Of a stretch of DNA of 64,000 nt, positions 1-64,000 are shown in pieces. The notes beneath the pieces are model-generated. The model did no database searches. It saw nothing but the letters and a program-made list of their open reading frames with translations, and was not told the origin of the DNA. The stretch is from an uncultured Erythrobacter sp. (GTDB lineage: Bacteria; Pseudomonadota; Alphaproteobacteria; Sphingomonadales; Sphingomonadaceae): assembly GCF_947492365.1 (NCBI RefSeq), contig NZ_CANLMB010000001.1:496001-560000 (forward strand), written 5' to 3'. The stretch's first letter is position 1. The number at the start of each line of letters is the position of its first letter. Position numbers and translations under genes: made by a program.

Positions 1-4
1 AGTA

Positions 5-646
5 ATGGGCGGCTGGCTCGCAATCCTGTCGCTCACACTGGTGAGTTTCGCCATAGCGGCCTTCACATTGCGCCTGCCGCGTGAAGGCTTCGCGGTGTTC
101 GGCGCGGTGCTGCTGTTCGGCCTTGTTGGCTATGCATGGCAGGGCCATCCGGATCAGCCGGGCGCTCCAAAAGAGCCGGACCTTTCAACAGATCAGGAAT
201 CGGGCGAGGGGATGGTGACGGCGCGCCGCCAGCTCTTCGACGAAACCCGCGCAAAGCCCGATTACCTTGTCCTGTCGGACGGCTTTGCAAGGCGCGGCAA
301 GTTCAGCGATGCAGCGGGGCTGCTGCGACAGGGCCTCAACGACAATCCCGACCATCTCGAAGGCTGGCTGGCGCTCGGAATGGCTCTGACCGGCCATGCG
401 GACGGGGTCGTCACTCCAGCGGCTTTCTATGCCTATGGTAAGGCACGCGAGTTGGATCCGGCCAATCCGGGGGCGGACTTCTTCCTCGGGATTTCCTTCC
501 AGCAGACCGGCCAGTTCCGCGCGGCGCGCGACACATGGGCGCGGTTGCTCGCGAACTCACCCGAGGACGCTCCGTGGCGACCAGAGATCGAGGCGCGTGT
601 CGAACGGCTCGACCAGATGATCGCCAACGCGCCGATGTTGCAATAG
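5..646 (+). CDS. TPR protein of cytochrome c maturation type (CcmI/CycH-like C-terminal module)
   Basis: 213 residues. Two hydrophobic segments (about residues 3-20 and 29-46) are followed by a soluble part with helical TPR-type repeats from about residue 85 to 205, giving a membrane-anchored TPR protein facing the periplasm. In CcmI/CycH proteins such TPRs hold apocytochrome c for haem ligation. The start ATG overlaps a TAA at bases 3-5, so an upstream gene, probably ccmH-like, ends just at the window edge and is translationally coupled. The CcmI role is inferred from architecture; no haem-binding motif is expected here. It could also be a general TPR assembly factor. Confidence 0.7.
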   Translation: MGGWLAILSLTLVSFAIAAFTLRLPREGFAVFGAVLLFGLVGYAWQGHPDQPGAPKEPDLSTDQESGEGMVTARRQLFDETRAKPDYLVLSDGFARRGKFSDAAGLLRQGLNDNPDHLEGWLALGMALTGHADGVVTPAAFYAYGKARELDPANPGADFFLGISFQQTGQFRAARDTWARLLANSPEDAPWRPEIEARVERLDQMIANAPMLQ

Positions 647-764
647 GCCGCTGCGGGATGCGCCACACCGCGCTGTTGCAGGGGTTAGCCCGCAGTGCTA
701 GGGCGCGCGACCTTGGCCGGGACGACGCGAATGCGTTCCCGGCGCCTGAGGACAATCGCGATTC

Positions 765-2699
765 ATGAGCGACACCGCCGCATCACCTTCAACTCCGGCA
801 CACCAGCCGCCGACTGACGGCAAGAGCCACAGCGCGTCCAAGACCGCGCTGGCAGTCGGCGCGATCGGTGTTGTCTTCGGCGATATCGGCACCAGCCCGC
901 TCTACGCGTTTCGTGAGACCTTCGTCGGGCGCGGCGAGGTTCAGCTTGATCCTGCGCATGTACTTGGTGTTATCAGCCTTATCTTCTGGTCGATGACTCT
1001 GGTTGTCGCCATCCAGTATGTCACGATCCTGATGCGCGCCGACAATAAGGGGCAGGGCGGCAGCCTCGCGCTGGTCGCGCTGATCAGCCGCAGCCTTTCC
1101 AAGTCGAAATATGGCTGGATCGCAGTGCTGCTGGGCGTGTTTGCAACGTCGCTATTCTACGGCGACTCCATGATTACGCCGGCAATTTCGGTGCTTTCGG
1201 CGGTCGAAGGGCTGACCGTGGTCGACCCCGGATTACAGCAATATGTGATCCCCATCGCGCTCGGCCTGCTGGTGTTCCTGTTCGTCATCCAGAAACGCGG
1301 CACGGCCAAGGTTGGCGCACTGTTTGCGCCGGTGATGATCGTCTATTTCAGCGTCATTGCGACATTGGGCGCTTGGCAGATATTCCAGACGCCTGATATC
1401 CTGTGGGCGCTATCCCCGCATCACGCGGTCAATTTCTTCATCCTCGACGGCTGGTTCGCCTTCCTCGCGCTGGGGACTGTGGTGCTGGCGGTGACAGGCT
1501 CCGAAGCGCTCTATTCCGACATGGGGCATTTCGGGCGCGGGCCGATGCGTTTGAGCTGGTTCGGCTTTGTCATGCCGTGCCTGCTGCTCAACTATTTCGG
1601 GCAAGGCGCGATGGTCATCGGCCTTCCGCCAGAGCAAGCCGCCGAAGCGATCCAGAACCCGTTCTTCTTCCTCGCGTCGGAAGAATGGCGCCTGCCGCTG
1701 GTGTTCCTCGCCACTATTGCCACATTTATCGCCAGCCAGGCGGTGATTTCGGGAGCCTTCTCGATAACCCAGCAGGCGATCCAGATGGGCTATATTCCGC
1801 GCCTCAACATCCGTCACACTTCAGAGACAGAAGGCGGTCAGATCTACATTCCTGCGGTCAACTGGGCGCTGATGATTGCGGTCATCATTCTGGTGCTTAC
1901 CTTCCAGAACTCCTCCAACCTCGCCAATGCATACGGCATTGCGGTGACGGGTGCGGTCACGATTGACACGCTGCTGATGGCGGTGCTGCTGATCGGCGTG
2001 TGGAAGTGGAAGTGGTGGTATGCCGCGCCGGTCGTGCTGCTGTTCCTCATTGTCGACGGTGCCTATTTCGCGGCCAACCTGACCAAGGTTCCTGAAGGCG
2101 GCTGGTTCCCGCTCGCAGTCGGCTTCGTCGCATTCCTGATGCTCACCACCTGGGCGCGCGGGCGCAAGCTGATGCGCGACCGGATGAGCGAGCACGCGCT
2201 GCCGATGAAGATTTTCGCCAAGTCGGCCAAGAATTCCGCTCTGCGCGTGCCGGGAACGGCGATCTTTATGGCAAGCTCTACCGCCGGAGTTCCGTCAGCG
2301 CTGCTGCATAATATCAAGCACAACAAGGTGCTGCATGAGCGCGTGGTGATCCTCACCGTCGACATTGCCGACGTGCCCTATGTCGATCCGACCAAGCGCT
2401 GCGAATACACCGATATGGGCGACGGCTTTTATCGCGCGGTGCTGCATTACGGCTTTATGGAAGAGACCGACGTGCCCACTGGCCTCAAGCAGATGGAACA
2501 GTGCGGCGGCGAGTTCGACATGATGCACACCAGCTTCTTCCTCTCGCGGCAGACTTTGCTGGCGAGCGAGAATCCTGGAATGCCGATCTGGCGCGAGAAG
2601 ATCTTCGCATGGATGCTGAGGAATTCAGCCAGCGCGATGGACTTCTTCAACCTGCCAACCAACCGGGTGGTCGAACTGGGCAGTCAGGTCGAGATTTAG
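765..2699 (+). CDS. kup: Kup family low-affinity potassium transporter
   Basis: 644 residues, the usual Kup length. The N-terminal half has about 12 transmembrane segments and starts with the family signature [11 protein letters not shown] (near residue 38). A cytosolic C-terminal part of about 150 residues contains the [10 protein letters not shown] stretch typical of Kup. It catalyses proton-coupled K+ uptake across the inner membrane. The gene stands alone: a 118-base gap precedes it and the next gene is convergent. The ATG at 765 is preceded by a distant GAGG. No c-di-AMP riboswitch or other leader structure was recognised. Family assignment is secure; substrate is from family knowledge. 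Confidence 0.95.
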
Positions 2700-2736
2700 C
2701 CGTTCAGGACGGAGCCGTGTGCGAGTGAGCCCGCGA

Positions 2737-3843
2737 TCACTGGAACCGCGAAAGCAGCCTTTCCAGCTCGGCAATCCGTTCGATCTGGCGGCTCTCGACA
2801 CAGCTGTAGGAACTGCATTCGGCCTTGACCGAATTGAACCATTCGCGTTGCCCTGAATTGAACGAGCTGAGGCTGCGGCCATTGTCCTGCACCTCTGTCC
2901 TCAACTGGCTGAGCAGCTCACCCATGCGGCGCGCGCGCGCGTCCAGTTCGGGGTGAGCGCAGATTAGGTATTCGGTGTCCGTCGCAGCGCCAGCACAGGC
3001 CTGAACCACACGGCGAAGCGGTTGCTGAGTGGCGGGGGCAACGATCACTTGCGACGGAGCGCGGGTTGGGGCGACGGTCGGCGTGGGTTGCGGCACGGGT
3101 GTCGCTTGAAGAACCAGATCGGTCGGCCCTGACGGTCGTGAGGTGGGGGAGGGCGTTGGCCTAGGCTCCGCCTCTTCGCCGGTTTCGGAGGCAGGATCGT
3201 CCTCGAGCGTATCTGAAGCCGCGTTCTCTGCGGCAATGGAGTCGGCGAGGATTTCTGCATTGCTCGGCTCATCAGTGCCCCCGCGCAGGGCAAAATACCC
3301 GGCAAGTCCCAGCGCCAACACCAGCGCTCCGATCAGAGCGGGTATCAGCCATTTGCGCTCGGTGCTCTCAGGGGCCGCAACACTCTCGCTCAGCCCGTTG
3401 CCAAGTGTCGCAACATCATCGGCCAGTTCGGCCGGCGCACCGGCATAGAGCCGCACCTGCGCCGCCACACGGTCCATCACCGCCTCGCGCCGGTCGATCC
3501 AATCGATCCATTGCGAATCCGCCAGATGATAGGCCAGCTCGCCCGGGTCGATCGCCTCTAGCCGCAGGGGTATGATCGGGCGGCCCGCACTGTCCCCCAG
3601 GATCAGCTCGCGCTTCACATGGCGGCTTTTGTCCGAGTTTGAGCAGAACAGCAGCAGCACCGCCGCGCATTCGTTGATCGCTTGCCCGATTGCGCTGTCA
3701 AACGGAGCGCCCGGCGGCACATCGCGCGGGGCAATCCAGCAGCGAATGCCGCGCTCGGACAGCAAGGCCTCGACCTGCTGCGCAATGTCGTATTTGCTTG
3801 AGTGGTGGCTGACGAAGAGTTGCGGTGGTGTGTCTTCGGCCAT
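2737..3843 (-). CDS. TIR domain protein with one membrane segment and a periplasmic LprI-like domain
   Basis: 368 residues. A TIR domain covers about residues 6-130 (FVSHHSSKYD at the start, then a CWIAPRD box, and a conserved KREL segment whose Glu79 sits where TIR NADases carry the catalytic glutamate). One transmembrane helix lies at about 165-186. After it come a Pro/Thr-rich linker and a C-terminal domain (about 280-368) with paired cysteines that resembles LprI/DUF1311 proteins. The TIR part would be cytosolic and the C-terminus periplasmic. The start at 3843 is preferred over an ATG at 3861 because AAAGGGG lies just upstream of it. Function unknown; NADase activity or stress sensing are guesses. 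Confidence 0.8.
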   Translation of the reverse strand: MAEDTPPQLFVSHHSSKYDIAQQVEALLSERGIRCWIAPRDVPPGAPFDSAIGQAINECAAVLLLFCSNSDKSRHVKRELILGDSAGRPIIPLRLEAIDPGELAYHLADSQWIDWIDRREAVMDRVAAQVRLYAGAPAELADDVATLGNGLSESVAAPESTERKWLIPALIGALVLALGLAGYFALRGGTDEPSNAEILADSIAAENAASDTLEDDPASETGEEAEPRPTPSPTSRPSGPTDLVLQATPVPQPTPTVAPTRAPSQVIVAPATQQPLRRVVQACAGAATDTEYLICAHPELDARARRMGELLSQLRTEVQDNGRSLSSFNSGQREWFNSVKAECSSYSCVESRQIERIAELERLLSRFQ

Positions 3844-3923
3844 CTCGTCCCCTTTGCGCATCGTTCGAGGGAGAGGCTAGCGTATTGTCCCTAGCGAAGC
3901 CAGTAGTGCAGCGGGCTCGCGGG

Positions 3924-4580
3924 TCATCCTGGCTGCGGAGCAGCGTCTGCCGCAGGCGCTTGGGCTTCGCCCTCGGCTTTCGGAGCAAAGATCTGCGCCA
4001 CCGCCACGCGCGCTTTTTCAAGAGCCCTGTCAAAGCGCTCCTGATCCACGCCAAGCGCGCCGGCGTAATCTTCCAGCCGTGCGGTTTCGGCCTCGTCCAT
4101 ATTCCCGTCGGCCATTGCCACCATCGCCATGCCCGTCACCGCCAGATCGGCGTCTTCCCAACTTACGATATCTGCGACCGAGGCCAGTTCCTGAGAGATA
4201 TCACCGCGCCCGGAAATCATCTTTGCGCTCATATCGCGGATCGTGTCTTCGCCCAGCTCGCTGCCAAAGACAGAGCGGCTGACGACACGGATCATGCCGA
4301 CCTCTTCCTCGTCCAGTTTCCCGTCTGCTGCGGCCATCGAGATCATGCTGCGCAGGATCACCGAGGTTCCCGCAGCCTCGACCTGTTGCGGTGTCAGTTG
4401 CTGCGCCTCGCCTTCATCGCTGCCCTGTGCCAGCCCCATAACCATCTGGATGCCGCCAAACAGGATCGCGCCCCACGCGAGCACATAGTTGCCGCCCCCT
4501 TCAGCCGCCGAATAGGTCGCAAAGGTGACGAACAGCCCGCCAAAGAAGAAAAGCGCGCCGATCAAGGTGTTCGAATTCAT
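3924..4580 (-). CDS. TerB-like domain membrane protein
   Basis: 218 residues. Two N-terminal hydrophobic segments (about 5-25 and 33-50) are followed by a helical TerB/DjlA-type domain with two repeated acidic motifs, AADGKLDEEE (about 85-93) and MADGNMDEAE (about 156-165), the pattern by which TerB domains bind metal. The C-terminal 20 residues are Ala/Pro-rich. A GGGGGGAC stretch ahead of the ATG is a good ribosome site. The gene follows ispZ on the same strand with an 80-base gap. TerB proteins are linked to tellurite and envelope stress, but no other ter genes are near, so the role here is open. Confidence 0.75.
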   Translation of the reverse strand: MNSNTLIGALFFFGGLFVTFATYSAAEGGGNYVLAWGAILFGGIQMVMGLAQGSDEGEAQQLTPQQVEAAGTSVILRSMISMAAADGKLDEEEVGMIRVVSRSVFGSELGEDTIRDMSAKMISGRGDISQELASVADIVSWEDADLAVTGMAMVAMADGNMDEAETARLEDYAGALGVDQERFDRALEKARVAVAQIFAPKAEGEAQAPAADAAPQPG

Positions 4581-4659
4581 TTGGATGTCCCCCCAGACAT
4601 GTGTTGTCGGGAGGGATTGTTGCGCCGGTTGCGGGCCGCGTCAAGTCGGGCGGTTAGTC

Positions 4660-5313
4660 TTACGCGCCGGTGCTTTCGTCCGCGCTCTCAGGCGCGTCAC
4701 CTTCGTCATCGATCGCCAGCCCGTGTTTCAGCAGCAGCGGTATCTGTGTGAAAGTAAACAGAAAACTCAGCGGCATAAATACCCAGAGCTTTGCCCAGAG
4801 CCAGCCTTCAAAGCTCATTTTTGCGACCAGAACCTCGTTCAGGACGGCCAATGTGAGAAAAAACACACCCCAATTGCGCGACAATTTGAGCCAGCCCTCA
4901 TCGTCAACGCCTTCGAACGCGGCTTCGAGCAGGATCTTGAGCAATGCGCGCCCCGTGAAAAATCCGATCAGCAGCGCGACGCCAAAGCCGGTATAGATAA
5001 TGGTCGGCTTCATTTGTACGAAACGCGGATCGCCGAAAAAGATTGTGAGCGCGCCAAATCCGACGATGAGCGCGGTCGAAAACCACAGCATCGGCGAGAT
5101 CTTACCCAGCCGCCATTTGGAGATCAGCAAGGCAGCAACCGCGGCGACCATGAACGCGCCGGTGCCCTTCATGATCGCGAGCAATTCGCCCGCTGCACTC
5201 GGCTCGTCCGGCGCGGTGAAGCGGTAGACGCCAAGGAACACCAGCAGGGGCCCGTAATCGACCGCGACATTGATCCAGCTGGATCCGGCTTTTTTCGCTT
5301 CTGTGTCAGCCAT
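4660..5313 (-). CDS. ispZ: Septation protein A family (YciB/IspZ) inner-membrane protein
   Basis: 217 residues with five to six transmembrane segments and the family pattern WFSTALIVGFGALTIFFGD followed by KPTIIY. YciB/IspZ proteins are inner-membrane proteins connected with intracellular septation and envelope integrity. The start ATG overlaps the ftsY stop by one base (TGATG), so the two are co-translated; ftsY next to ispZ is a common alphaproteobacterial order. The C-terminal 20 residues are acidic (Ala/Glu/Ser-rich) and variable. Family assignment is firm, biochemical function is not known in the family. Confidence 0.88.
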   Translation of the reverse strand: MADTEAKKAGSSWINVAVDYGPLLVFLGVYRFTAPDEPSAAGELLAIMKGTGAFMVAAVAALLISKWRLGKISPMLWFSTALIVGFGALTIFFGDPRFVQMKPTIIYTGFGVALLIGFFTGRALLKILLEAAFEGVDDEGWLKLSRNWGVFFLTLAVLNEVLVAKMSFEGWLWAKLWVFMPLSFLFTFTQIPLLLKHGLAIDDEGDAPESADESTGA

Positions 5314-6227
5314 CAGGCCACCCCTGCAATAACGCGCGCCACCAGATCGGGATCGAAGGGGCGCAAATCTTCCATCTTTTCGCCAACGCCAATCGCGTGG
5401 ATCGGCAGGCCATATTGTTCAGCCGCAGCGACCAGCACGCCGCCGCGCGCGGTGCCGTCCAGCTTGGTCATGATCAGGCCGGTAACGCCAGCGACTTCCT
5501 TGAACACGTCGATCTGGCTCAAAGCGTTCTGGCCGTTCGTGGCGTCGAGCACGAGCACCACATCGTGCGGCGCGTCTTCGTTAAGGCGGCCCAGCACGCG
5601 GCGGATCTTGGAGAGCTCTTCCATCAGCTCTTTCTTGTTCTGCAAGCGTCCTGCGGTGTCGACCACCAGCGCGTCGATCCCGGTGTCGGTCGCCTGCTTG
5701 ACCGCGTCGAACACGATAGAGGCGGGGTCGCCGCCTTCGGCACCGCGGACGATGTCCACGCCTGCACGCTCGGCCCAGGTCGCAAGCTGGCCGATTGCGG
5801 CAGCGCGGAACGTGTCGCCGGCTGCGAGCAAAACGCCGTAATCGTCCTCGGTAAAGAGGTGCGCGAGTTTGGCGATGGTGGTGGTCTTGCCCGATCCGTT
5901 GACCCCGATAACGAGGATCACTTGCGGGCGGGGAAAGGCGGTAATTTCAAGTGGCTTTGCCACGGGGCGCAGGATCTCGGCGATTTCCTCTGCCACCGCT
6001 TCCTTCAACTCGCGCTGGGTGATCTCGAGACCAAAACTTTTGTCCGAAAGCCGCTGGCGAATGCGGCCAGCCGCTGCAGGGCCAAGGTCGGAGACGATCA
6101 GCGCATCCTCGATATCATCGAGCGTCGCATCGTCGAGCCGCGTGGCAACGCCGGTAAGGTTCGAACCCAGCCGCTCGGATGTCTTGCGAAACCCGCCCAG
6201 CAGTCTGTCGGTCCAGCTTTTGCTCAT
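5313..6227 (-). CDS. ftsY: FtsY, signal recognition particle receptor GTPase
   Basis: 304 residues. An N domain (about 1-95) is followed by the G domain with P-loop GVNGSGKTTTIAK (108-120), the DTFRAAA box, DTAGR and TKLDGTARGG near the C-terminus. It is the membrane receptor for the Ffh-4.5S RNA complex and delivers membrane proteins to SecYEG. The protein is the short form without the long acidic A domain of enterobacterial FtsY, as is common in alphaproteobacteria. Its ATG overlaps the mtaB stop by four bases and its stop overlaps the ispZ start, placing it mid-operon. Confidence 0.97.
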   Translation of the reverse strand: MSKSWTDRLLGGFRKTSERLGSNLTGVATRLDDATLDDIEDALIVSDLGPAAAGRIRQRLSDKSFGLEITQRELKEAVAEEIAEILRPVAKPLEITAFPRPQVILVIGVNGSGKTTTIAKLAHLFTEDDYGVLLAAGDTFRAAAIGQLATWAERAGVDIVRGAEGGDPASIVFDAVKQATDTGIDALVVDTAGRLQNKKELMEELSKIRRVLGRLNEDAPHDVVLVLDATNGQNALSQIDVFKEVAGVTGLIMTKLDGTARGGVLVAAAEQYGLPIHAIGVGEKMEDLRPFDPDLVARVIAGVA

Positions 6228-7426
6228 GTGAGAAGGCCTTCTTCGAGCGATTGCGTTGTGATGGTCGTGATCCGTCCTGCCGAAGTGCCTTCGGGCAGGC
6301 GAATGCGGGCGTAATTGGGTGCATAGCCGGTGCCGTCGCGTTCGGCGAGGACGGGCAGCGTTTCGCCCACAAGCCTCTGCAGCCAGGCCTCGCGCTGCGC
6401 AGCGACGGCTCCGCGCAATTCGGCGGCACGCGACTTTACCAGAGCGCGGTCGACCTGCGGCATGCGTGCGGCGGGCGTGCCTGGGCGCGGCGAATAAGGG
6501 AAGATGTGGCCATGGACGATGTCCAGTTCCTCGATGATCGAAAGGTTGGCCGCATGATGCTCGCCCGCTTCGGTCGGGAAGCCTGCGATGAGGTCCGCGC
6601 CAATGGCTATTTCGGGGCGGCGCGCTTTGAGCCGCGACACCAGTTCCACCGCGTCGGCGCGGCTGTGGCGGCGCTTCATCCGCTTTAGAATGAGGTCGTG
6701 CCCGTGCTGGAGCGAGAGGTGGAGGTGCGGCATCAGCCGCTGCTCGCTGGCGAACAGGTCGAACAGGCCATCGTCAATTTCGATCCCGTCGAGCGAGGAC
6801 ATGCGCAGGCGTTGGAGATCGGGGAAGGTGTCGAGCACCGCTGCTACCAACGCTCCCAAAGGCGGCGTGTTAGGCAGGTCGTGCCCCCAACTGGTCACAT
6901 CGACGCCGGTCAGCACAACCTCCTTCGCGCCCAGATCAAGGTGATGCTCAACCTCGCGCAAGACCTGCGGGATCGTTTGCGAACGGCTTTTCCCGCGACC
7001 CTGCGGGATCACGCAAAAGGTGCAGGCATGGTCGCAGCCATTCTGCACAGCGATAAAGGCACGGGTGCGCGTTGGGGGAGGGGGCGCTTCGGGCAGCGGC
7101 ACGTTCCACACACGCGGATCGAGTTTGCTGGCGTTAGCGATCAAGCCGTCGACTTCGGGCATGTCGGCGAGCTGCTCGCGCTCGATATCAGCTGCGCAGC
7201 CGGTGACGATCAGGCGCGCATCGGGACGCGCGCGGCGGGCCTTGCGGATAGCTTGACGGGTCTGGCGCACCGCTTCGGATGTCACTGCGCAGGAATTGAC
7301 CACCACCACATCGCCCGCATCGGCAAGCATCGCGGTCATCCGCTCGCTCTCGGCGATGTTCAAGCGGCAGCCCAGCGAGATGACTTCGGGTTTGAGCGGG
7401 GACTTTAGGTCGGTTGGGGCGTTCAC
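6224..7426 (-). CDS. mtaB: MtaB, tRNA t6A37 methylthiotransferase (radical SAM)
   Basis: About 400 residues. The N-terminal UPF0004/MTTase domain carries three cysteines (near 20, 46, 77), beginning with the diagnostic SLGCRLN. The radical SAM core has CDHACTFC (cysteines near 131, 135, 138) and a C-terminal TRAM-like segment. It adds a methylthio group to t6A37 in tRNAs reading ANN codons; SLGCRLN separates MtaB from MiaB and RimO. I chose the GTG at 7426, which overlaps the dapF stop as GTGA; an ATG at 7441 would add five residues and overlap dapF by 19 bases. It overlaps ftsY downstream by four bases. Confidence 0.93.
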   Translation of the reverse strand: MNAPTDLKSPLKPEVISLGCRLNIAESERMTAMLADAGDVVVVNSCAVTSEAVRQTRQAIRKARRARPDARLIVTGCAADIEREQLADMPEVDGLIANASKLDPRVWNVPLPEAPPPPTRTRAFIAVQNGCDHACTFCVIPQGRGKSRSQTIPQVLREVEHHLDLGAKEVVLTGVDVTSWGHDLPNTPPLGALVAAVLDTFPDLQRLRMSSLDGIEIDDGLFDLFASEQRLMPHLHLSLQHGHDLILKRMKRRHSRADAVELVSRLKARRPEIAIGADLIAGFPTEAGEHHAANLSIIEELDIVHGHIFPYSPRPGTPAARMPQVDRALVKSRAAELRGAVAAQREAWLQRLVGETLPVLAERDGTGYAPNYARIRLPEGTSAGRITTITTQSLEEGLLT

Positions 7427-8256
7427 GCGTAATCGTCCCATTCGAACGAGCCGCGATAGCTCTCACTTGCTGGGCCGGTCATGCGGATGGTGCCGCCCTC
7501 GTTCCACTCGATGGTGAGATCACCGCCGGGCAAAGTCACGCGCACAGTGTTTCCGGTAAGGCCCTTGCGAATGGCCGCGACCGCAGTGGCGCAAGCACCG
7601 GTCCCGCAAGCCCGCGTCAGCCCCGCACCGCGCTCCCACACATTGAGGCGCAGGTGATCCTCTCCCACAAGGCTCGCCACATTGACGTTGATGCCTTCGG
7701 GAAACAGCGGGTCGCGCTCTATCAGTGGGCCAAGCGCAGCGAGGTCGATGATCTCAGTGTCCTCGACGAAAAACACGACATGCGGATTGCCAACATTGAC
7801 GGCCATCGGCGTTTCGAGTTCGGCCCAGCCAACCGGCATATTCGCGGTGTCCATCGCATAGCCAAGCGGGATTGCGTCCCAGTCGAAACGCGGCGTGCCC
7901 ATATCGACGCTCGCGCCGCCGTCTGCCGGTTCAAGCGCGATCACGCCGCCTGCCGTTTCGATCTTGGCCGCTTCGCCATGAAGCAGCGCCACAGCGCGGC
8001 TGGCATTGCCGCAGGCTTCGACTTCGCCGCCGTCGGAATTGAAGATGCGCATGCGGAAGGTGTGGGTCTCGCTCGGCTCAAGCAAGATCAGCTGGTCGCA
8101 CCCGATCCCTTCGCGCCTGTCAGCGAGCGCGCGGGCGACTTCACCCGTCATGGCAGGCAGCGTCCCGGAACGCTCCGGCGCACGCGCATCGAGCACGATA
8201 AAATCGTTACCCAAACCGTGCATTTTGACAAAGGGAACCCGCATAGCGGCCTGCAT
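7423..8256 (-). CDS. dapF: Diaminopimelate epimerase
   Basis: 277 residues, normal length. The catalytic cysteine pair is present: Cys82 in ACGNASR and Cys217 in RACGTGACA, acting as base and acid in interconverting LL- and meso-diaminopimelate, the last step before lysine and peptidoglycan precursor. The N-terminal MHGLGNDF motif is conserved. An in-frame ATG four codons downstream (8244) is an alternative start. It heads the reverse-strand run dapF-mtaB-ftsY-ispZ, whose genes overlap at each junction. Confidence 0.97.
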   Translation of the reverse strand: MQAAMRVPFVKMHGLGNDFIVLDARAPERSGTLPAMTGEVARALADRREGIGCDQLILLEPSETHTFRMRIFNSDGGEVEACGNASRAVALLHGEAAKIETAGGVIALEPADGGASVDMGTPRFDWDAIPLGYAMDTANMPVGWAELETPMAVNVGNPHVVFFVEDTEIIDLAALGPLIERDPLFPEGINVNVASLVGEDHLRLNVWERGAGLTRACGTGACATAVAAIRKGLTGNTVRVTLPGGDLTIEWNEGGTIRMTGPASESYRGSFEWDDYA

Positions 8257-8302
8257 CTATGCACCCACAGCGTCAGCGTCCAGCCCCGAGTCAAACCCTG
8301 CA

Positions 8303-8318
8303 CGCGCTACAAAGCGCG
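8303..8318. other. GC-rich hairpin between the GGDEF/EAL gene and dapF
   Basis: CGCGCT and AGCGCG form a perfect six-pair stem around an ACAA loop, just after the stop of the GGDEF/EAL gene and upstream of dapF on the same strand. There is no T run after it on the minus strand, so termination is possible but not shown. Confidence 0.35.
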
Positions 8319-8325
8319 CCGGGTG

Positions 8326-10008
8326 CTATAGATTGATGATCTTGGGCAGTTCGGGCGGGCCGTCAGATGTGTCTTGCACGTCAGGCTGCACCGGCGTTTG
8401 GACCGGCTTGGCATGCGGAGCAAGCTTGCCCGATATCGCCAGCCGCTCGCGCACCTGGGCACCGTTTTCCGGCTTGCCATATAGATAGCCCTGCCCCTTG
8501 AGCTTACCCATCTTCTTCAGCACATTGAGGATCGTTTCATCCTCAATTCCCTCAGCCGTAATCGGCAATTCCAGTCCGCGTCCTAGCGACACAATCGCAT
8601 CGACGATTTTGGAATTGCTGTTGGGATCGTTGAGCTCGCTGACGAAGCTGCGGTCAATCTTGAGCCGGTCAAACGGCAGGGTGCGCAGCTGTTCGAGCGA
8701 GGAATAGCCGGTGCCGAAATCATCGAGGCTCACCCGCACGCCCTGATTGCGCAGCGAAGTGATGATCGAGCGAACCATCCCGATATTCTCGTGCAGGGAG
8801 CTTTCGGTAATCTCTACTTCGAGGCGGTGAGGCGGGAAATTGTGCTTCACCAGCATCTTAAGCAGTTTCTGCGCAAACCACGGATCGCGCAGTTGGATCG
8901 GTGAGATGTTGATCGAAAGCGTCAGTTCCTCGGCCCAATCGCGCGCATCTGTGAAGGCGCGTTCCATCAGCTGATCTGACAATTCGGTGATGAGGCCGAT
9001 TTCCTCAGCCACCGGGATGAAGATTTCGGGGCTGACAACGCCCATTTGCGACGATTGCCAACGCGCGAGCATCTCGAACCCGACCAGCTCGCCGCAATCG
9101 AGGTCGACCTGTTGCTCATAGAACGGCACAAATTCGCCGTTGAGCAATCCGCTGCGGATGCCGGTTTCCAGCTCGTTGCGGAAACGAAGTTCGTTTTCCA
9201 TCGTCGGTTCGAACCAGAAAAAGCGGTTCTTGCCCTGGTTCTTGGCGCAATACATCGCAATGTCAGCGCGCCGCATCAATGCATCGGCGTCAGTCGTCTG
9301 CGAGGAGAGCTCGCTCTGGTCCTCATCGCTGGAAAGGCCGACCGAAATGGTTGCATCGACAGTCAATTCGCCAAGCTCAAAAGGCAGCGAAACGCGTTCG
9401 AACAGGCGGATGACCAGATCATCGATCTGATCGCGGCTGACCGGATCGAAGCTTGCGACGAAGGCGAATTCGTCACCGCCTAGTCGTGCCAGACTTGCAT
9501 TGGCGGGCAATTGGTCCCGAATGCGTTTGGCCAGTTCAACCAGCACCGCATCGCCTGCCGTATGACCATGAACGTCGTTGATCTGTTTGAAATTGTCGAG
9601 ATCGATCATGCAATAGGCGACTGCGAGACCCTGCTCCTTGGCGTCGGCGCACAGGCTTTCGGTCGCGCTCGTCATCGAACGCCGGTTAAGGCACTGGGTC
9701 AAAGGATCGGTCTCTGCCAGCTCGCGGGCCAGCTCTTCAGCCTGACGGCGTTCGCTGATCTCTTGCTGCAATTCGCGGTAGCGGCGCCAACCGAAGATGA
9801 TCAGCACCACATTGAGCAGCAACGCATTGACCAGAAGGTGATCGGGCGCTCTGCCGGAATAGAACACCGCATTGATCGCCTTGGGCAGAACCGATGAGCC
9901 GGTTGCAACGAACAGGATGATCGCAGCCGCCGCAATGCCGAGCGCGACCAGATCACGGTCAGCGTTGCCCAAGCCCTTCGTCGCGATTTTTCCAGCCACA
10001 AACGCCAC
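8326..10008 (-). CDS. Membrane-anchored diguanylate cyclase/phosphodiesterase (GGDEF-EAL)
   Basis: 560 residues. Two transmembrane segments (about 19-37 and 58-75) and a short coiled coil precede a GGDEF domain with an intact RLGGDEF (GGDEF at 177-181) and an EAL domain whose signature reads EMLARW (311-316). Downstream EAL residues needed for c-di-GMP hydrolysis are present: NISP, EITES, LDDFGTGYSS, KIDRS and AEGIE. The inhibitory RxxD site before GGDEF is absent. Both activities are thus plausible and no sensor domain beyond the membrane part is visible. The start is GTG at 10008 with only a weak ribosome site. It stands apart from its neighbours and is divergent from the EVE gene. Confidence 0.92.
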   Translation of the reverse strand: MAFVAGKIATKGLGNADRDLVALGIAAAAIILFVATGSSVLPKAINAVFYSGRAPDHLLVNALLLNVVLIIFGWRRYRELQQEISERRQAEELARELAETDPLTQCLNRRSMTSATESLCADAKEQGLAVAYCMIDLDNFKQINDVHGHTAGDAVLVELAKRIRDQLPANASLARLGGDEFAFVASFDPVSRDQIDDLVIRLFERVSLPFELGELTVDATISVGLSSDEDQSELSSQTTDADALMRRADIAMYCAKNQGKNRFFWFEPTMENELRFRNELETGIRSGLLNGEFVPFYEQQVDLDCGELVGFEMLARWQSSQMGVVSPEIFIPVAEEIGLITELSDQLMERAFTDARDWAEELTLSINISPIQLRDPWFAQKLLKMLVKHNFPPHRLEVEITESSLHENIGMVRSIITSLRNQGVRVSLDDFGTGYSSLEQLRTLPFDRLKIDRSFVSELNDPNSNSKIVDAIVSLGRGLELPITAEGIEDETILNVLKKMGKLKGQGYLYGKPENGAQVRERLAISGKLAPHAKPVQTPVQPDVQDTSDGPPELPKIINL

Positions 10009-10186
10009 CTGCCACCCGGGACAGGCCCCCTTACTTCTTGCAATCAGGCCACATATCGCTGAGCAAATTGAAAATAGAGTTAATGAGGAAAGGGCGCTTG
10101 CTTGGGGTTTTACCCTAGGCCGGGGCGCTCTAGGTGAGCAAAACCATTCATCAATGCGCGCGCCTGAATCGCGCGGGAGAGAATAC

Positions 10187-10597
10187 GTGGCGAATTACTG
10201 GCTGATAAAATCCGAACCCTTCAAATATAGCTGGGACGATCTCGTGGCTGAGGAGGAGGGCACGTGGGACGGCGTGCGCAACTATTCCGCACGGCTCAAC
10301 CTGCGCGCGATGGAAGTGGGGGACGAAGCGTTCTTCTACCACTCGCGCGAAGGGCTGGAGATTGTCGGCATTTGCGAGATTTCGGTCGCAGACATTCTCG
10401 ATCCCACCGATGAGACCGGCAAATGGGCGGCTGTTAAGGTTAAGCCCAAGCGTAAATTTGAACACCCTGTTTCGCTTAAGGCGATCAAGGCAGAGCCGCG
10501 CCTCGCTGGTTGCGATCTGGTGCGCCTGTCGCGCCTCTCGGTCGCCAGTATCAAGCCTGACGAATGGAAGTTGATCTGCCAGATGGCGGAAGGTTAA
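10187..10597 (+). CDS. EVE domain protein
   Basis: 136 residues beginning ANYWLIKSEP after the initiator, the classic start of EVE (YTH/PUA-like) proteins, with the WDGVRNY box near residue 25 and HSREGLEIVGI in the middle. EVE domains bind modified bases in DNA or RNA; small stand-alone EVE proteins are widespread and not fully understood. The start is GTG at 10187, supported by GGGAGAG six bases upstream and by the family N-terminus. Its stop overlaps the stop of the convergent ThDP-enzyme gene inside a shared TTAA. Confidence 0.92.
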   Translation: MANYWLIKSEPFKYSWDDLVAEEEGTWDGVRNYSARLNLRAMEVGDEAFFYHSREGLEIVGICEISVADILDPTDETGKWAAVKVKPKRKFEHPVSLKAIKAEPRLAGCDLVRLSRLSVASIKPDEWKLICQMAEG

Positions 10598-12291
10598 GCC
10601 TTCGCGCGCAGCCCGCTCACTGTCGCGCCGCTGGCCGCAAGCTGTTCGACGTCTATCTTCATGTGAATGAGGCGCAGACCGGCGCGCTCCTTTGCTTCGG
10701 CGAGGGCGTCGGTGAATTCCTGCGTTGTGGTGGCGCTCGCGCTCCAGCCGCCGAATGCAGCGCCAAGGGCTGCAAAATCGGGGTTGGAAAGCTGAGTGCC
10801 GGACACGCGGCCAGGATATTCGCGCTCCTGATGCATCCGGATCGTGCCGTAGGCGCCATTATCCACCACCAGCACGATCAGGTTCGCGCCGTGCTGGACT
10901 GCGGTGGCTAGCTCCTGCCCGTTCATCAGGAAGTCCCCGTCGCCTGCAACCGTGACGACGGTGCGGTCCGGATAGCGCAGGGCCGCTGCAACGCCCGCAG
11001 GCACGCCGTAACCCATCGCGCCAGAGGTTGGCGCAAGCTGGGTCGGGTATCCGGCATAGCGCCAATAGCGGTGCCACCATCCGGCGAAGTTGCCTGCGCC
11101 GTTGCAGATAATCGTATCAGCGGGCAGCGCCTCGCGCATTGCAGTTACACACGCCCCCATGTCGAGCGCGGGCGGGTTTTCAGACGGTGTGTGGCTCGCC
11201 CAATCCTGCCATTCGCGGTGCGCCTCGGCCCCCGCATCGAAGGGGATGATCGCATCGTCCTCCCACAAGGCAGCGGCTTCGGCGAATTCGTCGACAGAGC
11301 AAGCAAGCCCCAACTCGGTCAGATAGACGCGCCCGATTTCGTTGGGATCGGGGTGGATATGGATCAGCAGCTGGTCGGGGTGATCGGTTGCGGGGAAGGA
11401 ATAGCCGTCAGTGGTTGCTTCTCCCAACCGCGCACCGACCGCGAGCACGAAGTCGGCTTGCTTGACCCGCTCAACCAGTTTGGGATTGGGGCCGTAGCCG
11501 AGATTGCCTGCATAGACAGGCGAGGCCGGATCAATCGCGTCCTGACGGCGGAACGCTGTGGCGACCGGCAGGCCGACTTTCTCCGCGAATTGCTGGAAGT
11601 GTTCGCGCGCCTTTGCGTTCCAACCTGCGCCGCCGATAATCGCGACCGGGCTTGCCGCATCCTTGAGCATGGCGAAGATCGCCTGCATCGCATCGGGGCA
11701 GACCGCTTGCGCAGGGCGCGTGACCATCGGGCGCGGCTTGATCGCGGCGTCGACGTGGTCGCACAGCATGTCTTCGGGTAGAGCGAGCACAACCGGCCCC
11801 GGACGGCCGCTCATCGCGACAGAGTAGGCGCGCGCAACATATTCGGGAACGCGCGCAGGATCGTCGATCCGCGCCGCCCATTTCGCGATCGGGCCGAAGA
11901 ACGCTTCGAAATTGACTTCCTGAAAGCCCTCGCGGTCGCGCATCGGACGCGCGACATCGCCGACAAACAGGATCATCGGCTGCGAATCCTGGTGCGCGAC
12001 ATGGACGCCGATAGAGGCATTGGTCGCGCCCGGACCGCGCGTCACAAAGGCGACGCCCGGACGGCCCGTGCCGCCTGCTCCGCCGGCTGCGCTCATCGCG
12101 CCGTCTGCGCAGGCCATGAACGCCGCGCCGCCTTCCTGCCGGCACACCACCGTTTCGATATCCGTCCGCTCATGCAGAGCATCGAGCACCGCCAGAAAGC
12201 TCTCGCCCGGAACCGTGAAGATGCGGTCGGTGCCCTGTTCTTTCATGCAATCGACCAGCAATTCAGCGGCGGTCTGGGTTGGATTGGTCAC
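10594..12291 (-). CDS. Thiamine diphosphate enzyme, acetolactate synthase-like
   Basis: 565 residues with the three-domain layout of ThDP decarboxylases: N-terminal Pyr domain with the catalytic glutamate in CRQEGGAAFMA (near residue 51), central TPP_enzyme_M domain, and C-terminal PP domain with GDGDFLMNGQELATA binding Mg-ThDP. It resembles IlvB-like proteins annotated as acetolactate synthase or benzoylformate decarboxylase homologues. No small regulatory subunit follows, so it is probably not the biosynthetic acetohydroxyacid synthase. The GTG start at 12291 has AGGAG upstream. Substrate unknown. Confidence 0.85.
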   Translation of the reverse strand: MTNPTQTAAELLVDCMKEQGTDRIFTVPGESFLAVLDALHERTDIETVVCRQEGGAAFMACADGAMSAAGGAGGTGRPGVAFVTRGPGATNASIGVHVAHQDSQPMILFVGDVARPMRDREGFQEVNFEAFFGPIAKWAARIDDPARVPEYVARAYSVAMSGRPGPVVLALPEDMLCDHVDAAIKPRPMVTRPAQAVCPDAMQAIFAMLKDAASPVAIIGGAGWNAKAREHFQQFAEKVGLPVATAFRRQDAIDPASPVYAGNLGYGPNPKLVERVKQADFVLAVGARLGEATTDGYSFPATDHPDQLLIHIHPDPNEIGRVYLTELGLACSVDEFAEAAALWEDDAIIPFDAGAEAHREWQDWASHTPSENPPALDMGACVTAMREALPADTIICNGAGNFAGWWHRYWRYAGYPTQLAPTSGAMGYGVPAGVAAALRYPDRTVVTVAGDGDFLMNGQELATAVQHGANLIVLVVDNGAYGTIRMHQEREYPGRVSGTQLSNPDFAALGAAFGGWSASATTTQEFTDALAEAKERAGLRLIHMKIDVEQLAASGATVSGLRAKA

Positions 12292-12395
12292 GCGGAAATT
12301 CTCCTGAGGGAGGGGAGGAAGAAACGTATCGGGCGCGATTAGCGGGACGGTGTTGAGCTTGCAAATGCTGTCTCGCCCAGCGTCTGGCAGTGCGC

Positions 12396-12409
12396 TTAAC
12401 CAATTAACC
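12396..12409 (+). promoter_or_regulatory. Tandem TTAACC half-sites (possible CtrA)
   Basis: Two direct TTAACC hexamers separated by AA, about 60 bases upstream of the full CtrA-type box. CtrA half-sites are TTAACC-like; spacing here does not form a full box. Confidence 0.4.
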
Positions 12410-12466
12410 CAAACTGCCGCTAACTGTGCCGTTTTTGGGCAAGGGAAAGGCGGCTCTCGTCAGAAG

Positions 12467-12483
12467 TTAAGAATTCGTTAACC
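12467..12483 (+). promoter_or_regulatory. CtrA-type binding box TTAA-N7-TTAACC
   Basis: The sequence TTAAGAATTCGTTAACC matches the alphaproteobacterial CtrA consensus TTAA-N7-TTAA(C) exactly. It lies nine bases before the ATG of the small membrane protein gene at 12493 and about 175 bases from the divergent ThDP-enzyme start. Being so close to the ATG, it would either repress that gene or serve as a -35 region for a start site inside the present first codons. Confidence 0.6.
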
Positions 12484-12492
12484 CGCTCACTC

Positions 12493-12741
12493 ATGACTAT
12501 TGCAAGCCTCATCAGCGCCGCTTTTGCCAGCTCAAAACCGCACGCACCACGTCGCCGCAGCCTTGTCCTCACAGATGAGAGTGCGCGCCACCCGTTCCGC
12601 GCGAGCCTGCCGCCGCATGTCCGTGCGAGCTTGCTTGATATTCCGGCAGAGGATCTGTGGCGCCTGACCGCGCGCGATGTTCGCGGTGCGGCGAGCGTTT
12701 ACTTCGCCACTTTCGCTGCGGTGCTGGTCTTCATCCTGTAA
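12493..12741 (+). CDS. Small protein with C-terminal membrane segment, hypothetical
   Basis: 82 residues. An Ala/Ser/Arg-rich, basic N-terminal half leads into a single hydrophobic C-terminal helix (about 65-82) ending right at the stop, like a tail-anchored protein. No domain recognised. There is no clear ribosome site before the ATG. The case for a real gene rests on the CtrA-type box and TTAACC repeats upstream, absence of a competing gene, and base composition like its neighbours. Its stop lies four bases from the stop of the convergent MFS gene. Confidence 0.55.
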   Translation: MTIASLISAAFASSKPHAPRRRSLVLTDESARHPFRASLPPHVRASLLDIPAEDLWRLTARDVRGAASVYFATFAAVLVFIL

Positions 12742-12745
12742 GCGG

Positions 12746-14155
12746 CTAGGCGGGGTTGGTCTCGCCAAGATTGGCGGACGCTGCGTCTTTTTCCGCTTTG
12801 TAGAGCATATAGCCAAGCCACGCGGAAACGACTGTCATCGCCCCGGCGAGCAGCAGCTGGTCGACGACCGCAATGCCTACGCCTGCAAGAACAATCGCAA
12901 AGACTGACCCGATCACCATCGCCAGCGAGTTGACGATATTGTTCGCCGCAATCGTCCGGCTGGCTGCGTCGTGTGCGCAGCGGGTTGTGAGGAACGCATA
13001 GAGCGGCACGACAAACATGCCGCCCGCCGTCGCAATCCCCAGCAGCGTGAGTGAAAGCGGGATGGCCAGCGGCTCGAGTATCCATTCGCCAACCGGCAGC
13101 AATTCGCCGCCCTCATTCGGAATCCACGCCTTCGAAACCAGGTAAAAGGCGACGAGGAATCCCCCCATCACGACCACTGATGCTGGCGAATAACGCGCGG
13201 AAACCTTGCCCTTGAGCAAGGCGTTGATGCTCACCGACCCTATCGCGATCCCGATCGAGAATATGACAAGGAACAGGCTTGCCACCTCTTTGGAGGCCAG
13301 CAACTGGTTCTTCGCCAGCGGCGGGAACATGATGAAAAGCACCGCGCCGATGGTCCAGAAAAAGCTGATCGCGACGATGGCGAGCCAAATCTCGCGATTG
13401 TGCATCGTGTCGCGGATCAGCTTCCAGCTCATCACCAGCTGATCGGCAAAGGCGACAAGCGGGTATCCGAGCCAGCGAAGCGGCTTGCTGCGCACTTTCT
13501 CCGCATATGGCTCAAGCAGCGGATAGTGCATCTCGTAATCGCTCTGCGGCGGCGCATCAGGCACGTAGCGCGCGGAGAAATAGCCGACGAAAGCGGTAAT
13601 GATGACGAGGATCAGCGCGATCTCGACCAGCAGAAAACCGGCAAGGATCGTGCCTGCAAGGATGGCGATATAGGTGCCCGCCTCGATCAATCCGGTGCCG
13701 GGCAGCACTTCCTCTTTCTTCAGGTGCTGAGGCAGGATCGCATATTTGATCGGCCCCAGAAACGTCGATTGCACCGCGGCAAGAAACACCACGAACAGCA
13801 GCAGCGGGATAGCGATGGTGTGAACCGCAATCCCCTTCCACGCGAGGAACAGGCCAATCGCGCCAAGGCTCGCCCAGCCGATCTCGCACAGCTTCACCAC
13901 CCGGATGATCGCCGCCTTGTCGCGCGTATCAGCAAGCTGGCCGGCGAGCGCGGAGAGCAATACGAAGGGCATGATGAATAGGACCGAGGCAAGGCCGCTG
14001 ATCAGCGTCTCTTGCTGCTCGTCATTATAGATCGACCACACGACGAAGAAGACCACGGCGTATCGGTACAGATTGTCGTTAAAAGCGTTGAGGAACTGCG
14101 TGACCATCAGCGGCAGGAAACGCTTTTGTCGCATCAAATTCGTCGAAGTTGTCAT
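12746..14155 (-). CDS. MFS transporter, LplT-like
   Basis: 469 residues with about 12 transmembrane segments. The N-terminus has the LplT/acyl-ACP synthetase-associated pattern FVTQFLxAFNDNLYR and the second block reads AGQLADTRDKA. LplT-type carriers flip lysophospholipids across the inner membrane; here there is no fused or adjacent aas/PlsC gene, so substrate is open. The ATG at 14155 is preferred to an upstream TTG at 14176 because related proteins begin close to this Met; neither has a strong ribosome site. It is convergent with the small gene at 12493. Confidence 0.82.
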   Translation of the reverse strand: MTTSTNLMRQKRFLPLMVTQFLNAFNDNLYRYAVVFFVVWSIYNDEQQETLISGLASVLFIMPFVLLSALAGQLADTRDKAAIIRVVKLCEIGWASLGAIGLFLAWKGIAVHTIAIPLLLFVVFLAAVQSTFLGPIKYAILPQHLKKEEVLPGTGLIEAGTYIAILAGTILAGFLLVEIALILVIITAFVGYFSARYVPDAPPQSDYEMHYPLLEPYAEKVRSKPLRWLGYPLVAFADQLVMSWKLIRDTMHNREIWLAIVAISFFWTIGAVLFIMFPPLAKNQLLASKEVASLFLVIFSIGIAIGSVSINALLKGKVSARYSPASVVVMGGFLVAFYLVSKAWIPNEGGELLPVGEWILEPLAIPLSLTLLGIATAGGMFVVPLYAFLTTRCAHDAASRTIAANNIVNSLAMVIGSVFAIVLAGVGIAVVDQLLLAGAMTVVSAWLGYMLYKAEKDAASANLGETNPA

Positions 14156-14310
14156 GCGATGGAAAGCGCCCGGCAATTCTCAGGAGCCTTTGACATAGCG
14201 ATGCCGCCGCTGCGCACAAGGGTGATGATTGGGAGTTGCGAGCATTGTGCAAACGCAAACGGGTTAGGGTTTTGCTTGTGCGCGCCAGCGGGCTAAGGGG
14301 GAGGGCAGAC

Positions 14311-14919
14311 ATGCTTACACTGCCGAACCTCCTTACCCTGTCGCGCATATTCGCGGTCCCGCTGCTGGGCTTTTTCCTGTGGTGGCCCGATTGGCAGCTC
14401 GGTTATCTGATCGGGTTCCTGCTCTATTGTGTGATCGGGATCACCGATTTCTTCGACGGCTATCTGGCGCGCGCGCAAGGGACGGTGTCGAAGCTTGGCA
14501 TCTTCCTCGATCCGATTGCCGACAAGATCATGGTCGCCGCCGTGATCCTGATTCTCGCCGCGCAAGGCTATATGAGCGGGCCCTATGTGGGCGACCTTCA
14601 CGTCATTGCGGGTCTGGTGATTCTGGTGCGCGAGATCGCGGTGTCGGGCCTGCGCGAGTTTCTGGGCGGGATTCAGGTGTCGGTGCCCGTGTCGAAGCTC
14701 GCCAAGTGGAAAACGACCTTCCAACTGGTTTCGCTGGGCGCGCTAATCCTGGGCGGAGCGGTGCACGGACAGCCCTGTCAGGAAGTCGGCGATATGTGCA
14801 AAACAGTCGCCGAAAGCTGGATCCACCTCGTCGGCCTTATCAGCCTATGGAGCGCTGCTGTGCTAACCTGCGTGACCGGCTGGGACTACCTGCGGGTCGG
14901 GCTGAAGCATATGGATTAG
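14311..14919 (+). CDS. pgsA: CDP-diacylglycerol-glycerol-3-phosphate 3-phosphatidyltransferase
   Basis: 202 residues, normal length. The CDP-alcohol phosphatidyltransferase motif is intact: DFFDGYLAR, then a glycine and FLDPIADK, supplying the metal-binding aspartates. It makes phosphatidylglycerol phosphate in the inner membrane, with about four to five transmembrane helices. The N-terminal LPNLLTLSRI is typical of PgsA. The ATG at 14311 has a good GGAGGG seven bases upstream. A 34-base inverted repeat follows the stop and probably terminates it. Confidence 0.95.
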   Translation: MLTLPNLLTLSRIFAVPLLGFFLWWPDWQLGYLIGFLLYCVIGITDFFDGYLARAQGTVSKLGIFLDPIADKIMVAAVILILAAQGYMSGPYVGDLHVIAGLVILVREIAVSGLREFLGGIQVSVPVSKLAKWKTTFQLVSLGALILGGAVHGQPCQEVGDMCKTVAESWIHLVGLISLWSAAVLTCVTGWDYLRVGLKHMD

Positions 14920-14922
14920 GCA

Positions 14923-15019
14923 ATCCGTCACCCCGGACTTGATCCGAGGTCCCGCTTCTCGCCAATTCACAGAGTGCAAGAAGTAAGCGGGATGCCGGAT
15001 CAAGCCCGGCATGACGGAT
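14923..15019. repeat. 34-base imperfect inverted repeat, probable bidirectional terminator
   Basis: Arms at 14923-14956 and 14986-15019 are complementary with only a few mismatches (outer ATCCGTCA/TGACGGAT and inner CTTGATCCG/CGGATCAAG). A run of T follows the right arm. It lies between convergent pgsA and oxyR. Its sequence is of the type CCCCGGACTTGATCCG seen in dispersed alphaproteobacterial intergenic repeats; no second copy was found in this window. Confidence 0.8.
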
Positions 15020-15022
15020 TTT

Positions 15023-15931
15023 TCAACCCGCTCGCAATTCCTCTGCCAGCAGCTTGAAGTCCTCTCCCCTTGGCGAGTTCTTGCGCCAGATCAGCGCGAT
15101 TTCGCGGCTTGCGGCCTTGCCTTTGACGGGGCGGGCGACGACTTGGGTGTTCGCCAGAATGCCTGCCTCTATCGCCATTTCGGGAAGCATAGTCAGGCCC
15201 AGATCGTTGTCGACCATCTGGACAAGCGTGTGCAGGCTGGTGCCGATCATGCTGGCCGATGCGCGCAGTTCAGTGCGGTTGCAGGCGGCAAGCGCGTGGT
15301 CGCGCAGGCAGTGGCCGTCTTCGAGCAGCAGCAACCGGCCGCCATCGATAATGGCATCAATCATGTCGGGCGAAATCTGCGCTGGCGGATCGCGCGGATC
15401 GTCCTTGGGGAAGGCCACGAATAGCGGGTCATCGGCAATATGCTCGATCTCGGCATCGCCGGTGTCATAGGGCAGTGCCAGTAGCACGCAATCGACCCGC
15501 CCGTGGCTCAGCGATTCGATCGCATCCGCACTGGTTTCCTCGCGCAGCATCAGTTTGAGATCGGGCCGCTCGCGTTTGAGGCGGGGCAGGATGCGCGGCA
15601 GCATGAAGGGGGCGATGGTCGGGATCACGCTCATCCGCAGCTGGCCGGACAGCGGCTTGCCCGCAGCCTGCACCAGATCGGACAGTTCCTCAGCCTCGCG
15701 CAGCAGACGGTTGGCCTTGTCCACCACTTCATCGCCGAGCGCGGTAAAGCGCACGACCCGGCGCGAGCGTTCAACCAGCACCACGCCCAGCAGCGATTCC
15801 AGCTCGCGAATTCCAGCCGATAGCGTCGATTGCGAGACAAAGCTCGCCTCCGCCGCGCGGCCGAAATGCTTATGCTCGTGCAGCGCAACCAGATATTGCA
15901 GCTGCTTGATGGTGGGGAGATAGGTCGACAC
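15023..15931 (-). CDS. oxyR: OxyR, peroxide-sensing LysR regulator
   Basis: 302 residues. The N-terminal LysR helix-turn-helix (about 6-64: LQYLVALHEHKHFGRAAEA, SQSTLSAGIREL) is followed by a substrate-binding domain. The segment LLLLEDGHCLRDHALAAC carries Cys208 and Cys217, spaced exactly as the redox pair Cys199/Cys208 of E. coli OxyR, so it should form a disulfide with H2O2 and switch on catalase and peroxidase genes. No such target is adjacent. It lies 10 bases after rnd on the same strand and probably shares its transcript. Confidence 0.93.
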   Translation of the reverse strand: MSTYLPTIKQLQYLVALHEHKHFGRAAEASFVSQSTLSAGIRELESLLGVVLVERSRRVVRFTALGDEVVDKANRLLREAEELSDLVQAAGKPLSGQLRMSVIPTIAPFMLPRILPRLKRERPDLKLMLREETSADAIESLSHGRVDCVLLALPYDTGDAEIEHIADDPLFVAFPKDDPRDPPAQISPDMIDAIIDGGRLLLLEDGHCLRDHALAACNRTELRASASMIGTSLHTLVQMVDNDLGLTMLPEMAIEAGILANTQVVARPVKGKAASREIALIWRKNSPRGEDFKLLAEELRAG

Positions 15932-15941
15932 GGGTGCGAGC

Positions 15942-17144
15942 CTACTCCTCCGCGAGCGCTTCTTCCATACTTGCCTGCATATCGTCGATATGGGTCATGG
16001 CGAGTTTGCCGCCGCGCACAGCGAAAGCGAGCTTGCCTTCGACCAGTTCGAGCGCGTCCTTGCCGAAGACTTCGTAGCGCCAGCCTTCGAGCACTTTGAG
16101 CTCGCGCACACCGGCGGCGAGCGCTTCCATTTCGTCGGCGCGGGTGAGCAGGCGCGAGGCCACGTCGATCTCGCGCGCGCGGATTTTGAGCAGGAGCTTG
16201 AGCAGGTCGGCCACCAAAGCGCCTTCTTTGCCCAGCGGAGCGCCGCGCTTCATCTTTTCGGGCATCTCTTCCTTGGAAAGCGGCTCTGCCTCGGCGATCA
16301 CCTTCATCAGGCGCTTGCCGATATCATTGTCTTTCCAAGCGGAGGAAAGCCCGCGCACCTTGGCCAGATCGCCCTGCTTTTTCGGCGGGTGCGAGGCGAT
16401 GTCGGCGAGGGTTTCATCGCGCATGATCCGGCCGCGCGGGATATTCTTGTGCTGCGCCTCGCCTTCGCGCCATCCGGCCAGCGCCTTGAGCCGCCCGAGC
16501 ACCTGCGGATTGCGGCCCGTCTGCCGGATACGCTTCCAAGACGTTTCCGGATCGACCAGATAGTTCGATACTTCGGCGAGCTTTTCCATCTCCGCATCGA
16601 GCCAGTTGCCGCGGCCCGTCTTGATCAGTTTCTTGAGGAGCTTGGGAAAAATCTTCGACAGATGGGTGACGTCGCCGATCGCATATTCGATCTGGCGATC
16701 GGTCAGCGGGCGGCGGCTCCAATCGGTGAAGCGCGCGCCTTTGTCGATCTGGATATTGAGCCAGTGATCGACGAGGTTGGCATAGCCGATCTGTTCCGAC
16801 TGGCTGACTGCCATCATCGCGATCTGCGTGTCGAAGACGGGATGCGGGGTGCGTCCGGTGAGGTTGACGATAATTTCGACATCCTGACCGCCCGCATGGA
16901 AGACTTTGAGCACGTCCTCATTGTCGGTCAGCAGGTCGAGCAGCGAGGTCAGGTCGATGCCGTCAGCCAACGGATCAATCGCGGCGGCTTCTTCGGTGTT
17001 GGCGATCTGCACCAGGCACAATTCCGGCCAATAGGTGTTCTCGCGCATGAACTCGGTATCGACCGCGACAAATTCGCTTTTCGCCAGCCGCTTGCACAGG
17101 TCGTCGAGGGCTTCGGTCGTGGTAATCAGGTCATGTATTTTCAT
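15942..17144 (-). CDS. rnd: Ribonuclease D
   Basis: 400 residues. An N-terminal DEDDy 3'-5' exonuclease domain (FVAVDTEFMRENTYWP around residue 30; YAIGDVTHL supplies the Tyr/Asp of the last motif) is followed by two HRDC-like helical domains. It trims tRNA and small stable RNA 3' ends. I start at the ATG at 17144 (KIHDLI follows), since the longer reading upstream is basic, low-complexity and runs into the aspS promoter. Divergent from aspS; oxyR follows 10 bases downstream. Confidence 0.94.
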   Translation of the reverse strand: MKIHDLITTTEALDDLCKRLAKSEFVAVDTEFMRENTYWPELCLVQIANTEEAAAIDPLADGIDLTSLLDLLTDNEDVLKVFHAGGQDVEIIVNLTGRTPHPVFDTQIAMMAVSQSEQIGYANLVDHWLNIQIDKGARFTDWSRRPLTDRQIEYAIGDVTHLSKIFPKLLKKLIKTGRGNWLDAEMEKLAEVSNYLVDPETSWKRIRQTGRNPQVLGRLKALAGWREGEAQHKNIPRGRIMRDETLADIASHPPKKQGDLAKVRGLSSAWKDNDIGKRLMKVIAEAEPLSKEEMPEKMKRGAPLGKEGALVADLLKLLLKIRAREIDVASRLLTRADEMEALAAGVRELKVLEGWRYEVFGKDALELVEGKLAFAVRGGKLAMTHIDDMQASMEEALAEE

Positions 17145-17219
17145 GTTCTTATCTGTCTCGTTTGAGCGGAGTGCCGCTCTCGGGCCACCAAGGCCCCTTA
17201 AAGGAATAGAGTGCGCGAC

Positions 17220-17248
17220 TTGACAAAGTGCAGGCCATGCCCTGTTAG
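17220..17248 (+). promoter_or_regulatory. Predicted housekeeping promoter for aspS
   Basis: TTGACA at 17220-17225, a 17-base spacer and TGTTAG at 17243-17248. The -35 is a perfect consensus; the predicted start lies about 80 bases ahead of the aspS ATG. Confidence 0.6.
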
Positions 17249-17334
17249 CGCGAGCGCTTTCTCGCGGTGCAAACGTGCCCGCGAAACGCCCGCGCGCCCT
17301 TAGCGCCATACCTTTATGCAGGACAAGAGTTTAG

Positions 17335-19143
17335 ATGCACGCCTATCGTTCCCACACTTGCGCACAGCTTTCGGCTGAAAATGTCGGCGAAACCGTCCGG
17401 CTTTCGGGCTGGGTCCACCGCAAACGCGACCATGGCGGCGTTTTGTTCGTCGATTTGCGCGATCATTACGGCATCACCCAGATCGTTGCCGATGAAGATT
17501 CGCCCGCGCTCGCGGTGTTCGAGCGGCTGCGCGCCGAATCGGTTGTGACGATTGACGGCGATGTGAAGGCTCGCACGCCTGAGACCGTGAACAAGGATCT
17601 GCCGACTGGCGAGATTGAAGTGTTCGCGCGCTCGATCACTGTGCAGAGCGCTGCTGAAGAGCTGCCCATGCCGGTCGCGGGCGAGCAGGACTATCCTGAA
17701 GACATTCGCCTCAAATACCGCTTCCTCGATTTGCGGCGCGAAACGATGCACCGCAACATCATGCTGCGTTCGAAGGTCATCACCTCGCTGCGCCAGCGGA
17801 TGATCGACCAGGGCTTTACCGAGTTCCAGACCCCGATCCTGACCGCGTCGAGCCCAGAGGGCGCGCGCGACTTCCTCGTGCCCAGCCGGATGCACCCGAA
17901 CAAGTTTTACGCGCTCCCGCAGGCGCCGCAGATGTTCAAGCAGATGCTGATGGTGTCGGGCTTTGACCGATACTTCCAGATCGCGCCCTGTTTCCGCGAT
18001 GAAGATCTGCGCGCTGACCGCAGCCTTGAATTTTACCAGCTCGATTTCGAAATGAGCTTCGTCACGCAGGAAGACGTGTTCCAGGCGCTTGAGCCGGTGC
18101 TTGCAGGCACGTTCGAAGAATTTGCCGACGGCAAAACGGTGACGGCAGGCGGCACTTTCCCGCGCATCCCCTATGCCGAAGCGATGCTGAAATACGGCAC
18201 CGACAAGCCCGACCTGCGCAACCCGCTCGAAATCAGCGACGTCACCAGCCACTTTGAGAAATCGGGCTTTGGCCTGTTTGAAAAGATCGTTGGCGGCGGC
18301 GGTGTGGTGCGCGTTGTGCCTGCGCCTAAGACCAACGAGAAGAGCCGCAAGTTCTTCGACGATATGAACAACTGGGCGCGCTCGGAAGGCTTTGCCGGCC
18401 TCGGCTATGTCACCCGCAAGGGCGGTGAGTTCGGCGGTCCGATCGCCAAGAACCACGGCCCGGACCTGATGGCTGAGCTTTATAACGAGCTTGGCCTTGG
18501 CCCCGATGACGGCCTGTTCTTTGCCGCTGGCAAGGAGAAAGACGCCGCCAAACTCGCCGGTGCCGCGCGTACGCAGGTGGGTGAACAGCTCGGCCTGATC
18601 GAGGAAGGCTGCTTCAAGTTCTGCTGGATCGTCGACTTCCCCATGTATGAGTGGGACGAAGACGCGAAAAAGGTCGACTTTTCACACAACCCCTTCTCGA
18701 TGCCGCAGGGCGAGATGGAAGCGCTGGAAACCATGGACCCGCTCGACATCAAGGCTTGGCAATATGACATCGTCTGCAACGGTTATGAGCTTAGCTCGGG
18801 CGCGATCCGGAACCACCGTCCGGACATTATGTACAAGGCCTTCGAACTGGCAGGCTATGACAAGGCGACCGTCGACCGCGAGTTTTCCGGCATGATCGAA
18901 GCGTTCAAACTGGGCGCGCCGCCGCACGGCGGTTCGGCGCCGGGGATCGACCGCATCGTGATGCTGCTGGCCGGCGAGGAAGCAATCCGTGAAGTGATCG
19001 CTTTCCCGATGAACCAGAAGGGCGAAGACCTGATGATGGGCGCTCCGTCGCAGGCCGAACTGCCGCAGCTGCGCGAGCTTCATTTGCGTCTGGTCGAACC
19101 GCCGAAGAAGCAGGCTCCTGCCGAAGGTCAAAGCGAAGGCTAA
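17335..19143 (+). CDS. aspS: Aspartyl-tRNA synthetase
   Basis: 602 residues, bacterial AspRS length. An N-terminal OB-fold anticodon-binding domain ([11 protein letters not shown] near residue 25) is followed by the class II core: motif 2 [10 protein letters not shown], motif 3 GGSAPGIDR near the C-terminus, and the bacterial GAD insertion. It charges tRNA-Asp; alphaproteobacterial forms are often non-discriminating and also make Asp-tRNA-Asn. Whether that applies here depends on GatCAB elsewhere in the genome. ATG at 17335 with AGGA upstream; single-gene unit with its own promoter. Confidence 0.97.
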
Positions 19144-19254
19144 GGCCGCACAATCCTGACCGGCGCAATCCTGTCAGCCCCCTTGGGAAGACATTCAGTC
19201 ACGATACATTGTCCCCGCGACAGTCTGATGATGGACTTGAATAGGGGGCAAACC

Positions 19255-20247
19255 ATGGGTGCATTGTCGAAAATTGCCAAAGCCGCGCTGGCAGGTTGCG
19301 CCGCGATTGTGGCTATGCAGCCGCTTGGTGCGGAAACCATTCCGGTCAGCGGTGTCTATGCTCCTGATGTCGCGCTTCCTGCCGATATCGAGTTGATTGT
19401 CATCGAGCGCTTTCGCGGCGATGTGGGTTCGGATGTCGAACTTGCGCTGACCGAGGCACTGGGCAATGTCATAATCCGCGGGGAGCCTTGGTTCGAGCTC
19501 GCTCGCCCGCGTGATTTGCGCGATGCGGTTGTCGAAGTCGAAGGCAATGACGGGACCATCCACACCGTTCCGCTGGTCGCCGATGCCGAATTGCGCGGGA
19601 CGGTCCGCAGCGAAGTGATCGAGCGCCGGGTCGATGACAAGGTCGAGCGCGAATGCGTCGCCCGCGATGAAGACGGCGATTGCATCGAGCGGCGCGAAGT
19701 GCGCATCGAATGCCGCGAGATCTCGGTGAGAATCGACCCGCGCATTCTGCTGATCGCGCAGAATGGCGAGCAACTCTATTCGCAAAACCGCTCGCGAACC
19801 GAGGCGGAGCGGTTCTGCCTCGACAGCTATTCGGTGCCCTCCAGTCTGGACATGGGCAACGCACTGATCGCGCGGCTGGTTGCCGATATTCGCGGCGACC
19901 TTGCTCCGGTCCAGTCGCGCCGCAATATCCGCGTGATGGAAAGCCGCAGCGATCTGAACCGCGCCGACCGCAGACCATTTCGCGATGCAGTACGCGCAAC
20001 CAATGAGAGTATCGAGGCGGCTTGTTCGGGCTTTGAAGCGCTGGAGGCGACCAATCCTGCGCATGTCTCGGTGCTGTTCAATATCGGGCTTTGCTATGAA
20101 AGCGGAGGCGAGCTGGAACGCGCTGCCGACTATTATTCGCGCGCGCTCGAAGTGGATCCGGACAAGGATTACCCGCGCGACGGCATGCGCCGCATCCGCA
20201 GCCGTGAACAGGCCGAGATCATGCTGGCGGAGCGCGAGGCGCTGTAA
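19255..20247 (+). CDS. Exported protein with C-terminal TPR repeats, unknown function
   Basis: 330 residues. A signal peptide covers about 1-26 (cleavage after PLGA); an LAGC sequence within it could instead be a lipobox. The middle part contains many charged residues and cysteine-containing stretches such as RECVARDEDGDCIERREV, and the last 80 residues form two TPR-like helical pairs (HVSVLFNIGLCYESGGELERAADYYSRAL). The start at 19255 has AGGGGG just upstream. It lies between aspS and acpP with no operon partner. No characterised homologue recalled; a periplasmic or outer-membrane assembly role is only a guess. Confidence 0.75.
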   Translation: MGALSKIAKAALAGCAAIVAMQPLGAETIPVSGVYAPDVALPADIELIVIERFRGDVGSDVELALTEALGNVIIRGEPWFELARPRDLRDAVVEVEGNDGTIHTVPLVADAELRGTVRSEVIERRVDDKVERECVARDEDGDCIERREVRIECREISVRIDPRILLIAQNGEQLYSQNRSRTEAERFCLDSYSVPSSLDMGNALIARLVADIRGDLAPVQSRRNIRVMESRSDLNRADRRPFRDAVRATNESIEAACSGFEALEATNPAHVSVLFNIGLCYESGGELERAADYYSRALEVDPDKDYPRDGMRRIRSREQAEIMLAEREAL

Positions 20248-20439
20248 TTCAGGCACTTAGAGCGAGCTTGCAGAAAATATTATCCGCGCCGACTGACGGA
20301 AAATCGCAGAGATTTCAGTCGCATGGACCTTGACCTGCAATCCAGCCCAATTGCGAGCCGCATCTTGACTTGCGCTTAATCGAACCGATCTTTAGGGCGA
20401 TTGACAGAATTTCTAACCCCAAATTCAAGAGGGAAACAC

Positions 20440-20676
20440 ATGAGCGATACTGCCGACCGCGTGCAGAAAATTGTCGTCGAGCATCTCGGCGTCGAAGGTG
20501 ACAAGGTCACTCAGGAAGCAAGCTTCATTGATGATCTGGGCGCAGACAGCCTCGACATTGTCGAGCTGGTGATGGCGTTCGAAGAAGAATTCGGCGTGGA
20601 AATCCCTGATGATGCGGCCGAGAAAATCTCGACCGTGGGCGATGCCACGAAGTTCATCGAAGAGAATAAGGGCTAA
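20440..20676 (+). CDS. acpP: Acyl carrier protein
   Basis: 78 residues, acidic. The phosphopantetheine site is Ser37 in [12 protein letters not shown]. It carries acyl chains for fatty acid, lipid A and lipoate synthesis in the cytosol. ATG at 20440 with AGAGGGA upstream. The gene precedes fabF, the common order, but a strong hairpin at 20728-20768 lies between them. Confidence 0.98.
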
Positions 20677-20727
20677 TCGCCCTCAGGAAACCCGCGCTTG
20701 CACCAGCAGGCGACGGGCACCTGACCG

Positions 20728-20768
20728 ACAGGCCCGAGCCCTTTCTTTCGAAAGGGTCGCGGGCCTGT
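20728..20768 (+). promoter_or_regulatory. Strong intercistronic hairpin between acpP and fabF
   Basis: A nine-pair outer stem (ACAGGCCCG/CGGGCCTGT) and a seven-pair inner stem (CCCTTTC/GAAAGGG) enclose a TTTC loop, with small internal bulges. No T run follows, so rather than a simple terminator it may stabilise the acpP transcript or attenuate fabF. A second six-pair hairpin (GGCAGG/CCTGCC) lies about 30 bases downstream. Confidence 0.6.
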
Positions 20769-20845
20769 AGTGTTTCAGGAAGAATTTCGGGATCGGGCAG
20801 GCGTCAGACCTGCCGCAAATCCCGCTCAGGCTTTGGAGTAATTGC

Positions 20846-22105
20846 ATGCGCCGCGTAGTCGTAACCGGACTTGGTCTTGTCACCCCGCTTGGCGGAGATG
20901 TGGAGACCTCGTGGAAGAACCTCATCGCCGGCGAAAGCGGGGCAGGGCAGATCACCAGCTTCGATCCGTCCGACCAGAAATGCACCATCGCTTGCGAGGT
21001 AAAGGGCAAGGACCACCCCTGGGGCTTTGACGCGGACAAGCGCGTCGATGGCAAGATCCAGCGGCAGGTCGATCCCTTCATTATCTTCGGCATAGACGCC
21101 GCCGGACAGGCGATCGAAGACGCCGGTATCACCGACCTCACCGATGCGCAGAAAGAGCGCGTTGGCTGCTCGATCGGTTCGGGCATTGGCGGTCTTCCGG
21201 GGATCGAGAAGGAATCGGTCAATCTGCATGAACGCGGACCGGGCCGGGTTAGCCCGCACTTCGTCCATGGCCGCCTGATCAACCTCGTCACCGGACAGGT
21301 CCAGATCAAGCACGGCTTTATGGGCCCCAACCATGCAGTTGTGACGGCCTGCTCGACCGGCGCGCACTCGATTGGCGATGCCGCGCGCATGATCGCAATG
21401 GACGATGCCGATATCATGATCGCGGGCGGGGCAGAGAGTACCGTCAACCCGCTCGGCATTGCGGGCTTTGCACAGGCGCGCGCGCTCAACACCAGTTTCA
21501 ACGACCGCCCGAAAGAGGCGAGCCGTCCCTATGACAAGGACCGCGAAGGCTTTGTCATGGGCGAAGGCGCAGGCGTCGTCGTGCTTGAGGAATATGAGCA
21601 CGCCAAGGCGCGCGGCGCGAAGATCTACGCTGAAGTCACCGGATACGGCTTGTCGGGCGATGCCTATCACGTCACCGCCCCGCATCCCGAAGGTCGCGGC
21701 GCGGAACTGGCGATGCGCATGGCTTTGAAGAAGGCCGGACTGGGCGCGGGCGATATCGACTATGTCAACGCGCACGGCACCTCGACCATGGCCGACACGA
21801 TCGAGCTGGCTGCGGTGAAGCGCGTGCTGGGCGATGATCTGGGCGGCGCTTCGATGAGCTCGACCAAGAGCGCCATCGGCCACCTTCTGGGCGGTGCAGG
21901 CGCGGTTGAGGCTGTGTTCTGCATCCTCGCCATCCGCGACCAGATCGTCCCTCCGACGCTCAATTTGCACAATCCCGATGACGGCACCGAAGGGATCGAC
22001 CTTGTGCCGCACACGGCGAAGAAACGCGAAGTGCGCAGCGTCCTCAACAACAGCTTCGGCTTTGGCGGGACCAATGCCTCGCTGATCATGCAAAAGGTCG
22101 ATTGA
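20846..22105 (+). CDS. fabF: Beta-ketoacyl-ACP synthase II
   Basis: 419 residues. The thiolase fold carries the catalytic Cys169 in TACSTGAHS and the two histidines in NAHGTSTMADT and SAIGHLLGGAGAVE. FabF elongates acyl-ACP by Claisen condensation with malonyl-ACP. The start at 20846 has GGAG upstream and the family N-terminus RRVVVTGLGLVTPLG. mltG follows after four bases, so the two are co-transcribed. Confidence 0.97.
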   Translation: MRRVVVTGLGLVTPLGGDVETSWKNLIAGESGAGQITSFDPSDQKCTIACEVKGKDHPWGFDADKRVDGKIQRQVDPFIIFGIDAAGQAIEDAGITDLTDAQKERVGCSIGSGIGGLPGIEKESVNLHERGPGRVSPHFVHGRLINLVTGQVQIKHGFMGPNHAVVTACSTGAHSIGDAARMIAMDDADIMIAGGAESTVNPLGIAGFAQARALNTSFNDRPKEASRPYDKDREGFVMGEGAGVVVLEEYEHAKARGAKIYAEVTGYGLSGDAYHVTAPHPEGRGAELAMRMALKKAGLGAGDIDYVNAHGTSTMADTIELAAVKRVLGDDLGGASMSSTKSAIGHLLGGAGAVEAVFCILAIRDQIVPPTLNLHNPDDGTEGIDLVPHTAKKREVRSVLNNSFGFGGTNASLIMQKVD

Positions 22106-22109
22106 GGCG

Positions 22110-23078
22110 ATGAAGAAGCTCGGCCTGTTACTGGTCGGCATAATCGCACTGGCTGCAACCGTGCTGGTCGTGCTGCCGGGTTTCCTCGGCGAAGCGACAA
22201 TCGAGGAAGAAACGCCGTTTCTGATCCCCGCAGGTTCTTCGCTGAGCGCGGTGGCGGATGATCTGGAGGCGGCGGGCCATATCACTTCGGCAGACGGGTT
22301 CCTGCTGCGTGCGCGGCTGTTCGGCTCTTCCGACCCGATTCAGGCAGGCGAGTTCTCGCTGACGCCGGGCATGTCGCAAGGTGATATCCTTACCGCATTT
22401 CAGTCCGGCGATGTGATCCGCCGCTTTGTGACGATCCCCGAAGGCATGCCCTCGGTGCTGGTGTGGGAGCGGCTGATGGCCGAAGACCTGCTCACCGGTG
22501 AGATCGCGGTCCCGCCCGAAGGCTCGATCTTGCCTGACACCTATGCGTTCGAACGCGGGCAGGACCGCGGCGAGCTTGTCGAGCAGATGCAGGCCGCGAT
22601 GGACCTTTATCTGGCCGAACAATGGGCCGAACGCGGCGATAATATCGCGGTAACAACCTTGCGAGAGGCGCTGGTTCTCGCATCAATCGTCGAGAAGGAA
22701 ACCGGCACACCCGAGGAACGCGGCACGATTGCGGGGCTTTACTCCAACCGTCTGCGCACTGGCATGATGCTGCAAGCCGATCCGACAATCATCTACCCAA
22801 TCACGCAGGGCAAGCCGCTGGGCCGCCGCATCCGCCAGTCGGAGATCGCGATGGTCAACGGCTACAACACCTACACCATGCTCGGCCTGCCGCAGGGACC
22901 GATCACCAATCCCGGGCGTGAGAGCATCGCTGCGGTGCTCAACCCCGAGGATCACGGCTACCTCTTCATGGTCGCCGACGGAACTGGCGGGCACGAATTC
23001 AACGCGACGCTGGATGGGCATAACGCTGCTGTCGACAAGTGGTTTGCCCTACGCCGCGAGCGCGGAGAGATGGATTGA
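22110..23078 (+). CDS. mltG: Endolytic murein transglycosylase MltG (YceG-like)
   Basis: 322 residues with one N-terminal transmembrane helix (about 4-24) and a periplasmic YceG domain. The catalytic glutamate lies in ASIVEKETG (near residue 194), and the LQADPTIIYP and NTYTMLGLPQGPI blocks are conserved. MltG cuts nascent glycan strands and sets their length. The order acpP-fabF-mltG is common in alphaproteobacteria. The final codons are part of a short direct repeat with the sequence after the gene. Confidence 0.95.
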   Translation: MKKLGLLLVGIIALAATVLVVLPGFLGEATIEEETPFLIPAGSSLSAVADDLEAAGHITSADGFLLRARLFGSSDPIQAGEFSLTPGMSQGDILTAFQSGDVIRRFVTIPEGMPSVLVWERLMAEDLLTGEIAVPPEGSILPDTYAFERGQDRGELVEQMQAAMDLYLAEQWAERGDNIAVTTLREALVLASIVEKETGTPEERGTIAGLYSNRLRTGMMLQADPTIIYPITQGKPLGRRIRQSEIAMVNGYNTYTMLGLPQGPITNPGRESIAAVLNPEDHGYLFMVADGTGGHEFNATLDGHNAAVDKWFALRRERGEMD

Positions 23079-23172
23079 GCGCGAAGTCGGAGGGAATGGT
23101 CTGTTCGCGGCGATGCGCTAGGCGGTCCTCGGCGTTTCAAAACAAGTTACGCCGCGAGCGTGCAGAGATGGA
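23050..23172 (+). repeat. Pair of 25-base direct repeats spanning the mltG 3' end
   Basis: Copies at 23050-23074 and 23148-23172 share 23 of 25 bases (both run TACGCCGCGAGCG... to AGAGATGGA). The first encodes the mltG C-terminus and the second is intergenic. It looks like a remnant of a tandem duplication of about 98 bases. Confidence 0.75.
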
Positions 23173-23198
23173 ATAGGCCGCCGTCGCAGCAAGCACAG

Positions 23199-23717
23199 AT
23201 GCCGAACCCCTTCATCCTCACTGCCGCCCTGCCAAAGGGCATTCATGACTGGGCCGATGGTCTGCGGCGAGAGCATTTTCCGCCGGAGCGCAACCACCTT
23301 CATGCGCATGTGACGATGTTCCACTCTTTCGCGCCGTCGCTGCTGGACGAATTGAAGGACTTCCTGCCGCGTATCGCCGCCGAATTCGCTCCGCCAGAGG
23401 CGCATGTGACCGGCCTTATGGACCTTGGCAAAGGCACAGCAATCGCACTGAAGAGCGAACCGCTGATCGCGCTGCGCGAATTGATTGCGGACCACTTTCA
23501 CGGCAGCCTCACCGCGCAGGACCTCCACACGCCGCGCCCCCACATCACGATCCAGAACAAGGTCAGCAAGGAAGAGGCGCGGGCTTTGCAGGCGCAGCTC
23601 GCCCCGACGATCGAGCCGCGCACATTCGCTTTCCCCGCGCTCGAGCTGCATCTGTATCAGGGTGGTCCGTGGGAGCTGGTCAAACGCTGCGCATTTCGCG
23701 GGAGCGAGCGGTTGTAG
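23199..23717 (+). CDS. 2'-5' RNA ligase/cyclic phosphodiesterase family protein
   Basis: 172 residues. The two-histidine signature of the 2H phosphoesterase superfamily is present: HAHVTM in the first half and RPHITI in the second. Members hydrolyse 2',3'-cyclic phosphates or ligate RNA ends; the physiological substrate of this small group is unknown. The ATG at 23199 (PNPFILTAAL follows) is preferred over an upstream in-frame ATG at 23160 because it lacks the unconserved extension. Confidence 0.8.
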   Translation: MPNPFILTAALPKGIHDWADGLRREHFPPERNHLHAHVTMFHSFAPSLLDELKDFLPRIAAEFAPPEAHVTGLMDLGKGTAIALKSEPLIALRELIADHFHGSLTAQDLHTPRPHITIQNKVSKEEARALQAQLAPTIEPRTFAFPALELHLYQGGPWELVKRCAFRGSERL

Positions 23718-23777
23718 TATAGACTATTGTGTAGCCGTGCGCGGGCGAGCGCCGGTTTGCGATTGGGGAAAGCGCGA

Positions 23778-24434
23778 ATGTTCGAAACAGGCAATTGGCT
23801 GGGCTGGCTTGCGGGTCTGGCGCTTATCGCGGCGATGATCCCGCATCAGGTCCGCCTTATCCGGATTTGTGCTCTGGTTGCCGGTGTTCTGGCCGTTGTG
23901 CATTTTGCGATCCTTGAAGGACTGGGCGTGGGATTTCTGCTCGCGGTGGCATTTCTCGCCGTCAACGCCGCAAGGATGTTCGAACTGCGCCGCCGTGCGC
24001 GCAGCGGGGTGATGACGCGCGATGAGCGCGAGCTGTTCGACCATGTGATGCAGATCGAGGAACCCTCCAACCAGAACCGGCTGCGCGATCTGATGATGTG
24101 GGAAGACGTCGAGGTTGGCATTCGCCTGATCGAGCAGGGTCAGCTCGACCCGCCGCTCATCTACATCGCCAGCGGCCGCGCCCAGATCGAACGCGATGGC
24201 GCCATCGTCAGCGAATGCGGCGCGGGCGAGTTTTTGGGCGAGATGAGTCACATTTCGGGTGAACGCGCGAGTGCAAGCGTCACCGTGACCCAGCCGATGC
24301 GAATGGCGCGGCTGGACCGTGATGCGCTGGGGCAATTGGCAGGCAGCCTGCCCGAGATCGGCAAGGCTCTGGACCGCGCATTCAACCGCTCTCTGGCGGT
24401 CAAAGTGCTGCGTATGAACGAGAGCGCGGCCTAA
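23778..24434 (+). CDS. Membrane protein with cyclic-nucleotide-binding domain (Popeye-like layout)
   Basis: 218 residues. Three hydrophobic segments (about 8-70) precede a cyclic-nucleotide-binding fold with the phosphate-binding cassette GEFLGEMSHISGERASASV. There is no DNA-binding helix-turn-helix, so it is not a Crp-type transcription factor. The three-helix-plus-cNMP layout is that of Popeye-domain proteins. Start ATG has GGGGAAA upstream. It stands just before the tRNA-Met promoter. Ligand and role unknown. Confidence 0.78.
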   Translation: MFETGNWLGWLAGLALIAAMIPHQVRLIRICALVAGVLAVVHFAILEGLGVGFLLAVAFLAVNAARMFELRRRARSGVMTRDERELFDHVMQIEEPSNQNRLRDLMMWEDVEVGIRLIEQGQLDPPLIYIASGRAQIERDGAIVSECGAGEFLGEMSHISGERASASVTVTQPMRMARLDRDALGQLAGSLPEIGKALDRAFNRSLAVKVLRMNESAA

Positions 24435-24448
24435 CATACGAAACACGG

Positions 24449-24477
24449 CTTGACCCCTGCCTGCCTGCGCCCTAAAT
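24449..24477 (+). promoter_or_regulatory. Predicted tRNA promoter
   Basis: TTGACC, 17-base spacer, TAAATG. It would start transcription about 75 bases ahead of the tRNA-Met gene. Confidence 0.6.
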
Positions 24478-24560
24478 GCGCCGCTCGTTTGAGGCCGCAA
24501 TGCCTCGCGAATCCCGTTAGTAGAATGCAAGCGGGAGGCTCCCAGGGGCGATCTTGGTGA

Positions 24561-24637
24561 GGCGGAGTAGCTCAGGTGGTTAGAGCAGCGGAATCATAAT
24601 CCGCGTGTCGGGGGTTCAAGTCCCTCCTCCGCTACCA
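24561..24637 (+). tRNA. tRNA-Met (anticodon CAT)
   Basis: A 77-base cloverleaf folds cleanly: seven-pair acceptor stem (first pair G-T), D arm GCTC...GAGC, anticodon stem GCGGA/TCCGC with loop ATCATAA, T arm GGGGG/TCCCT region with TTCAAGT, and an encoded CCA end. Anticodon CAT could also be tRNA-Ile2 (lysidine-modified), but the acceptor and loop resemble alphaproteobacterial elongator tRNA-Met. The first pair is not the mismatched one of an initiator tRNA. Confidence 0.93.
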
Positions 24638-24948
24638 GATATTGCCCGTCCGGGTAGCCAGAAGATCTCTGAATTCAGCACAGCACCCTGAAACATCAAA
24701 TCGTGACTTGCGCGAGCCGTTCATGCTCGCGGCCGGTGCGCCGAATTTACGCGCGGCCTAAGCCTTCATTCGTTCGCTGCACCAAGTGTACCTGCGCTCG
24801 AGAATCCGTCGCTGCATTACGTAAAATCTGGAAACAGGATTGTGCATGTTTTCACTATGTGAGCCCACCTTAGCTGGATGTCGTGCGCTTTAGGCGGGCG
24901 CTCAACGCAAGGGGCGGGCCGAATAGTGCGAGACTTTTTCGACGATGG
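24638..24948. other. Gene-free stretch after tRNA-Met
   Basis: No coding region seen. It contains a seven-pair hairpin (CGCGAGC at 24711-24717 with GCTCGCG at 24725-24731) without a T run. No integrase gene or duplicated tRNA end is present, so there is no sign of an integrated element. Confidence 0.5.
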
Positions 24949-26577
24949 ATGAGTGACCAAGTGCCTAATGTCTCTGCTCCCGCAATCATCTTCGCATTTG
25001 CGTGCGTCATTGTGCTCGCCTTTGCCGGATGGTGGCGCAACCGGCGCAAGCTGGAAGCAGACTGTCAGCGCGTGATTGACGCGTTGGAGCTGGCCAAAGG
25101 CGGCGAGTCAGCGAAAATGCAGTTCGAATTCGAAACGACGCCGTTCCGCAATGTCGCGGCGGCTCTTGGGGCGACGGTCGAGGCCACGCAGTCGCGGATC
25201 AACGATCTGGTGCGTGCGTCCAGCTACGACAGATTAACCGGGATACTCAACGCTGGAAGCTTTCGCCATTCGTGCAAGAGGCTCCTGTCGGAATCCGATG
25301 GAAAGCCCGGCGATGGCGTATTGCTTTATATCGACATCAACGACTTCAAGCCGATCAATGACAATCTCGGCCATGACGCGGGCGACGAGTTTCTGCGCGT
25401 GTGCGCCGAACGGATGACGATCACTGCAAATTCTTTCAAAGCAGGCAAGTTGGCTGCCCTGCTAAACGATCAGGATATCGATAAGCATTCGGCTTTCGCG
25501 GGACGGTTGGGTGGGGATGAGTTTGCCATCTTCCTGCCCGGACAGATCAGCAATGAGGAGGTCGAAAAATTCGTCTTCCGCGTTCAGCGTGTAGTGGGCG
25601 AACCGTTTCACGTGGGCCAGCATGCACTGAGCGCAAAAATGTCGATCGGGGTCGCCTATGCAAGCGAGCACCACCATTGCTACGACAAGCTTCTCGCGGC
25701 CGCAGACACCGCGATGTATGTGGCCAAGTCCAAGGGCAAGGGGGGGCACGCCATTTACAAGCCGACAATGCGGCAGAAAGGCGAGCGGGTTCTCGATCAG
25801 GAAGTCGCGATTCGCACTGCGCTTCAGAACGGCGAATTCCGTCTGGTTTTTCAACCGCAGCTCAATCTACGAAGCGGCACGATCGATTCCTGCGAAGCGC
25901 TGGTGCGCTGGCAGCATCCGCAGCTTGGGCAACTAAGCCCGGACAAGTTCATACCTTTTGCTGAGAAACACGGACTGATTGACGACATTGGCGACTGGGT
26001 AATTCAGGAATCCGTTCGCAGCGCGTCGGAATGGCGGCAGCGCGGGATCGACATGCGGGTGGCAGTCAACATCTCACCCAAGCAGTTCAGCCGGGTCGAG
26101 TTGATCCCGTTCGTGCGCGCCTGCCTCAAACGCTATGAACTGCCCGCCAAACTGATTGAGATGGAGGTCACTGAGGCAGCGATCATGGACAATGACGATG
26201 TCGCGCTGGAACGGATTGCCGGCCTGCGGCGCGACGGCGTCCAGATCGCGCTCGACGATTTCGGGGTCGGCTTTTCGAACTTTGCCCAGCTCCTTTCGCT
26301 GCCTTTCGATCACCTCAAACTTGACCGGTCGCTGCTTGAAAAGAGCCTTTCAAGCAGGCGCCGCCGGATGGTTCTATCAACGATCATGGATCTGTCTGAA
26401 AATCTGAGTTTCAAGGTGGTTGCCGAAGGGGTCGAGACCACCGGGCAGCTGGCGCATCTGCGCAAAATCAATTGCCATTTTGCGCAAGGATATCTGATCG
26501 CAATGCCGATGCCGTTCGATGAGCTGTGCGCATTTGCCTCTGCGCCTAAGGGCAAACTCGGAGCCATCGCGGCATAA
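24949..26577 (+). CDS. Membrane-anchored GGDEF-EAL protein
   Basis: 542 residues. One N-terminal transmembrane helix (about 11-28) is followed by a GGDEF domain with intact RLGGDEF (GGDEF at 188-192) and an EAL domain with CEALVRW (EAL at 316-318), NISP, EVTEAA, LDDFGVGFSN, KLDRS and AEGVE, all needed residues for c-di-GMP hydrolysis. An unusual insertion of about 20 residues (about 160-183) sits just before RLGGDEF and the RxxD inhibitory site is missing. The start is uncertain: ATG 24949 lacks a ribosome site; GTG 24883 is an alternative giving an Arg-rich extension. It lies 74 bases ahead of the TonB-dependent receptor gene and may be co-expressed. Confidence 0.9.
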   Translation: MSDQVPNVSAPAIIFAFACVIVLAFAGWWRNRRKLEADCQRVIDALELAKGGESAKMQFEFETTPFRNVAAALGATVEATQSRINDLVRASSYDRLTGILNAGSFRHSCKRLLSESDGKPGDGVLLYIDINDFKPINDNLGHDAGDEFLRVCAERMTITANSFKAGKLAALLNDQDIDKHSAFAGRLGGDEFAIFLPGQISNEEVEKFVFRVQRVVGEPFHVGQHALSAKMSIGVAYASEHHHCYDKLLAAADTAMYVAKSKGKGGHAIYKPTMRQKGERVLDQEVAIRTALQNGEFRLVFQPQLNLRSGTIDSCEALVRWQHPQLGQLSPDKFIPFAEKHGLIDDIGDWVIQESVRSASEWRQRGIDMRVAVNISPKQFSRVELIPFVRACLKRYELPAKLIEMEVTEAAIMDNDDVALERIAGLRRDGVQIALDDFGVGFSNFAQLLSLPFDHLKLDRSLLEKSLSSRRRRMVLSTIMDLSENLSFKVVAEGVETTGQLAHLRKINCHFAQGYLIAMPMPFDELCAFASAPKGKLGAIAA

Positions 26578-26651
26578 GGCCGCAACCATCCCGACCTAAT
26601 AAAATACCGAGCATCAGCGATTTGGCTGTCCCTGCGATTTCGGGAAATATT

Positions 26652-28841
26652 ATGGCGCGATCAATCTGTTACCTCAACGTACTTTTGGCCATGGGCATTG
26701 CGCAACCTGCTCTTGCCGAAGCGCATGGTGCTGATCTGACATCGCCGGTCGAGGCACCTTTGCTTGCACTCGACGACGGAGCCGCGGCCTTTGACTTGCC
26801 TGCCAATGCGATGCCGGAGGATGTCATTGAAGACGAGCCGTTTGCGGATGCCATGACTGCCGACGATTTGACGCCAGTTGCGCAAGATGAACCTGACGGG
26901 ACTGACCTTTTTGGCCTTTCGCTGGAGGAGTTGTTGTCGCAGGAGGTTACCTCTGCGGCCAAGAAATCGCGCCGCATCGCCGATTCAGCCGCGGCCATCA
27001 CAGTCATCACCCAGGACGACATTATGCGTTCTGCGGCGCGCACCGTGCCTGACCTGCTGCGGATGGTTCCCGGCATGGAAATTGCCGAAGTCCAGTCCTC
27101 GGCGACCTCGGTCTCCTCGCGCGGATTTACCTCGCGATTTGCGGCCAATCTGCTGGTGATGGTCGACGGCGCGGCGATCTACAGCACTTCGATCTCGGGC
27201 ATGTTCTGGGATCAGGCGCTGATCCCCTTGCAGGACATCGAGCGCATCGAAGTGATCCGTGGACCGGGCGGAACCCTGTGGGGCAGCAATTCGATCAGCG
27301 GTATCGTCAACATTATCACCAAGCAGAGCATCGACACTCAGGACATCCGCCTTAATGCCAGTGTCGGTACGTTCGATATTCGCGGCGAAGTTGGCATCGG
27401 GCGCCAGTTTAACGACGAAGTCGGTGCGCGCATCTATGGCAGCTATCGCAGGACCGAAGGGCTCGATTCCCGCTTTGGTTCGGTCCCTGATAACAACTGG
27501 GAAGGCGGCCTGGCCGGCGTGCGGGTCGACTATGCACCTAGCCGCGATGACAATATCGTCGTGCTATTCGAATTGTCCGACGGCAACTTTATGGAGCGGC
27601 TCGTCGATGTAAGCTTCGATCCGTTTACGCCGGTTTCCAGCATCGTGGCGCTCGACAATGTCTTCAGCGCCACCCACGCACTGGCCCGATGGAATCATTC
27701 CGGCGGCGAGGATTTCGACCTTACCGTCCAAGGCTATTTCAATTCGCTTTCTCGCACCGAGTTCGAAGCAGGGATAGACCGCGATCTCTATGATCTTAGC
27801 ATCGAGGGGCGCTGGCGCACCTCGGACACGCATGAATTCAATTTCGGCGTTGCCGGTCGAATTTCGCACGATCATATCGAGAATGCGGAGGCGCTCTCGT
27901 TACCGTCGTCGACAAACAATGACCGGTGGCTAAGCGGTTATCTGCAGGACGATATCACGCTGCTGCCTGACGTGCTGCGGCTGACAATCGGCTCGAAGTT
28001 CGAGTTGAACAATTTCACCGGAACCGAGATTCAGCCGAGCGCCCGGATATTCTACCGCTTTGATCCGGATCATGCGGTCTGGGCGTCTGCCTCGCGTGCA
28101 GTGCGAACTCCGCTGCTGCTTGCGCGCGAAATGGTGGGGCAGATTGATCTGGTTAGGGAGATCCCCGGATTTCCGGTGCCAGTTCCGATCCGCACGACAC
28201 TGAACGGCAATCCCGACGCCGAAGCGGAGGAGGTGCTTTCATTCGAAGCAGGAATTCGCGGATCGCTGGGTTCAGGTTGGTCTTATGACGCAGCGGCCTT
28301 TTATTCCGAATACAACAAGTTGGCGACATCGACGGCTATCGCGCAAACACCGATTATCGTCCCGCCTATTCCGGTGCCGGTGGGCATCAGAATAGACAAT
28401 ACAATTACCAATCTCGGGGCCGGTACGGGCTATGGCATGGAGCTTTTGCTGAGCGGTCCGGTTGCGCGGTGGTGGCAGCTCGACCTGTCCTATTCCTATC
28501 TAGACCTCGATCTAGAGACCGGACCGGAAAGCTACATTCTGTTTGGTGGCGATACCTCGCCCAAACATCAGTTCCGGCTGAATTCGGCGATCGATATAGG
28601 CGACCGCCTCTCTGTCGATGCGTTCGTCCACTATGTTAGCGGAGCGTCGAGTGGGCGCCGCGATGCCTATACCGATCTTGATATCCGCGCGACATACCGG
28701 GTCAGTTCGCAGGTCGAGATGTCGCTGGTTGGGAGCAATCTTCTCGACGGCCGGCGGCTGGAATTTTTCCAAGACACGCTACCGCTTGAAAACTTCTACG
28801 TGCCGCGCAGTGCCTATGTCGAAGCGCGCCTGCGTTTCTGA
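26652..28841 (+). CDS. TonB-dependent outer-membrane receptor
   Basis: About 729 residues with a signal peptide (1-22, cleavage after ALA), an acidic linker (22-85), a LSLEELLSQEVTSAAKKSRR segment characteristic of one TonB-receptor subgroup, a plug domain with VIRGPGGTLWGSNSISGIVNI, and a beta barrel ending in LRF as expected for outer-membrane insertion. The ligand is unknown; no siderophore or cobalamin genes are nearby. It is followed after a few bases by the YfiR-like and kinase genes, so a role in signalling rather than only uptake is plausible. An upstream TTG at 26622 is an alternative start. Confidence 0.93.
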   Translation: MARSICYLNVLLAMGIAQPALAEAHGADLTSPVEAPLLALDDGAAAFDLPANAMPEDVIEDEPFADAMTADDLTPVAQDEPDGTDLFGLSLEELLSQEVTSAAKKSRRIADSAAAITVITQDDIMRSAARTVPDLLRMVPGMEIAEVQSSATSVSSRGFTSRFAANLLVMVDGAAIYSTSISGMFWDQALIPLQDIERIEVIRGPGGTLWGSNSISGIVNIITKQSIDTQDIRLNASVGTFDIRGEVGIGRQFNDEVGARIYGSYRRTEGLDSRFGSVPDNNWEGGLAGVRVDYAPSRDDNIVVLFELSDGNFMERLVDVSFDPFTPVSSIVALDNVFSATHALARWNHSGGEDFDLTVQGYFNSLSRTEFEAGIDRDLYDLSIEGRWRTSDTHEFNFGVAGRISHDHIENAEALSLPSSTNNDRWLSGYLQDDITLLPDVLRLTIGSKFELNNFTGTEIQPSARIFYRFDPDHAVWASASRAVRTPLLLAREMVGQIDLVREIPGFPVPVPIRTTLNGNPDAEAEEVLSFEAGIRGSLGSGWSYDAAAFYSEYNKLATSTAIAQTPIIVPPIPVPVGIRIDNTITNLGAGTGYGMELLLSGPVARWWQLDLSYSYLDLDLETGPESYILFGGDTSPKHQFRLNSAIDIGDRLSVDAFVHYVSGASSGRRDAYTDLDIRATYRVSSQVEMSLVGSNLLDGRRLEFFQDTLPLENFYVPRSAYVEARLRF

Positions 28842-28852
28842 CGGCAGTGAGA

Positions 28853-29374
28853 ATGAGGTCGATCATAAGTCGATGCGTCCTGATTGGGCTGGTAGGTATC
28901 ATCTGCGCAGCATCAGTCCTGTTCACGCCGACTGTTGCCCATGCGCAGGACAAGTCGCGGGTGCGCGCAGCGCTCGTCTATAACATCATCCGTTTCGCCC
29001 GCTTTCCGGATGCGGGCGACACGCTGGTTCTTTGCGCTCTCGCCAGCGATCAGAGTGCACCGCACCTGCGCGCGATTGAAGGGCGCCGGGCGGGCAGTCA
29101 GCGGATCCGCGTGTCGTTACTTTCCAGTGCACGGCAAGTGAGCGGCAATTGCGATATCGTTTATCTCGACAGCGCATTGCCTGACACGATCAGACCGGCG
29201 CGCGGGCAATTGGTGATCGGCTCTGCGCGCAATTTCGCTGACCGTGGCGGGATGGTCGGGTTGATCGAATTCGGCGGTCAGGTTCGCTTTGTCATCAATG
29301 ATGGCGCCGCAGGCAGAGCCGGGGTGCGGTTTAGTTCTCAGCTATTACAACTGGCGGCGAGGGTAATCACATGA
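28853..29374 (+). CDS. YfiR-family periplasmic protein (DUF4154)
   Basis: 173 residues. A signal peptide (about 1-31, cleavage after AHA) is followed by a YfiR/DUF4154 domain: [15 protein letters not shown] near the start, a central cysteine pair region, and the C-terminal GGQVRFVIN and [15 protein letters not shown]. YfiR proteins repress partner membrane enzymes through their CHASE8-type periplasmic sensor; in Pseudomonas the partner is the diguanylate cyclase YfiN. Here the next gene, overlapping by four bases (ATGA), is a histidine kinase. A GTG at 28847 is an alternative start. Confidence 0.88.
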
Positions 29375-31659
29375 TCAGTTCTATCCTGCCGTTCCGAAAG
29401 CTGGCGAAACAGCCGTTTCGAAAAAAACTGACTTGGATCACCATGGCCGTCACCGCGGTCGCGCTGCTTGTGTCATGCGCAGGCCTGATCGGCGTCCAGT
29501 TGGTTTACGAGCGCAATAAGACCGACGAACAGAATTATCAGGTCGCTGAAGTGCTGGCGTCCAATCTGGGCGCGGCAATTGTTTTCGAAGACAGCCAGAC
29601 GGCCGATGCGATCACCCATTCGGCGCGCGCGGTGCCGAGCGTGGTTCTGGTCCAGGTGCACGCCAGCGGTTCGCAGGCGCTCAGCACCTATGTCCAGGCC
29701 GATCCTGAAATGCTCGAAACGCCGCCTGATCCTGAGGCGCTAATCGCGCAGACGGAGGGTTTCCTGAGCGATTATGGCCGCTACTCGGCCCCGGTCATGG
29801 TCGATGAAGATGCAGTCGGGTCGCTGGTCGTGGTCTATAACTACCGCAGCCTTGCAGCGATCGCACTCGATGTGTTGCCGGTGGCGATTGTTCTCTTCCT
29901 GGCCTGTCTGGTGATCGGTTTTGCTGTATCTAACATACTGAAAAGGATGGTATTCAAGCCGCTCGACGGTCTGACTGCGTCGATGAAGTCAATCCGAAGC
30001 TCCGGCGATTTGCAGGACCGCGTCGAGTATTCACACGATCCCGATTTCGATACGATCATTGGCAGCTATAACGCGATGCTGGACGAGATCGAGGCGCGAA
30101 CGGTCGAGCTGTCGCACGCGATGGATCAGCTCGCGGTCGCCCGCGACGAAGCGGAATATGCCAATATCGCAAAATCCGCATTCCTCGCTAATATGAGCCA
30201 CGAACTGCGGACCCCGCTAAACGCCATCATCGGCTATGCCGAAGTGCTGCAGGACGATCTCGCCGAAGCCCATATGACCCGCTCTGTCGAGGATGTGAGC
30301 TGGATCTATAGCTCGTCGAAACAGTTGCTCGAACTGATTAATAGCTTGCTCGACCTATCCAAGATCGAGGCTGGCAAGATGGAGCTCGATGTGCATTCGT
30401 TCGACCTTCCACTGCTGATGCAGGAGGTGCAGGCAACCCTCCAGCCGCTCGCGGACAAGCAGGGCAACACACTCGAAGTGACAATCGATGGCGGGATTGG
30501 GCTGATATCAAGCGATTCCAGCAAATTGCGGCAGAGCCTGCTCAATCTTGGCAGCAATGCCTGCAAATTCACAGAGAACGGGTTTGTCGGGATCAATGTA
30601 CGAAGCGCAGACAGCAACCTCATCATCACGGTGTCCGACACGGGGATCGGGATGAATGAAGAAGTTGTCGCACGGTTGTTCCAACCTTTCGAACAGAGCG
30701 ATTCTTCGACCACAAGGCGCTATGGCGGCACCGGACTTGGGCTTGCGCTGGTAAAGCACTTTGCCGAGATGCTCGGCGGGTCAGTGCATGTGGACAGCGA
30801 CGAAGGCTATGGCAGCACCTTCACTATGACGGTGACGCGCAACATCAATGCCGACACCGAGCCTTCTACCGACGTGCAGCCGAACATCGAGGCCAGCGCA
30901 TCTTGTTCAGATCAGGTGGCCAAAGATGACAACCGGCCGGTGGCGGTGATCATGGAAGACGAACCGAGCGCGGCGCAGCTTTTGCAGCGATTGCTGCGGC
31001 GTTCTGGCTATCGCTGCCTGGTGGCTAGCGAAGGCAAAGCGGGGCTGCAGATCGTCAGGGAAACTCGCCCCGACATCATCCTGCTCGACATCGACCTGCC
31101 GGTCCTCAACGGTTTTGAGGTGCTCGAAGCGATCGGACTGGATGAAGAGCTCAAGGCGATCCCGACCGTTGTCGTGAGCGTTGATGACAGCCGGCGACGC
31201 TCACTCGCGCTGGGTGCCAGTGATCACCTTATCAAACCTTTCGACACCGAGGATATGGAAGCCATCCTCTCGCTCTATTCGGGGAAACGAAGCGGGCGGA
31301 TATTGCTGGTTGAGGACGATCCCGCAACCGGCAGGCTTTACGAAAACGGCCTGATCCAGTGCGGCTTTAAGGTCGATCGTGCAGTCAATGGCGATGAAGC
31401 CGCCGATTGGATAAGCTCTAACAACTACGCAGCCGTCGTAACAGACCTGCAAATGCCCAAAAGCGATGGTTTCGAACTGATCAGGCGCATTGCCGATCTG
31501 AGCGCCTCCGAAGCGCCGCCTGTCCTGGTGGTCACAGGCAGCCTGCTCGAACCCGAAAGACAAAGGCAGCTCGAAGCGATGGTCTCCTCAGTCCACCTCA
31601 AATCCGGCCTGACACCTCGTAACCTTGCCGGGAAGATAACGGAGCTGCTCGATGCCTGA
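29371..31659 (+). CDS. Hybrid histidine kinase with two receiver domains
   Basis: 762 residues. Transmembrane helices at about 22-45 and 165-188 flank a periplasmic sensor of about 115 residues resembling CHASE8. HAMP (about 190-243) and HisKA with His277 in [15 protein letters not shown] follow, then HATPase (N box [10 protein letters not shown] boxes DTGIGM and GGTGLGLAL). Two receiver domains come next: the first with LLDIDLP, the second with [10 protein letters not shown]. The genes before (YfiR-like) and after (response regulator) overlap it. Predicted output is phosphotransfer to the downstream regulator. The CHASE8 label is by resemblance. Confidence 0.92.
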
Positions 31660-32428
31660 AGATCGCCCCGAAACAACTCCAATTGGCAAGCATGAAAACC
31701 CACAAGGAAGTGCCATGAATTTCCAATCGAGTGAGATTGCGCCTGCAAAAATCCTGATTGTCGATGATGTCGAAGCCAATCTGCAGGTCGTGCGTCGACG
31801 TCTGGCCTGCGCGCAATTCGATCTACACTCCGTAAAATCCGGTGCCGAGGCGCTTCGTTTCATTCAGGAGCACAAGCCCGACCTCGTGCTGCTGGACTTT
31901 ATGATGCCGGAAATGAACGGCATTGAGGTGTTAAATGTCATCCGAAAAGAATGGGAGCTGGCAGAATTGCCGGTCATCATGCTCACTGCGCGGGCAGAAT
32001 CTGCAGCGCTGATCTCGGGGCTTGAAGCGGGTGCGGATGACTACATTTCGAAGCCGATCGATTTCAGCGTCCTCAAAGCCCGGATCGAAACCCAACTCAG
32101 CAAGGTGAAGTCGAAGAAGAGCCTGCGCCAGGTCAATACGGCGTTGGACGAGCGAGTTACGATGCGCGCGCTCGCATTCGACCAGCTGCGCGAAGAGCTG
32201 GAAAACGAGATCACTCTTCGCAGGAAAGCCGAACGCGAACTTGATCGTCTCACAATGGATAGCGACAATACCGGAGCTGCGGCTCCGGAAGGAGTGGAGA
32301 AAACCGCAGTCGACGTTCAGCCGCTTGTGGAAATCGTGGACCGGATCATTCGAGCGGTGAGCGATGGAAAGCCCGTCAATCAAGCGCTTCTTTCATCGCT
32401 AAAATTCAAGTTGCTGGAATTGGGCTGA
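31652..32428 (+). CDS. Response regulator with receiver domain and C-terminal helical region
   Basis: 258 residues from the first ATG, which overlaps the kinase gene by eight bases and has GGAG upstream. An ATG at 31715 with AAGGAAG is an equally good start and would begin just before the receiver domain (ILIVDDV). Phosphoacceptor Asp82 lies in [11 protein letters not shown] and the conserved lysine in YISKPID. After the receiver comes a coiled coil (about 160-205) and a short conserved-looking tail, with no DNA-binding or enzymatic domain. It probably acts through protein contacts, as target of the preceding kinase. Confidence 0.88.
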
Positions 32429-32682
32429 CATCGAATCCTGCGCCAACTTAGCTGGGAAGCGGAGTTGGCATGGCTGCTCACCGGCTCACGTGCCAGCTCG
32501 ATCCGCTCGATCATAGCGGGCGCAGCTTCATGGGTGCCTGAGGCGACGCAAGGTGGGCAAAGCGGCCCACTTATCCCCGGCAAGTTGCTGCAATCTCCGA
32601 GCTTATTTGACGCCGCCGGATTGCCTTGCAACAAACGGCCCACAGTTCGACCTGACCGTCACAGCAAGGGAACTCTCAAGCG

Positions 32683-35600
32683 ATGAACGCCTGGCGCTTT
32701 GCTGTGGACCGGGGAGGCACCTTCACCGATGTGGTTGCGCTGACGCCCGATGGACGGCTGGTGACGGACAAGCTGCTTTCGGAAAATCCCGATCACTACG
32801 CCGATGCGGCAAGCGAGGCTGTGCGCCGCCTGATGGATCGGCATGGCGAGGCTCCGGTGGCGGAACTGCGGATCGGGACCACGGTGGCGACCAACGCTTT
32901 GCTGGAGCGCAAGGGCGAGCGGCTGGCGCTGGCGATCACCAGCGGCTTTGGCGAAGCGCTGCGGATCGGAACGCAGGCGCGCCCCGACATCTTCGCCCGT
33001 CACATCGTCCTGCCTGAGCAGCTGCCCGAGCGCGTCGTCGAGATCAGCGAGCGGGTCAGCGTCGACGGCGATGTACTCACCGTGTTGGACCAGGCTCAGG
33101 CCCGCAAGCAGTTCGAAGCGCTTCGGCGGGATGGCTTCGATGCGATTGCGATTGTGCTGGTCCATGGCTGGAAGCACCGCGACCACGAGCGGCGGCTTGC
33201 CGAGCTGGCGCGCGAGGCAGGCTTCAGCCAGATCAGCACCAGCCACGAGGTCGCGCCGCTTATCCGGTTGATCCCGCGCGGCGATACAAGCGTGGTGGAC
33301 GCCTACCTCTCGCCGGTCCTGCGGCGCTACACCGATACGCTGAGGGCGCAGCTGCCCGTGACCGATCACCTGCGCTTCATGCAGTCGAATGGCGGACTGG
33401 CCGAAGTTGGCGCCTTTCGCGGGAAGGATGCGATCCTCTCCGGCCCAGCAGGCGGCGTGGTCGGCATGATCGCGGCGAGCGAACCTTTGGGGCACAGCAA
33501 GCTCATCGGGTTCGACATGGGCGGGACCAGCACCGATGTCGCGCATTACGCCGGCGAGTTCGAGCTGACCGGTGACAGCGTCGTCGCAGGCGTGCGCGTC
33601 GCGGCTCCGATGATGCAGATCCACACCGTTGCCGCCGGGGGCGGCTCGATCTGCTCCTTCGATGGTGCGCGATTCCGCGTCGGTCCCGAAAGCGCGGGCG
33701 CTGATCCTGGCCCTGCCTGCTACCGCAAGGGCGGGCCGCTCACTGTCACTGACTGCAACCTGTTCCTCGGGCGTATCGACCCGGCCTTCTTCCCCAGCGT
33801 GTTTGGCCCCGGCGGTGACGAGCCGCTCGACCCCGCAGCCTCGCGCGCCGCGTTGGAGGCAGTCGCAGCGGCGATGCCCAAGGGACGGTCGCTGGAAGAG
33901 ATAGCGCAAGGCTTCCTCGCCATCGCGGTCGACAACATGGCCAATGCCATCCGCAAAATCTCGGTCGCACGCGGTCATGACGTCACTGCCTATGCGCTCG
34001 CCTGCTTCGGCGGAGCGGGAGGGCAGCACGCCTGCAAGGTGGCTGACCAATTGGGGATGGAGACGGTGCTGGTCCACCCGCTAGCCGGAATGCTCTCCGC
34101 CTACGGGATCGGCATCGCACCGGTGAAGGCGATCCGCGAGGTCAGCCTTGTGCGTGCCTTGGGCGAGGGCTTCGCGCGGGAACTGGAGCGGTTGCAGGAG
34201 GATGCGCGCGCTGCGTTGTTGGCGCAGGGGATCGGGGAGGACGCCATCACGCTCGATCCGCGCGCAAGGCTGCGCTTTGAGGGGAGCGACTCGCTGCTGA
34301 CGCTTGCCTGCGAAGACACCGCTGCGATGGATGCTGCCTTCCGAAAGCTCCACCGCCAGCGCTACGGCTACTCAGACGACACTGCCGCGATCATCGTTGA
34401 GGCGCTCAGCGTGGAGGCTAGCGGCAATGCGGGCGGGTTGGGACAGGCTCAGGCGCAACCGCAATCTGTTTCGGGCGAAGCCTCGGGGGAGTGGCCGACG
34501 ATCGAGCGCGCTGCGATGGCGGCGGACGAAAGTGTTAACGGACCTGCGCTCATCATCGATCCCGGCTCGACCACTGTGGTCGAGGAAGGCTGGCAGGCAG
34601 CACTCGCGGACGAAGGCACCCTTGTCCTGACCCGCACGGCGGCTCTGCAACGCGAGCGCGCGGCTGGCACGCAAGTCGATCCGGTGCGGCTCGAGATCTT
34701 CAACAACCTCTTTATGGCCATCGCGGAGGAGATGGGCGTCGTCCTGCAATCCACCGCGACATCTGTGAACATCAAAGAGCGGCTCGACTTCTCCTGCGCG
34801 CTGTTCGACGCGGAAGGCGCGCTGATCGCCAACGCGCCGCATATCCCGGTCCATCTCGGCTCTATGGGCGACAGCATCGCTCGCGTGGTTGAGGCTCGCG
34901 GCGCTGCCCGCGACGGCAGGGGCTTTCGCCGCGGCGATGCCTATGTGCTCAACGATCCTTATCGCGGCGGGACGCACCTGCCGGACATCACCGTGATCGT
35001 GCCAGTGTTCTACTCCGAGAAAAGCGCCGAGCCGGATGCCTTCGTCGCCGCGCGCGGGCACCATGCCGATATTGGCGGGATCGCGCCTGGCTCGATGCCG
35101 CCCGAAAGCCGCACGATCGCCGAAGAAGGCGTGATGATCGACAACCTCCTGATGGTCGATGAAGGTGTGTTTCAGGAGGATGCGGTGCGCGCGGTTTTGG
35201 CAGGTGCAGAGTATCCCGCCCGCGCGCCTGATCGCAATCTTTCGGACCTGCGCGCTCAGCTCGCCGCCTGCACGCGAGGCGCGGAATTGCTAACTGCGGC
35301 TGCGCATGATCAGGGCGGAGAGGTGGTCGCGGCCTATATGCGCCATGTCCTCGCCAATGCAGAGGAAAGCGTGCGGCTGCTGCTGGGCCAGCTGGAGGAT
35401 GGCGCATTCGCCTATGCGATGGACAATGGCGCGAGCGTGCGCGTCGCCATCCGCATCGACCGCAATGCGCGCTCCGCCGTGTTCGACTTTACCGGTTCGA
35501 GTGATCAGCTGCCCGACAATTTCAACGCCCCGCGTTCGATCACGCGCGCAGCGGCGCTCTATGTCCTGCGCACACTGATCGACGATGTGATCCCAATGAA

Positions 35601-36237
35601 TGACGGGTGCTTGCGGCCCGTCGAGCTGATCGTCCCCGAAGGCTCGATGCTCAATCCCCGGCCCGGCGCGGCAGTGGTTGCTGGCAATGTCGAGACGAGC
35701 CAAGCGGTCACCGATGCGCTGTTCGCGGCCACCGGACGCCTAGCGCCGTCGCAAGGGACGATGAACAACTTCACCTTCGGCAACGCGCAGCACCAGTATT
35801 ACGAGACGATCTGCGGCGGCTCTGGCGCTGGCCCGGACCATGACGGGACGAGCGCGGTGCAGACGCATATGACCAACAGCCGCCTGACCGATCCGGAGAT
35901 CCTCGAAACGCGCCTGCCGGTGCGGCTGGAGCGCTTTGCGATCCGGCGCGGTTCCGGAGGCGAGGGGCGTCATAGGGGCGGTGACGGGGTTGAGCGGCGC
36001 GTCACTTTCCTTGAAGAAATGCGCGCAAACATGCTCGCCAATCGCAGAAAGGTGCCGCCGCGCGGGATCGCTGGCGGCGAAGACGCGCAAGCAGGGCGCA
36101 ACTGGGTAGAGCGCACGGATGGCACGCGCGAAGAACTGAGCGCGACGGCTTCGGCCAATATGCAGCCGGGCGACACATTCGTAATTCTGACTCCCGGAGG
36201 CGGGGGCTTGGGCACGCGGGAAGGGGACAACACATAA
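32683..36237 (+). CDS. Fused HyuA-HyuB 5-oxoprolinase/hydantoinase
   Basis: 1184 residues. The HyuA half (about 1-640) has the ATP-binding [12 protein letters not shown] start and [14 protein letters not shown]; the HyuB half starts near residue 665 ([22 protein letters not shown]) and contains [13 protein letters not shown] and RGHHADIGG. The fused layout is that of eukaryote-type 5-oxoprolinase (ATP-dependent opening of 5-oxoproline to glutamate) and of some hydantoinases. The next gene overlaps by one base. The neighbouring DUF969/DUF979 genes, often seen with pyroglutamyl peptidase, favour 5-oxoproline as substrate. Confidence 0.9.
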
Positions 36238-36929
36238 TGAGCTATCTGCCATTGCTGGGCATCGTGATTGTCGTGATCGGCTTTGCACTGCGCTTTAACC
36301 CGTTGCTCGTGGTTGTAACTGCGGCGCTAGCGACTGGGTTGCTTGCAGGACTCGATTTCGTGGCTGTCGTTGAGGCCCTGGGCAGGGCATTTAATGACAA
36401 CCGCTTCATCTCGGTCACATGGATCATCCTGCCGGTTATCGGCCTGCTGGAACGGCATGGTTTGCAACAACGCGCGCGGGCCCTGATCGAAAGCGTGCGC
36501 GGGGCCACCATGGGCAAGCTGCTGGTTCTCTACCTCCTGTTCCGGCAGCTCACCGCTGCTCTGGGCATGAAGGACATTGGCGGCCACCCACAAGCTGTGC
36601 GGCCTCTATTGGCGCCGATGGCTGAAGCGGCGGCGGAGAAGTCGCACGGGAAACTGCCCGAAGAAGAACGTCAAAAAGTCCTCGCAATGTCCGCCGCGAC
36701 CGACAATGTCGGGCTGTTTTTCGGTGAAGATATCTTCTTCGCAATCGCCTCCATCTTGCTGATACAAGGGGTTTTTGAAAGCTCTGGTTATCCGTTAACG
36801 CCACTCGAACTTTCGGTCTGGGCAATCCCCACTGCGATCTGCGCTTTCTTCATTCACGGTTGGCGGATCACCGCTTTGGATCGCCGTTTGGCGCGGGTGC
36901 GAAGCGAAGTCGGGGAGGGCGCAGCGTGA
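36237..36929 (+). CDS. DUF969 membrane protein
   Basis: 230 residues with about five transmembrane segments and the DUF969 core (WIILPVIGLLERHGLQQRAR and the MKDIGGHPQAVRPLLAPMAEAAA loop). ATG overlaps the oxoprolinase stop by one base with AAGGGG upstream; its stop overlaps the DUF979 GTG. DUF969 and DUF979 nearly always occur as a pair and look like two halves of a transporter. Transport of 5-oxoproline or related peptides is an inference from neighbours. Confidence 0.88.
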   Translation: MSYLPLLGIVIVVIGFALRFNPLLVVVTAALATGLLAGLDFVAVVEALGRAFNDNRFISVTWIILPVIGLLERHGLQQRARALIESVRGATMGKLLVLYLLFRQLTAALGMKDIGGHPQAVRPLLAPMAEAAAEKSHGKLPEEERQKVLAMSAATDNVGLFFGEDIFFAIASILLIQGVFESSGYPLTPLELSVWAIPTAICAFFIHGWRITALDRRLARVRSEVGEGAA

Positions 36930-37876
36930 TAACCTATGAATGGCTATACTGGCTGGCTGGCATTTTCTTTGCCTTATGGTCAATTCTTAGCTTGCGCGAT
37001 CAACGCATTGGAAATGCGGTGTTTTGGGGACTGCTGTCGGCGAGCTTCTTCTTTGGTTCGCACCTGTCTGATCTCGCCAATGGCGTGCTGGTGCTCGCGT
37101 TGGTCGCGATTGCTGGTGTGGGCGGACTGGCCCGCAGCGAGCCGGAAACCACGACCCACGAAGAGCGAGAAAGATTATCAAATAAGCTCGGTAATAGATT
37201 GTTTTTACCAGCATTAATTGTGCCCGTGACAGCGGTGGCGGGTACGCTTCTCTACAACTTTACGCCTTTGTCAGAGACAGGCTTGTTCGCCCCGCGCAAG
37301 GAGACCTTGTTGCTGTTTGGAGCAGGCGTTGTGGTTGCTTTGATTGTTGCGATGGCGTGGCTGAAGGCGCCTGTTGTTGCGCCGATTGAGGAGGGCAGGC
37401 GGCTAATCGATTCAATCGGATGGGCTGCGATCTTACCACAGATGCTTGCAGCTCTGGGTGCGGTTTTCGCAATTGCTGGAGTGGGAGACATCATTGGCGG
37501 AGCGGCGCAAGCTGCAATCCCCGAAGGCAGTGTCTTTCTGACTGTCGTGGTATTCGCGCTCGGGATGGCGCTGTTCACCATCATCATGGGCAATGCCTTC
37601 GCGGCGTTCCCTGTGATGGCCGCAGCAATCGGGATCCCACTCTTGGTTGAGACTTATGGCGGCAACCCGGCGGTGATCGGCGCGGTGGGGATGCTGGCCG
37701 GATTCTGCGGGACATTGCTCACACCGATGGCGGCTAACTTCAACATCGTGCCCGCGGCCCTGCTTGAGCTGGACGATCAGAACGGCGTGATCCGCCAGCA
37801 GATTGGCACCGCAATTCCGCTTTGGGTGTGCAACGTTGTGATCATCTATGTGGGGGCATTTCTGCTGTGGGGCTAA
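36926..37876 (+). CDS. DUF979 membrane protein
   Basis: 316 residues with eight to nine transmembrane segments, the DUF979 pattern including GNAFAAFPVMAAAIGIPLL and GFCGTLLTPMAANFNIVPAALLEL. The GTG start overlaps the DUF969 stop as GTGA. The GTPLTPMAANFN-like loop recalls substrate-binding loops of ion-transporter superfamily carriers. A short stretch (about 37160-37230) uses AT-rich codons (AGA, TTA, ATT) unlike the rest. Likely partner of DUF969. Confidence 0.88.
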   Translation: MITYEWLYWLAGIFFALWSILSLRDQRIGNAVFWGLLSASFFFGSHLSDLANGVLVLALVAIAGVGGLARSEPETTTHEERERLSNKLGNRLFLPALIVPVTAVAGTLLYNFTPLSETGLFAPRKETLLLFGAGVVVALIVAMAWLKAPVVAPIEEGRRLIDSIGWAAILPQMLAALGAVFAIAGVGDIIGGAAQAAIPEGSVFLTVVVFALGMALFTIIMGNAFAAFPVMAAAIGIPLLVETYGGNPAVIGAVGMLAGFCGTLLTPMAANFNIVPAALLELDDQNGVIRQQIGTAIPLWVCNVVIIYVGAFLLWG

Positions 37877-38856
37877 CCGAAGACATTGCACGCCGTTTTG
37901 CCCGGATAGCGCTGGGCCATGTGGCGCAGGAATATCCCAACAAGCTCGAGCATGTGTTGGGGGCGGACGCTGACGCGCGCACACCGCGCGATCTGCACCC
38001 TTGCTTCTTCGGCAGCTTTGACTGGCATTCCTGCGTCCACAGCTGGTGGACGCTGCTGACTTTGCGCAGGCTCTATCCCGATATGGCTGAAGCCTCCGAT
38101 ATCGATATGCTGGCCAACGCGACCTTCACCGAGGCGAAGCTAGACGTCGAGCTTGCCTATCTGGAGCGGCTGCATTCGCGGGGCTTCGAGCGGCCCTATG
38201 GCTGGGGCTGGCTGCTCGCACTCCATCACGAAGCTGCGCTGCATGGGGACCGTCCGTGGGGTGCCAGGCTGGAACCGCTCGCGCGCGCCTTTGCTGCGAG
38301 GTTTGCCGATTATCTCCCGCTACTCACTTATCCGATCACGGTCGGCACGCATGGCAACACTGCCTTTGCGCTGGTGCTGGCAAGCGAATGGGCGGAGGGC
38401 CGGGATCCCGCATTGCTTGAAGTGATTTCGAGATGGTCGTCCAAAGCGTTTGAAAGTAAAGTTGATTATTCGGGATGGGAACCTGCAGGCGACGAGTTTC
38501 TCTCGCCCGTCCTGATTGCGGCGCTGCTGATGAGCCGAGTGATGCCACGCGGCGAATTCGCGCCTTGGTTCGACCGGCTCGTCATCGCCAATGGCTGGAT
38601 CGAGCGCGAGTGCCACCCTGTCACCGTGTCGGATCGCAGCGACGGCAAGATCGCGCATCTTGATGGCCTAAACCTCAGTCGTGCATGGTGCCTGCGCAGA
38701 ATCGCCTCAAGCCTTGCGGACGAGGCTGCCTTAGCGCTGCTCGAAGATCGCGCAGGCGCTCATCTAGAGGCGGCAATGCCGCATGTGGCGGGTGATTATA
38801 TGGGTGAGCATTGGCTCGCGAGCTTTGCGCTGCTGGCGCTTTGCGCGGACTCATAG
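37867..38856 (+). CDS. DUF2891 family protein
   Basis: 329 residues, soluble. Family blocks: HPCFFGSFDWHSCVHSWWTL near residue 40, RPYGWGWLL, and GTHGNTAFAL; the His/Trp/Cys-rich first block suggests an active site. The GTG start overlaps the DUF979 stop, making it the fourth gene of the cassette. Function of DUF2891 is not established. Its helical, aromatic-rich sequence resembles alpha/alpha-toroid enzymes, which is only an impression. Confidence 0.85.
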   Translation: MGLTEDIARRFARIALGHVAQEYPNKLEHVLGADADARTPRDLHPCFFGSFDWHSCVHSWWTLLTLRRLYPDMAEASDIDMLANATFTEAKLDVELAYLERLHSRGFERPYGWGWLLALHHEAALHGDRPWGARLEPLARAFAARFADYLPLLTYPITVGTHGNTAFALVLASEWAEGRDPALLEVISRWSSKAFESKVDYSGWEPAGDEFLSPVLIAALLMSRVMPRGEFAPWFDRLVIANGWIERECHPVTVSDRSDGKIAHLDGLNLSRAWCLRRIASSLADEAALALLEDRAGAHLEAAMPHVAGDYMGEHWLASFALLALCADS

Positions 38857-39102
38857 GCTTCGCGCTGAAGGCGAATCATGCCCGAAAGTTTGAGGCGAAC
38901 GCTGTTTCCTGCCGCGATGGGCCTTCGCCGCTCGATTGACCGATTGGTAGATTATTCGAAGGGTTACAGCCTTTTTGGCCGAATTCGAAGCCTCGATTAA
39001 CCACGTCAAATTGCAAAACATTGTATCCAAAACCGCAGAACTGCGCGGTTTCGGCCCAACCGCTAACGGCTTGATAACCATTAACTCGTATCCGCCCTAG
39101 GT

Positions 39103-40083
39103 ATGGATACGCAGAAGATATCAAAGTCGCTTTTCGCCGCACCTGTTGCGGCGTTGTTTACACTTTCCGCCCCGGCGCTCGCCGATGGCGTGGATGCAGG
39201 TACTCTTATCGAGAACACTGCAACCGCGACCTATGACGATGGCGACGGGCCGCAGACGGTTGATTCGAACACCGTCGTGGTGCGGGTGGATGAGCTGATT
39301 GACGTCACCGTGACGTCGCTCGACAGCGGGCCGATTGGCACGTCGCCGGGCGAAGCGGTGCTCACTTTCGAAGTGACCAACCAGGGCAATGGCCCCGAGG
39401 CCTATGAGCTGACCGCCAATCCGGCGGTGGCTGGCAATGACTTTGATACGAGCGTCACCAACATCGCGGTCGATACCAATGGCAACGGCACTTACGATCC
39501 GGGCGTCGATGAAATCCTGACCGCGCCTGAGACCACTCAAGTTCTGGCCGCGGACGAGACGCTGACGGTCTTCGTCATCGTCGAGGTCCCGGTCGATGCC
39601 ACCGATGGTCAGGCAAGCGATGTCGAGCTGACTGCAGAAGCGGTTACCGGAACCGGGGCACCGGGCACGGTGTTTGCGGGTCAGGGCGTTGATGGCGGCG
39701 ATGCGATCATCGGCACAACCGGTGCGGATGACAGCGCGATCGGCACGCTGATCGTGGGCATCACCACGGTTGATCTCGACAAGAGCGTCACCGTTGTTGA
39801 TCCGTTCGGCGGCACCAGCGCCGTTCCAGGCTCGATCGCGACCTTTACGATTTTGGCCAATGCTCAGGGCAGCGGATCGGTTGACGATCTGGTTGTCACC
39901 GACGCGATCCCTGACGGCACGACCTATGTCGCAAATTCGCTCACCCTCGATGGCGGCGCGCTCACCGATGCCAGCGGCGATGATGCGGGTGAAGCATCCG
40001 ATGCGGCCGGCATTTCGGTTGATCTGGGCACCGTCGCAGGCGGCTCCAGCCACTCCATCACATTCGACGTCACGATCGATTGA
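39103..40083 (+). CDS. Exported DUF11-like repeat protein 1
   Basis: 326 residues. Signal peptide 1-27 (cleavage after ALA), then beta-rich modules of the DUF11/conserved-repeat type: SPGEAVLTFEVTNQGNG around 83-100 and VPGSIATFTILANAQGSGS near 243. A D-T-N-G-N-G-T-Y-D loop starts at residue 124, close to a calcium-binding EF-hand loop but lacking its last acidic residue. The start ATG has no clear ribosome site and may be leaderless or start at another position. First gene of a five-gene exported cluster, predicted periplasmic or surface-located. Function unknown. Confidence 0.82.
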   Translation: MDTQKISKSLFAAPVAALFTLSAPALADGVDAGTLIENTATATYDDGDGPQTVDSNTVVVRVDELIDVTVTSLDSGPIGTSPGEAVLTFEVTNQGNGPEAYELTANPAVAGNDFDTSVTNIAVDTNGNGTYDPGVDEILTAPETTQVLAADETLTVFVIVEVPVDATDGQASDVELTAEAVTGTGAPGTVFAGQGVDGGDAIIGTTGADDSAIGTLIVGITTVDLDKSVTVVDPFGGTSAVPGSIATFTILANAQGSGSVDDLVVTDAIPDGTTYVANSLTLDGGALTDASGDDAGEASDAAGISVDLGTVAGGSSHSITFDVTID

Positions 40084-40085
40084 AC

Positions 40086-40099
40086 CAACTGATCAGTTG
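40086..40099. promoter_or_regulatory. 14-base perfect palindrome before DUF11 gene 2
   Basis: CAACTGATCAGTTG lies between the stop of gene 1 and the GAGGAAA ribosome site of gene 2. It can be an operator or an RNA hairpin with a GATC loop. Confidence 0.5.
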
Positions 40100-40112
40100 A
40101 GGAAACAGACCC

Positions 40113-40592
40113 ATGAATATTCTCAAGAAAATGGCCGCAGCTCTGCTGATTGCCGGATCTGCGGCAATGCCAGCTGCTGCATTTGCGCAGAGCCCGGTTA
40201 CGCTTTCGGGCGATGTGAAGGCGGTTGAAACCTCGGTCGATGCCGATGGGAATGAGACCACGCAGCTGGTCGCGCCCGATGTCATCGTGCCAGGTGATCG
40301 CCTCGTTTTCGGAACCGACTACGCCAATAATGGCGCGGAGCCGGTCGAGAACTTCGTCGTCACCAACCCGCTTCCCACCGCAGTGCGCCTCGCTCCAGAT
40401 GCCGCTGCCGATCTGACCGTCTCGGTCGATGGAGGCGCAAGCTGGGGCACGCTCGCCGAACTCAGCGTTACTGCAGAGGACGGAACGAGCCGCGCGGCGA
40501 CCCATTCGGATGTCACGCATGTGCGCTGGACGCTCGCGACGATTGCGCCGGGCGACAGCGGACGGCTCGAATACCCCGCGATAATCCGCTGA
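40113..40592 (+). CDS. Exported DUF11-like protein 2 (single module)
   Basis: 159 residues. Signal peptide 1-26 (cleavage after AFA) and one beta-rich module: VPGDRLVFGTDYANNGAEPVENF with VVTNPLP, then VSVDGGASWG and a closing RWTLATIAPGDSGRLEYPAIIR typical of DUF11 folds. GAGGAAA upstream of the ATG is a strong ribosome site. Second gene of the exported cluster. Sphingomonads carry similar small proteins of unknown function; a pilin-like or scaffold subunit is conceivable. Confidence 0.82.
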   Translation: MNILKKMAAALLIAGSAAMPAAAFAQSPVTLSGDVKAVETSVDADGNETTQLVAPDVIVPGDRLVFGTDYANNGAEPVENFVVTNPLPTAVRLAPDAAADLTVSVDGGASWGTLAELSVTAEDGTSRAATHSDVTHVRWTLATIAPGDSGRLEYPAIIR

Positions 40593-40610
40593 AAAATTTC
40601 ACAAAATCTT

Positions 40611-40665
40611 CCGTCGTAAGACGGTTGGTAACCGCCATGTCCCGTGGGCGGTCTGAAGTCACGGG
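40611..40665 (+). promoter_or_regulatory. Structured leader of DUF11 gene 3: hairpin plus predicted H-type pseudoknot
   Basis: CCGTC-GTAA-GACGG forms a tetraloop hairpin at 40611-40624. Then ACCGCC (40631-40636) pairs with GGCGGT (40647-40652), and the loop segment CCCGTG (40641-40646) pairs with CACGGG (40660-40665). Both stems have six perfect pairs, no linker between them, and loops of four and seven bases, the geometry of a stable H-type pseudoknot. It ends 21 bases before the ATG. Ligand or protein partner unknown. Confidence 0.6.
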
Positions 40666-40686
40666 CGCACGCAGAGGACCACAACA

Positions 40687-41805
40687 ATGAAACGAACAAC
40701 CCAGCTGCTGGGTGCAGTTAGCGCGGTAGCGCTAGTTGCAATGTCCAGCACGCCGGCCTTGGCAGTCGGGACAACTGCTGGTGATACCATCACCAACAAT
40801 GTCTCGGTTTCCTTCCAGGTTGGCGGTGAAGACCAAACCGCTGTTACTGACAGCGATACCTTTACAGTTGACCGCGTCATCGACGTCAACGTCAACTTCA
40901 CTGGAACGAGTCCGGAATCGGTCTCGCCCGGCGAAGATAACGTTGTCCTCGCATTCGACGTGACCAACCTGTCGAACGACGTCGTCGATCTTGATCTCAG
41001 CACCGTCCTGACCGGCGGCACTGCGGCGAACATCGAAAACATCGAAATCTATCTCGATTCCGATGGTGACGGTGTTCTGGATGCAGGTGAACTGGCCGCA
41101 GGCCCGATCACCTTCCTCGACGAAGTGGCTGCCGATGACGGTACCGGTACCGAGACTATCTCAGTCCTCGTCGTCGCCGACATCACCACTGACGCAGTGA
41201 ACACTGACACGTTTGACATCGTGCTGGTTGCAGACGCGCATGAAGATGGCGGCATTGGCGTTCTTGGCGCCGAAATCACCGCTACTGCCGGTGCAAACAC
41301 TGCTGGTGTCGATACCGTTCTTGCCGATGGTAATGGCGGTACGGGCGAAGAAGCCGACAATGACGGCGCCTTCTCCGATCAAGGCCAGTTCGAAGTGGCA
41401 GGCGCTGAAGTCAGCGTCGTCAAGTCGAGCCGCATCATCAGCGACCCTGTCAATGGCACGACCGATCCGAAAGCAATTCCGGGTGCTGTTATCGAGTACT
41501 GCATCGCGGTCTCGAACGCTACCGGCGCTGCTACGGCAACGTCTGTCAGCGTGGCCGACGATCTGCCAGCTGACGTGACATTCACGGCCAGTGACTTCGG
41601 CATCTTTGTCGATGGCACCGCAACGATCGACACTTCGGGCGCAACCCCGGTGGCGACATGCGCTGGCGGCACCGATGGTGAGGGCACGACTGCTTCCTAC
41701 ACCGCTGGTGGCGGTACAGGTGGTCTTGACCTCATCGCTGGCACGCTCAGCGATCTCCCGGCGAGCACCACGCGTTCGCTCTATTTCCGCGTCACGATCA
41801 ACTAA
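40687..41805 (+). CDS. Exported DUF11-like protein 3 with EF-hand-type loop
   Basis: 372 residues. Signal peptide 1-26 (cleavage after ALA). A beta-rich first module (SPGEDNVVLAFDVTNLSND) leads to a canonical 12-residue EF-hand loop, D124-S-D-G-D-G-V-L-D-A-G-E135, then a second DUF11 module starting DPVNGTTDPKAIPGA (about 254-267), a motif shared with the fifth gene. It parallels protein 1 in layout, with the Asp loop starting at the same residue number. Predicted calcium-binding surface or periplasmic protein. Structured RNA precedes the gene. Confidence 0.83.
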   Translation: MKRTTQLLGAVSAVALVAMSSTPALAVGTTAGDTITNNVSVSFQVGGEDQTAVTDSDTFTVDRVIDVNVNFTGTSPESVSPGEDNVVLAFDVTNLSNDVVDLDLSTVLTGGTAANIENIEIYLDSDGDGVLDAGELAAGPITFLDEVAADDGTGTETISVLVVADITTDAVNTDTFDIVLVADAHEDGGIGVLGAEITATAGANTAGVDTVLADGNGGTGEEADNDGAFSDQGQFEVAGAEVSVVKSSRIISDPVNGTTDPKAIPGAVIEYCIAVSNATGAATATSVSVADDLPADVTFTASDFGIFVDGTATIDTSGATPVATCAGGTDGEGTTASYTAGGGTGGLDLIAGTLSDLPASTTRSLYFRVTIN

Positions 41806-41829
41806 GATCTGAACGGTAGGGAATAGACT

Positions 41830-44800
41830 TTGCGTGTGTCCCCCTCTTTGAGGCGTCTGGCGGCAGCACTTTCAGTAGTGCTGCTGCCATTTGGCGTGCT
41901 CGAAGAGGGGGCGTCCGCTCAGATTAATGGCTCTCAGGGTAATGGTACCGAAGTTATCGGCACGATTTCCAACACTGCTGAAGCCACTTACACGTTCGTG
42001 GGTCGCCCGGTGCGGACCCCGAGCAATACCGTGACACTGGATGTCACATCTCCACCCCCTTCTATTCGCACATTCCGTCCGGCTTCGACCGGCGGTGTGG
42101 ACCTCGATTTCCGTGCGCCGATTTGCGCGGCATCGGGTCAGAGTGGACAGGGCACGGGGGGCACCGGGAATACAAGTATCGAGCTTGCGCCGCTGAACGA
42201 CGCGGTCGAACAAAGCCAGATTGTCCGTGCAGGGCAGGTTCTGGTCTTTGAAGTGACCGCCCTGGCTGCCAATCTCGATCCCAACGCCGCCGATAGTCTC
42301 GAAATCACACTCACGACCTCTACAGGAGACCGTGAGACGGAGACGATTTTCGAAACCGGGCCGAACACCGGCGTTTTCGTAGGCCAGATCGATACTATCC
42401 GCATGCCGCCGAGCGTTGCGCAGGGCGATTGCCGCCTCAGCATCGTCGATGGCGCGGACATTACGGTCACCGCGACACTGCCGGGTGATACGACGGTCAT
42501 CGTCGAGACGCTGGTTGATGTGCTTGCCGATCCGTTTGGTGTCGTTTTCGACAGCGAAACCGGCCAGCCGGTCGATGGTGCGGTCGTGACTTTGATTGAT
42601 GTCGCCACCGGCCAGCCCGCAACGGTCTTTGCTGAAGACGGTGTTACCTCGTGGCCTTCAACGGTAATTTCGGGGCAACCGATCACCGATGGCGCTGGCA
42701 ATGTGACCGATCTGGGGGCGGGCGAGTTCTGGTTCCCGCTGACATTCCTCGGCACCTATCGCCTCGAAATCACGCCGCCTGAGCCTTACACAGCACCTTC
42801 CGTGGTCAGCCCGCAGGATCTTGCGCGCCTGACCCGCCCGGATGGCCGGGGTTTCGTGATCCTCGACGGTTCTTATGGCGGTGCTTTCACGCTGACCGAT
42901 CCGACGCCGGTCCAGATCGACATTCCGCTGGATCGACCAGGTCAGGATATCGGTCTTGTCAAAACCGCATCGCGCCAGCGTGTGCAGCCTGGAGACGTTG
43001 TTTTCTACTCGGTGACTGCGCGCAATGACGATCCCTCGCGCCCGCGCCGCAATGTGGTGCTGACCGACACGCCTGCGAGCGATCTGCGCCTGCGTCCTGA
43101 CTCCATCCGCATTGACGGTGTTGAAGCACCTGATGCGGTCGAAATTGCTGCCGATGGCCGCCAATTTACCATTTCGCTCGGCGATATCGAAGCTTCGGGC
43201 TCGCGCCGTGTCACATATGCGATGACTGTGCGTTCCGACGCGGCTCCGGGGCGTGCGCTGAATGATGTGCTTGTGATCGACAGCCTTGGTCGCACCGCTC
43301 GCACCAGCGTAGCCGTTGATATTGAACGCGAATCCATTGCGGACCGGATGACGATCATTGGCCGGATCACCGCTGGACCCTGTTCACTTGACGACCCACG
43401 TCCAGGAATTCCGGGTGTGCGCGTTGTGCTTGAGGACGGATCCTACGCGATCACCGATGCCGATGGCCGCTATCACTTCGAAGGCGTTGTCCCGGGTACA
43501 CATGTCGTCGCTGTGTCGCGCATGACGCTGCCGGAAGGTGCGGAGCTGGTTGATTGCCACCGCGATACCCGCAGTGCCGGTTCGACTAGTTCGCGCTTTG
43601 TCATTGGACGCGGCGGAAGCCTCGTTGTTGCTGACTTCCATGCGACAGTTCCCGAAGGATATGAAGCGCTTGCCGATGCTTCTTCACAAGCCGAAACACG
43701 TCCTGACGGTGCTGGCGCGCGCGCTGTTGACGCGATTGCTGGTGGTCCCGCACAGCGCGGCGCGCCTGCTCTCGACGCAGAAACGCTGACTGAAGCGGGT
43801 GTTGCTGAAAGCACTGCGGAAGCCGCTGCATCCGCCGAAATGTCCTATGCGCCCAACACGGACTGGATTGCGCTGGGTGATGGCGAAGACGGCTTCCTGA
43901 CGCCTGGGGTGACCGCGAACCCGCGTGCTCCGGCTATCCGCGTCGCTATCCGTCACCGCAAAGGCCAGACCGTGATCCTGCGCGTTAACGGCGAAGAAGT
44001 GAGCGGGCTCAACTTTGATGGCACTCTCAATCCGGAACGCGGCCAATTTGCTGTCAGCACATGGCGCGGCATCCTGCTTGAGAATGATCGCACCGTACTC
44101 GAAGCCGACATCGTCAACAGCTTTGGCATGGTGTCCAAGACCTTCACCCGCGAAGTGTTCTTCACCACCACGCCTTCGCGCGTTGAGATGGTGCCGGAAC
44201 TGTCGAACCTGATCGCTGACGGGCGCACCCGTCCTGTGGTCGCAATCCGTGTTCTCGACCGGAACAACCGCCCGCTGCGCGCCGGTGTTTCGGGCAATTT
44301 CACGCTCAACGCGCCGTATGAGAGCGCCGAGCAGATTGACCGCCAGCAGCTTAATCAGCTCACCGGCTTTGCCCCGACGTCGGCCCGCTGGGTTGTCGAA
44401 GGCACGGACGGCATTGCTCTAATCGAGCTTGCCCCGACCATGGTCAGCGGCTCGCTGCGCCTCGACTTCCAGTTCAACGATGGCGAGCTTGTGCGCGACC
44501 AGCAACTCGACGGCTGGATTGAACCGGGCGATATCGAATGGACCATTGTCGGCCTCGCCGAAGGCACTGTGGGTGCGCGTTCGGTCGCCGAGAATATGGA
44601 GCGCGAAGGCCGCTTTGACAGCGATCTGGGCGATGATGCGCGCGTTGCGCTCTATGCCAAGGGCCGCGTGCTGGGTCGCTACCTGCTGACGCTCGCCTAT
44701 GACAGCGCCAAGCAGCGTGAAGATCAGCGGGTGCTCGGCACAATCGACCCGCAGGCCTATTACACCGTTTTTGCCGATGGCTCGACCCGCCGCTTTGACG

Positions 44801-47064
44801 CTGCGAGCCGTGAGAAGCTCTATGTCCGCATCGAAACCTCGACCTTCTACGCACTTTATGGCGACTTCGAGACGAGCTTCGACCAGACAAACCTTGCGCG
44901 TTACAACCGCACAGCAACCGGTGTGCGCGGTGAAGCGCGCGTGGGCCAGTTCAAGGCGACTGCCTTTGCTGCTGAAATCTCCAGCCGCCTCCAGCGCGAC
45001 GAGATCCAGGGGCAGGGCATCACCGGTCCGTATCAGCTTTCGAACCGCGCAATCCTTGCCAATAGCGAGCGTGTGACGATTGAAGTGCGCGACCGCTTCC
45101 GTTCGGAACAGATCGTTTCGAGCCAGACGCTCACGCGCTTCCTCGACTACAATATCGACCTGTTCTCCGGCACGATCACCTTTGTCCGTCCGGTTCTGAG
45201 CCGCGATGAGTTTCTCAACCCGCAATTTGTCGTTGTCGAATATGAAACCGAAGGTCAGGGCAATGCCGAGCTGAATGCCGGTATTCGCGCCGACTGGACC
45301 AGCGCCGACGACCGCATTCGCATCGGTGTGAACGCAATCACTGACAAGGGCGAGGGCGCCCGTACAGATCTCGGCGCGATTGATGTGCGCGCACGCCTTG
45401 GCCAGAACACAGAGCTGCGCGGCGAATACGCCATGAGCCGCCGCAATGGCGAGAATGCAACCGGCTGGATTGCCGAAGTGCAGCACCAGACCGGCAAGCT
45501 CGATGTGCTCGCCTATGCCCGCCAGCTCGACGCCGATTACGGTGTGGGCCAGCAAAACGGCGTGGAGCTGGGTCGCCGCAAGATCGGTGTCGATGGCCGC
45601 GTATTCCTCAACGACAATCTCAGCGTGATTGGCAGCGTGTGGCAGGACGACAGCCTGACCGACAGCTCGCGCCGCCGCGCTGCGCAGGCTCAGGTGAACC
45701 TGACGCGCCGCAACACCGATGTTCGCCTTGGCCTGTCCTACTTTGACGACCTGCTTGCTGATGGCACGACCAACACTTCGACTGTGCTCGAAGCCGGCGT
45801 GACACAGCGCATGCTCGACAACACTCTGGAAGTGTCGCTCGCCACCTCAATCGCGCTCGACAGTGCCGAGAGCATCGACCTGCCCGCACGTCACCGCGTT
45901 GGAGTGCGCTATGCGCTGACCCGCAATGTGCGCCTGGTCGGCACTTACGAGATCACCGATGGCGAGAATATCGACGCGCGTCAGCTGCGCGGCGGTATCG
46001 AGGCAACCCCGTGGCAGGGTGGTCAGATCGTCACGACCTTGGGTCAGGAAACTATCGGCGAGTTCGGCAACCGCACCTTTGCAGCATTCGGCCTTGCCCA
46101 GACGCTGCAAGTATCGCCGGAATTCACGATCGACGCGACGATTGACGGCAATCGCACGATTGGCGGCACGCCGAACTCGAGCGACCTTATCAACCAGCTC
46201 CAGCCTGCCGCGAGCGGCGGTCAGCTGACCGGCAACCAGCAGTTCGAAGACTTCACCGCCTTCACGCTGGGCGGCGCATGGCGCAAGGACCGCTGGAGCG
46301 TTACCGCGCGCGGTGAATATCGCGATGGCGAACAGGCAGACCGCATGGGCGCAACCTTTGGCGCGATCCGTCAACTGGGCGAGGGCAGCATTGTCGGCTC
46401 TGGCGCAACATGGACGCGTGCCGAAGACGAAAACGGCCCGACCACTGAGATTTTCGATGCAAGCATCGCATTTGCTCACCGTCCCGACTCTTCGGAAGTC
46501 GCTATGCTGGGCAAACTCGAATATCGCAGCGACCGCGTAACCGGCGGCGTGGCTGGCCAAGCTGGCGGCGCAGGGCGCACCGCGTTGATCGTTGATGGCG
46601 ATGCAACTTCGCGCCGTCTCGTAGGCAGCTGGTCCACCAACTGGAGCCCACGCGGCTGGGACGAAGACGAGTTTGGCATCGAGCACCAGACCCGCCGCGA
46701 CGAATACACCTTGTTCCTTGGCGCGCGTCACAACTTCGACGAGTTCGAAGGCACCGAGTTCTCCGGCACTACCGTGCTTGCCGGTGTCGACTTCCGCCTT
46801 GGCGTGACTGACAAGATCGAAGTCGGCGCAAGCGGCACTGTGCGCGCCAACCTTGAAGATGATGTGACCAGCTATTCCTATGGCCCGACCATTGGCTTTG
46901 TTCCGGTCGAAGGCATGTTGCTCACCGTCGGCTATAATGTCGAAGGTTTCCGCGATGGCGACTTCTCGGCGGCGCGCAACACCGATGAAGGCCTGTTCGC
47001 CAGCGTTCGCTTCAAGTTCGACACCGACACATTTGACTTCCTTGGTCTGGGAGGTCGTCGATGA
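41830..47064 (+). CDS. Very large exported protein: DUF11 and carboxypeptidase-regulatory-like modules with C-terminal outer-membrane barrel
   Basis: 1744 residues. Signal peptide 1-31 (cleavage after ASA). A DUF11-like module lies at about 372-500 (VQPGDVVFYSVTARNDD), an SdrB/CarboxypepD_reg-like module at about 510-573 (GVRVVLEDGSYAITDADGRYHFEGV), an Ala/Glu-rich linker at 610-670, and from about 930 to the end many amphipathic beta strands with YYTVFADGS, ALYGDFETSF and YNRTATGVRGE motifs, read as an outer-membrane barrel of about 800 residues. The last residues are Gly/Arg, not Phe. The start is TTG at 41830 with AGGGA upstream; a GTG two codons later is the alternative. Function unknown; an exporter or anchor for the neighbouring DUF11 proteins is possible. 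Confidence 0.82.
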   Translation: MRVSPSLRRLAAALSVVLLPFGVLEEGASAQINGSQGNGTEVIGTISNTAEATYTFVGRPVRTPSNTVTLDVTSPPPSIRTFRPASTGGVDLDFRAPICAASGQSGQGTGGTGNTSIELAPLNDAVEQSQIVRAGQVLVFEVTALAANLDPNAADSLEITLTTSTGDRETETIFETGPNTGVFVGQIDTIRMPPSVAQGDCRLSIVDGADITVTATLPGDTTVIVETLVDVLADPFGVVFDSETGQPVDGAVVTLIDVATGQPATVFAEDGVTSWPSTVISGQPITDGAGNVTDLGAGEFWFPLTFLGTYRLEITPPEPYTAPSVVSPQDLARLTRPDGRGFVILDGSYGGAFTLTDPTPVQIDIPLDRPGQDIGLVKTASRQRVQPGDVVFYSVTARNDDPSRPRRNVVLTDTPASDLRLRPDSIRIDGVEAPDAVEIAADGRQFTISLGDIEASGSRRVTYAMTVRSDAAPGRALNDVLVIDSLGRTARTSVAVDIERESIADRMTIIGRITAGPCSLDDPRPGIPGVRVVLEDGSYAITDADGRYHFEGVVPGTHVVAVSRMTLPEGAELVDCHRDTRSAGSTSSRFVIGRGGSLVVADFHATVPEGYEALADASSQAETRPDGAGARAVDAIAGGPAQRGAPALDAETLTEAGVAESTAEAAASAEMSYAPNTDWIALGDGEDGFLTPGVTANPRAPAIRVAIRHRKGQTVILRVNGEEVSGLNFDGTLNPERGQFAVSTWRGILLENDRTVLEADIVNSFGMVSKTFTREVFFTTTPSRVEMVPELSNLIADGRTRPVVAIRVLDRNNRPLRAGVSGNFTLNAPYESAEQIDRQQLNQLTGFAPTSARWVVEGTDGIALIELAPTMVSGSLRLDFQFNDGELVRDQQLDGWIEPGDIEWTIVGLAEGTVGARSVAENMEREGRFDSDLGDDARVALYAKGRVLGRYLLTLAYDSAKQREDQRVLGTIDPQAYYTVFADGSTRRFDAASREKLYVRIETSTFYALYGDFETSFDQTNLARYNRTATGVRGEARVGQFKATAFAAEISSRLQRDEIQGQGITGPYQLSNRAILANSERVTIEVRDRFRSEQIVSSQTLTRFLDYNIDLFSGTITFVRPVLSRDEFLNPQFVVVEYETEGQGNAELNAGIRADWTSADDRIRIGVNAITDKGEGARTDLGAIDVRARLGQNTELRGEYAMSRRNGENATGWIAEVQHQTGKLDVLAYARQLDADYGVGQQNGVELGRRKIGVDGRVFLNDNLSVIGSVWQDDSLTDSSRRRAAQAQVNLTRRNTDVRLGLSYFDDLLADGTTNTSTVLEAGVTQRMLDNTLEVSLATSIALDSAESIDLPARHRVGVRYALTRNVRLVGTYEITDGENIDARQLRGGIEATPWQGGQIVTTLGQETIGEFGNRTFAAFGLAQTLQVSPEFTIDATIDGNRTIGGTPNSSDLINQLQPAASGGQLTGNQQFEDFTAFTLGGAWRKDRWSVTARGEYRDGEQADRMGATFGAIRQLGEGSIVGSGATWTRAEDENGPTTEIFDASIAFAHRPDSSEVAMLGKLEYRSDRVTGGVAGQAGGAGRTALIVDGDATSRRLVGSWSTNWSPRGWDEDEFGIEHQTRRDEYTLFLGARHNFDEFEGTEFSGTTVLAGVDFRLGVTDKIEVGASGTVRANLEDDVTSYSYGPTIGFVPVEGMLLTVGYNVEGFRDGDFSAARNTDEGLFASVRFKFDTDTFDFLGLGGRR

Positions 47065-49184
47065 GCGATACAAGTGTTTTCAACAAGGTAAACCCCTTGT
47101 TTACCATGAATAAGTACGCAAGCCAGATGAGTTTGACACGGTTGCAAATCCGGATTGAGCGCACGCTTCTCATCGCCATTCAGGCGGCAATTGCGCTGCT
47201 GTGTCTGGCATTTGCGCAACCTGCCATGGCGCAGACCACCAACACTTATGTGGTCACCAATGACGGTACGATCAGCGGCTCCACCCCGTGCGGCACGCCG
47301 CTGGTGCGCAACTTCGTTGTCGGCGACAGTTTTACGGTTGCGGATGTCGATCTGGGCTTCTTCGCGACGCACACTTGGCGCGGTGATATTCGCGTGACCC
47401 TGCAGGCACCCGATGGCACGCGAGTACAGCTGGTCAATGGTGAGACGAACAACACCAATGGCGACAATATCAATGTCCTGCTGGACGACGACTTCGCCAC
47501 CGTCGTCAACTCGACCAACATTACCGTCGCGCATTCGACAGTCGCTCCGCCGCCTTTCGAAAACAACCGCGCGCCTAACAATGCTCTTTCAGCGTTTAAC
47601 GGCGTAAGCAGTGCAGGCACGTGGCGCCTCGAAATCTGCGACCTGTTCACGGGCGCTGATGATGGCATCTTCCGGCATGCTGAGTTGTATTTGACGTCTG
47701 CAGTCCCAGCCAATTTCGCCGATCTGTCGCTGACAAAAGCACTGGTGGGATCGCCGCCGGTTCAGGGCGGGAGCGTGACATGGCGCCTTACTGTGACCAA
47801 CAACTCGGCTTCACCCGACACGGCCACAGGCGTTGTGGTGAATGACAATCTGCCCACCGGTTTCACCTTTCTGTCCGCAAGCGGAGATGGCAGCTTTAAC
47901 CAGGCCAGCGGCGATTGGACTGTGGGCTCGCTTGCACCGGGTGAAAGCAAGACAATCACCTTGCAAGGCTCAATCTCGAGCGCGGCGGGCACGACGATTA
48001 CCAATACTGCCGAAGTCGTTGCATCGAGTGAGGTCGACAGCGATTCCACCGTGAACAATGGCGCGACGGGCGAAGACGATTTCGCTTCGTCATCTTTCAC
48101 CGTGCAAAGCGGTCGTTCGCCGGGTGTCCCGCCAATTTTGTCCTGCCCGGCGGGGCAGTCTGTGTTCGATTGGGATACGATACCTGGCTGGACCACCGGG
48201 TCGACCAACAACACCTATGCGTTTGCAAGCTTTGGCAACATTCAGTTCCAGCTTTCGAATGACGGCGCATTCCTCAACAGCGCCAATTTCGGCGGACAGA
48301 CGCCGACCGTCTTCAACTATTACACGGGCGGCATTTCCCCTGCTGAAGACAGCCTTCACATGCTCGCCGATCAGGCCAACCAGTCGGGCGATGTGACGAT
48401 TGTCATCACATTGCCGCGTAGCTTCACCGGCCTGCAATTCTCGATCTTTGACGTCGATTTCGGTGCAAACCAGTTTGCCGACCGGGTTCAGGTTACCGGG
48501 ACCAATAGCGGCGCCAGCGTCACGCCGACATTGACCAACGGCAATGTCAACTTCGTCAGCGGGAACGTGGTAATCGGCGATGGGGCTTCGACTGAAACAC
48601 AGCCATTGGGCAATGTGGTCGTGACCTTCACACAGGCTGTAGACACGATCACGATCAGCTATGGCAACCACACCACGGCGCCGACCGATCCTGGTCAGCA
48701 GGGTATCTCGATCCACGATATCAATGTCTGCAACCCGTTCACCACGTTGAATGTGAGCAAGGTCAGCTCGCTCATCTCCGATCCGGTCAATGGCTCCACG
48801 AACCCCAAGGCCATTCCTGGCGCGACGGTGGAGTATCTCATCACCGTCACCAACACCGGCGGCGAACCGGCTGATGCGGATAGTGTCGTGGTCTGGGACG
48901 ATGGCCCTGCCGATGCCAAGATGTGCCTGATCACGCGAGCGGCAGGGCCTGTCATCTTCGCTGATCCGGGGAGCAACTCGGGGCTGACCTATGGCTTTAC
49001 CAGCCTCGCAGCGACAACGGATGACGTGGAATTCTCCAACGATGACGGGGTAAATTTCAATTATACGCCCACCGCTGATGGCGATGGCTGCGACAGCGCG
49101 ATCACCGATTTCCGGGTGCTTCCGGGCGGTGCATTCGGCGCCGGCGGCAATTTCACCGTCACCGTGCGCTATATTATCGAATAG
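47061..49184 (+). CDS. Exported protein with P-type (proprotein convertase) domain and DUF11 modules
   Basis: 707 residues. A long basic N-region precedes the signal peptide core (cleavage near residue 57, after AMA). A P-domain-like jelly roll follows (about 60-210; GTWRLEICDLF near its end), then DUF11 modules at about 218-330 and 565-707. The last begins DPVNGSTNPKAIPGA like protein 3. The P domain stabilises or targets substrate in secreted proteases, but no catalytic domain is present. The ATG overlaps the stop of the 1744-residue gene as ATGA, with GGGAGG upstream, proving coupled translation. Predicted cell-surface protein. Confidence 0.82.
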   Translation: MSDTSVFNKVNPLFTMNKYASQMSLTRLQIRIERTLLIAIQAAIALLCLAFAQPAMAQTTNTYVVTNDGTISGSTPCGTPLVRNFVVGDSFTVADVDLGFFATHTWRGDIRVTLQAPDGTRVQLVNGETNNTNGDNINVLLDDDFATVVNSTNITVAHSTVAPPPFENNRAPNNALSAFNGVSSAGTWRLEICDLFTGADDGIFRHAELYLTSAVPANFADLSLTKALVGSPPVQGGSVTWRLTVTNNSASPDTATGVVVNDNLPTGFTFLSASGDGSFNQASGDWTVGSLAPGESKTITLQGSISSAAGTTITNTAEVVASSEVDSDSTVNNGATGEDDFASSSFTVQSGRSPGVPPILSCPAGQSVFDWDTIPGWTTGSTNNTYAFASFGNIQFQLSNDGAFLNSANFGGQTPTVFNYYTGGISPAEDSLHMLADQANQSGDVTIVITLPRSFTGLQFSIFDVDFGANQFADRVQVTGTNSGASVTPTLTNGNVNFVSGNVVIGDGASTETQPLGNVVVTFTQAVDTITISYGNHTTAPTDPGQQGISIHDINVCNPFTTLNVSKVSSLISDPVNGSTNPKAIPGATVEYLITVTNTGGEPADADSVVVWDDGPADAKMCLITRAAGPVIFADPGSNSGLTYGFTSLAATTDDVEFSNDDGVNFNYTPTADGDGCDSAITDFRVLPGGAFGAGGNFTVTVRYIIE

Positions 49185-49226
49185 ATAGGTTCACGCGGCG
49201 CGCCATGCTCTGCTAGCAGCGCGTAT

Positions 49227-50861
49227 ATGAGTGACTTGATTTCCAAAGCCAAAGAAGCGGTGCAGGCCTCGCGCGCATACTCTGATGGAGTGCGCGCCAA
49301 TCTGACCGATGAGTTGTCGGGTGCCGACAGTGACGCCCTAACGCAGGCCCAGCACAGGCTCCATGGTTTCGCCTGGATTGCGAGCACTTTGGCAGCTTTG
49401 GAGGCGACCTGTGACTGGGCGGCACGGTCGCACAGTGCGGGGCGGTTTGGCGAAATCGAAGAACTGACATTGCGGATCGGCTTTGGCGAATATTGCGCGC
49501 AGCTGGTTCACGGCGTGGCGATGAGTGCGAGCGAGATCGTCAGACCCGAAGCTCTGGGCGCGAGCGGTGCTGCGGAGGCGCTCGCGCGCGACCCAGCGGT
49601 CAGCGCATTCCTTTCCGGCGGCAGCACACCCGAAACCCGCGCGCGGCTGGCGCAATTGCTGGGCGAGGGCGCGCGGCCTGACGAGGCTTTCGGTGACGAA
49701 ACGCTTGACCTTGTGCGCGAACAGTTCCGCGCCTTTACCGAGGCCAGGATCACACCCTTCGCCCATCAGTGGCACCTCGACGACGCCTTGATCCCCGATG
49801 CTGTCGTTGCCGAAATGGCCGAGCTGGGGGTGTTCGGCGTGTGCATAGACGAGGAATATGGAGGGCAGGGCCTCGGCAAGCTCGCCATGGCGCTGGTGTC
49901 GCAGGAGCTGTCGCGTGGATGGATCTGCGCAGGCTCGCTTGGCACACGTTCGGAGATTGCGGGCGAGCTGATTGGCGAGAACGGCACACAGGCGCAGAAG
50001 ACGAAATTCCTGCCCGGCATTGCCGACGGCTCGATCCTTCCCACGGCGGTGTTCACCGAACCTGACACCGGCAGCGACTTGGCCAGCGTGCGCACCCGCG
50101 CGCGGCGCTCTGGGAACGGCTGGCAAATCGACGGGGCAAAAACATGGATCACCCATGCAGGCCGCGCCGATCTGATGACGCTGCTTGCGCGCACCGATCC
50201 CGACCAAGCAGGGTATCGCGGCCTGTCAATGTTCCTCGCTGAAAAGACGCGGGGCAGCGGCGATGAACCATTCCCCAATCCCGGCATTGACGGCAGCGAG
50301 ATTGAAGTGCTCGGCTATCGCGGAATGAAGGAATATGCACTCGGCTTTGACGGGTTCGCTTTGCCCGAAGATGCGCTTCTCGGCGGGGCTGAAGGGCAGG
50401 GCTTCAAGCAGTTGATGCGCACATTCGAAGGCGCACGTATCCAGACTGCCGCGCGTGCAGTCGGCGTGGCTTGGAACGCCTTCGACCTTGCGCTGGCCTA
50501 TGCGCAGGACCGCAAGCAGTTTGGCGGGCCGCTGACCCAATTCCCGCGCGTTTCAGACAAGATCGCATTGATGGCAGTCGAGATCGTGATGGCGCGTGAG
50601 CTTACCTATTTCGCCGCTCGTCAAAAGGATCGCGGGAACCGCTGCGATATCGAGGCGGGGATGGCAAAACTGCTCGCCGCCCGAACCGCATGGAGTGCAG
50701 CGGACAATGCGGTGCAGGTGCATGGCGGTAATGGCTATGCGCTCGAATTCCCGATCAGTAGAGTGCTGTGCGACGCGCGCATTCTCAACATCTTCGAAGG
50801 CGCCGCCGAGATTCAGGCGCAAGTAATCGGCAAGGGGCTGCTGAATTCGCAGCGCAGCTAA
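49227..50861 (+). CDS. mcd: Acyl-CoA dehydrogenase, long form, resembling (2S)-methylsuccinyl-CoA dehydrogenase
   Basis: 544 residues. A 160-residue N-terminal extension precedes a normal acyl-CoA dehydrogenase core (EEYGGQGLGKLA, FTEPDTGSDLASVRT, KTWITHAGRADL, and C-terminal VQVHGGNGYALEFPISRVLCDARILNIFEGAAEIQ spread over the FAD-binding end). The catalytic glutamate would be in the FEGARIQTAARAVG or the EGAAEIQ segment by family. Such an N-extension is a feature of Mcd of the ethylmalonyl-CoA pathway, used for acetate assimilation in many alphaproteobacteria. No other pathway gene is nearby, so the Mcd call is an inference from length and layout. Confidence 0.75.
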   Translation: MSDLISKAKEAVQASRAYSDGVRANLTDELSGADSDALTQAQHRLHGFAWIASTLAALEATCDWAARSHSAGRFGEIEELTLRIGFGEYCAQLVHGVAMSASEIVRPEALGASGAAEALARDPAVSAFLSGGSTPETRARLAQLLGEGARPDEAFGDETLDLVREQFRAFTEARITPFAHQWHLDDALIPDAVVAEMAELGVFGVCIDEEYGGQGLGKLAMALVSQELSRGWICAGSLGTRSEIAGELIGENGTQAQKTKFLPGIADGSILPTAVFTEPDTGSDLASVRTRARRSGNGWQIDGAKTWITHAGRADLMTLLARTDPDQAGYRGLSMFLAEKTRGSGDEPFPNPGIDGSEIEVLGYRGMKEYALGFDGFALPEDALLGGAEGQGFKQLMRTFEGARIQTAARAVGVAWNAFDLALAYAQDRKQFGGPLTQFPRVSDKIALMAVEIVMARELTYFAARQKDRGNRCDIEAGMAKLLAARTAWSAADNAVQVHGGNGYALEFPISRVLCDARILNIFEGAAEIQAQVIGKGLLNSQRS

Positions 50862-50867
50862 GGAATG

Positions 50868-51329
50868 TCAGATCACGCGTCTGGGGGCGGGTACTACGTC
50901 CTGATAGGTCCCTGAACTGCGCGCCAGATGGGTTTGCAGGTCGACATGTTGCGGCCTGCCGAGCCGCCTCGACAAGACTCGATGAACCCGGGCTGTGAGC
51001 ACCTGAGGGTCATAGGGCTTGCGCACAAAATCCTGCGCGCCGGCATAAATCGCCTGCGCTTCGTCATCCTCGCCGCTCATTGCAGTGAACATGATGACGG
51101 GTAGGTCATAGAACCGCTCCGAACCGCGCAATTTGCGCAGCAGCGAGATGCCCGACATTCCCGGCATGTCCTGATCGAGCAGCAGAATATCGGGACGGCG
51201 CGTCGACAGCAGGTTCCACGCCGCTTCGCCGCTTGTCACCCACCCGCAGGCATGACCAGCATCGATCAGGGTTTGCGATGCCAATTCGGCAATCAGTTCG
51301 TCGTCATCAGCGATGAGAATGTGAGCCAT
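50868..51329 (-). CDS. Single-domain response regulator (receiver)
   Basis: 153 residues, a receiver domain with HILIADDDELIAEL at the N-terminus, phosphoacceptor Asp in LLLDQDMPGMSG (near residue 55), and conserved Lys in FVRKPYDP, followed by a short basic tail. No output domain. The start at 51329 (AHILIADDD) replaces a longer reading with an unconserved 30-residue extension. Convergent with the dehydrogenase gene (6 bases between stops) and divergent from the phosphatase gene. Kinase partner unknown. Confidence 0.9.
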   Translation of the reverse strand: MAHILIADDDELIAELASQTLIDAGHACGWVTSGEAAWNLLSTRRPDILLLDQDMPGMSGISLLRKLRGSERFYDLPVIMFTAMSGEDDEAQAIYAGAQDFVRKPYDPQVLTARVHRVLSRRLGRPQHVDLQTHLARSSGTYQDVVPAPRRVI

Positions 51330-51485
51330 GGGAGATGTCCATATGTCGGGCGTGTAATATTCGGTTGCATCTGCTGTAGCGATGGTTCTCCAAGCACAGC
51401 TTTGCGCGCTCCCCCGCACCTCTACCTAGGGCCGCTACGGGGCGGTGCTTGCCGCGCGCCGGGCGGAGTGCCACTGAGGTCCGCG

Positions 51486-52277
51486 ATGATTCGACAGTCC
51501 CGACCCAGCCCGTTCCTCGAAACCGAGGGTATCCACAATCTGCGCGACTATGGGGGCTACGCCGCCGCCGACGGTGCGCGGATCAAGGCCGGGCTGCTGT
51601 ACCGCTCCGGACAGCATATGGAGGCGACGGGCGGCGATCTCGACACGCTGCAAGCTCTTGATATCCGGACGATTATCGATTTTCGCGGAGAGAGCGAACG
51701 AAGCAGTTTTCCGTGCCGTCGCCATGCCGATTTCAACGCCGATGTGATCGCCTATGATGGCGAAACGACCAGCTCGCCTCCGCACGAAGGTGGCTGGGAC
51801 AAGACCGATATGACTGCCGAGAAGGCACGCGCGCGGATGATCGCGGTCTATACCCGCATGCCGGTAAATCCGGCGATGATCGATATGTTCACGCGCTATT
51901 TCGAGGCTCTGGACTCTCGCGACGGTGGCAGTTTGATTCATTGTTTTGCCGGAAAGGACCGCACCGGTGTCGCAGCGAGTCTGCTGCTCCACGTGCTCGG
52001 CGCGCATCACGACGATGTGGTGGGCGAATTCCTGCTAACCAATGATGCACCCACGCGCCATATCCTCGAACGCCAATCGCTCCCACGCATGGAAGCGCAT
52101 TACGGCGAGATCGAGCCGGAGGCGGTGCGCAACCTGATGGGTGTGCATGCCGAATATATCGAAACCTACTGGGCCGAGGTGACGAAGAGCCACGGATCGG
52201 TTGATGCCTATCTTGCCCAAAGATTAGGTGTGGATGAGACAAGGAAAGCTCGCCTGCGAGAGCGCTTGCTGACGTGA
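51486..52277 (+). CDS. Tyrosine-protein phosphatase (Y_phosphatase3/DUF442-like)
   Basis: 263 residues. The phosphatase loop HCFAGKDRTG (Cys153, Arg159) matches the C(x)5R motif with the lysine and aspartate of MptpB-type lipid/protein phosphatases. The N-terminal NLRDYGGY and GLLYRSGQ motifs are family hallmarks. Possible substrates are phosphotyrosine or phosphoinositide. The start ATG 51486 agrees with the family N-terminus; upstream sequence is unconserved. trxB follows on the same strand after 64 bases. Confidence 0.9.
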   Translation: MIRQSRPSPFLETEGIHNLRDYGGYAAADGARIKAGLLYRSGQHMEATGGDLDTLQALDIRTIIDFRGESERSSFPCRRHADFNADVIAYDGETTSSPPHEGGWDKTDMTAEKARARMIAVYTRMPVNPAMIDMFTRYFEALDSRDGGSLIHCFAGKDRTGVAASLLLHVLGAHHDDVVGEFLLTNDAPTRHILERQSLPRMEAHYGEIEPEAVRNLMGVHAEYIETYWAEVTKSHGSVDAYLAQRLGVDETRKARLRERLLT

Positions 52278-52341
52278 CAAGCGGCCACGCACCCCCCATA
52301 TCCTCACCCGACAATTGACGCACAGAACAAGAGATACAACC

Positions 52342-53310
52342 ATGGCTACCCACCGCACCAAGATGCTCATCATCGGCTCCGGCCCGGCAGGATACAGCGC
52401 CGCGATCTACGCTGCGCGCGCCATGCTGGAGCCGATTGTGGTTCAGGGCCTGCAGCCCGGCGGCCAGCTGACCATCACCACCGATGTCGAGAACTATCCC
52501 GGCTTTCGCGAAGTGGTGCAGGGCCCGTGGCTGATGGAGGAGATGAAGGCACAGGCCGAGCATGTCGGCACGCGCATGATGTACGACATCATCACCGAGG
52601 TCGATTTCGACAATGGCTCTCCCTATCGCGCAGTGGGTGATAGCGGCGACGAGTACATCGCCGACACCGTCGTGATCGCGACCGGCGCGCAGGCCAAGTG
52701 GCTTGGCGTTCCGGGCGAGCAGGAGCTGGGCGGCAAAGGTGTGTCTGCCTGCGCGACCTGCGATGGCTTCTTCTACCGCGGCAAGAAGGTTGCGGTGATC
52801 GGCGGCGGCAACACCGCTGTCGAGGAAGCGCTCTACCTCACCAACCATTCCGACGATGTGACCCTGATCCACCGCCGCGACGAACTGCGGTCGGAGAAGA
52901 TCCTCGAGCAGCGCCTAATGAAGAACCCCAAAATCTCAACGCTGTGGAACAAGACGGTCGAGAGCTTCGAAGCGGGCGAGAACGGAGCGTTGGGGCACCT
53001 AGTGCTCAAGGACACGCAGACCGGTGAGACCTCGACGCTTGAGGTCGACGGAGCCTTCGTCGCCATCGGCCACGCGCCTGCGACCGAACTGTTCAAAGGC
53101 AAGCTGGCGATGGATGCGGGCGGCTATCTCGATGTCGAGCCGGGCACTCCCAAGACCGCGATCCCCGGCGTCTTTGCTGCGGGCGATGTTACCGACCATG
53201 TCTATCGTCAGGCGGTGACGGCTGCGGGAATGGGCTGCATGGCTGCGCTCGATGCCGAGCGTTATCTTGCCGCACGTGAGGACGAGCTGGAGGCGGAAGC
53301 GGCAGAGTAA
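52342..53310 (+). CDS. trxB: Thioredoxin reductase
   Basis: 322 residues. FAD motif GSGPAGYSAA (12-21), redox-active CATC (Cys137, Cys140), NADPH-binding GGGNTAVEEALYL, and the C-terminal GVFAAGDV. It reduces thioredoxin with NADPH and is a core redox enzyme. ATG at 52342 lies in family-consistent position. C-terminal tail is acidic. Two MAPEG genes run opposite downstream. Confidence 0.97.
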   Translation: MATHRTKMLIIGSGPAGYSAAIYAARAMLEPIVVQGLQPGGQLTITTDVENYPGFREVVQGPWLMEEMKAQAEHVGTRMMYDIITEVDFDNGSPYRAVGDSGDEYIADTVVIATGAQAKWLGVPGEQELGGKGVSACATCDGFFYRGKKVAVIGGGNTAVEEALYLTNHSDDVTLIHRRDELRSEKILEQRLMKNPKISTLWNKTVESFEAGENGALGHLVLKDTQTGETSTLEVDGAFVAIGHAPATELFKGKLAMDAGGYLDVEPGTPKTAIPGVFAAGDVTDHVYRQAVTAAGMGCMAALDAERYLAAREDELEAEAAE

Positions 53311-53355
53311 GGCCGCTTCCGCATCAGCGCATTCAGCGTCTGGCGAACACCGTCC

Positions 53356-53787
53356 CTATTTGAGGACGATTAGCGCCGCCATCGCGATCAGTGCAATCAG
53401 CACCAAGCTCGACAGGGCGAAGAGCACGAAGCGCACCATCACCTTGTTCGCGGTAACCTGAACGATCGAGTGCACGATGCGCAGGCCGGTGTAGATCCAC
53501 GCCAGAAACGCCGTCATGCCGTCACCTGCTTCGAGCAGTGCGAGGCTCAGTGCGACTGCGTAGAAGACGGTCGGCGCTTCGTGCAAGTGGTTGTAATTGT
53601 GGGCTTTCCACTGGACGTGCGCTGGCAGAGTACGATCAAGCGATGCGTCGGGATCGCTCACCAGCTTGTCCACATCGACCTGCGCCTTGGTCATAGCGGG
53701 GATGCGCGTTGCGTACATCCATGCCCACATCACCATAGTCCAGATCATCAGCGCTACCGCCGGCTGCAGGATATCCATTCCGGTCAT
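53356..53787 (-). CDS. MAPEG family membrane protein (copy 1)
   Basis: 143 residues with four transmembrane helices and the MAPEG region HNYNHLHEAPTVFYAVALSL and YTGLRIVHSIVQV. The RAHxN/HxHE-like block recalls glutathione-binding MAPEG proteins. It is a close paralogue of the next upstream copy at 53848. An ATG three codons downstream is an alternative start. Activity unknown; membrane glutathione transferase or peroxidase by family. Confidence 0.88.
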   Translation of the reverse strand: MTGMDILQPAVALMIWTMVMWAWMYATRIPAMTKAQVDVDKLVSDPDASLDRTLPAHVQWKAHNYNHLHEAPTVFYAVALSLALLEAGDGMTAFLAWIYTGLRIVHSIVQVTANKVMVRFVLFALSSLVLIALIAMAALIVLK

Positions 53788-53847
53788 TGTTGCATGTCCT
53801 CTTAATCGGGTTTTCTATTGTGCCGAGCCGGTATCAGGCCAAGGCGT

Positions 53848-54282
53848 TCAAGCAAAGGCGGTGGCCATAACTGCGCGCACCGCCAGCACGATCAGTGCAA
53901 TAGTGCTTGTAATGAACAGCAGGAAACGGATCGGGATCTTGTTGAACAGGATCTGCCACAGCGAATGGACGATCCGCAGACCGACATAGATCCACGCCAG
54001 CATCACATCCAGCGCGCCTGCTCCGACAATCGCGAGGATCGCTGAGACCGCGTAGAACAGGGTGGGCTGTTCGTGCAGGTGAGTGTGGTTGTGCGCAGGC
54101 CAGTTGGCTTTGTCCGGGATCACGCCTTCGAGATCGTTGCCGCGACCGCCTCGCTTGGCGGTGACAGCCGACTTGTCCTCCAGCTTGGCGATCGCGCCAA
54201 AGCGGCTTGGGATGATCCAGAACAGGACGATCAGCGTCCACACCACCAAAACGGCTGCCGGGGCTAACATCTGGGCTTGCAT
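53848..54282 (-). CDS. MAPEG family membrane protein (copy 2)
   Basis: 144 residues, four transmembrane helices, sharing HNHTHLHEQPTLFYAVSAIL and YVGLRIVHSLWQI with copy 1. The two genes are 60 bases apart on the same strand, a tandem duplication. Role as for copy 1. Confidence 0.87.
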   Translation of the reverse strand: MQAQMLAPAAVLVVWTLIVLFWIIPSRFGAIAKLEDKSAVTAKRGGRGNDLEGVIPDKANWPAHNHTHLHEQPTLFYAVSAILAIVGAGALDVMLAWIYVGLRIVHSLWQILFNKIPIRFLLFITSTIALIVLAVRAVMATAFA

Positions 54283-54340
54283 ATCACTGTCCTCTCTTGA
54301 CTGTTATTGCGCGACTACCTGTGAGAGCGCGGATGGATTG

Positions 54341-55315
54341 TCAATTGCAACTGTTTGTCTCGATTTGCTCCGCAATCGTCTCGGCAAAGCGCGCAGGGTC
54401 GGCATTGCCTCCAGTGATCATGATGACGGTGCTTTCATCCACCGACACCTTGCCCGCCAGCGCCGCCGCCAATGCCGCTGCACCGCCCGGCTCGATCACC
54501 AGTCGCAGATTGGCATAGGCCCAGCGCTGCGCATGGCGCACTTCGTCATCGCTCACCGTCACGCCCGGTTCGGCCCGGCCGCTGAGCAGGTCGAGATTGA
54601 GCTGCTTGGTCACATTTGGCTGAAGCGCATCGCAGATCGTCGCCGGAGCAGGGTCAGCGACTTGCACCAGTTTGCCCGCGGCGAGCGCCTGTCCGACCAT
54701 GTCCCACCCTTCGGGCTCGACCACATGGATCGCCGCACCGGGGCAGGCGAGGCCGAGGCCAGCCGCCAGTCCCCCGCCGCCGCAGCAAGCGATGATGCGC
54801 GAGGGCTCGCGGCCCAATTGCTGCTCTATCTCTACGCCAGCGCTGCCTTGCCCCTCGATCACCCACGGATCGCCGAATGCGTGGACGAGCACGCCGCCTC
54901 GCTCCTCGATCAGTCTGGCGGCAACCGCGTCGCGATCCTCGCCGGGACGCTGGTAGAGCACGACCTCGGCGCCCAAAGCGCGCGTGTTGTCGAGCTTCAC
55001 CTGCGGCGCGTCATGCGGCATCACGATGGTCGCACCGATCCCCAGCCGCCGTGCTGCCCAGGCAACCCCTTGCGCATGGTTGCCTGACGATACCGCGACC
55101 ACTCCGGCGGCGCGCTGTGCTTCGGTCAGGTTGGACAGGCGCCACCAGCCGCCTCTGATTTTGAACGCGCCGATGGGTTGCAGGTTCTCCGCCTTCACAT
55201 GCGCCGTAACGCCGCCGATCTCGACCGGCAGCAACGGGGTGGGCGGCAGGATGCTGGCGATGCTCTTGGCCGCCGCAGTCACGCCGTCACGGGTCGGGAG
55301 CCGTGCTTCAACCAT
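54341..55315 (-). CDS. Threonine/serine dehydratase-type PLP enzyme
   Basis: 324 residues. Fold-type II PLP enzyme with the Schiff-base Lys52 in GAFKIRGG, SSGNHAQGVAWAA, and the phosphate-binding glycine loop CCGGGGLAAGLGLA; no C-terminal regulatory domain, so it is the catabolic type of threonine/serine dehydratase, releasing ammonia. Serine racemase is an alternative. Start at 55315 chosen since the longer reading is unconserved; a 7-7 dyad lies 25 bases upstream of it. Confidence 0.85.
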   Translation of the reverse strand: MVEARLPTRDGVTAAAKSIASILPPTPLLPVEIGGVTAHVKAENLQPIGAFKIRGGWWRLSNLTEAQRAAGVVAVSSGNHAQGVAWAARRLGIGATIVMPHDAPQVKLDNTRALGAEVVLYQRPGEDRDAVAARLIEERGGVLVHAFGDPWVIEGQGSAGVEIEQQLGREPSRIIACCGGGGLAAGLGLACPGAAIHVVEPEGWDMVGQALAAGKLVQVADPAPATICDALQPNVTKQLNLDLLSGRAEPGVTVSDDEVRHAQRWAYANLRLVIEPGGAAALAAALAGKVSVDESTVIMITGGNADPARFAETIAEQIETNSCN

Positions 55316-55339
55316 GCCCTTGCACTCCCATGATACGCC

Positions 55340-55360
55340 GTAACATGGACCGGATGTTAC
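55340..55360. promoter_or_regulatory. Dyad GTAACAT-N7-ATGTTAC upstream of the dehydratase
   Basis: Two perfect seven-base arms separated by seven bases, starting 25 bases before the dehydratase start codon on the minus strand. Looks like an operator; the regulator is unknown and no regulator gene is adjacent. Confidence 0.5.
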
Positions 55361-55491
55361 ACGGTCCTGGGGAAGAAAAATCCCGCAGAAATCCGCGAGT
55401 TTGCGCTTCTGGAGCAAGAAAGCGTGTTGGAATTGTGTGAGCCATGACGTGACTATGCCTCACCAAAGCGAAGTAGGAAATGCTCGCGCGA

Positions 55492-55520
55492 TTGAGGCTC
55501 CACAATCATTGCCCTAAAGA
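55492..55520 (+). promoter_or_regulatory. Predicted promoter of the carboxy(nor)spermidine dehydrogenase gene
   Basis: TTGAGG, 17-base spacer, TAAAGA, 36 bases upstream of the ATG at 55556. Confidence 0.5.
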
Positions 55521-55555
55521 CGCGCGCAAGAATCACATTTGAAAGGCAGTCATCC

Positions 55556-56779
55556 ATGTCGAAAGTTCTGGTTATCGGGGCAGGGGGCGTCAGCTCGGTC
55601 TGCGTCCATAAAATGGCCCAAATACAAAAGACGCAAGCCGGTATCTTCTCCGAAATCCACCTCGCCAGCCGCACGCGCTCCAAATGCGATGCGATCGCGG
55701 CGAGCGTCAAAGAGCGCACCGGAGTCGAGGTTGCGACATACGAGATCGACGCGGAAGAAGTGCCCGCAATGGTCAATCTCATCCGCAAGGTGCAGCCCAG
55801 CCTCGTGGTCAATCTCGCGCTACCTTATCAAGACCTGCCGATCATGGATGCGTGTCTGGAGGCGGGCGTGCACTATCTCGACACCGCCAATTACGAGCCG
55901 AAGGACGAGGCAAAGTTCGAGTACAAATGGCAGTGGGCCTATCATGACCGCTTCAAGGAAGCGGGGTTGATGGCGCTGCTCGGCTCTGGCTTCGACCCCG
56001 GCGTGACCAGCGTCTTCACCATGTGGCTCAAGAAGCACAAGCTGAAGACCATCCGCACGCTCGACATTCTCGACTGCAATGGCGGCGATCACGGTCAGGC
56101 TTTTGCGACCAACTTCAACCCCGAAATCAACATCCGCGAAGTGACCGCACCCGCGCGGCACTGGGAGAACGGCGAGTGGGTCGAGACGCCCGCCATGCAG
56201 ATTTCGACCGAGTTCGATTTCGACGCTGTCGGTCCGAAGAACGCCTATCTCATGTATCACGAGGAGCTGGAAAGCATCGCCAAGTTCAATCCCGAGATTG
56301 AGCGCGCGCGCTTCTGGATGACCTTTGGCGATGAGTATATCAAGCACCTCACCGTGCTCCAGAATGTCGGCATGACGCGGATTGATCCGGTGCGCTATCA
56401 GGGCAAGGATGTCATCCCGCTGCAATTCCTCGCCGCCGTATTACCCAAGCCAGAAACTCTGGGCGAAACGACCAAGGGCAACACCAATATCGGCTGCATC
56501 GCGACCGGCGAAGCGCTAGACGGCTCGGGCGAAAAGACGTTCTACATCAACAATATCTGCAGCCATGAGGCCGCGTTTGAAGAGACAGGCAATCAGGCTG
56601 TGAGCTACACAACCGGCGTGCCCGCGATGATCGGCTCTGCGATGATGGTGACCGGCAAGTGGTCGGGAGAGGGCGTCTTCAACATGGAAGAAATGGACCC
56701 CGATCCGTTTATGGAGATGCTCAACCAGCATGGCCTGCCGTGGCAGGTTAAGGAGCTCGACGGGCCGGTTGGGTTTTGA
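55556..56779 (+). CDS. Carboxynorspermidine/carboxyspermidine dehydrogenase (saccharopine dehydrogenase family)
   Basis: 407 residues. The Rossmann motif VIGAGGVSSVCVHK at the N-terminus binds NADPH, followed by the NLALPYQDLPIMDACLEAGVHY region and GSGFDPGVTSVFT, typical of the alternative polyamine pathway enzyme that condenses aspartate semialdehyde with putrescine (or diaminopropane). Together with the decarboxylase at 60001 and ornithine decarboxylase at 63459 this gives a full route to spermidine. The next gene's TTG overlaps its stop. Confidence 0.9.
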   Translation: MSKVLVIGAGGVSSVCVHKMAQIQKTQAGIFSEIHLASRTRSKCDAIAASVKERTGVEVATYEIDAEEVPAMVNLIRKVQPSLVVNLALPYQDLPIMDACLEAGVHYLDTANYEPKDEAKFEYKWQWAYHDRFKEAGLMALLGSGFDPGVTSVFTMWLKKHKLKTIRTLDILDCNGGDHGQAFATNFNPEINIREVTAPARHWENGEWVETPAMQISTEFDFDAVGPKNAYLMYHEELESIAKFNPEIERARFWMTFGDEYIKHLTVLQNVGMTRIDPVRYQGKDVIPLQFLAAVLPKPETLGETTKGNTNIGCIATGEALDGSGEKTFYINNICSHEAAFEETGNQAVSYTTGVPAMIGSAMMVTGKWSGEGVFNMEEMDPDPFMEMLNQHGLPWQVKELDGPVGF

Positions 56780-57255
56780 TCCGCGAAGCCCAACCCTCTG
56801 ACGCCAGCGCAATTTGGGACATCATAGGTCCAGTCATTCGGACGGGTGAGACCTACACGATTGACCGCGACATTTCTCGAGAATCCGCGCTCGCCTATTG
56901 GATGGACGGCGGCGGACATTGCTTCGTCGCCGAAGAGGCTGGCGAAGTGCTGGGGACCTACTATCTCAAACGCAATCAGGCGGGCGGCGGAAGCCATGTC
57001 GCCAATTGCGGCTATATGGTCGGCGAAGCGGCGCGCGGCAAAGGCATTGCACGTGCGATGTGCGAGCATTCGATGCAAATGGCGCGCGAGCTAGGCTTTG
57101 CCGCGATGCAGTTCAATTTCGTGGTGTCGACCAATATGGGCGCAGTCCGCTTGTGGGAAAGCCTTGGATTTGAAACCGTCGGACGCCTGCCAGATGCCTT
57201 CGATCACCCTAAAGCGGGGTATGTCGACGCATTGGTCATGCACAGAAAGCTGTAA
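56776..57255 (+). CDS. GNAT family N-acetyltransferase
   Basis: 159 residues. The GNAT fold with the acetyl-CoA-binding VGEAARGKGIARAMCE (about 77-92) and a beta strand 5 region with VSTNMGAVRLWESLGF. Start is TTG at 56776 overlapping the previous stop (TTGA), consistent with the family N-terminus IREAQPSDASAI. Possible polyamine or small-molecule acetyltransferase given the neighbours, but no residue shows this. Confidence 0.85.
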   Translation: MIREAQPSDASAIWDIIGPVIRTGETYTIDRDISRESALAYWMDGGGHCFVAEEAGEVLGTYYLKRNQAGGGSHVANCGYMVGEAARGKGIARAMCEHSMQMARELGFAAMQFNFVVSTNMGAVRLWESLGFETVGRLPDAFDHPKAGYVDALVMHRKL

Positions 57256-57258
57256 GCG

Positions 57259-57789
57259 ATGGAAAACAAATCTGGCGATACGCTTCTTGAAGTCGTGATC
57301 GGCAACATTGTCGAATTGCGGCTGGATGCGATCGTCAATGCGGCGAATTCCTCACTTCTTGGCGGAGGCGGGGTCGATGGCGCTATCCATCGCGCAGCTG
57401 GGCCAGACCTGGTGCATGAGTGCAGATTGCTGGGCGGATGCAAAACCGGCGAGGTCAAAGTCACCAAAGGCTACAATCTGCAAGCTCGTCACATCATCCA
57501 TACGGTTGGACCTGTCTGGCAAGATGGGAACAGGGGTGAAGAGGTGTTGCTGGGGCGATGCTATTCGCGTTCGGTTGAGGCCGCGGTGAAATTGGGCGCT
57601 CGCTCCGTCGGGTTTCCTGCCATCTCGACAGGGCGGTACCGGTTTCCGTTGAGCAAGGCCGCTAAGGTCGCGGTTCTATCTGTGAAGGCTGCGCTGACCG
57701 ACAATCCCGGAGCAATCGAAAAGGTCGTGTTCGTTTGCTTTGATGATGAGGCGGGCGCTGCATTCGCACTGGCTCTCGATCGATATTAG
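57259..57789 (+). CDS. Macro domain protein, O-acetyl-ADP-ribose deacetylase-type
   Basis: 176 residues, a single macro domain. IVNAANSSLLGGGGVDGAIHRAAG holds the catalytic Asn and the Gly-rich loop of the MacroD/YmdB class that hydrolyses O-acetyl-ADP-ribose and removes ADP-ribose from proteins; later GFPAISTGRYRFP is the second ligand loop. It follows the GNAT gene by three bases and is likely co-transcribed. Confidence 0.92.
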   Translation: MENKSGDTLLEVVIGNIVELRLDAIVNAANSSLLGGGGVDGAIHRAAGPDLVHECRLLGGCKTGEVKVTKGYNLQARHIIHTVGPVWQDGNRGEEVLLGRCYSRSVEAAVKLGARSVGFPAISTGRYRFPLSKAAKVAVLSVKAALTDNPGAIEKVVFVCFDDEAGAAFALALDRY

Positions 57790-57829
57790 CCGGTGCTCGC
57801 AAAGTTAGCGCGGCGCGGGTTTCTCTCTT

Positions 57830-57858
57830 TTGACCTGAGTTAAGCGCTCGCTTAAGCT
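57830..57858 (+). promoter_or_regulatory. tetR promoter with overlapping TetR operator
   Basis: TTGACC, 17-base spacer, TAAGCT. The palindrome TTAAGCGCTCGCTTAA (57840-57855) lies within the spacer and -10 region, so binding would block the promoter. The same palindrome with one base changed lies before the cupin gene. Confidence 0.75.
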
Positions 57859-57865
57859 TGCGCCT

Positions 57866-58492
57866 ATGGACGCCGCCCGAACCAAGCAAAAGAAGCCGCA
57901 AAAGCGCACACTCGAAACCCGCGCGGCAATATTGGCTGCGGCCGAGCAATTGTTTGCAGAGCGGGGATTTGCGGCGACCGGCGTTCGCGATGTGGCAGAG
58001 GTTGCGGGCTGCAACCAAGCGCTCGTTTCGTATCATTTCAAGGGAAAGGCGGGGCTGTATGATGCGGTTCTTGGCGAAGCGATGCAGAGCTTTGTCGATG
58101 TCGCTGGGTTGCCGCCGTCTGACAACTCACAACCGGTCCGCAATCTGATCCGTGGGTTTGCCAGCGCGATCAGCGCAAGGCCTTACCTCGCGCCGATTTT
58201 GATGCGCGAATACATGAACCCTGATCGGCTGCTTGATCCCGATAGCGGGGCGATGTTGCGGCAGTCGATGGGATTGACCGAGCGGATGATCGCGTCCTTG
58301 CCCGATAACGCCCCAGCCAAAGCTCTCGACGCGCAAACAGTTCATCTCACTGTGCTTGGGCCGATGCTACTTTTCCTCATTGCCGCGCCTGTGCGGGAAG
58401 CGCTGGCCAAACGGGATCCGACCGTCAAGACGCCCACGCTCGAGACATTCGCCTCGCACTTGGCCGATATGCTGGAGCCTGCGCTTGAGTAA
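57866..58492 (+). CDS. TetR family regulator
   Basis: 208 residues. N-terminal helix-turn-helix (about 15-60: TRAAILAAAEQLFAERGFAATGVRDVAE, GCNQALVSYHFKGKAGLYDAV) and a ligand-binding C-terminal domain of the CecR/DUF1956-like layout. Two near-identical operators, at its own promoter and at the downstream cupin gene, mean it represses itself and that operon. Ligand unknown. Confidence 0.92.
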   Translation: MDAARTKQKKPQKRTLETRAAILAAAEQLFAERGFAATGVRDVAEVAGCNQALVSYHFKGKAGLYDAVLGEAMQSFVDVAGLPPSDNSQPVRNLIRGFASAISARPYLAPILMREYMNPDRLLDPDSGAMLRQSMGLTERMIASLPDNAPAKALDAQTVHLTVLGPMLLFLIAAPVREALAKRDPTVKTPTLETFASHLADMLEPALE

Positions 58493-58514
58493 AAATTAAG
58501 CGCTTGCTTAAAAT
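58485..58514 (+). promoter_or_regulatory. Promoter and TetR operator of the cupin operon
   Basis: TTGAGT, 18-base spacer, TAAAAT; the operator TTAAGCGCTTGCTTAA occupies 58496-58511 between and over the elements. The promoter starts inside the last codons of tetR. Confidence 0.75.
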
Positions 58515-58565
58515 AAAGCCCACGTGTATTACCTCCGCACTACACCAACACGGAGGAAGTGGATT

Positions 58566-59543
58566 ATGTGCGCAAGAGCGATCATCTTGGCGGGCCTCGC
58601 AGCAGGGGCGATAACGGCCGCAGCGATACCGGGAGTAGCCATGGCTCAAAGCAACAATCAGGTCGAAAGCGCCGCGGCGCTGAGCGATGCGGATATCGAG
58701 CGGGCGGATGCGATACTTCGCGAATTTGCCGATGATTATGTGAATGATCCGATGGCAATCAATTCGACATTTGGAATCAGGCTGGGCCAACAATGGTGGA
58801 CCGTCTCAGTTGCTCGCCGCGAAACCCCTTCGGCGCGCGGCCGGCTTACCGATCACACATTCGGACCGCATGAAGTGTCGCTCACTCGCGGCAGGCCCGA
58901 ACGCCCGACCTGGGGTTTCCGCATTGCCAGTCTCGACGTGCTTGAGAGGATTGCGAGCGGCGAGATCAATGCGGGCACGGCCGCGATGCAGAGCTTCGGC
59001 AGCGATCGGGTGGGTGTTGAAACCGGCGACATGCGAGGCTTTGAATCAACGGCGGGTGACGAGGCCGAGATGTATCTCGCACTGTCGCATTTTTTCACCA
59101 AGGGTAAGCCGGAGGTCACGCGTTTTGGCGCGGCGAATGCGCTGGTGACCCATGGTGCGCCAACAACCGCCTTGCACATGATGAAAGGCTTCAGGATCCT
59201 GTTCTTTTCGCTGCCCCCTGATGGAGAGGTCAATTCCGACCCGAGGCTCGAGGTCGGGCAGATGCCGAACCTGTTCGTAATTACGAGCGGAACCGGCGTG
59301 ATGCATTCCGATGACGGGCCCATCCGCCTGGAGGCAGGGATGAGTGTGTTTGTTGCGCAGTTTGTGAAGCATCAATTTGTCAATGATGGCGACGAGCCGC
59401 TCGAAGGAGTGCTGGTGCTTTACGGCGACAATTCTGACTTTGCTTTCGGCACATCCTATCCGGCCTATCTCGAAGATCTCAACAGCTGGAACCGCGAATA
59501 TGAATTCCGCAAACCGCAACCTGAAGAAGAGACAAGCCAATGA
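58566..59543 (+). CDS. Exported protein with C-terminal cupin domain
   Basis: 325 residues. Signal peptide (about 1-28, cleavage after AMA), a helical N-terminal part (about 30-160) with a faint SCP2/sterol-carrier-like pattern (RIASLDVLERIASGEINAG), and a C-terminal cupin with VTSGTGVMHSDD and the barrel strand FVAQFVKHQFVNDGDEPLEG. Several histidines could bind metal. Perfect ribosome site GGAGGAAG before ATG 58566. It is TetR-controlled with the membrane protein gene at 59540. Substrate unknown; a lipid or efflux-related task is a guess. Confidence 0.82.
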   Translation: MCARAIILAGLAAGAITAAAIPGVAMAQSNNQVESAAALSDADIERADAILREFADDYVNDPMAINSTFGIRLGQQWWTVSVARRETPSARGRLTDHTFGPHEVSLTRGRPERPTWGFRIASLDVLERIASGEINAGTAAMQSFGSDRVGVETGDMRGFESTAGDEAEMYLALSHFFTKGKPEVTRFGAANALVTHGAPTTALHMMKGFRILFFSLPPDGEVNSDPRLEVGQMPNLFVITSGTGVMHSDDGPIRLEAGMSVFVAQFVKHQFVNDGDEPLEGVLVLYGDNSDFAFGTSYPAYLEDLNSWNREYEFRKPQPEEETSQ

Positions 59544-59923
59544 TCGCGCGCAAGACTGCATGGGGGCTTTATGGCGTATTTCTGCTTGCCTTTGGTGCAT
59601 ACAAATATCTGATCGCAGCACCGCCTGAGTTCTCGATCGGATATATGGTTTCGGTCGCGATCCTGGTCGTCCTAACCGGAGTAATTCCCTTTGTCGTTGC
59701 GGCGTGGCTGGCAGGCAAGATGCCGTCGCCCGCCGGGCAATGGGTAGTTGCGATTGCGGTCGCGCTGATCGTCTGCTGCGCCGGATATGCCAGCTATTGG
59801 GCGCTTTTCATCGCTCCGACCGGAGCTGATGTTCCAATGCAGGCAGTCGCTTTGCGCGGGATATATCCCGGAGCGATCGAAGGCATTCTCGCCGGACTGC
59901 TGGCAGGATCGCGCAAGAGCTGA
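59540..59923 (+). CDS. Small membrane protein, TetR-regulated
   Basis: 127 residues with four hydrophobic helices. No known domain. ATG overlaps the cupin gene's stop (ATGA), so both are translated together, under the TetR operator. A 15-pair hairpin follows 21 bases after its stop. Confidence 0.8.
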   Translation: MIARKTAWGLYGVFLLAFGAYKYLIAAPPEFSIGYMVSVAILVVLTGVIPFVVAAWLAGKMPSPAGQWVVAIAVALIVCCAGYASYWALFIAPTGADVPMQAVALRGIYPGAIEGILAGLLAGSRKS

Positions 59924-59944
59924 GCTCTTGCCATGGCTGACACG

Positions 59945-59980
59945 AAGCGGCTTCGCTGGGTGCTTCCAGCGAGGCCGCTT
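59945..59980 (+). terminator. Strong hairpin with T-rich tail, terminator or attenuator ahead of the decarboxylase gene
   Basis: Fifteen pairs (AAGCGGCTTCGCTGG with CCAGCGAGGCCGCTT, one G-T pair) around a six-base loop, followed by TACGTTT. It ends only 20 bases before the ATG at 60001, leaving no space for a full promoter beyond it. Confidence 0.75.
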
Positions 59981-60000
59981 TACGTTTATGGGCCTGCTCC

Positions 60001-61191
60001 ATGGAAACCAAAGCCGGCAATCCGGGCGCTTTCGCCCAGTTCGATCTGTCCCGTGTCGACAGCCCTGCCTTTGTTGTCGATGCGGCGAAAATCCGCAGCA
60101 ATTGCCAGGTGCTGGCGGGCATTCGGGACGAAGCGGTGTCGGACGGGGCAAGCATCAAGGTGTTTGCCGCGCTCAAGGCGTTTTCCATGTGGTCGACCGC
60201 GCATGTCATCGGCGAGTATCTCGACGGGGTTTCGACCAGCGGCCTATGGGAAGCGCGGCTGGCGAGCGAGTTTTACGACGGCGAGATCGCAACCTATTCT
60301 GCCGCGTTCAAGCCGGAAGAGCTGGACGAGATTTGCAGGCTGTCAGACCATGTGATCTTCAACTCGCCCAGCCAGATGAAGCGCGCGGCGCTCATTCTGG
60401 ATCAGGCGGCGGTGACGGGCGGGGATGTCAGCGTGGGCCTCAGGCTCAACCCGATGGTCCCGACCGGCGAAGTGCCCAAATACGATCCCAGCGCCCCCGG
60501 ATCACGGCTCGGCTTTCCGATTGATCAGCTGACCGAGGAGACGATGGAGGGTGTCGAAGGCATCCATTTCCACAATCTGTGCGAGCAGACGTTCGAGCCG
60601 CTGCGCGCAACATGGGACCGCGTTTTCGATGCGATTGAGCCGTATTTCGGGCAGCTCAAATGGATCAATATGGGTGGCGGGCACCACATCACCCGCGATG
60701 ACTACGAGCGCGATGAGCTGATCGAGTTCCTGCGCGACGCGGCGGCGGATACGGGCGCGGAAATCATCCTCGAACCCGGCGAAGCGGTCGCGCTGGATGC
60801 GGGCATTCTGGTTGGCACTCTGCTCGATACCGGCTTCAACGATGTGCCCATCGGCATCACCGATATCTCGGCCACCTGCCACATGCCCGACGTTCTCGAA
60901 GCGCCGTACCGCCCCGCGATGCTGGGCGAGCTGAGCGACGATTCCGTCCCGATCCGTCTGGGCGGACCGTCCTGCCTCGCTGGCGATGTGATTGGCGATT
61001 ACCGCCTGCCGGTCAAAGCCGATCCCGGCGCGCGTTTCGCCTTCCTCGATCAGGCGCATTATTCGATGGTGAAGACCAACACTTTCAACGGCGTTCAGCT
61101 GCCGAGCATCTGGCTTTGGGACAGCGAAACCGATGCGCTCGAATGCGTGAAGCGGTTCGACTATGAGGACTTTCGCGACCGGCTCAGCTAG
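60001..61191 (+). CDS. nspC: Carboxynorspermidine/carboxyspermidine decarboxylase
   Basis: 396 residues, alanine-racemase-fold PLP enzyme. Lys59 in FAALKAFSMW binds PLP; FHNLCEQTFE, MGGGHHITRDDYE, and EPGEAVALDAG near the middle and GPSCLAGDV near the end are the family blocks. It removes CO2 from carboxyspermidine to give spermidine (or norspermidine). The partner dehydrogenase lies 3.2 kb upstream. The 5' region contains a strong hairpin. Confidence 0.93.
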   Translation: METKAGNPGAFAQFDLSRVDSPAFVVDAAKIRSNCQVLAGIRDEAVSDGASIKVFAALKAFSMWSTAHVIGEYLDGVSTSGLWEARLASEFYDGEIATYSAAFKPEELDEICRLSDHVIFNSPSQMKRAALILDQAAVTGGDVSVGLRLNPMVPTGEVPKYDPSAPGSRLGFPIDQLTEETMEGVEGIHFHNLCEQTFEPLRATWDRVFDAIEPYFGQLKWINMGGGHHITRDDYERDELIEFLRDAAADTGAEIILEPGEAVALDAGILVGTLLDTGFNDVPIGITDISATCHMPDVLEAPYRPAMLGELSDDSVPIRLGGPSCLAGDVIGDYRLPVKADPGARFAFLDQAHYSMVKTNTFNGVQLPSIWLWDSETDALECVKRFDYEDFRDRLS

Positions 61192-61226
61192 GCTGGCGCG
61201 CGAATGCTATCGGGGGAGCTTTGGAA

Positions 61227-61730
61227 ATGTTGAAACTTGGAATCACCGCCGCGGCTGCTTTGGCGCTGGCGGGCTTGGTCGCAGCACCTGTTGCCGCGCA
61301 GGGATATGACGCGCAGACCGTAAAGCTGTCAGTGACGACCGCCGATCTCAGCGCGGTTGTCGGATCGCTGGGCCATGAAGTGCTCGAAGTCGATGAAAGC
61401 GAACAGATGGTGGTCGCGCGCGCCAAGGACGGGGTGACTTATTTCCTCATCGGTACGGCTTGTAACGCGGACGGCGTGTCGGGCTGTCAGGGCATCATGA
61501 TGCAGGTGCGCTACAACCTGCCTCCCGAAGTGACCTTTGAAACTCTGGCCGAGGCGAATTTCAAGTATGCCGCGCTCAACACCTGGGCCGATTTCGAAGA
61601 AAAGACGCTTGGTGTGACCCGCTATCAGGTGCTCGATAATGGCGCGACGATGGCCAATATCCGCGCAAATGTGGCAGTGATGCTGGACCTTGCCCCGGAT
61701 GCTGCCGGGATTGCCGCGGGTGGCGAATAG
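61227..61730 (+). CDS. Exported YbjN-like protein
   Basis: 167 residues. Signal peptide 1-24 (cleavage after VAA), then a YbjN-like alpha/beta domain (tentative) with a cysteine pair in TACNADGVSGCQG, probably a disulfide. Start at ATG 61227 with GGGGAG eight bases upstream; a TTG two codons before is less likely. YbjN proteins are sensory-transduction or chaperone-like, function not settled. Confidence 0.78.
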   Translation: MLKLGITAAAALALAGLVAAPVAAQGYDAQTVKLSVTTADLSAVVGSLGHEVLEVDESEQMVVARAKDGVTYFLIGTACNADGVSGCQGIMMQVRYNLPPEVTFETLAEANFKYAALNTWADFEEKTLGVTRYQVLDNGATMANIRANVAVMLDLAPDAAGIAAGGE

Positions 61731-61736
61731 GGGCCG

Positions 61737-62714
61737 CTAAGGCCTGCCGCGAGACTCTTTAGAAAGCACCCGCCCGCGTTCGTTCTGGTTGATCGCGGTC
61801 GCAAGCCGCGCCATCGCTGCAAATTGCTCGGCGGTTTCGGCGGCGTGCTCGGCGTCTTTCTCAGCCTTCATCGATCCGCTTTCGAACATATTGCCGCTTT
61901 CAATCGCGATGATGACTTCTCCTTTGCGGAACAACGCGCGCACCGCATCGCCGTTAAACACCCGCTCCAGCGAAAGCAGATGCTCGACATAGCTGGGATG
62001 GATTAGGACGCGGGCTTCGACCTGATCGTCGCTCCAGACCTCGAACACCCCTTCGAAATCGGGGTGGACCTGATCCACATAATCCAGCCTATGGTCGCCA
62101 AATTCGGCATGGTCGGCGCGCCCACCAAAGCCGAACCATTTCTTGTGCTTGCCCTTGCGCTGCAAAAGCGTGGTCGAGTGGAAATTGCGGCCAAAGCCCA
62201 TGGAGATGATCGCCCCGCGAAACACCGTGACCCAGCGGCGGTTCTTACCCGAACCGCGCCGCTGTTCGAGATGCGCCTCGTAAAGGTTGAAAGGGTGGCC
62301 CTCCAGCTCTCCAAACCAGCGGTCTTCCTGACTGTCTCGCTGGTAGGATGGCAGCAATCCATAGCGCCGCGCGGCTTCATATTCCTCGCCCGGCACAAGG
62401 TCATGCTCGTAGGATATGCCAAGACTACGCGCGATCGCGGAATTGATCCCGACCTTGATCGTCTTCTTGGCCTCGTTGATCGGAGCATAGCCCCAGGCGA
62501 ACACGCCAAAACCGATAAAGCCCGACAGGAAGAGGCGGAACATGCCCAGTTCAAATGGCATGAACAGGATAAAGGCGATCACCGGCAAGGCGGCAATTCC
62601 GGCGTAAAACCAGCGATTGCGTGCCTTTTTCGTGGCTGCGTCGCGCATTGCCTGCTGCTGGGAAAGCCATTCCCCCAGCTCTCCGCTCATTAGACTTTGG
62701 ACATCCGCGTGCAT
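61737..62714 (-). CDS. DUF3137 membrane protein
   Basis: 325 residues. Two N-terminal hydrophobic helices (about 35-75), then a cytosolic DUF3137 domain with the GKNRRWVTVFRG and VEARVLIHPSYVEHLL blocks. DUF3137 genes are usually next to lemA; here they diverge, with 72 bases between start codons. Function unknown. Confidence 0.87.
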   Translation of the reverse strand: MHADVQSLMSGELGEWLSQQQAMRDAATKKARNRWFYAGIAALPVIAFILFMPFELGMFRLFLSGFIGFGVFAWGYAPINEAKKTIKVGINSAIARSLGISYEHDLVPGEEYEAARRYGLLPSYQRDSQEDRWFGELEGHPFNLYEAHLEQRRGSGKNRRWVTVFRGAIISMGFGRNFHSTTLLQRKGKHKKWFGFGGRADHAEFGDHRLDYVDQVHPDFEGVFEVWSDDQVEARVLIHPSYVEHLLSLERVFNGDAVRALFRKGEVIIAIESGNMFESGSMKAEKDAEHAAETAEQFAAMARLATAINQNERGRVLSKESRGRP

Positions 62715-62786
62715 TGGCCTGTCTCCCCCCTTTCCCTTAACCTCTTACTGCTACTATAAACGCAGGCCGTAAAGGAGGGGTGGATA

Positions 62787-63344
62787 ATGGGATTTCTTGG
62801 ATTTGGGCTGATCGGCCTGTTGGTTGTGATCGCCGTTATGGTGATCGGGATTTACAACAATCTCGTCGGATTGCGCCAGAATGTGCGCCAGGGAACCGCC
62901 GATATCGACGCGCAATTGCGCCAGCGGCATGATCTCATCCCCAACCTCGTCGAAAGCGTGAAGGGCTATGCCGGGCACGAAAGTTCCACCCTCGAAGCGG
63001 TGGTTGAGGCGCGCAATGTCGCAGCCAAGGGATCGCCCGACAGCAGCAGCGAGCAAGGCCTCAAAATCGCGCTCGACAACCTGCTGGCACTGGGCGAGGC
63101 CTATCCCGACCTCAAGGCCAGCGCGAATTTTCAGGAGCTTCAGCGCGAGCTAGCCGATATCGAGGACAAGCTCGCCGCTGCCCGCCGTGCGCTCAACGCA
63201 GCGGTCGCGCAGTTCAACACGGCGCGCGAGAATTTCCCGGCGGTTCTGTTCGCCGGAATGCTCGGATTCCAGCAGGCTGACTTCAACCAGCTCGACGATA
63301 GCGAGCGCGGCACCGTGGATCAGGTTCCCAATGTCGGTTTTTGA
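62787..63344 (+). CDS. lemA: LemA family protein
   Basis: 185 residues. One N-terminal transmembrane helix then the LemA helical bundle: YNNLVGLRQNVRQGTADIDAQLRQRHDLIPNL, and the C-terminal FNTARENFPAVLFAGMLGF spread. LemA proteins are inner-membrane anchored with unknown function. Strong ribosome site AAAGGAGGGG before the ATG. Paired with DUF3137, divergent. Confidence 0.93.
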   Translation: MGFLGFGLIGLLVVIAVMVIGIYNNLVGLRQNVRQGTADIDAQLRQRHDLIPNLVESVKGYAGHESSTLEAVVEARNVAAKGSPDSSSEQGLKIALDNLLALGEAYPDLKASANFQELQRELADIEDKLAAARRALNAAVAQFNTARENFPAVLFAGMLGFQQADFNQLDDSERGTVDQVPNVGF

Positions 63345-63388
63345 TTGCGGCTGAACATTTTGGCGCTATATGCGCGTCTCTTCTGCCC

Positions 63389-63456
63389 CAAGGGACTAAC
63401 CGCAAGGCAGGCTCGTAACCGTTTGGTCGAACACTGAACCATTAGGGGGTCCCTTG
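63389..63456 (+). promoter_or_regulatory. Folded leader of ornithine decarboxylase, candidate speF-type element
   Basis: CAAGGGAC (63389-63396) and GTCCCTTG (63449-63456) form a perfect eight-pair stem closing a 52-base loop whose last bases AGGGGG are the ribosome site. Position directly ahead of a group IV ornithine decarboxylase in an alphaproteobacterium is the context of the speF RNA motif. Identity to that motif was not checked against a covariance model. Confidence 0.55.
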
Positions 63457-63458
63457 AG

Positions 63459-64000
63459 TTGCACATCTTTCCTGATGCCAAGACTGTAGCGCGGGCTCGC
63501 CAGCCCGACGAGCCAGTCATCCTCAACCGCCCGCACGCCGCGACGCGTGCTGCAAAGTTCTTTGCCGAGAAGTTTCCCGGCAAGGTGCTCTATGCGGTGA
63601 AGGCCAATCCTGCTCCCGATCTGATCGAAGTGCTGTGGCGCGCGGGCGTTACGCATTACGACGTCGCCTCGATTGCCGAGGTCCGTCTGGTGCGTGCTCT
63701 GCTGCCCGAGGCGACCTTGTGCTTCATGCATCCGATCAAGACGCGCGGCGCGATCCGCGAGGCCTATCACACCCACGGCGTGCGCACTTTCAGCCTCGAT
63801 TCCATCGAGGAGCTGGAGAAGATCGTCGAGGTGTGCAGCGATCCGGAAACGGGCGAACCAGCAACCGATCTGCGCCTGTGCGTGCGGCTGCGCGTGTCGA
63901 GCGAATATTCGGAACTGTCGCTTGCCAGCAAATTCGGCTGCGACCTGCTCGAAGCGCCCGGACTGCTCCAGAACGCGCGCCAGCATTGCGACTGGCTGGG
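63459..64000 (+). CDS. Ornithine decarboxylase, group IV, partial (N-terminal)
   Basis: At least 180 residues, cut off by the window end. PLP lysine near residue 48 in YAVKANP, then VTHYDVASIAEVRLV and CFMHPIK, typical of ornithine/lysine/diaminopimelate decarboxylases of the alanine-racemase fold; ornithine specificity is by resemblance and context. The frame is open from 63438 and has no ATG; the TTG at 63459 gives an N-terminus (HIFPDA) as in related enzymes and sits ten bases from AGGGGGT. It supplies putrescine to the carboxyspermidine enzymes. Confidence 0.88.
   Translation, partial: MHIFPDAKTVARARQPDEPVILNRPHAATRAAKFFAEKFPGKVLYAVKANPAPDLIEVLWRAGVTHYDVASIAEVRLVRALLPEATLCFMHPIKTRGAIREAYHTHGVRTFSLDSIEELEKIVEVCSDPETGEPATDLRLCVRLRVSSEYSELSLASKFGCDLLEAPGLLQNARQHCDWL

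Follow-up and report, generated by a model that had tools for sequence, protein, structure and literature searches.

A conserved gene cluster with a DUF11 isopeptide triad divided between proteins, a candidate surface fibre system of sphingomonads

The five genes and their conservation

The window, a stretch of 64,000 nucleotides from an uncultured Erythrobacter sp. (NCBI RefSeq assembly GCF_947492365.1, contig NZ_CANLMB010000001.1, positions 496,001 to 560,000, forward strand), contains a cluster of five genes that we call A to E. The host is a marine-type bacterium. Five consecutive same-strand genes, all with signal peptides, had been predicted here from the sequence, and all five open reading frames are present on the plus strand, each with a signal-peptide-like segment that can be read at the N-terminus.

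39103..40083, + strand: gene A, 326 aa; putative secreted subunit of the shaft or adaptor type, with a donor hairpin, an Ig domain and a C-terminal incomplete DUF11 domain
40113..40592, + strand: gene B, 159 aa; a single DUF11-like domain, without a donor hairpin
40687..41805, + strand: gene C, 372 aa; proposed major shaft subunit
41830..47064, + strand: gene D, 1744 aa, TTG start; candidate outer-membrane anchor or exporter
47061..49184, + strand: gene E, 707 aa; candidate variable tip, with a P-domain, a complete DUF11 domain and an acceptor DUF11 domain

The stop of D and the start of E overlap (ATGA) with the ribosome site GGGAGG on the 5' side of E, in keeping with the predicted translational coupling of the two genes. 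DUF11-like modules had been expected in four of the genes. Every gene but B exceeds the curated cut-off of the NCBIfam model TIGR01451, and Pfam DUF11 passes its cut-off in D and E, falls below it in A and B, and gives no match in C. A, B and C are also linked to DUF11 by profile comparison, on which the assignment of B, with DUF11 matches below cut-off only, depends. Modules of this type are present, if unevenly, in every one of the five, D too. Of the calcium-type loops proposed for two of the small proteins, that of A (residues 124-137) is highly conserved, with D124, N126, N128, G134 and D136 each kept in at least 99 percent, but the conservation of that of C is much lower.

A-B-C-D stand in this order at 68 of the 72 related loci that have at least 3 kb of upstream sequence. 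At the other four (L119, L121, L128 and L132) the open reading frames are nonetheless in order, and we therefore regard these misses as labelling artefacts. A-B-C-D is a conserved operon and not a chance arrangement. We opened 16 loci outside the genus, 4 from the same family, 1 from the same class and 11 from elsewhere in the phylum; in 14 of them, L218 being a weak case, B, shaft-type genes and D occur in order. The layout described below is also seen again outside the genus. Joint conservation of the five genes had been named as a check on the prediction, and it holds for A to D and less well for E. An E-type gene (at least 300 aa, start no more than 60 nt from the stop of D) is present at 62 of 73 loci, overlapping D by ATGA in 40 of those 62, and was not found adjoining D at the remaining 11; three Novosphingobium loci have an E-like gene upstream instead. 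The sequence of E is less conserved than those of A to D; the identity figures behind this also count L110 and L111, where short, unrelated genes come next. Most of the variation lies in its front, and a P-domain, CshA_NR2 with SpaA_3, a beta helix and DUF6923 are among the modules of the ten E proteins scanned. E is thus a variable, sometimes absent or relocated subunit rather than a conserved fifth one.

A Lys-Asp-Asn triad divided between proteins

DUF11 domains, now called CLIPPER, have an autocatalytic Lys-Asp-Asn isopeptide triad according to the relevant passages of PMC12617251. The following parts of this domain were located in the cluster.

39205..39285, + strand: donor hairpin of A, residues ~35-61, with donor Asn38
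40783..40872, + strand: donor hairpin of C, with donor Asn37
41959..42045, + strand: donor hairpin of D, with donor Asn48
39763..40080, + strand: acceptor of A, a DUF11 domain ending before the terminal hairpin, with Lys227 and Asp267
41404..41802, + strand: acceptor of C, a DUF11 domain with Lys246 and Asp291 that ends at the strand preceding the hairpin
48738..49181, + strand: acceptor of E, a DUF11 domain with Lys567 and Asp613
42943..43335, + strand: internal complete DUF11 domain of D, with the whole triad Lys378, Asp413 and Asn478

A, C and E each close with a DUF11 domain that has the Lys and the Asp and ends before the Asn. Lys227 and Asp267 of A are each conserved in 70/70 sequences, Lys246 and Asp291 of C each in 75/75, and the corresponding residues of E in 59/62 (Lys) and 60/62 (Asp), with one or the other lost or unaligned in 4/63. 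When A, B and C are aligned with complete DUF11 domains, their C-terminal domains reach as far as position 92 of 132, which lies ahead of the terminal hairpin and at most one residue from the end of each protein; in Pfam DUF11, A matches up to position 87 of 114, one codon beyond its stop. For E the profile alignment stops at 54 of 132, short of the protein's end, and its open end therefore rests on a C-terminal pattern. The relaxed form of this pattern is found in 69/71 A, 71/73 B, 73/75 C and 58/63 E sequences, in 2/81 D sequences and in 46/1996 controls, and the stricter form in 30/63 E, 1/81 D and 14/1996 controls; the contrast with the controls is descriptive, as the pattern was written after these proteins had been viewed.

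The Asn lies in N-terminal hairpins. Asn38 of A is kept in 66/70 sequences (lost in 4/70), Asn37 of C in 72/72 and Asn48 of D in 77/78, and outside the genus the donor position is Ser in the A protein of L215 and in the D proteins of L216 and L219. The three donor hairpins are mutually homologous (A-D, E=1e-11; A-C, 8e-9; C-D, 1e-5). In six comparisons with the terminal hairpin of complete DUF11 domains, using two templates that have sequences in common, 0, 0, 0, 0, 1 and 2 of 150 column-permuted controls scored as high. The internal DUF11 domain of D did not serve as a template, as 52, 83 and 84 of 150 permuted controls were equally high. At 10 bits the hairpin models recover 69/71 A, 72/75 C and 79/81 D sequences with the model of their own family, and none of the three finds a hairpin in B (0/73), E (0/63) or control ORFs (0/1996). 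Their reach across families differs: the model of A finds 43/75 C and 58/81 D, that of D only 2/75 C, and that of C only 1/81 D.

As read from these alignments, the triad is split between proteins, with Lys and Asp in the C-terminal domains of A, C and E and the Asn in the N-terminal hairpins of A, C and D. The full set of triad residues of C and D is kept at 71/71 loci, counting those with ungapped C and D and including the window. By comparison, the internal triad of D (Lys 79/81, Asp 80/81, Asn 79/81) lies entirely within one domain, and the complete DUF11 domain of E has a Lys-Asp spacing of 36 and a Lys-Asn spacing of 89 residues. The register of the triad rests on our own alignments and on residue numbers taken from PMC12617251, because searches of PDB sequences with the complete DUF11 domain of E and two DUF11 profiles returned weak, apparently chance matches only, the CLIPPER crystal structure 9IFR not among them. 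A possible pairing of the A donor with the E acceptor, suggested by their joint loss at L124 and L140 (Fisher p = 0.012, 55 loci), was set aside on account of the small numbers. The E frame of L124, 1628 aa with an odd end, is a further reason against this pairing.

Donor and acceptor sit on one chain in A and C, and an N-terminal hairpin might fold onto its own C-terminal DUF11 domain, giving a permuted domain, an intramolecular bond and stable monomers. The hairpin of A, modelled with high confidence (block means ~97), probably packs on something, as such closure would have it. D, however, has its donor in addition to a complete DUF11 domain of its own, and E offers an acceptor with no donor, so that at least these two need a partner. 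In the model of A (pLDDT 94.5) the Ig domain (~36-193) directly abuts the C-terminal domain (~194-299) with no linker, which makes self-closure awkward. We consider self-closed subunits rather unlikely.

The barrel of D, gene B and the RNA upstream of C

Beyond its internal DUF11 domain, D contains two further regions.

43405..43521, + strand: carboxypeptidase-regulatory-like domain (Pfam)
44542..47010, + strand: predicted outer-membrane beta-barrel (AlphaFold2 model)

A large barrel at the C-terminal end of D had been foreseen, and AlphaFold2 with 40 sequences predicts one at moderate confidence (mean pLDDT 74.4, pTM 0.67). DSSP assigns 30 long strands to residues ~1132-1690 of D; 7-8 shorter strands, partly of low confidence, precede residue ~1132 and bring the total to roughly 36-38. 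Those near residues 1080-1120 may form an inserted plug-like domain. The C-terminal part of D is thus predicted to be a very large outer-membrane barrel. It has no Pfam or NCBIfam family above cut-off, and an NCBIfam scan of D at E up to 0.1 gave only DUF11-repeat and isopeptide-domain models and no SprA family. A PDB sequence search with D found nothing. The cluster had been proposed to lie outside any described system, and in Pfam, NCBIfam and PDB sequence searches no known system was matched.

By fold, the first Foldseek PDB match of the C-terminal part is the trimeric SlpA of Deinococcus (E=2e-7). D might accordingly be an S-layer-type barrel like the SlpA complex, with DUF11 proteins coating the barrels or linking them into a sheet, and PMC12617251, in the passages concerned, describes DUF11 proteins as frequent in envelopes. 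The match is poor in detail, however (TM-score 0.23-0.25, rmsd 21.8), and a donor-only D, an acceptor-only E and two-ended A and C are more readily placed in a linear chain than in a lattice, which we judge unlikely. Among the VIA-align matches listed, the usher FimD comes first (Z 16.6, rmsd 7.5, 335 aligned) and SprA is also close (Z 14.8, rmsd 4.6, 317 aligned); VDAC is close behind both in score. If D served solely to export DUF11 adhesins or matrix proteins across the outer membrane, and these then acted separately and unlinked, this would agree with the usher and SprA folds and with the short early strands if these are a plug, but it would leave the split triad at 71/71 loci and the N-terminal donor hairpin of D without explanation; we judge it quite unlikely.

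B departs from the other acceptor-like domains at the catalytic Asp, which is replaced by Asn in 69, Ser in 2 and Thr in 2 of 73 sequences; the Lys is present in 45/72. With neither this Asp nor a donor hairpin (0/73), B resembles an acceptor that could cap donor hairpins reversibly, and we propose it as a non-covalent cap or chaperone.

An RNA element was located between B and C.

40626..40668, + strand: H-type RNA pseudoknot, upstream of the ribosome site of C, covarying

The covariation count covers 32 rows, those with a loop 3 of 9 bases. The pseudoknot of the window is far weaker than its counterparts at related loci (30.7 bits, a run of 6/8 stem-2 pairs). Among the 58 intergenic sequences put through the run test, 7 gave no stem 1 (L112, L116, L124, L130, L138, L140 and L063), where L063, itself in the 32-row set, was cut short by the chosen start; 13 further loci were left out of the pseudoknot set as the motif did not locate the start of C. 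Elsewhere in the genomes the model gives weak matches (E 9e-5 to 0.1), with some match at E up to 0.1 in 48/61 genomes, which we take as background. Rfam has no match to the pseudoknot at gathering score, and the single match at E up to 10, an unrelated CRISPR repeat (E 5.9, 12.6 bits against a cut-off of 39), was rejected. A riboswitch reading was dropped, as a conserved ligand-type loop was not seen. The likely role of the pseudoknot is to increase or adjust the amount of C produced. With codon weights taken, also for other loci, from the ribosomal genes of this genome, C has the highest adaptation of the five genes in 29/35 loci and E the lowest mean. C is likely the major subunit.

A proposed fibre and its relation to known systems

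The original prediction, secreted subunits with an outer-membrane protein as their anchor or exporter, is still the best description of the cluster, and the split domain makes it sharper. We propose that the products of the operon form a surface fibre that locks itself covalently, with E as variable tip, A and C as shaft and D as barrel anchor, a reading that we hold to be somewhat on the probable side. All five proteins would leave the cytoplasm by Sec export, as is the standard inference from their signal peptides. The C-terminal barrel of D would then be inserted in the outer membrane as the base and possibly as the exit pore too. The N-terminal hairpin of one subunit would complete the C-terminal DUF11 domain of the next, whereupon a Lys-Asn isopeptide bond would close spontaneously. 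Because E is acceptor only, D has a free donor only and A and C have both, the simplest chain would be E - (A/C)n - D, with the variable N-terminal modules of E at the tip. In the weakest step of the proposal, B could cap donor hairpins reversibly, as chaperone or length control. Folding covered single chains, and the fibre model is drawn from sequence, with bond and complex as predictions.

The genome has one sortase-family gene, the only PF04203 match listed (62.4 bits, C1:47203-47559), ~490 kb away. No PF04203 match lies in the A-E cluster, and none of the window's five proteins contains LPXTG. A sortase could conceivably be involved; our estimate for the fibre is unchanged by this gene because no subunit has a sorting signal.

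We put it slightly short of an even chance that the operon represents an undescribed class of Gram-negative fibre, in which an isopeptide domain is split between successive subunits to give self-welding joints, with an exchangeable tip, a base of ~36 strands and B as a decoy acceptor that, without the catalytic Asp, times joint closure, in at least two classes of one phylum and with neither chaperone-usher genes nor sorting signals. Were this borne out, it would be a new means of building bacterial surface fibres, an additional class among those known from Gram-negative bacteria and an adhesion system of sphingomonads. Bacteria would have arrived at a split self-ligating domain well ahead of protein engineering, and would use it for a covalent surface fibre with no enzyme at the joint. 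Each lineage would also be a source of a new protein-ligation pair. The layout predicts the effects of replacing Lys, Asp or Asn as well as SDS-stable ladders, for which purified proteins suffice.

In chaperone-usher pili the N-terminal extension of one subunit completes the next, and there is a large outer-membrane barrel, a variable tip adhesin and an abundant shaft subunit. The proposed fibre would share these traits; its completing element, however, would be a hairpin instead of a single strand and the link is predicted to be covalent. D has no match to Usher (PF00577) at E up to 1, and the whole genome gives 0 matches to PF00577 and 0 to the PapD-type chaperone (PF00345) at E up to 0.001. 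The sortase pili of Gram-positive bacteria have tip, shaft and base subunits linked by isopeptide bonds, as predicted here, but need a sortase and an LPXTG signal. A to E have no LPXTG; the bond would form spontaneously and the base would be a barrel. SpyTag/SpyCatcher, engineered from a CnaB domain, is an isopeptide domain in two pieces that rejoin covalently, of which the present system would be a natural counterpart, differing in that it polymerises and would use a CnaA-like domain. SprA of the Type 9 translocon and Deinococcus SlpA are very large single-chain outer-membrane barrels, as predicted for D, and are among its fold matches, but D has no sequence-family match, and its partners and gene neighbourhood are others.

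Type 11 secretion was dropped as a lead, since the matching passages of PMC12282271 concern DUF1194 and mention DUF11 once, and so was PMC10458587, in which we found no mention of DUF11.

The archaeal thread of Sulfolobus consists of subunits linked head to tail by donor strand complementation and, it appears, also by an isopeptide bond between subunits. The passages on the thread in PMC9715654 place this bond between the N-terminal Asp24 alpha-amino group and Asn57 of subunits n and n+2. Head-to-tail joining by complementation and an isopeptide bond is common to both, here as a prediction from the genes alone. By this description the threads are set apart by another subunit (Saci_0406), a bond chemistry other than that predicted here and the lack of an outer-membrane barrel. 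The CLIPPER domain of 9IFR (DUF11, PF01345), for which the passages on this structure in PMC12617251 give Lys-Asp and Lys-Asn spacings of 33 and 91 residues, belongs to the same family and has a triad spacing similar to the 36/89 of the complete domain of E. There the triad is described in one chain, whereas here the domains of A, C and E have no Asn hairpin, which is found at the N-termini of A, C and D.

Organization and conservation of the operon

Genes A to E form an operon, of which A to D are conserved together among related genomes. All five ORFs of the original prediction were confirmed, and its ATGA overlap between D and E was found.

39103-40083, + strand: gene A, putative shaft subunit
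40113-40592, + strand: gene B, proposed cap
40626-40668: H-type RNA pseudoknot in the B-C gap
40687-41805, + strand: gene C, putative shaft subunit
41830-47064, + strand: gene D, 1744-residue protein with a predicted barrel, putative anchor
47061-49184, + strand: gene E, putative tip

DUF11 modules, predicted for four of the genes, are present, but the count was too low since all five proteins including D carry them; for B the evidence is matches under the curated cut-offs plus a profile comparison. A scan of the 3.16-Mb host genome at E up to 10 listed eight DUF11 matches. Four reach the cut-off (one together with its neighbours), all inside the cluster, where two weaker ones also lie; the other two (E 0.5-0.9) fall outside it in the same 1829-aa frame.

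Joint conservation holds for the first four genes, whereas E varies. Where the sequence extends 3 kb or more upstream of D, 68 of 72 loci have A-B-C-D in order on the same strand; in the remaining four (L119, L121, L128 and L132) A-type, B and C-type ORFs, missed by the labelling, are still in order. A gene of at least 300 aa starts within 60 nt of D in 62/73 loci, 40 of them with the ATGA overlap; after D the other 11 have no called gene (four) or a short one (seven), some of these contigs being short. Median identity to the window is 63, 58, 59 and 65 percent for A, B, C and D (70 loci) and 41 percent for E (58 loci, including L110 and L111, where the next gene is unrelated).

Of 61 genomes searched, 24 have D, and all of these are among the 37 members of its genus (own genome included); in one, G019, the match is a distant relative only. 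A scan of named genomes gave 156 relatives, and the best 80 of the 156 come from Erythrobacter, Qipengyuania, Parerythrobacter, Pontixanthobacter, Porphyrobacter, Tsuneonella, Novosphingobium and others. Matches were found in 10/289 genomes class-wide and in 46/299 phylum-wide, partial and weak matches counted; 25 of the 46 belong to one family outside the class. Sixteen loci from beyond the genus were examined: 4 from the same family, 1 from the same class and 11 from other classes. The ordered set of a B gene, one to three shaft-type genes and D occurs in 14 of them (weakly in L218) and is missing from L228 and L229.

Genome G031 apparently holds two very similar operon copies far apart (L055, 6608-11753; L047, 7855-12999), one with D split in two reading frames, and a third copy that is divergent (L054). 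The same genus also has a distantly related system at L058 (5919-17344), L059 (6443-16713) and L060 (5990-15496). Both L059 and L060 have a separate barrel gene beside several DUF11-type proteins with final strands such as TYTCSVD or TYTCQVN, some of which open with an NTAT...NNSAT hairpin; LysM-like and CHASE2-like genes, labelled by eye from sequence, come next in L059. A single 2579-aa DUF11 protein adjoins the barrel gene of L058.

The split DUF11 domain and its isopeptide triad

Sequence alignment shows that the DUF11 domain and its catalytic triad are divided between proteins. By profile comparison, A, B and C each finish in a DUF11 domain that stops at position 92 of the 132 in a broad DUF11 alignment; that point is at most one residue from the protein's C-terminus, and the hairpin closing complete DUF11s is missing. 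The alignment of E reaches just 54/132, so the one support for its open end is the C-terminal end pattern, chosen after the fact and seen in 58/63 E proteins versus 46/1996 controls.

Directly behind their signal peptides, A, C and D carry mutually homologous segments. These align on the terminal hairpin of two complete-DUF11 alignments, which share sequences, and 0, 0, 0, 0, 1 and 2 of 150 profiles with permuted columns scored as high. With the internal DUF11 of D as template, the segments did not beat such profiles. Hairpin models scored at 10 bits recovered their own families (A 69/71, C 72/75, D 79/81). The model of A also found C (43/75) and D (58/81), that of D found A (68/71) and C (2/75), and that of C found A (66/71) and D (1/81); none found B (0/73), E (0/63) or control ORFs (0/1996).

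DUF11 is renamed CLIPPER in PMC12617251, which gives Lys715, Asp748 and Asn806 as the bond and catalytic residues of 9IFR. The complete DUF11 of E has Lys226, Asp262 and Asn315, and that of D has Lys378, Asp413 and Asn478. The putative acceptor, a C-terminal DUF11 lacking the terminal hairpin, has Lys and Asp in A (70/70 each), C (75/75 each) and E (59/62 and 60/62). The putative donor, an N-terminal hairpin, has Asn in A (66/70), C (72/72) and D (77/78), which aligns with the bond-forming Asn of E's complete DUF11 in the hairpin alignments. All four residues of C and D are kept in 71/71 loci with both genes ungapped, window included. The window's A contains three lysines, and conservation reaches 94 percent or more at Lys227 alone. 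B has Asn (69/73), Ser (2/73) or Thr (2/73) at the catalytic Asp position and keeps the Lys in 45/72.

Read by eye, the loci outside the genus mostly retain the triad pattern. The donor Asn is a Ser in A of L215 and in D of both L216 and L219, and the residue of B close to the catalytic position is Asn, Asp, Ser or Ala. Within L124, whose E frame is doubtful, D's internal DUF11 is without all three residues and A's donor Asn is lost; L140 has lost Lys and Asn from D's internal DUF11, A's donor Asn, and Lys and Asp of E. It looks as if isopeptide chemistry was lost as a unit at these two loci.

The barrel, the variable gene and the RNA element

The outer-membrane barrel proposed for D is supported by structure prediction: the C-terminal 1062 residues, modelled with 40 sequences, give a large barrel (mean pLDDT 74.4, pTM 0.67). 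DSSP assigns 30 long strands at model residues 450 to 1008 and 7-8 shorter ones before; model residues 225-258 and 277-311 have pLDDT <50. VIA-align places FimD on top (Z 16.6, rmsd 7.5, 335 aligned), followed closely by SprA (Z 14.8, rmsd 4.6, 317 aligned) and VDAC (Z 14.2), and the top Foldseek match is Deinococcus SlpA. Strand count and fold matches thus support a large barrel in the model but not its exact kin. The sequence of the window's barrel gives a single weak OMP_b-brl match that stays under the cut-off, and 40 relatives scanned at E up to 1 match Invasin_D3 (13), Big_1 (7) and MtrB_PioB (4).

A highly similar D can pair with a different E front among relatives. D of L066 is 82 percent identical to that of the window; its E is 40 percent identical over residues 60-560 and 76 percent in the C-terminal part. 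Fronts in ten E proteins scanned include P-domain, CshA_NR2 with SpaA_3, right-handed beta helix and DUF6923. Such variation beside a conserved D is how a variable tip would behave. A VNxLFTMxxYxxxM-type motif often precedes E's signal peptide (L031, L037 and other loci) though the rest of E varies. The Novosphingobium loci L101, L110 and L111 have an E-like DUF11 gene upstream of A (~4980-7015), and none of E type was found after D.

The pseudoknot is a conserved and covarying RNA element. In the 51 of 58 sequences with stem 1 found, the run of pairs between the loop and the downstream strand averages 7.1 of 8 bases. Shuffling the downstream sequence lowers this average to 4.3 (500 shuffles, highest mean 4.7), and exchanging strands between unlike loci lowers it to 5.2. 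Over 32 ungapped rows, 8/13 pairs change on both sides, and covariation cells number 28 versus 6.0 in shuffles (0/500 as high). The covariance model finds a single strong site in the host genome (30.7 bits, E=4e-5; next E=0.14) and 22 sites with E <= 3e-8 in 61 genomes. Of these, 21 were placed in the B-C gap; the other, in G013, is outside the contigs examined. Weaker matches elsewhere have E 9e-5 to 0.1, and strong matches are, as far as checked, confined to this operon. An Rfam search gave one weak match and nothing at gathering score. Codon adaptation is highest in C among the five genes in 29/35 loci; in the window, C exceeds 36 of 38 other genes, A and D exceed 35, B exceeds 24 and E exceeds 23. 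On the simplest reading, the pseudoknot would control the major subunit.

Proposed chain and comparison with known systems

Donor proteins are A, C and D, and acceptor proteins are A, C and E. D itself carries a complete DUF11, so its donor hairpin is expected to serve a different protein. E has an acceptor and no donor. The simplest linear chain would be E-(A/C)n-D. The predicted model of A (pLDDT 94.5) consists of hairpin, Ig domain (matched alone over ~36-193) and C-terminal domain (matched alone over ~193-299), and appears to have no linker that would let the hairpin reach back to its own C-terminal domain. We infer a self-locking surface fibre with covalent joints, in which E might be the tip, D the anchor and B a cap.

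Chaperone-usher pili differ in having the Usher and PapD families, neither matched in the host genome. Sortase pili use an LPxTG signal, absent from A-E of the window; the one sortase-family gene of this Gram-negative genome (L231, G000:C1:47203-47559, outside the window) is ~490 kb from the cluster. Among the titles listed by searches of the open PMC library, none describes the A-E operon or a split DUF11. The archaeal thread (PMC9715654) is the nearest described system to A-E.
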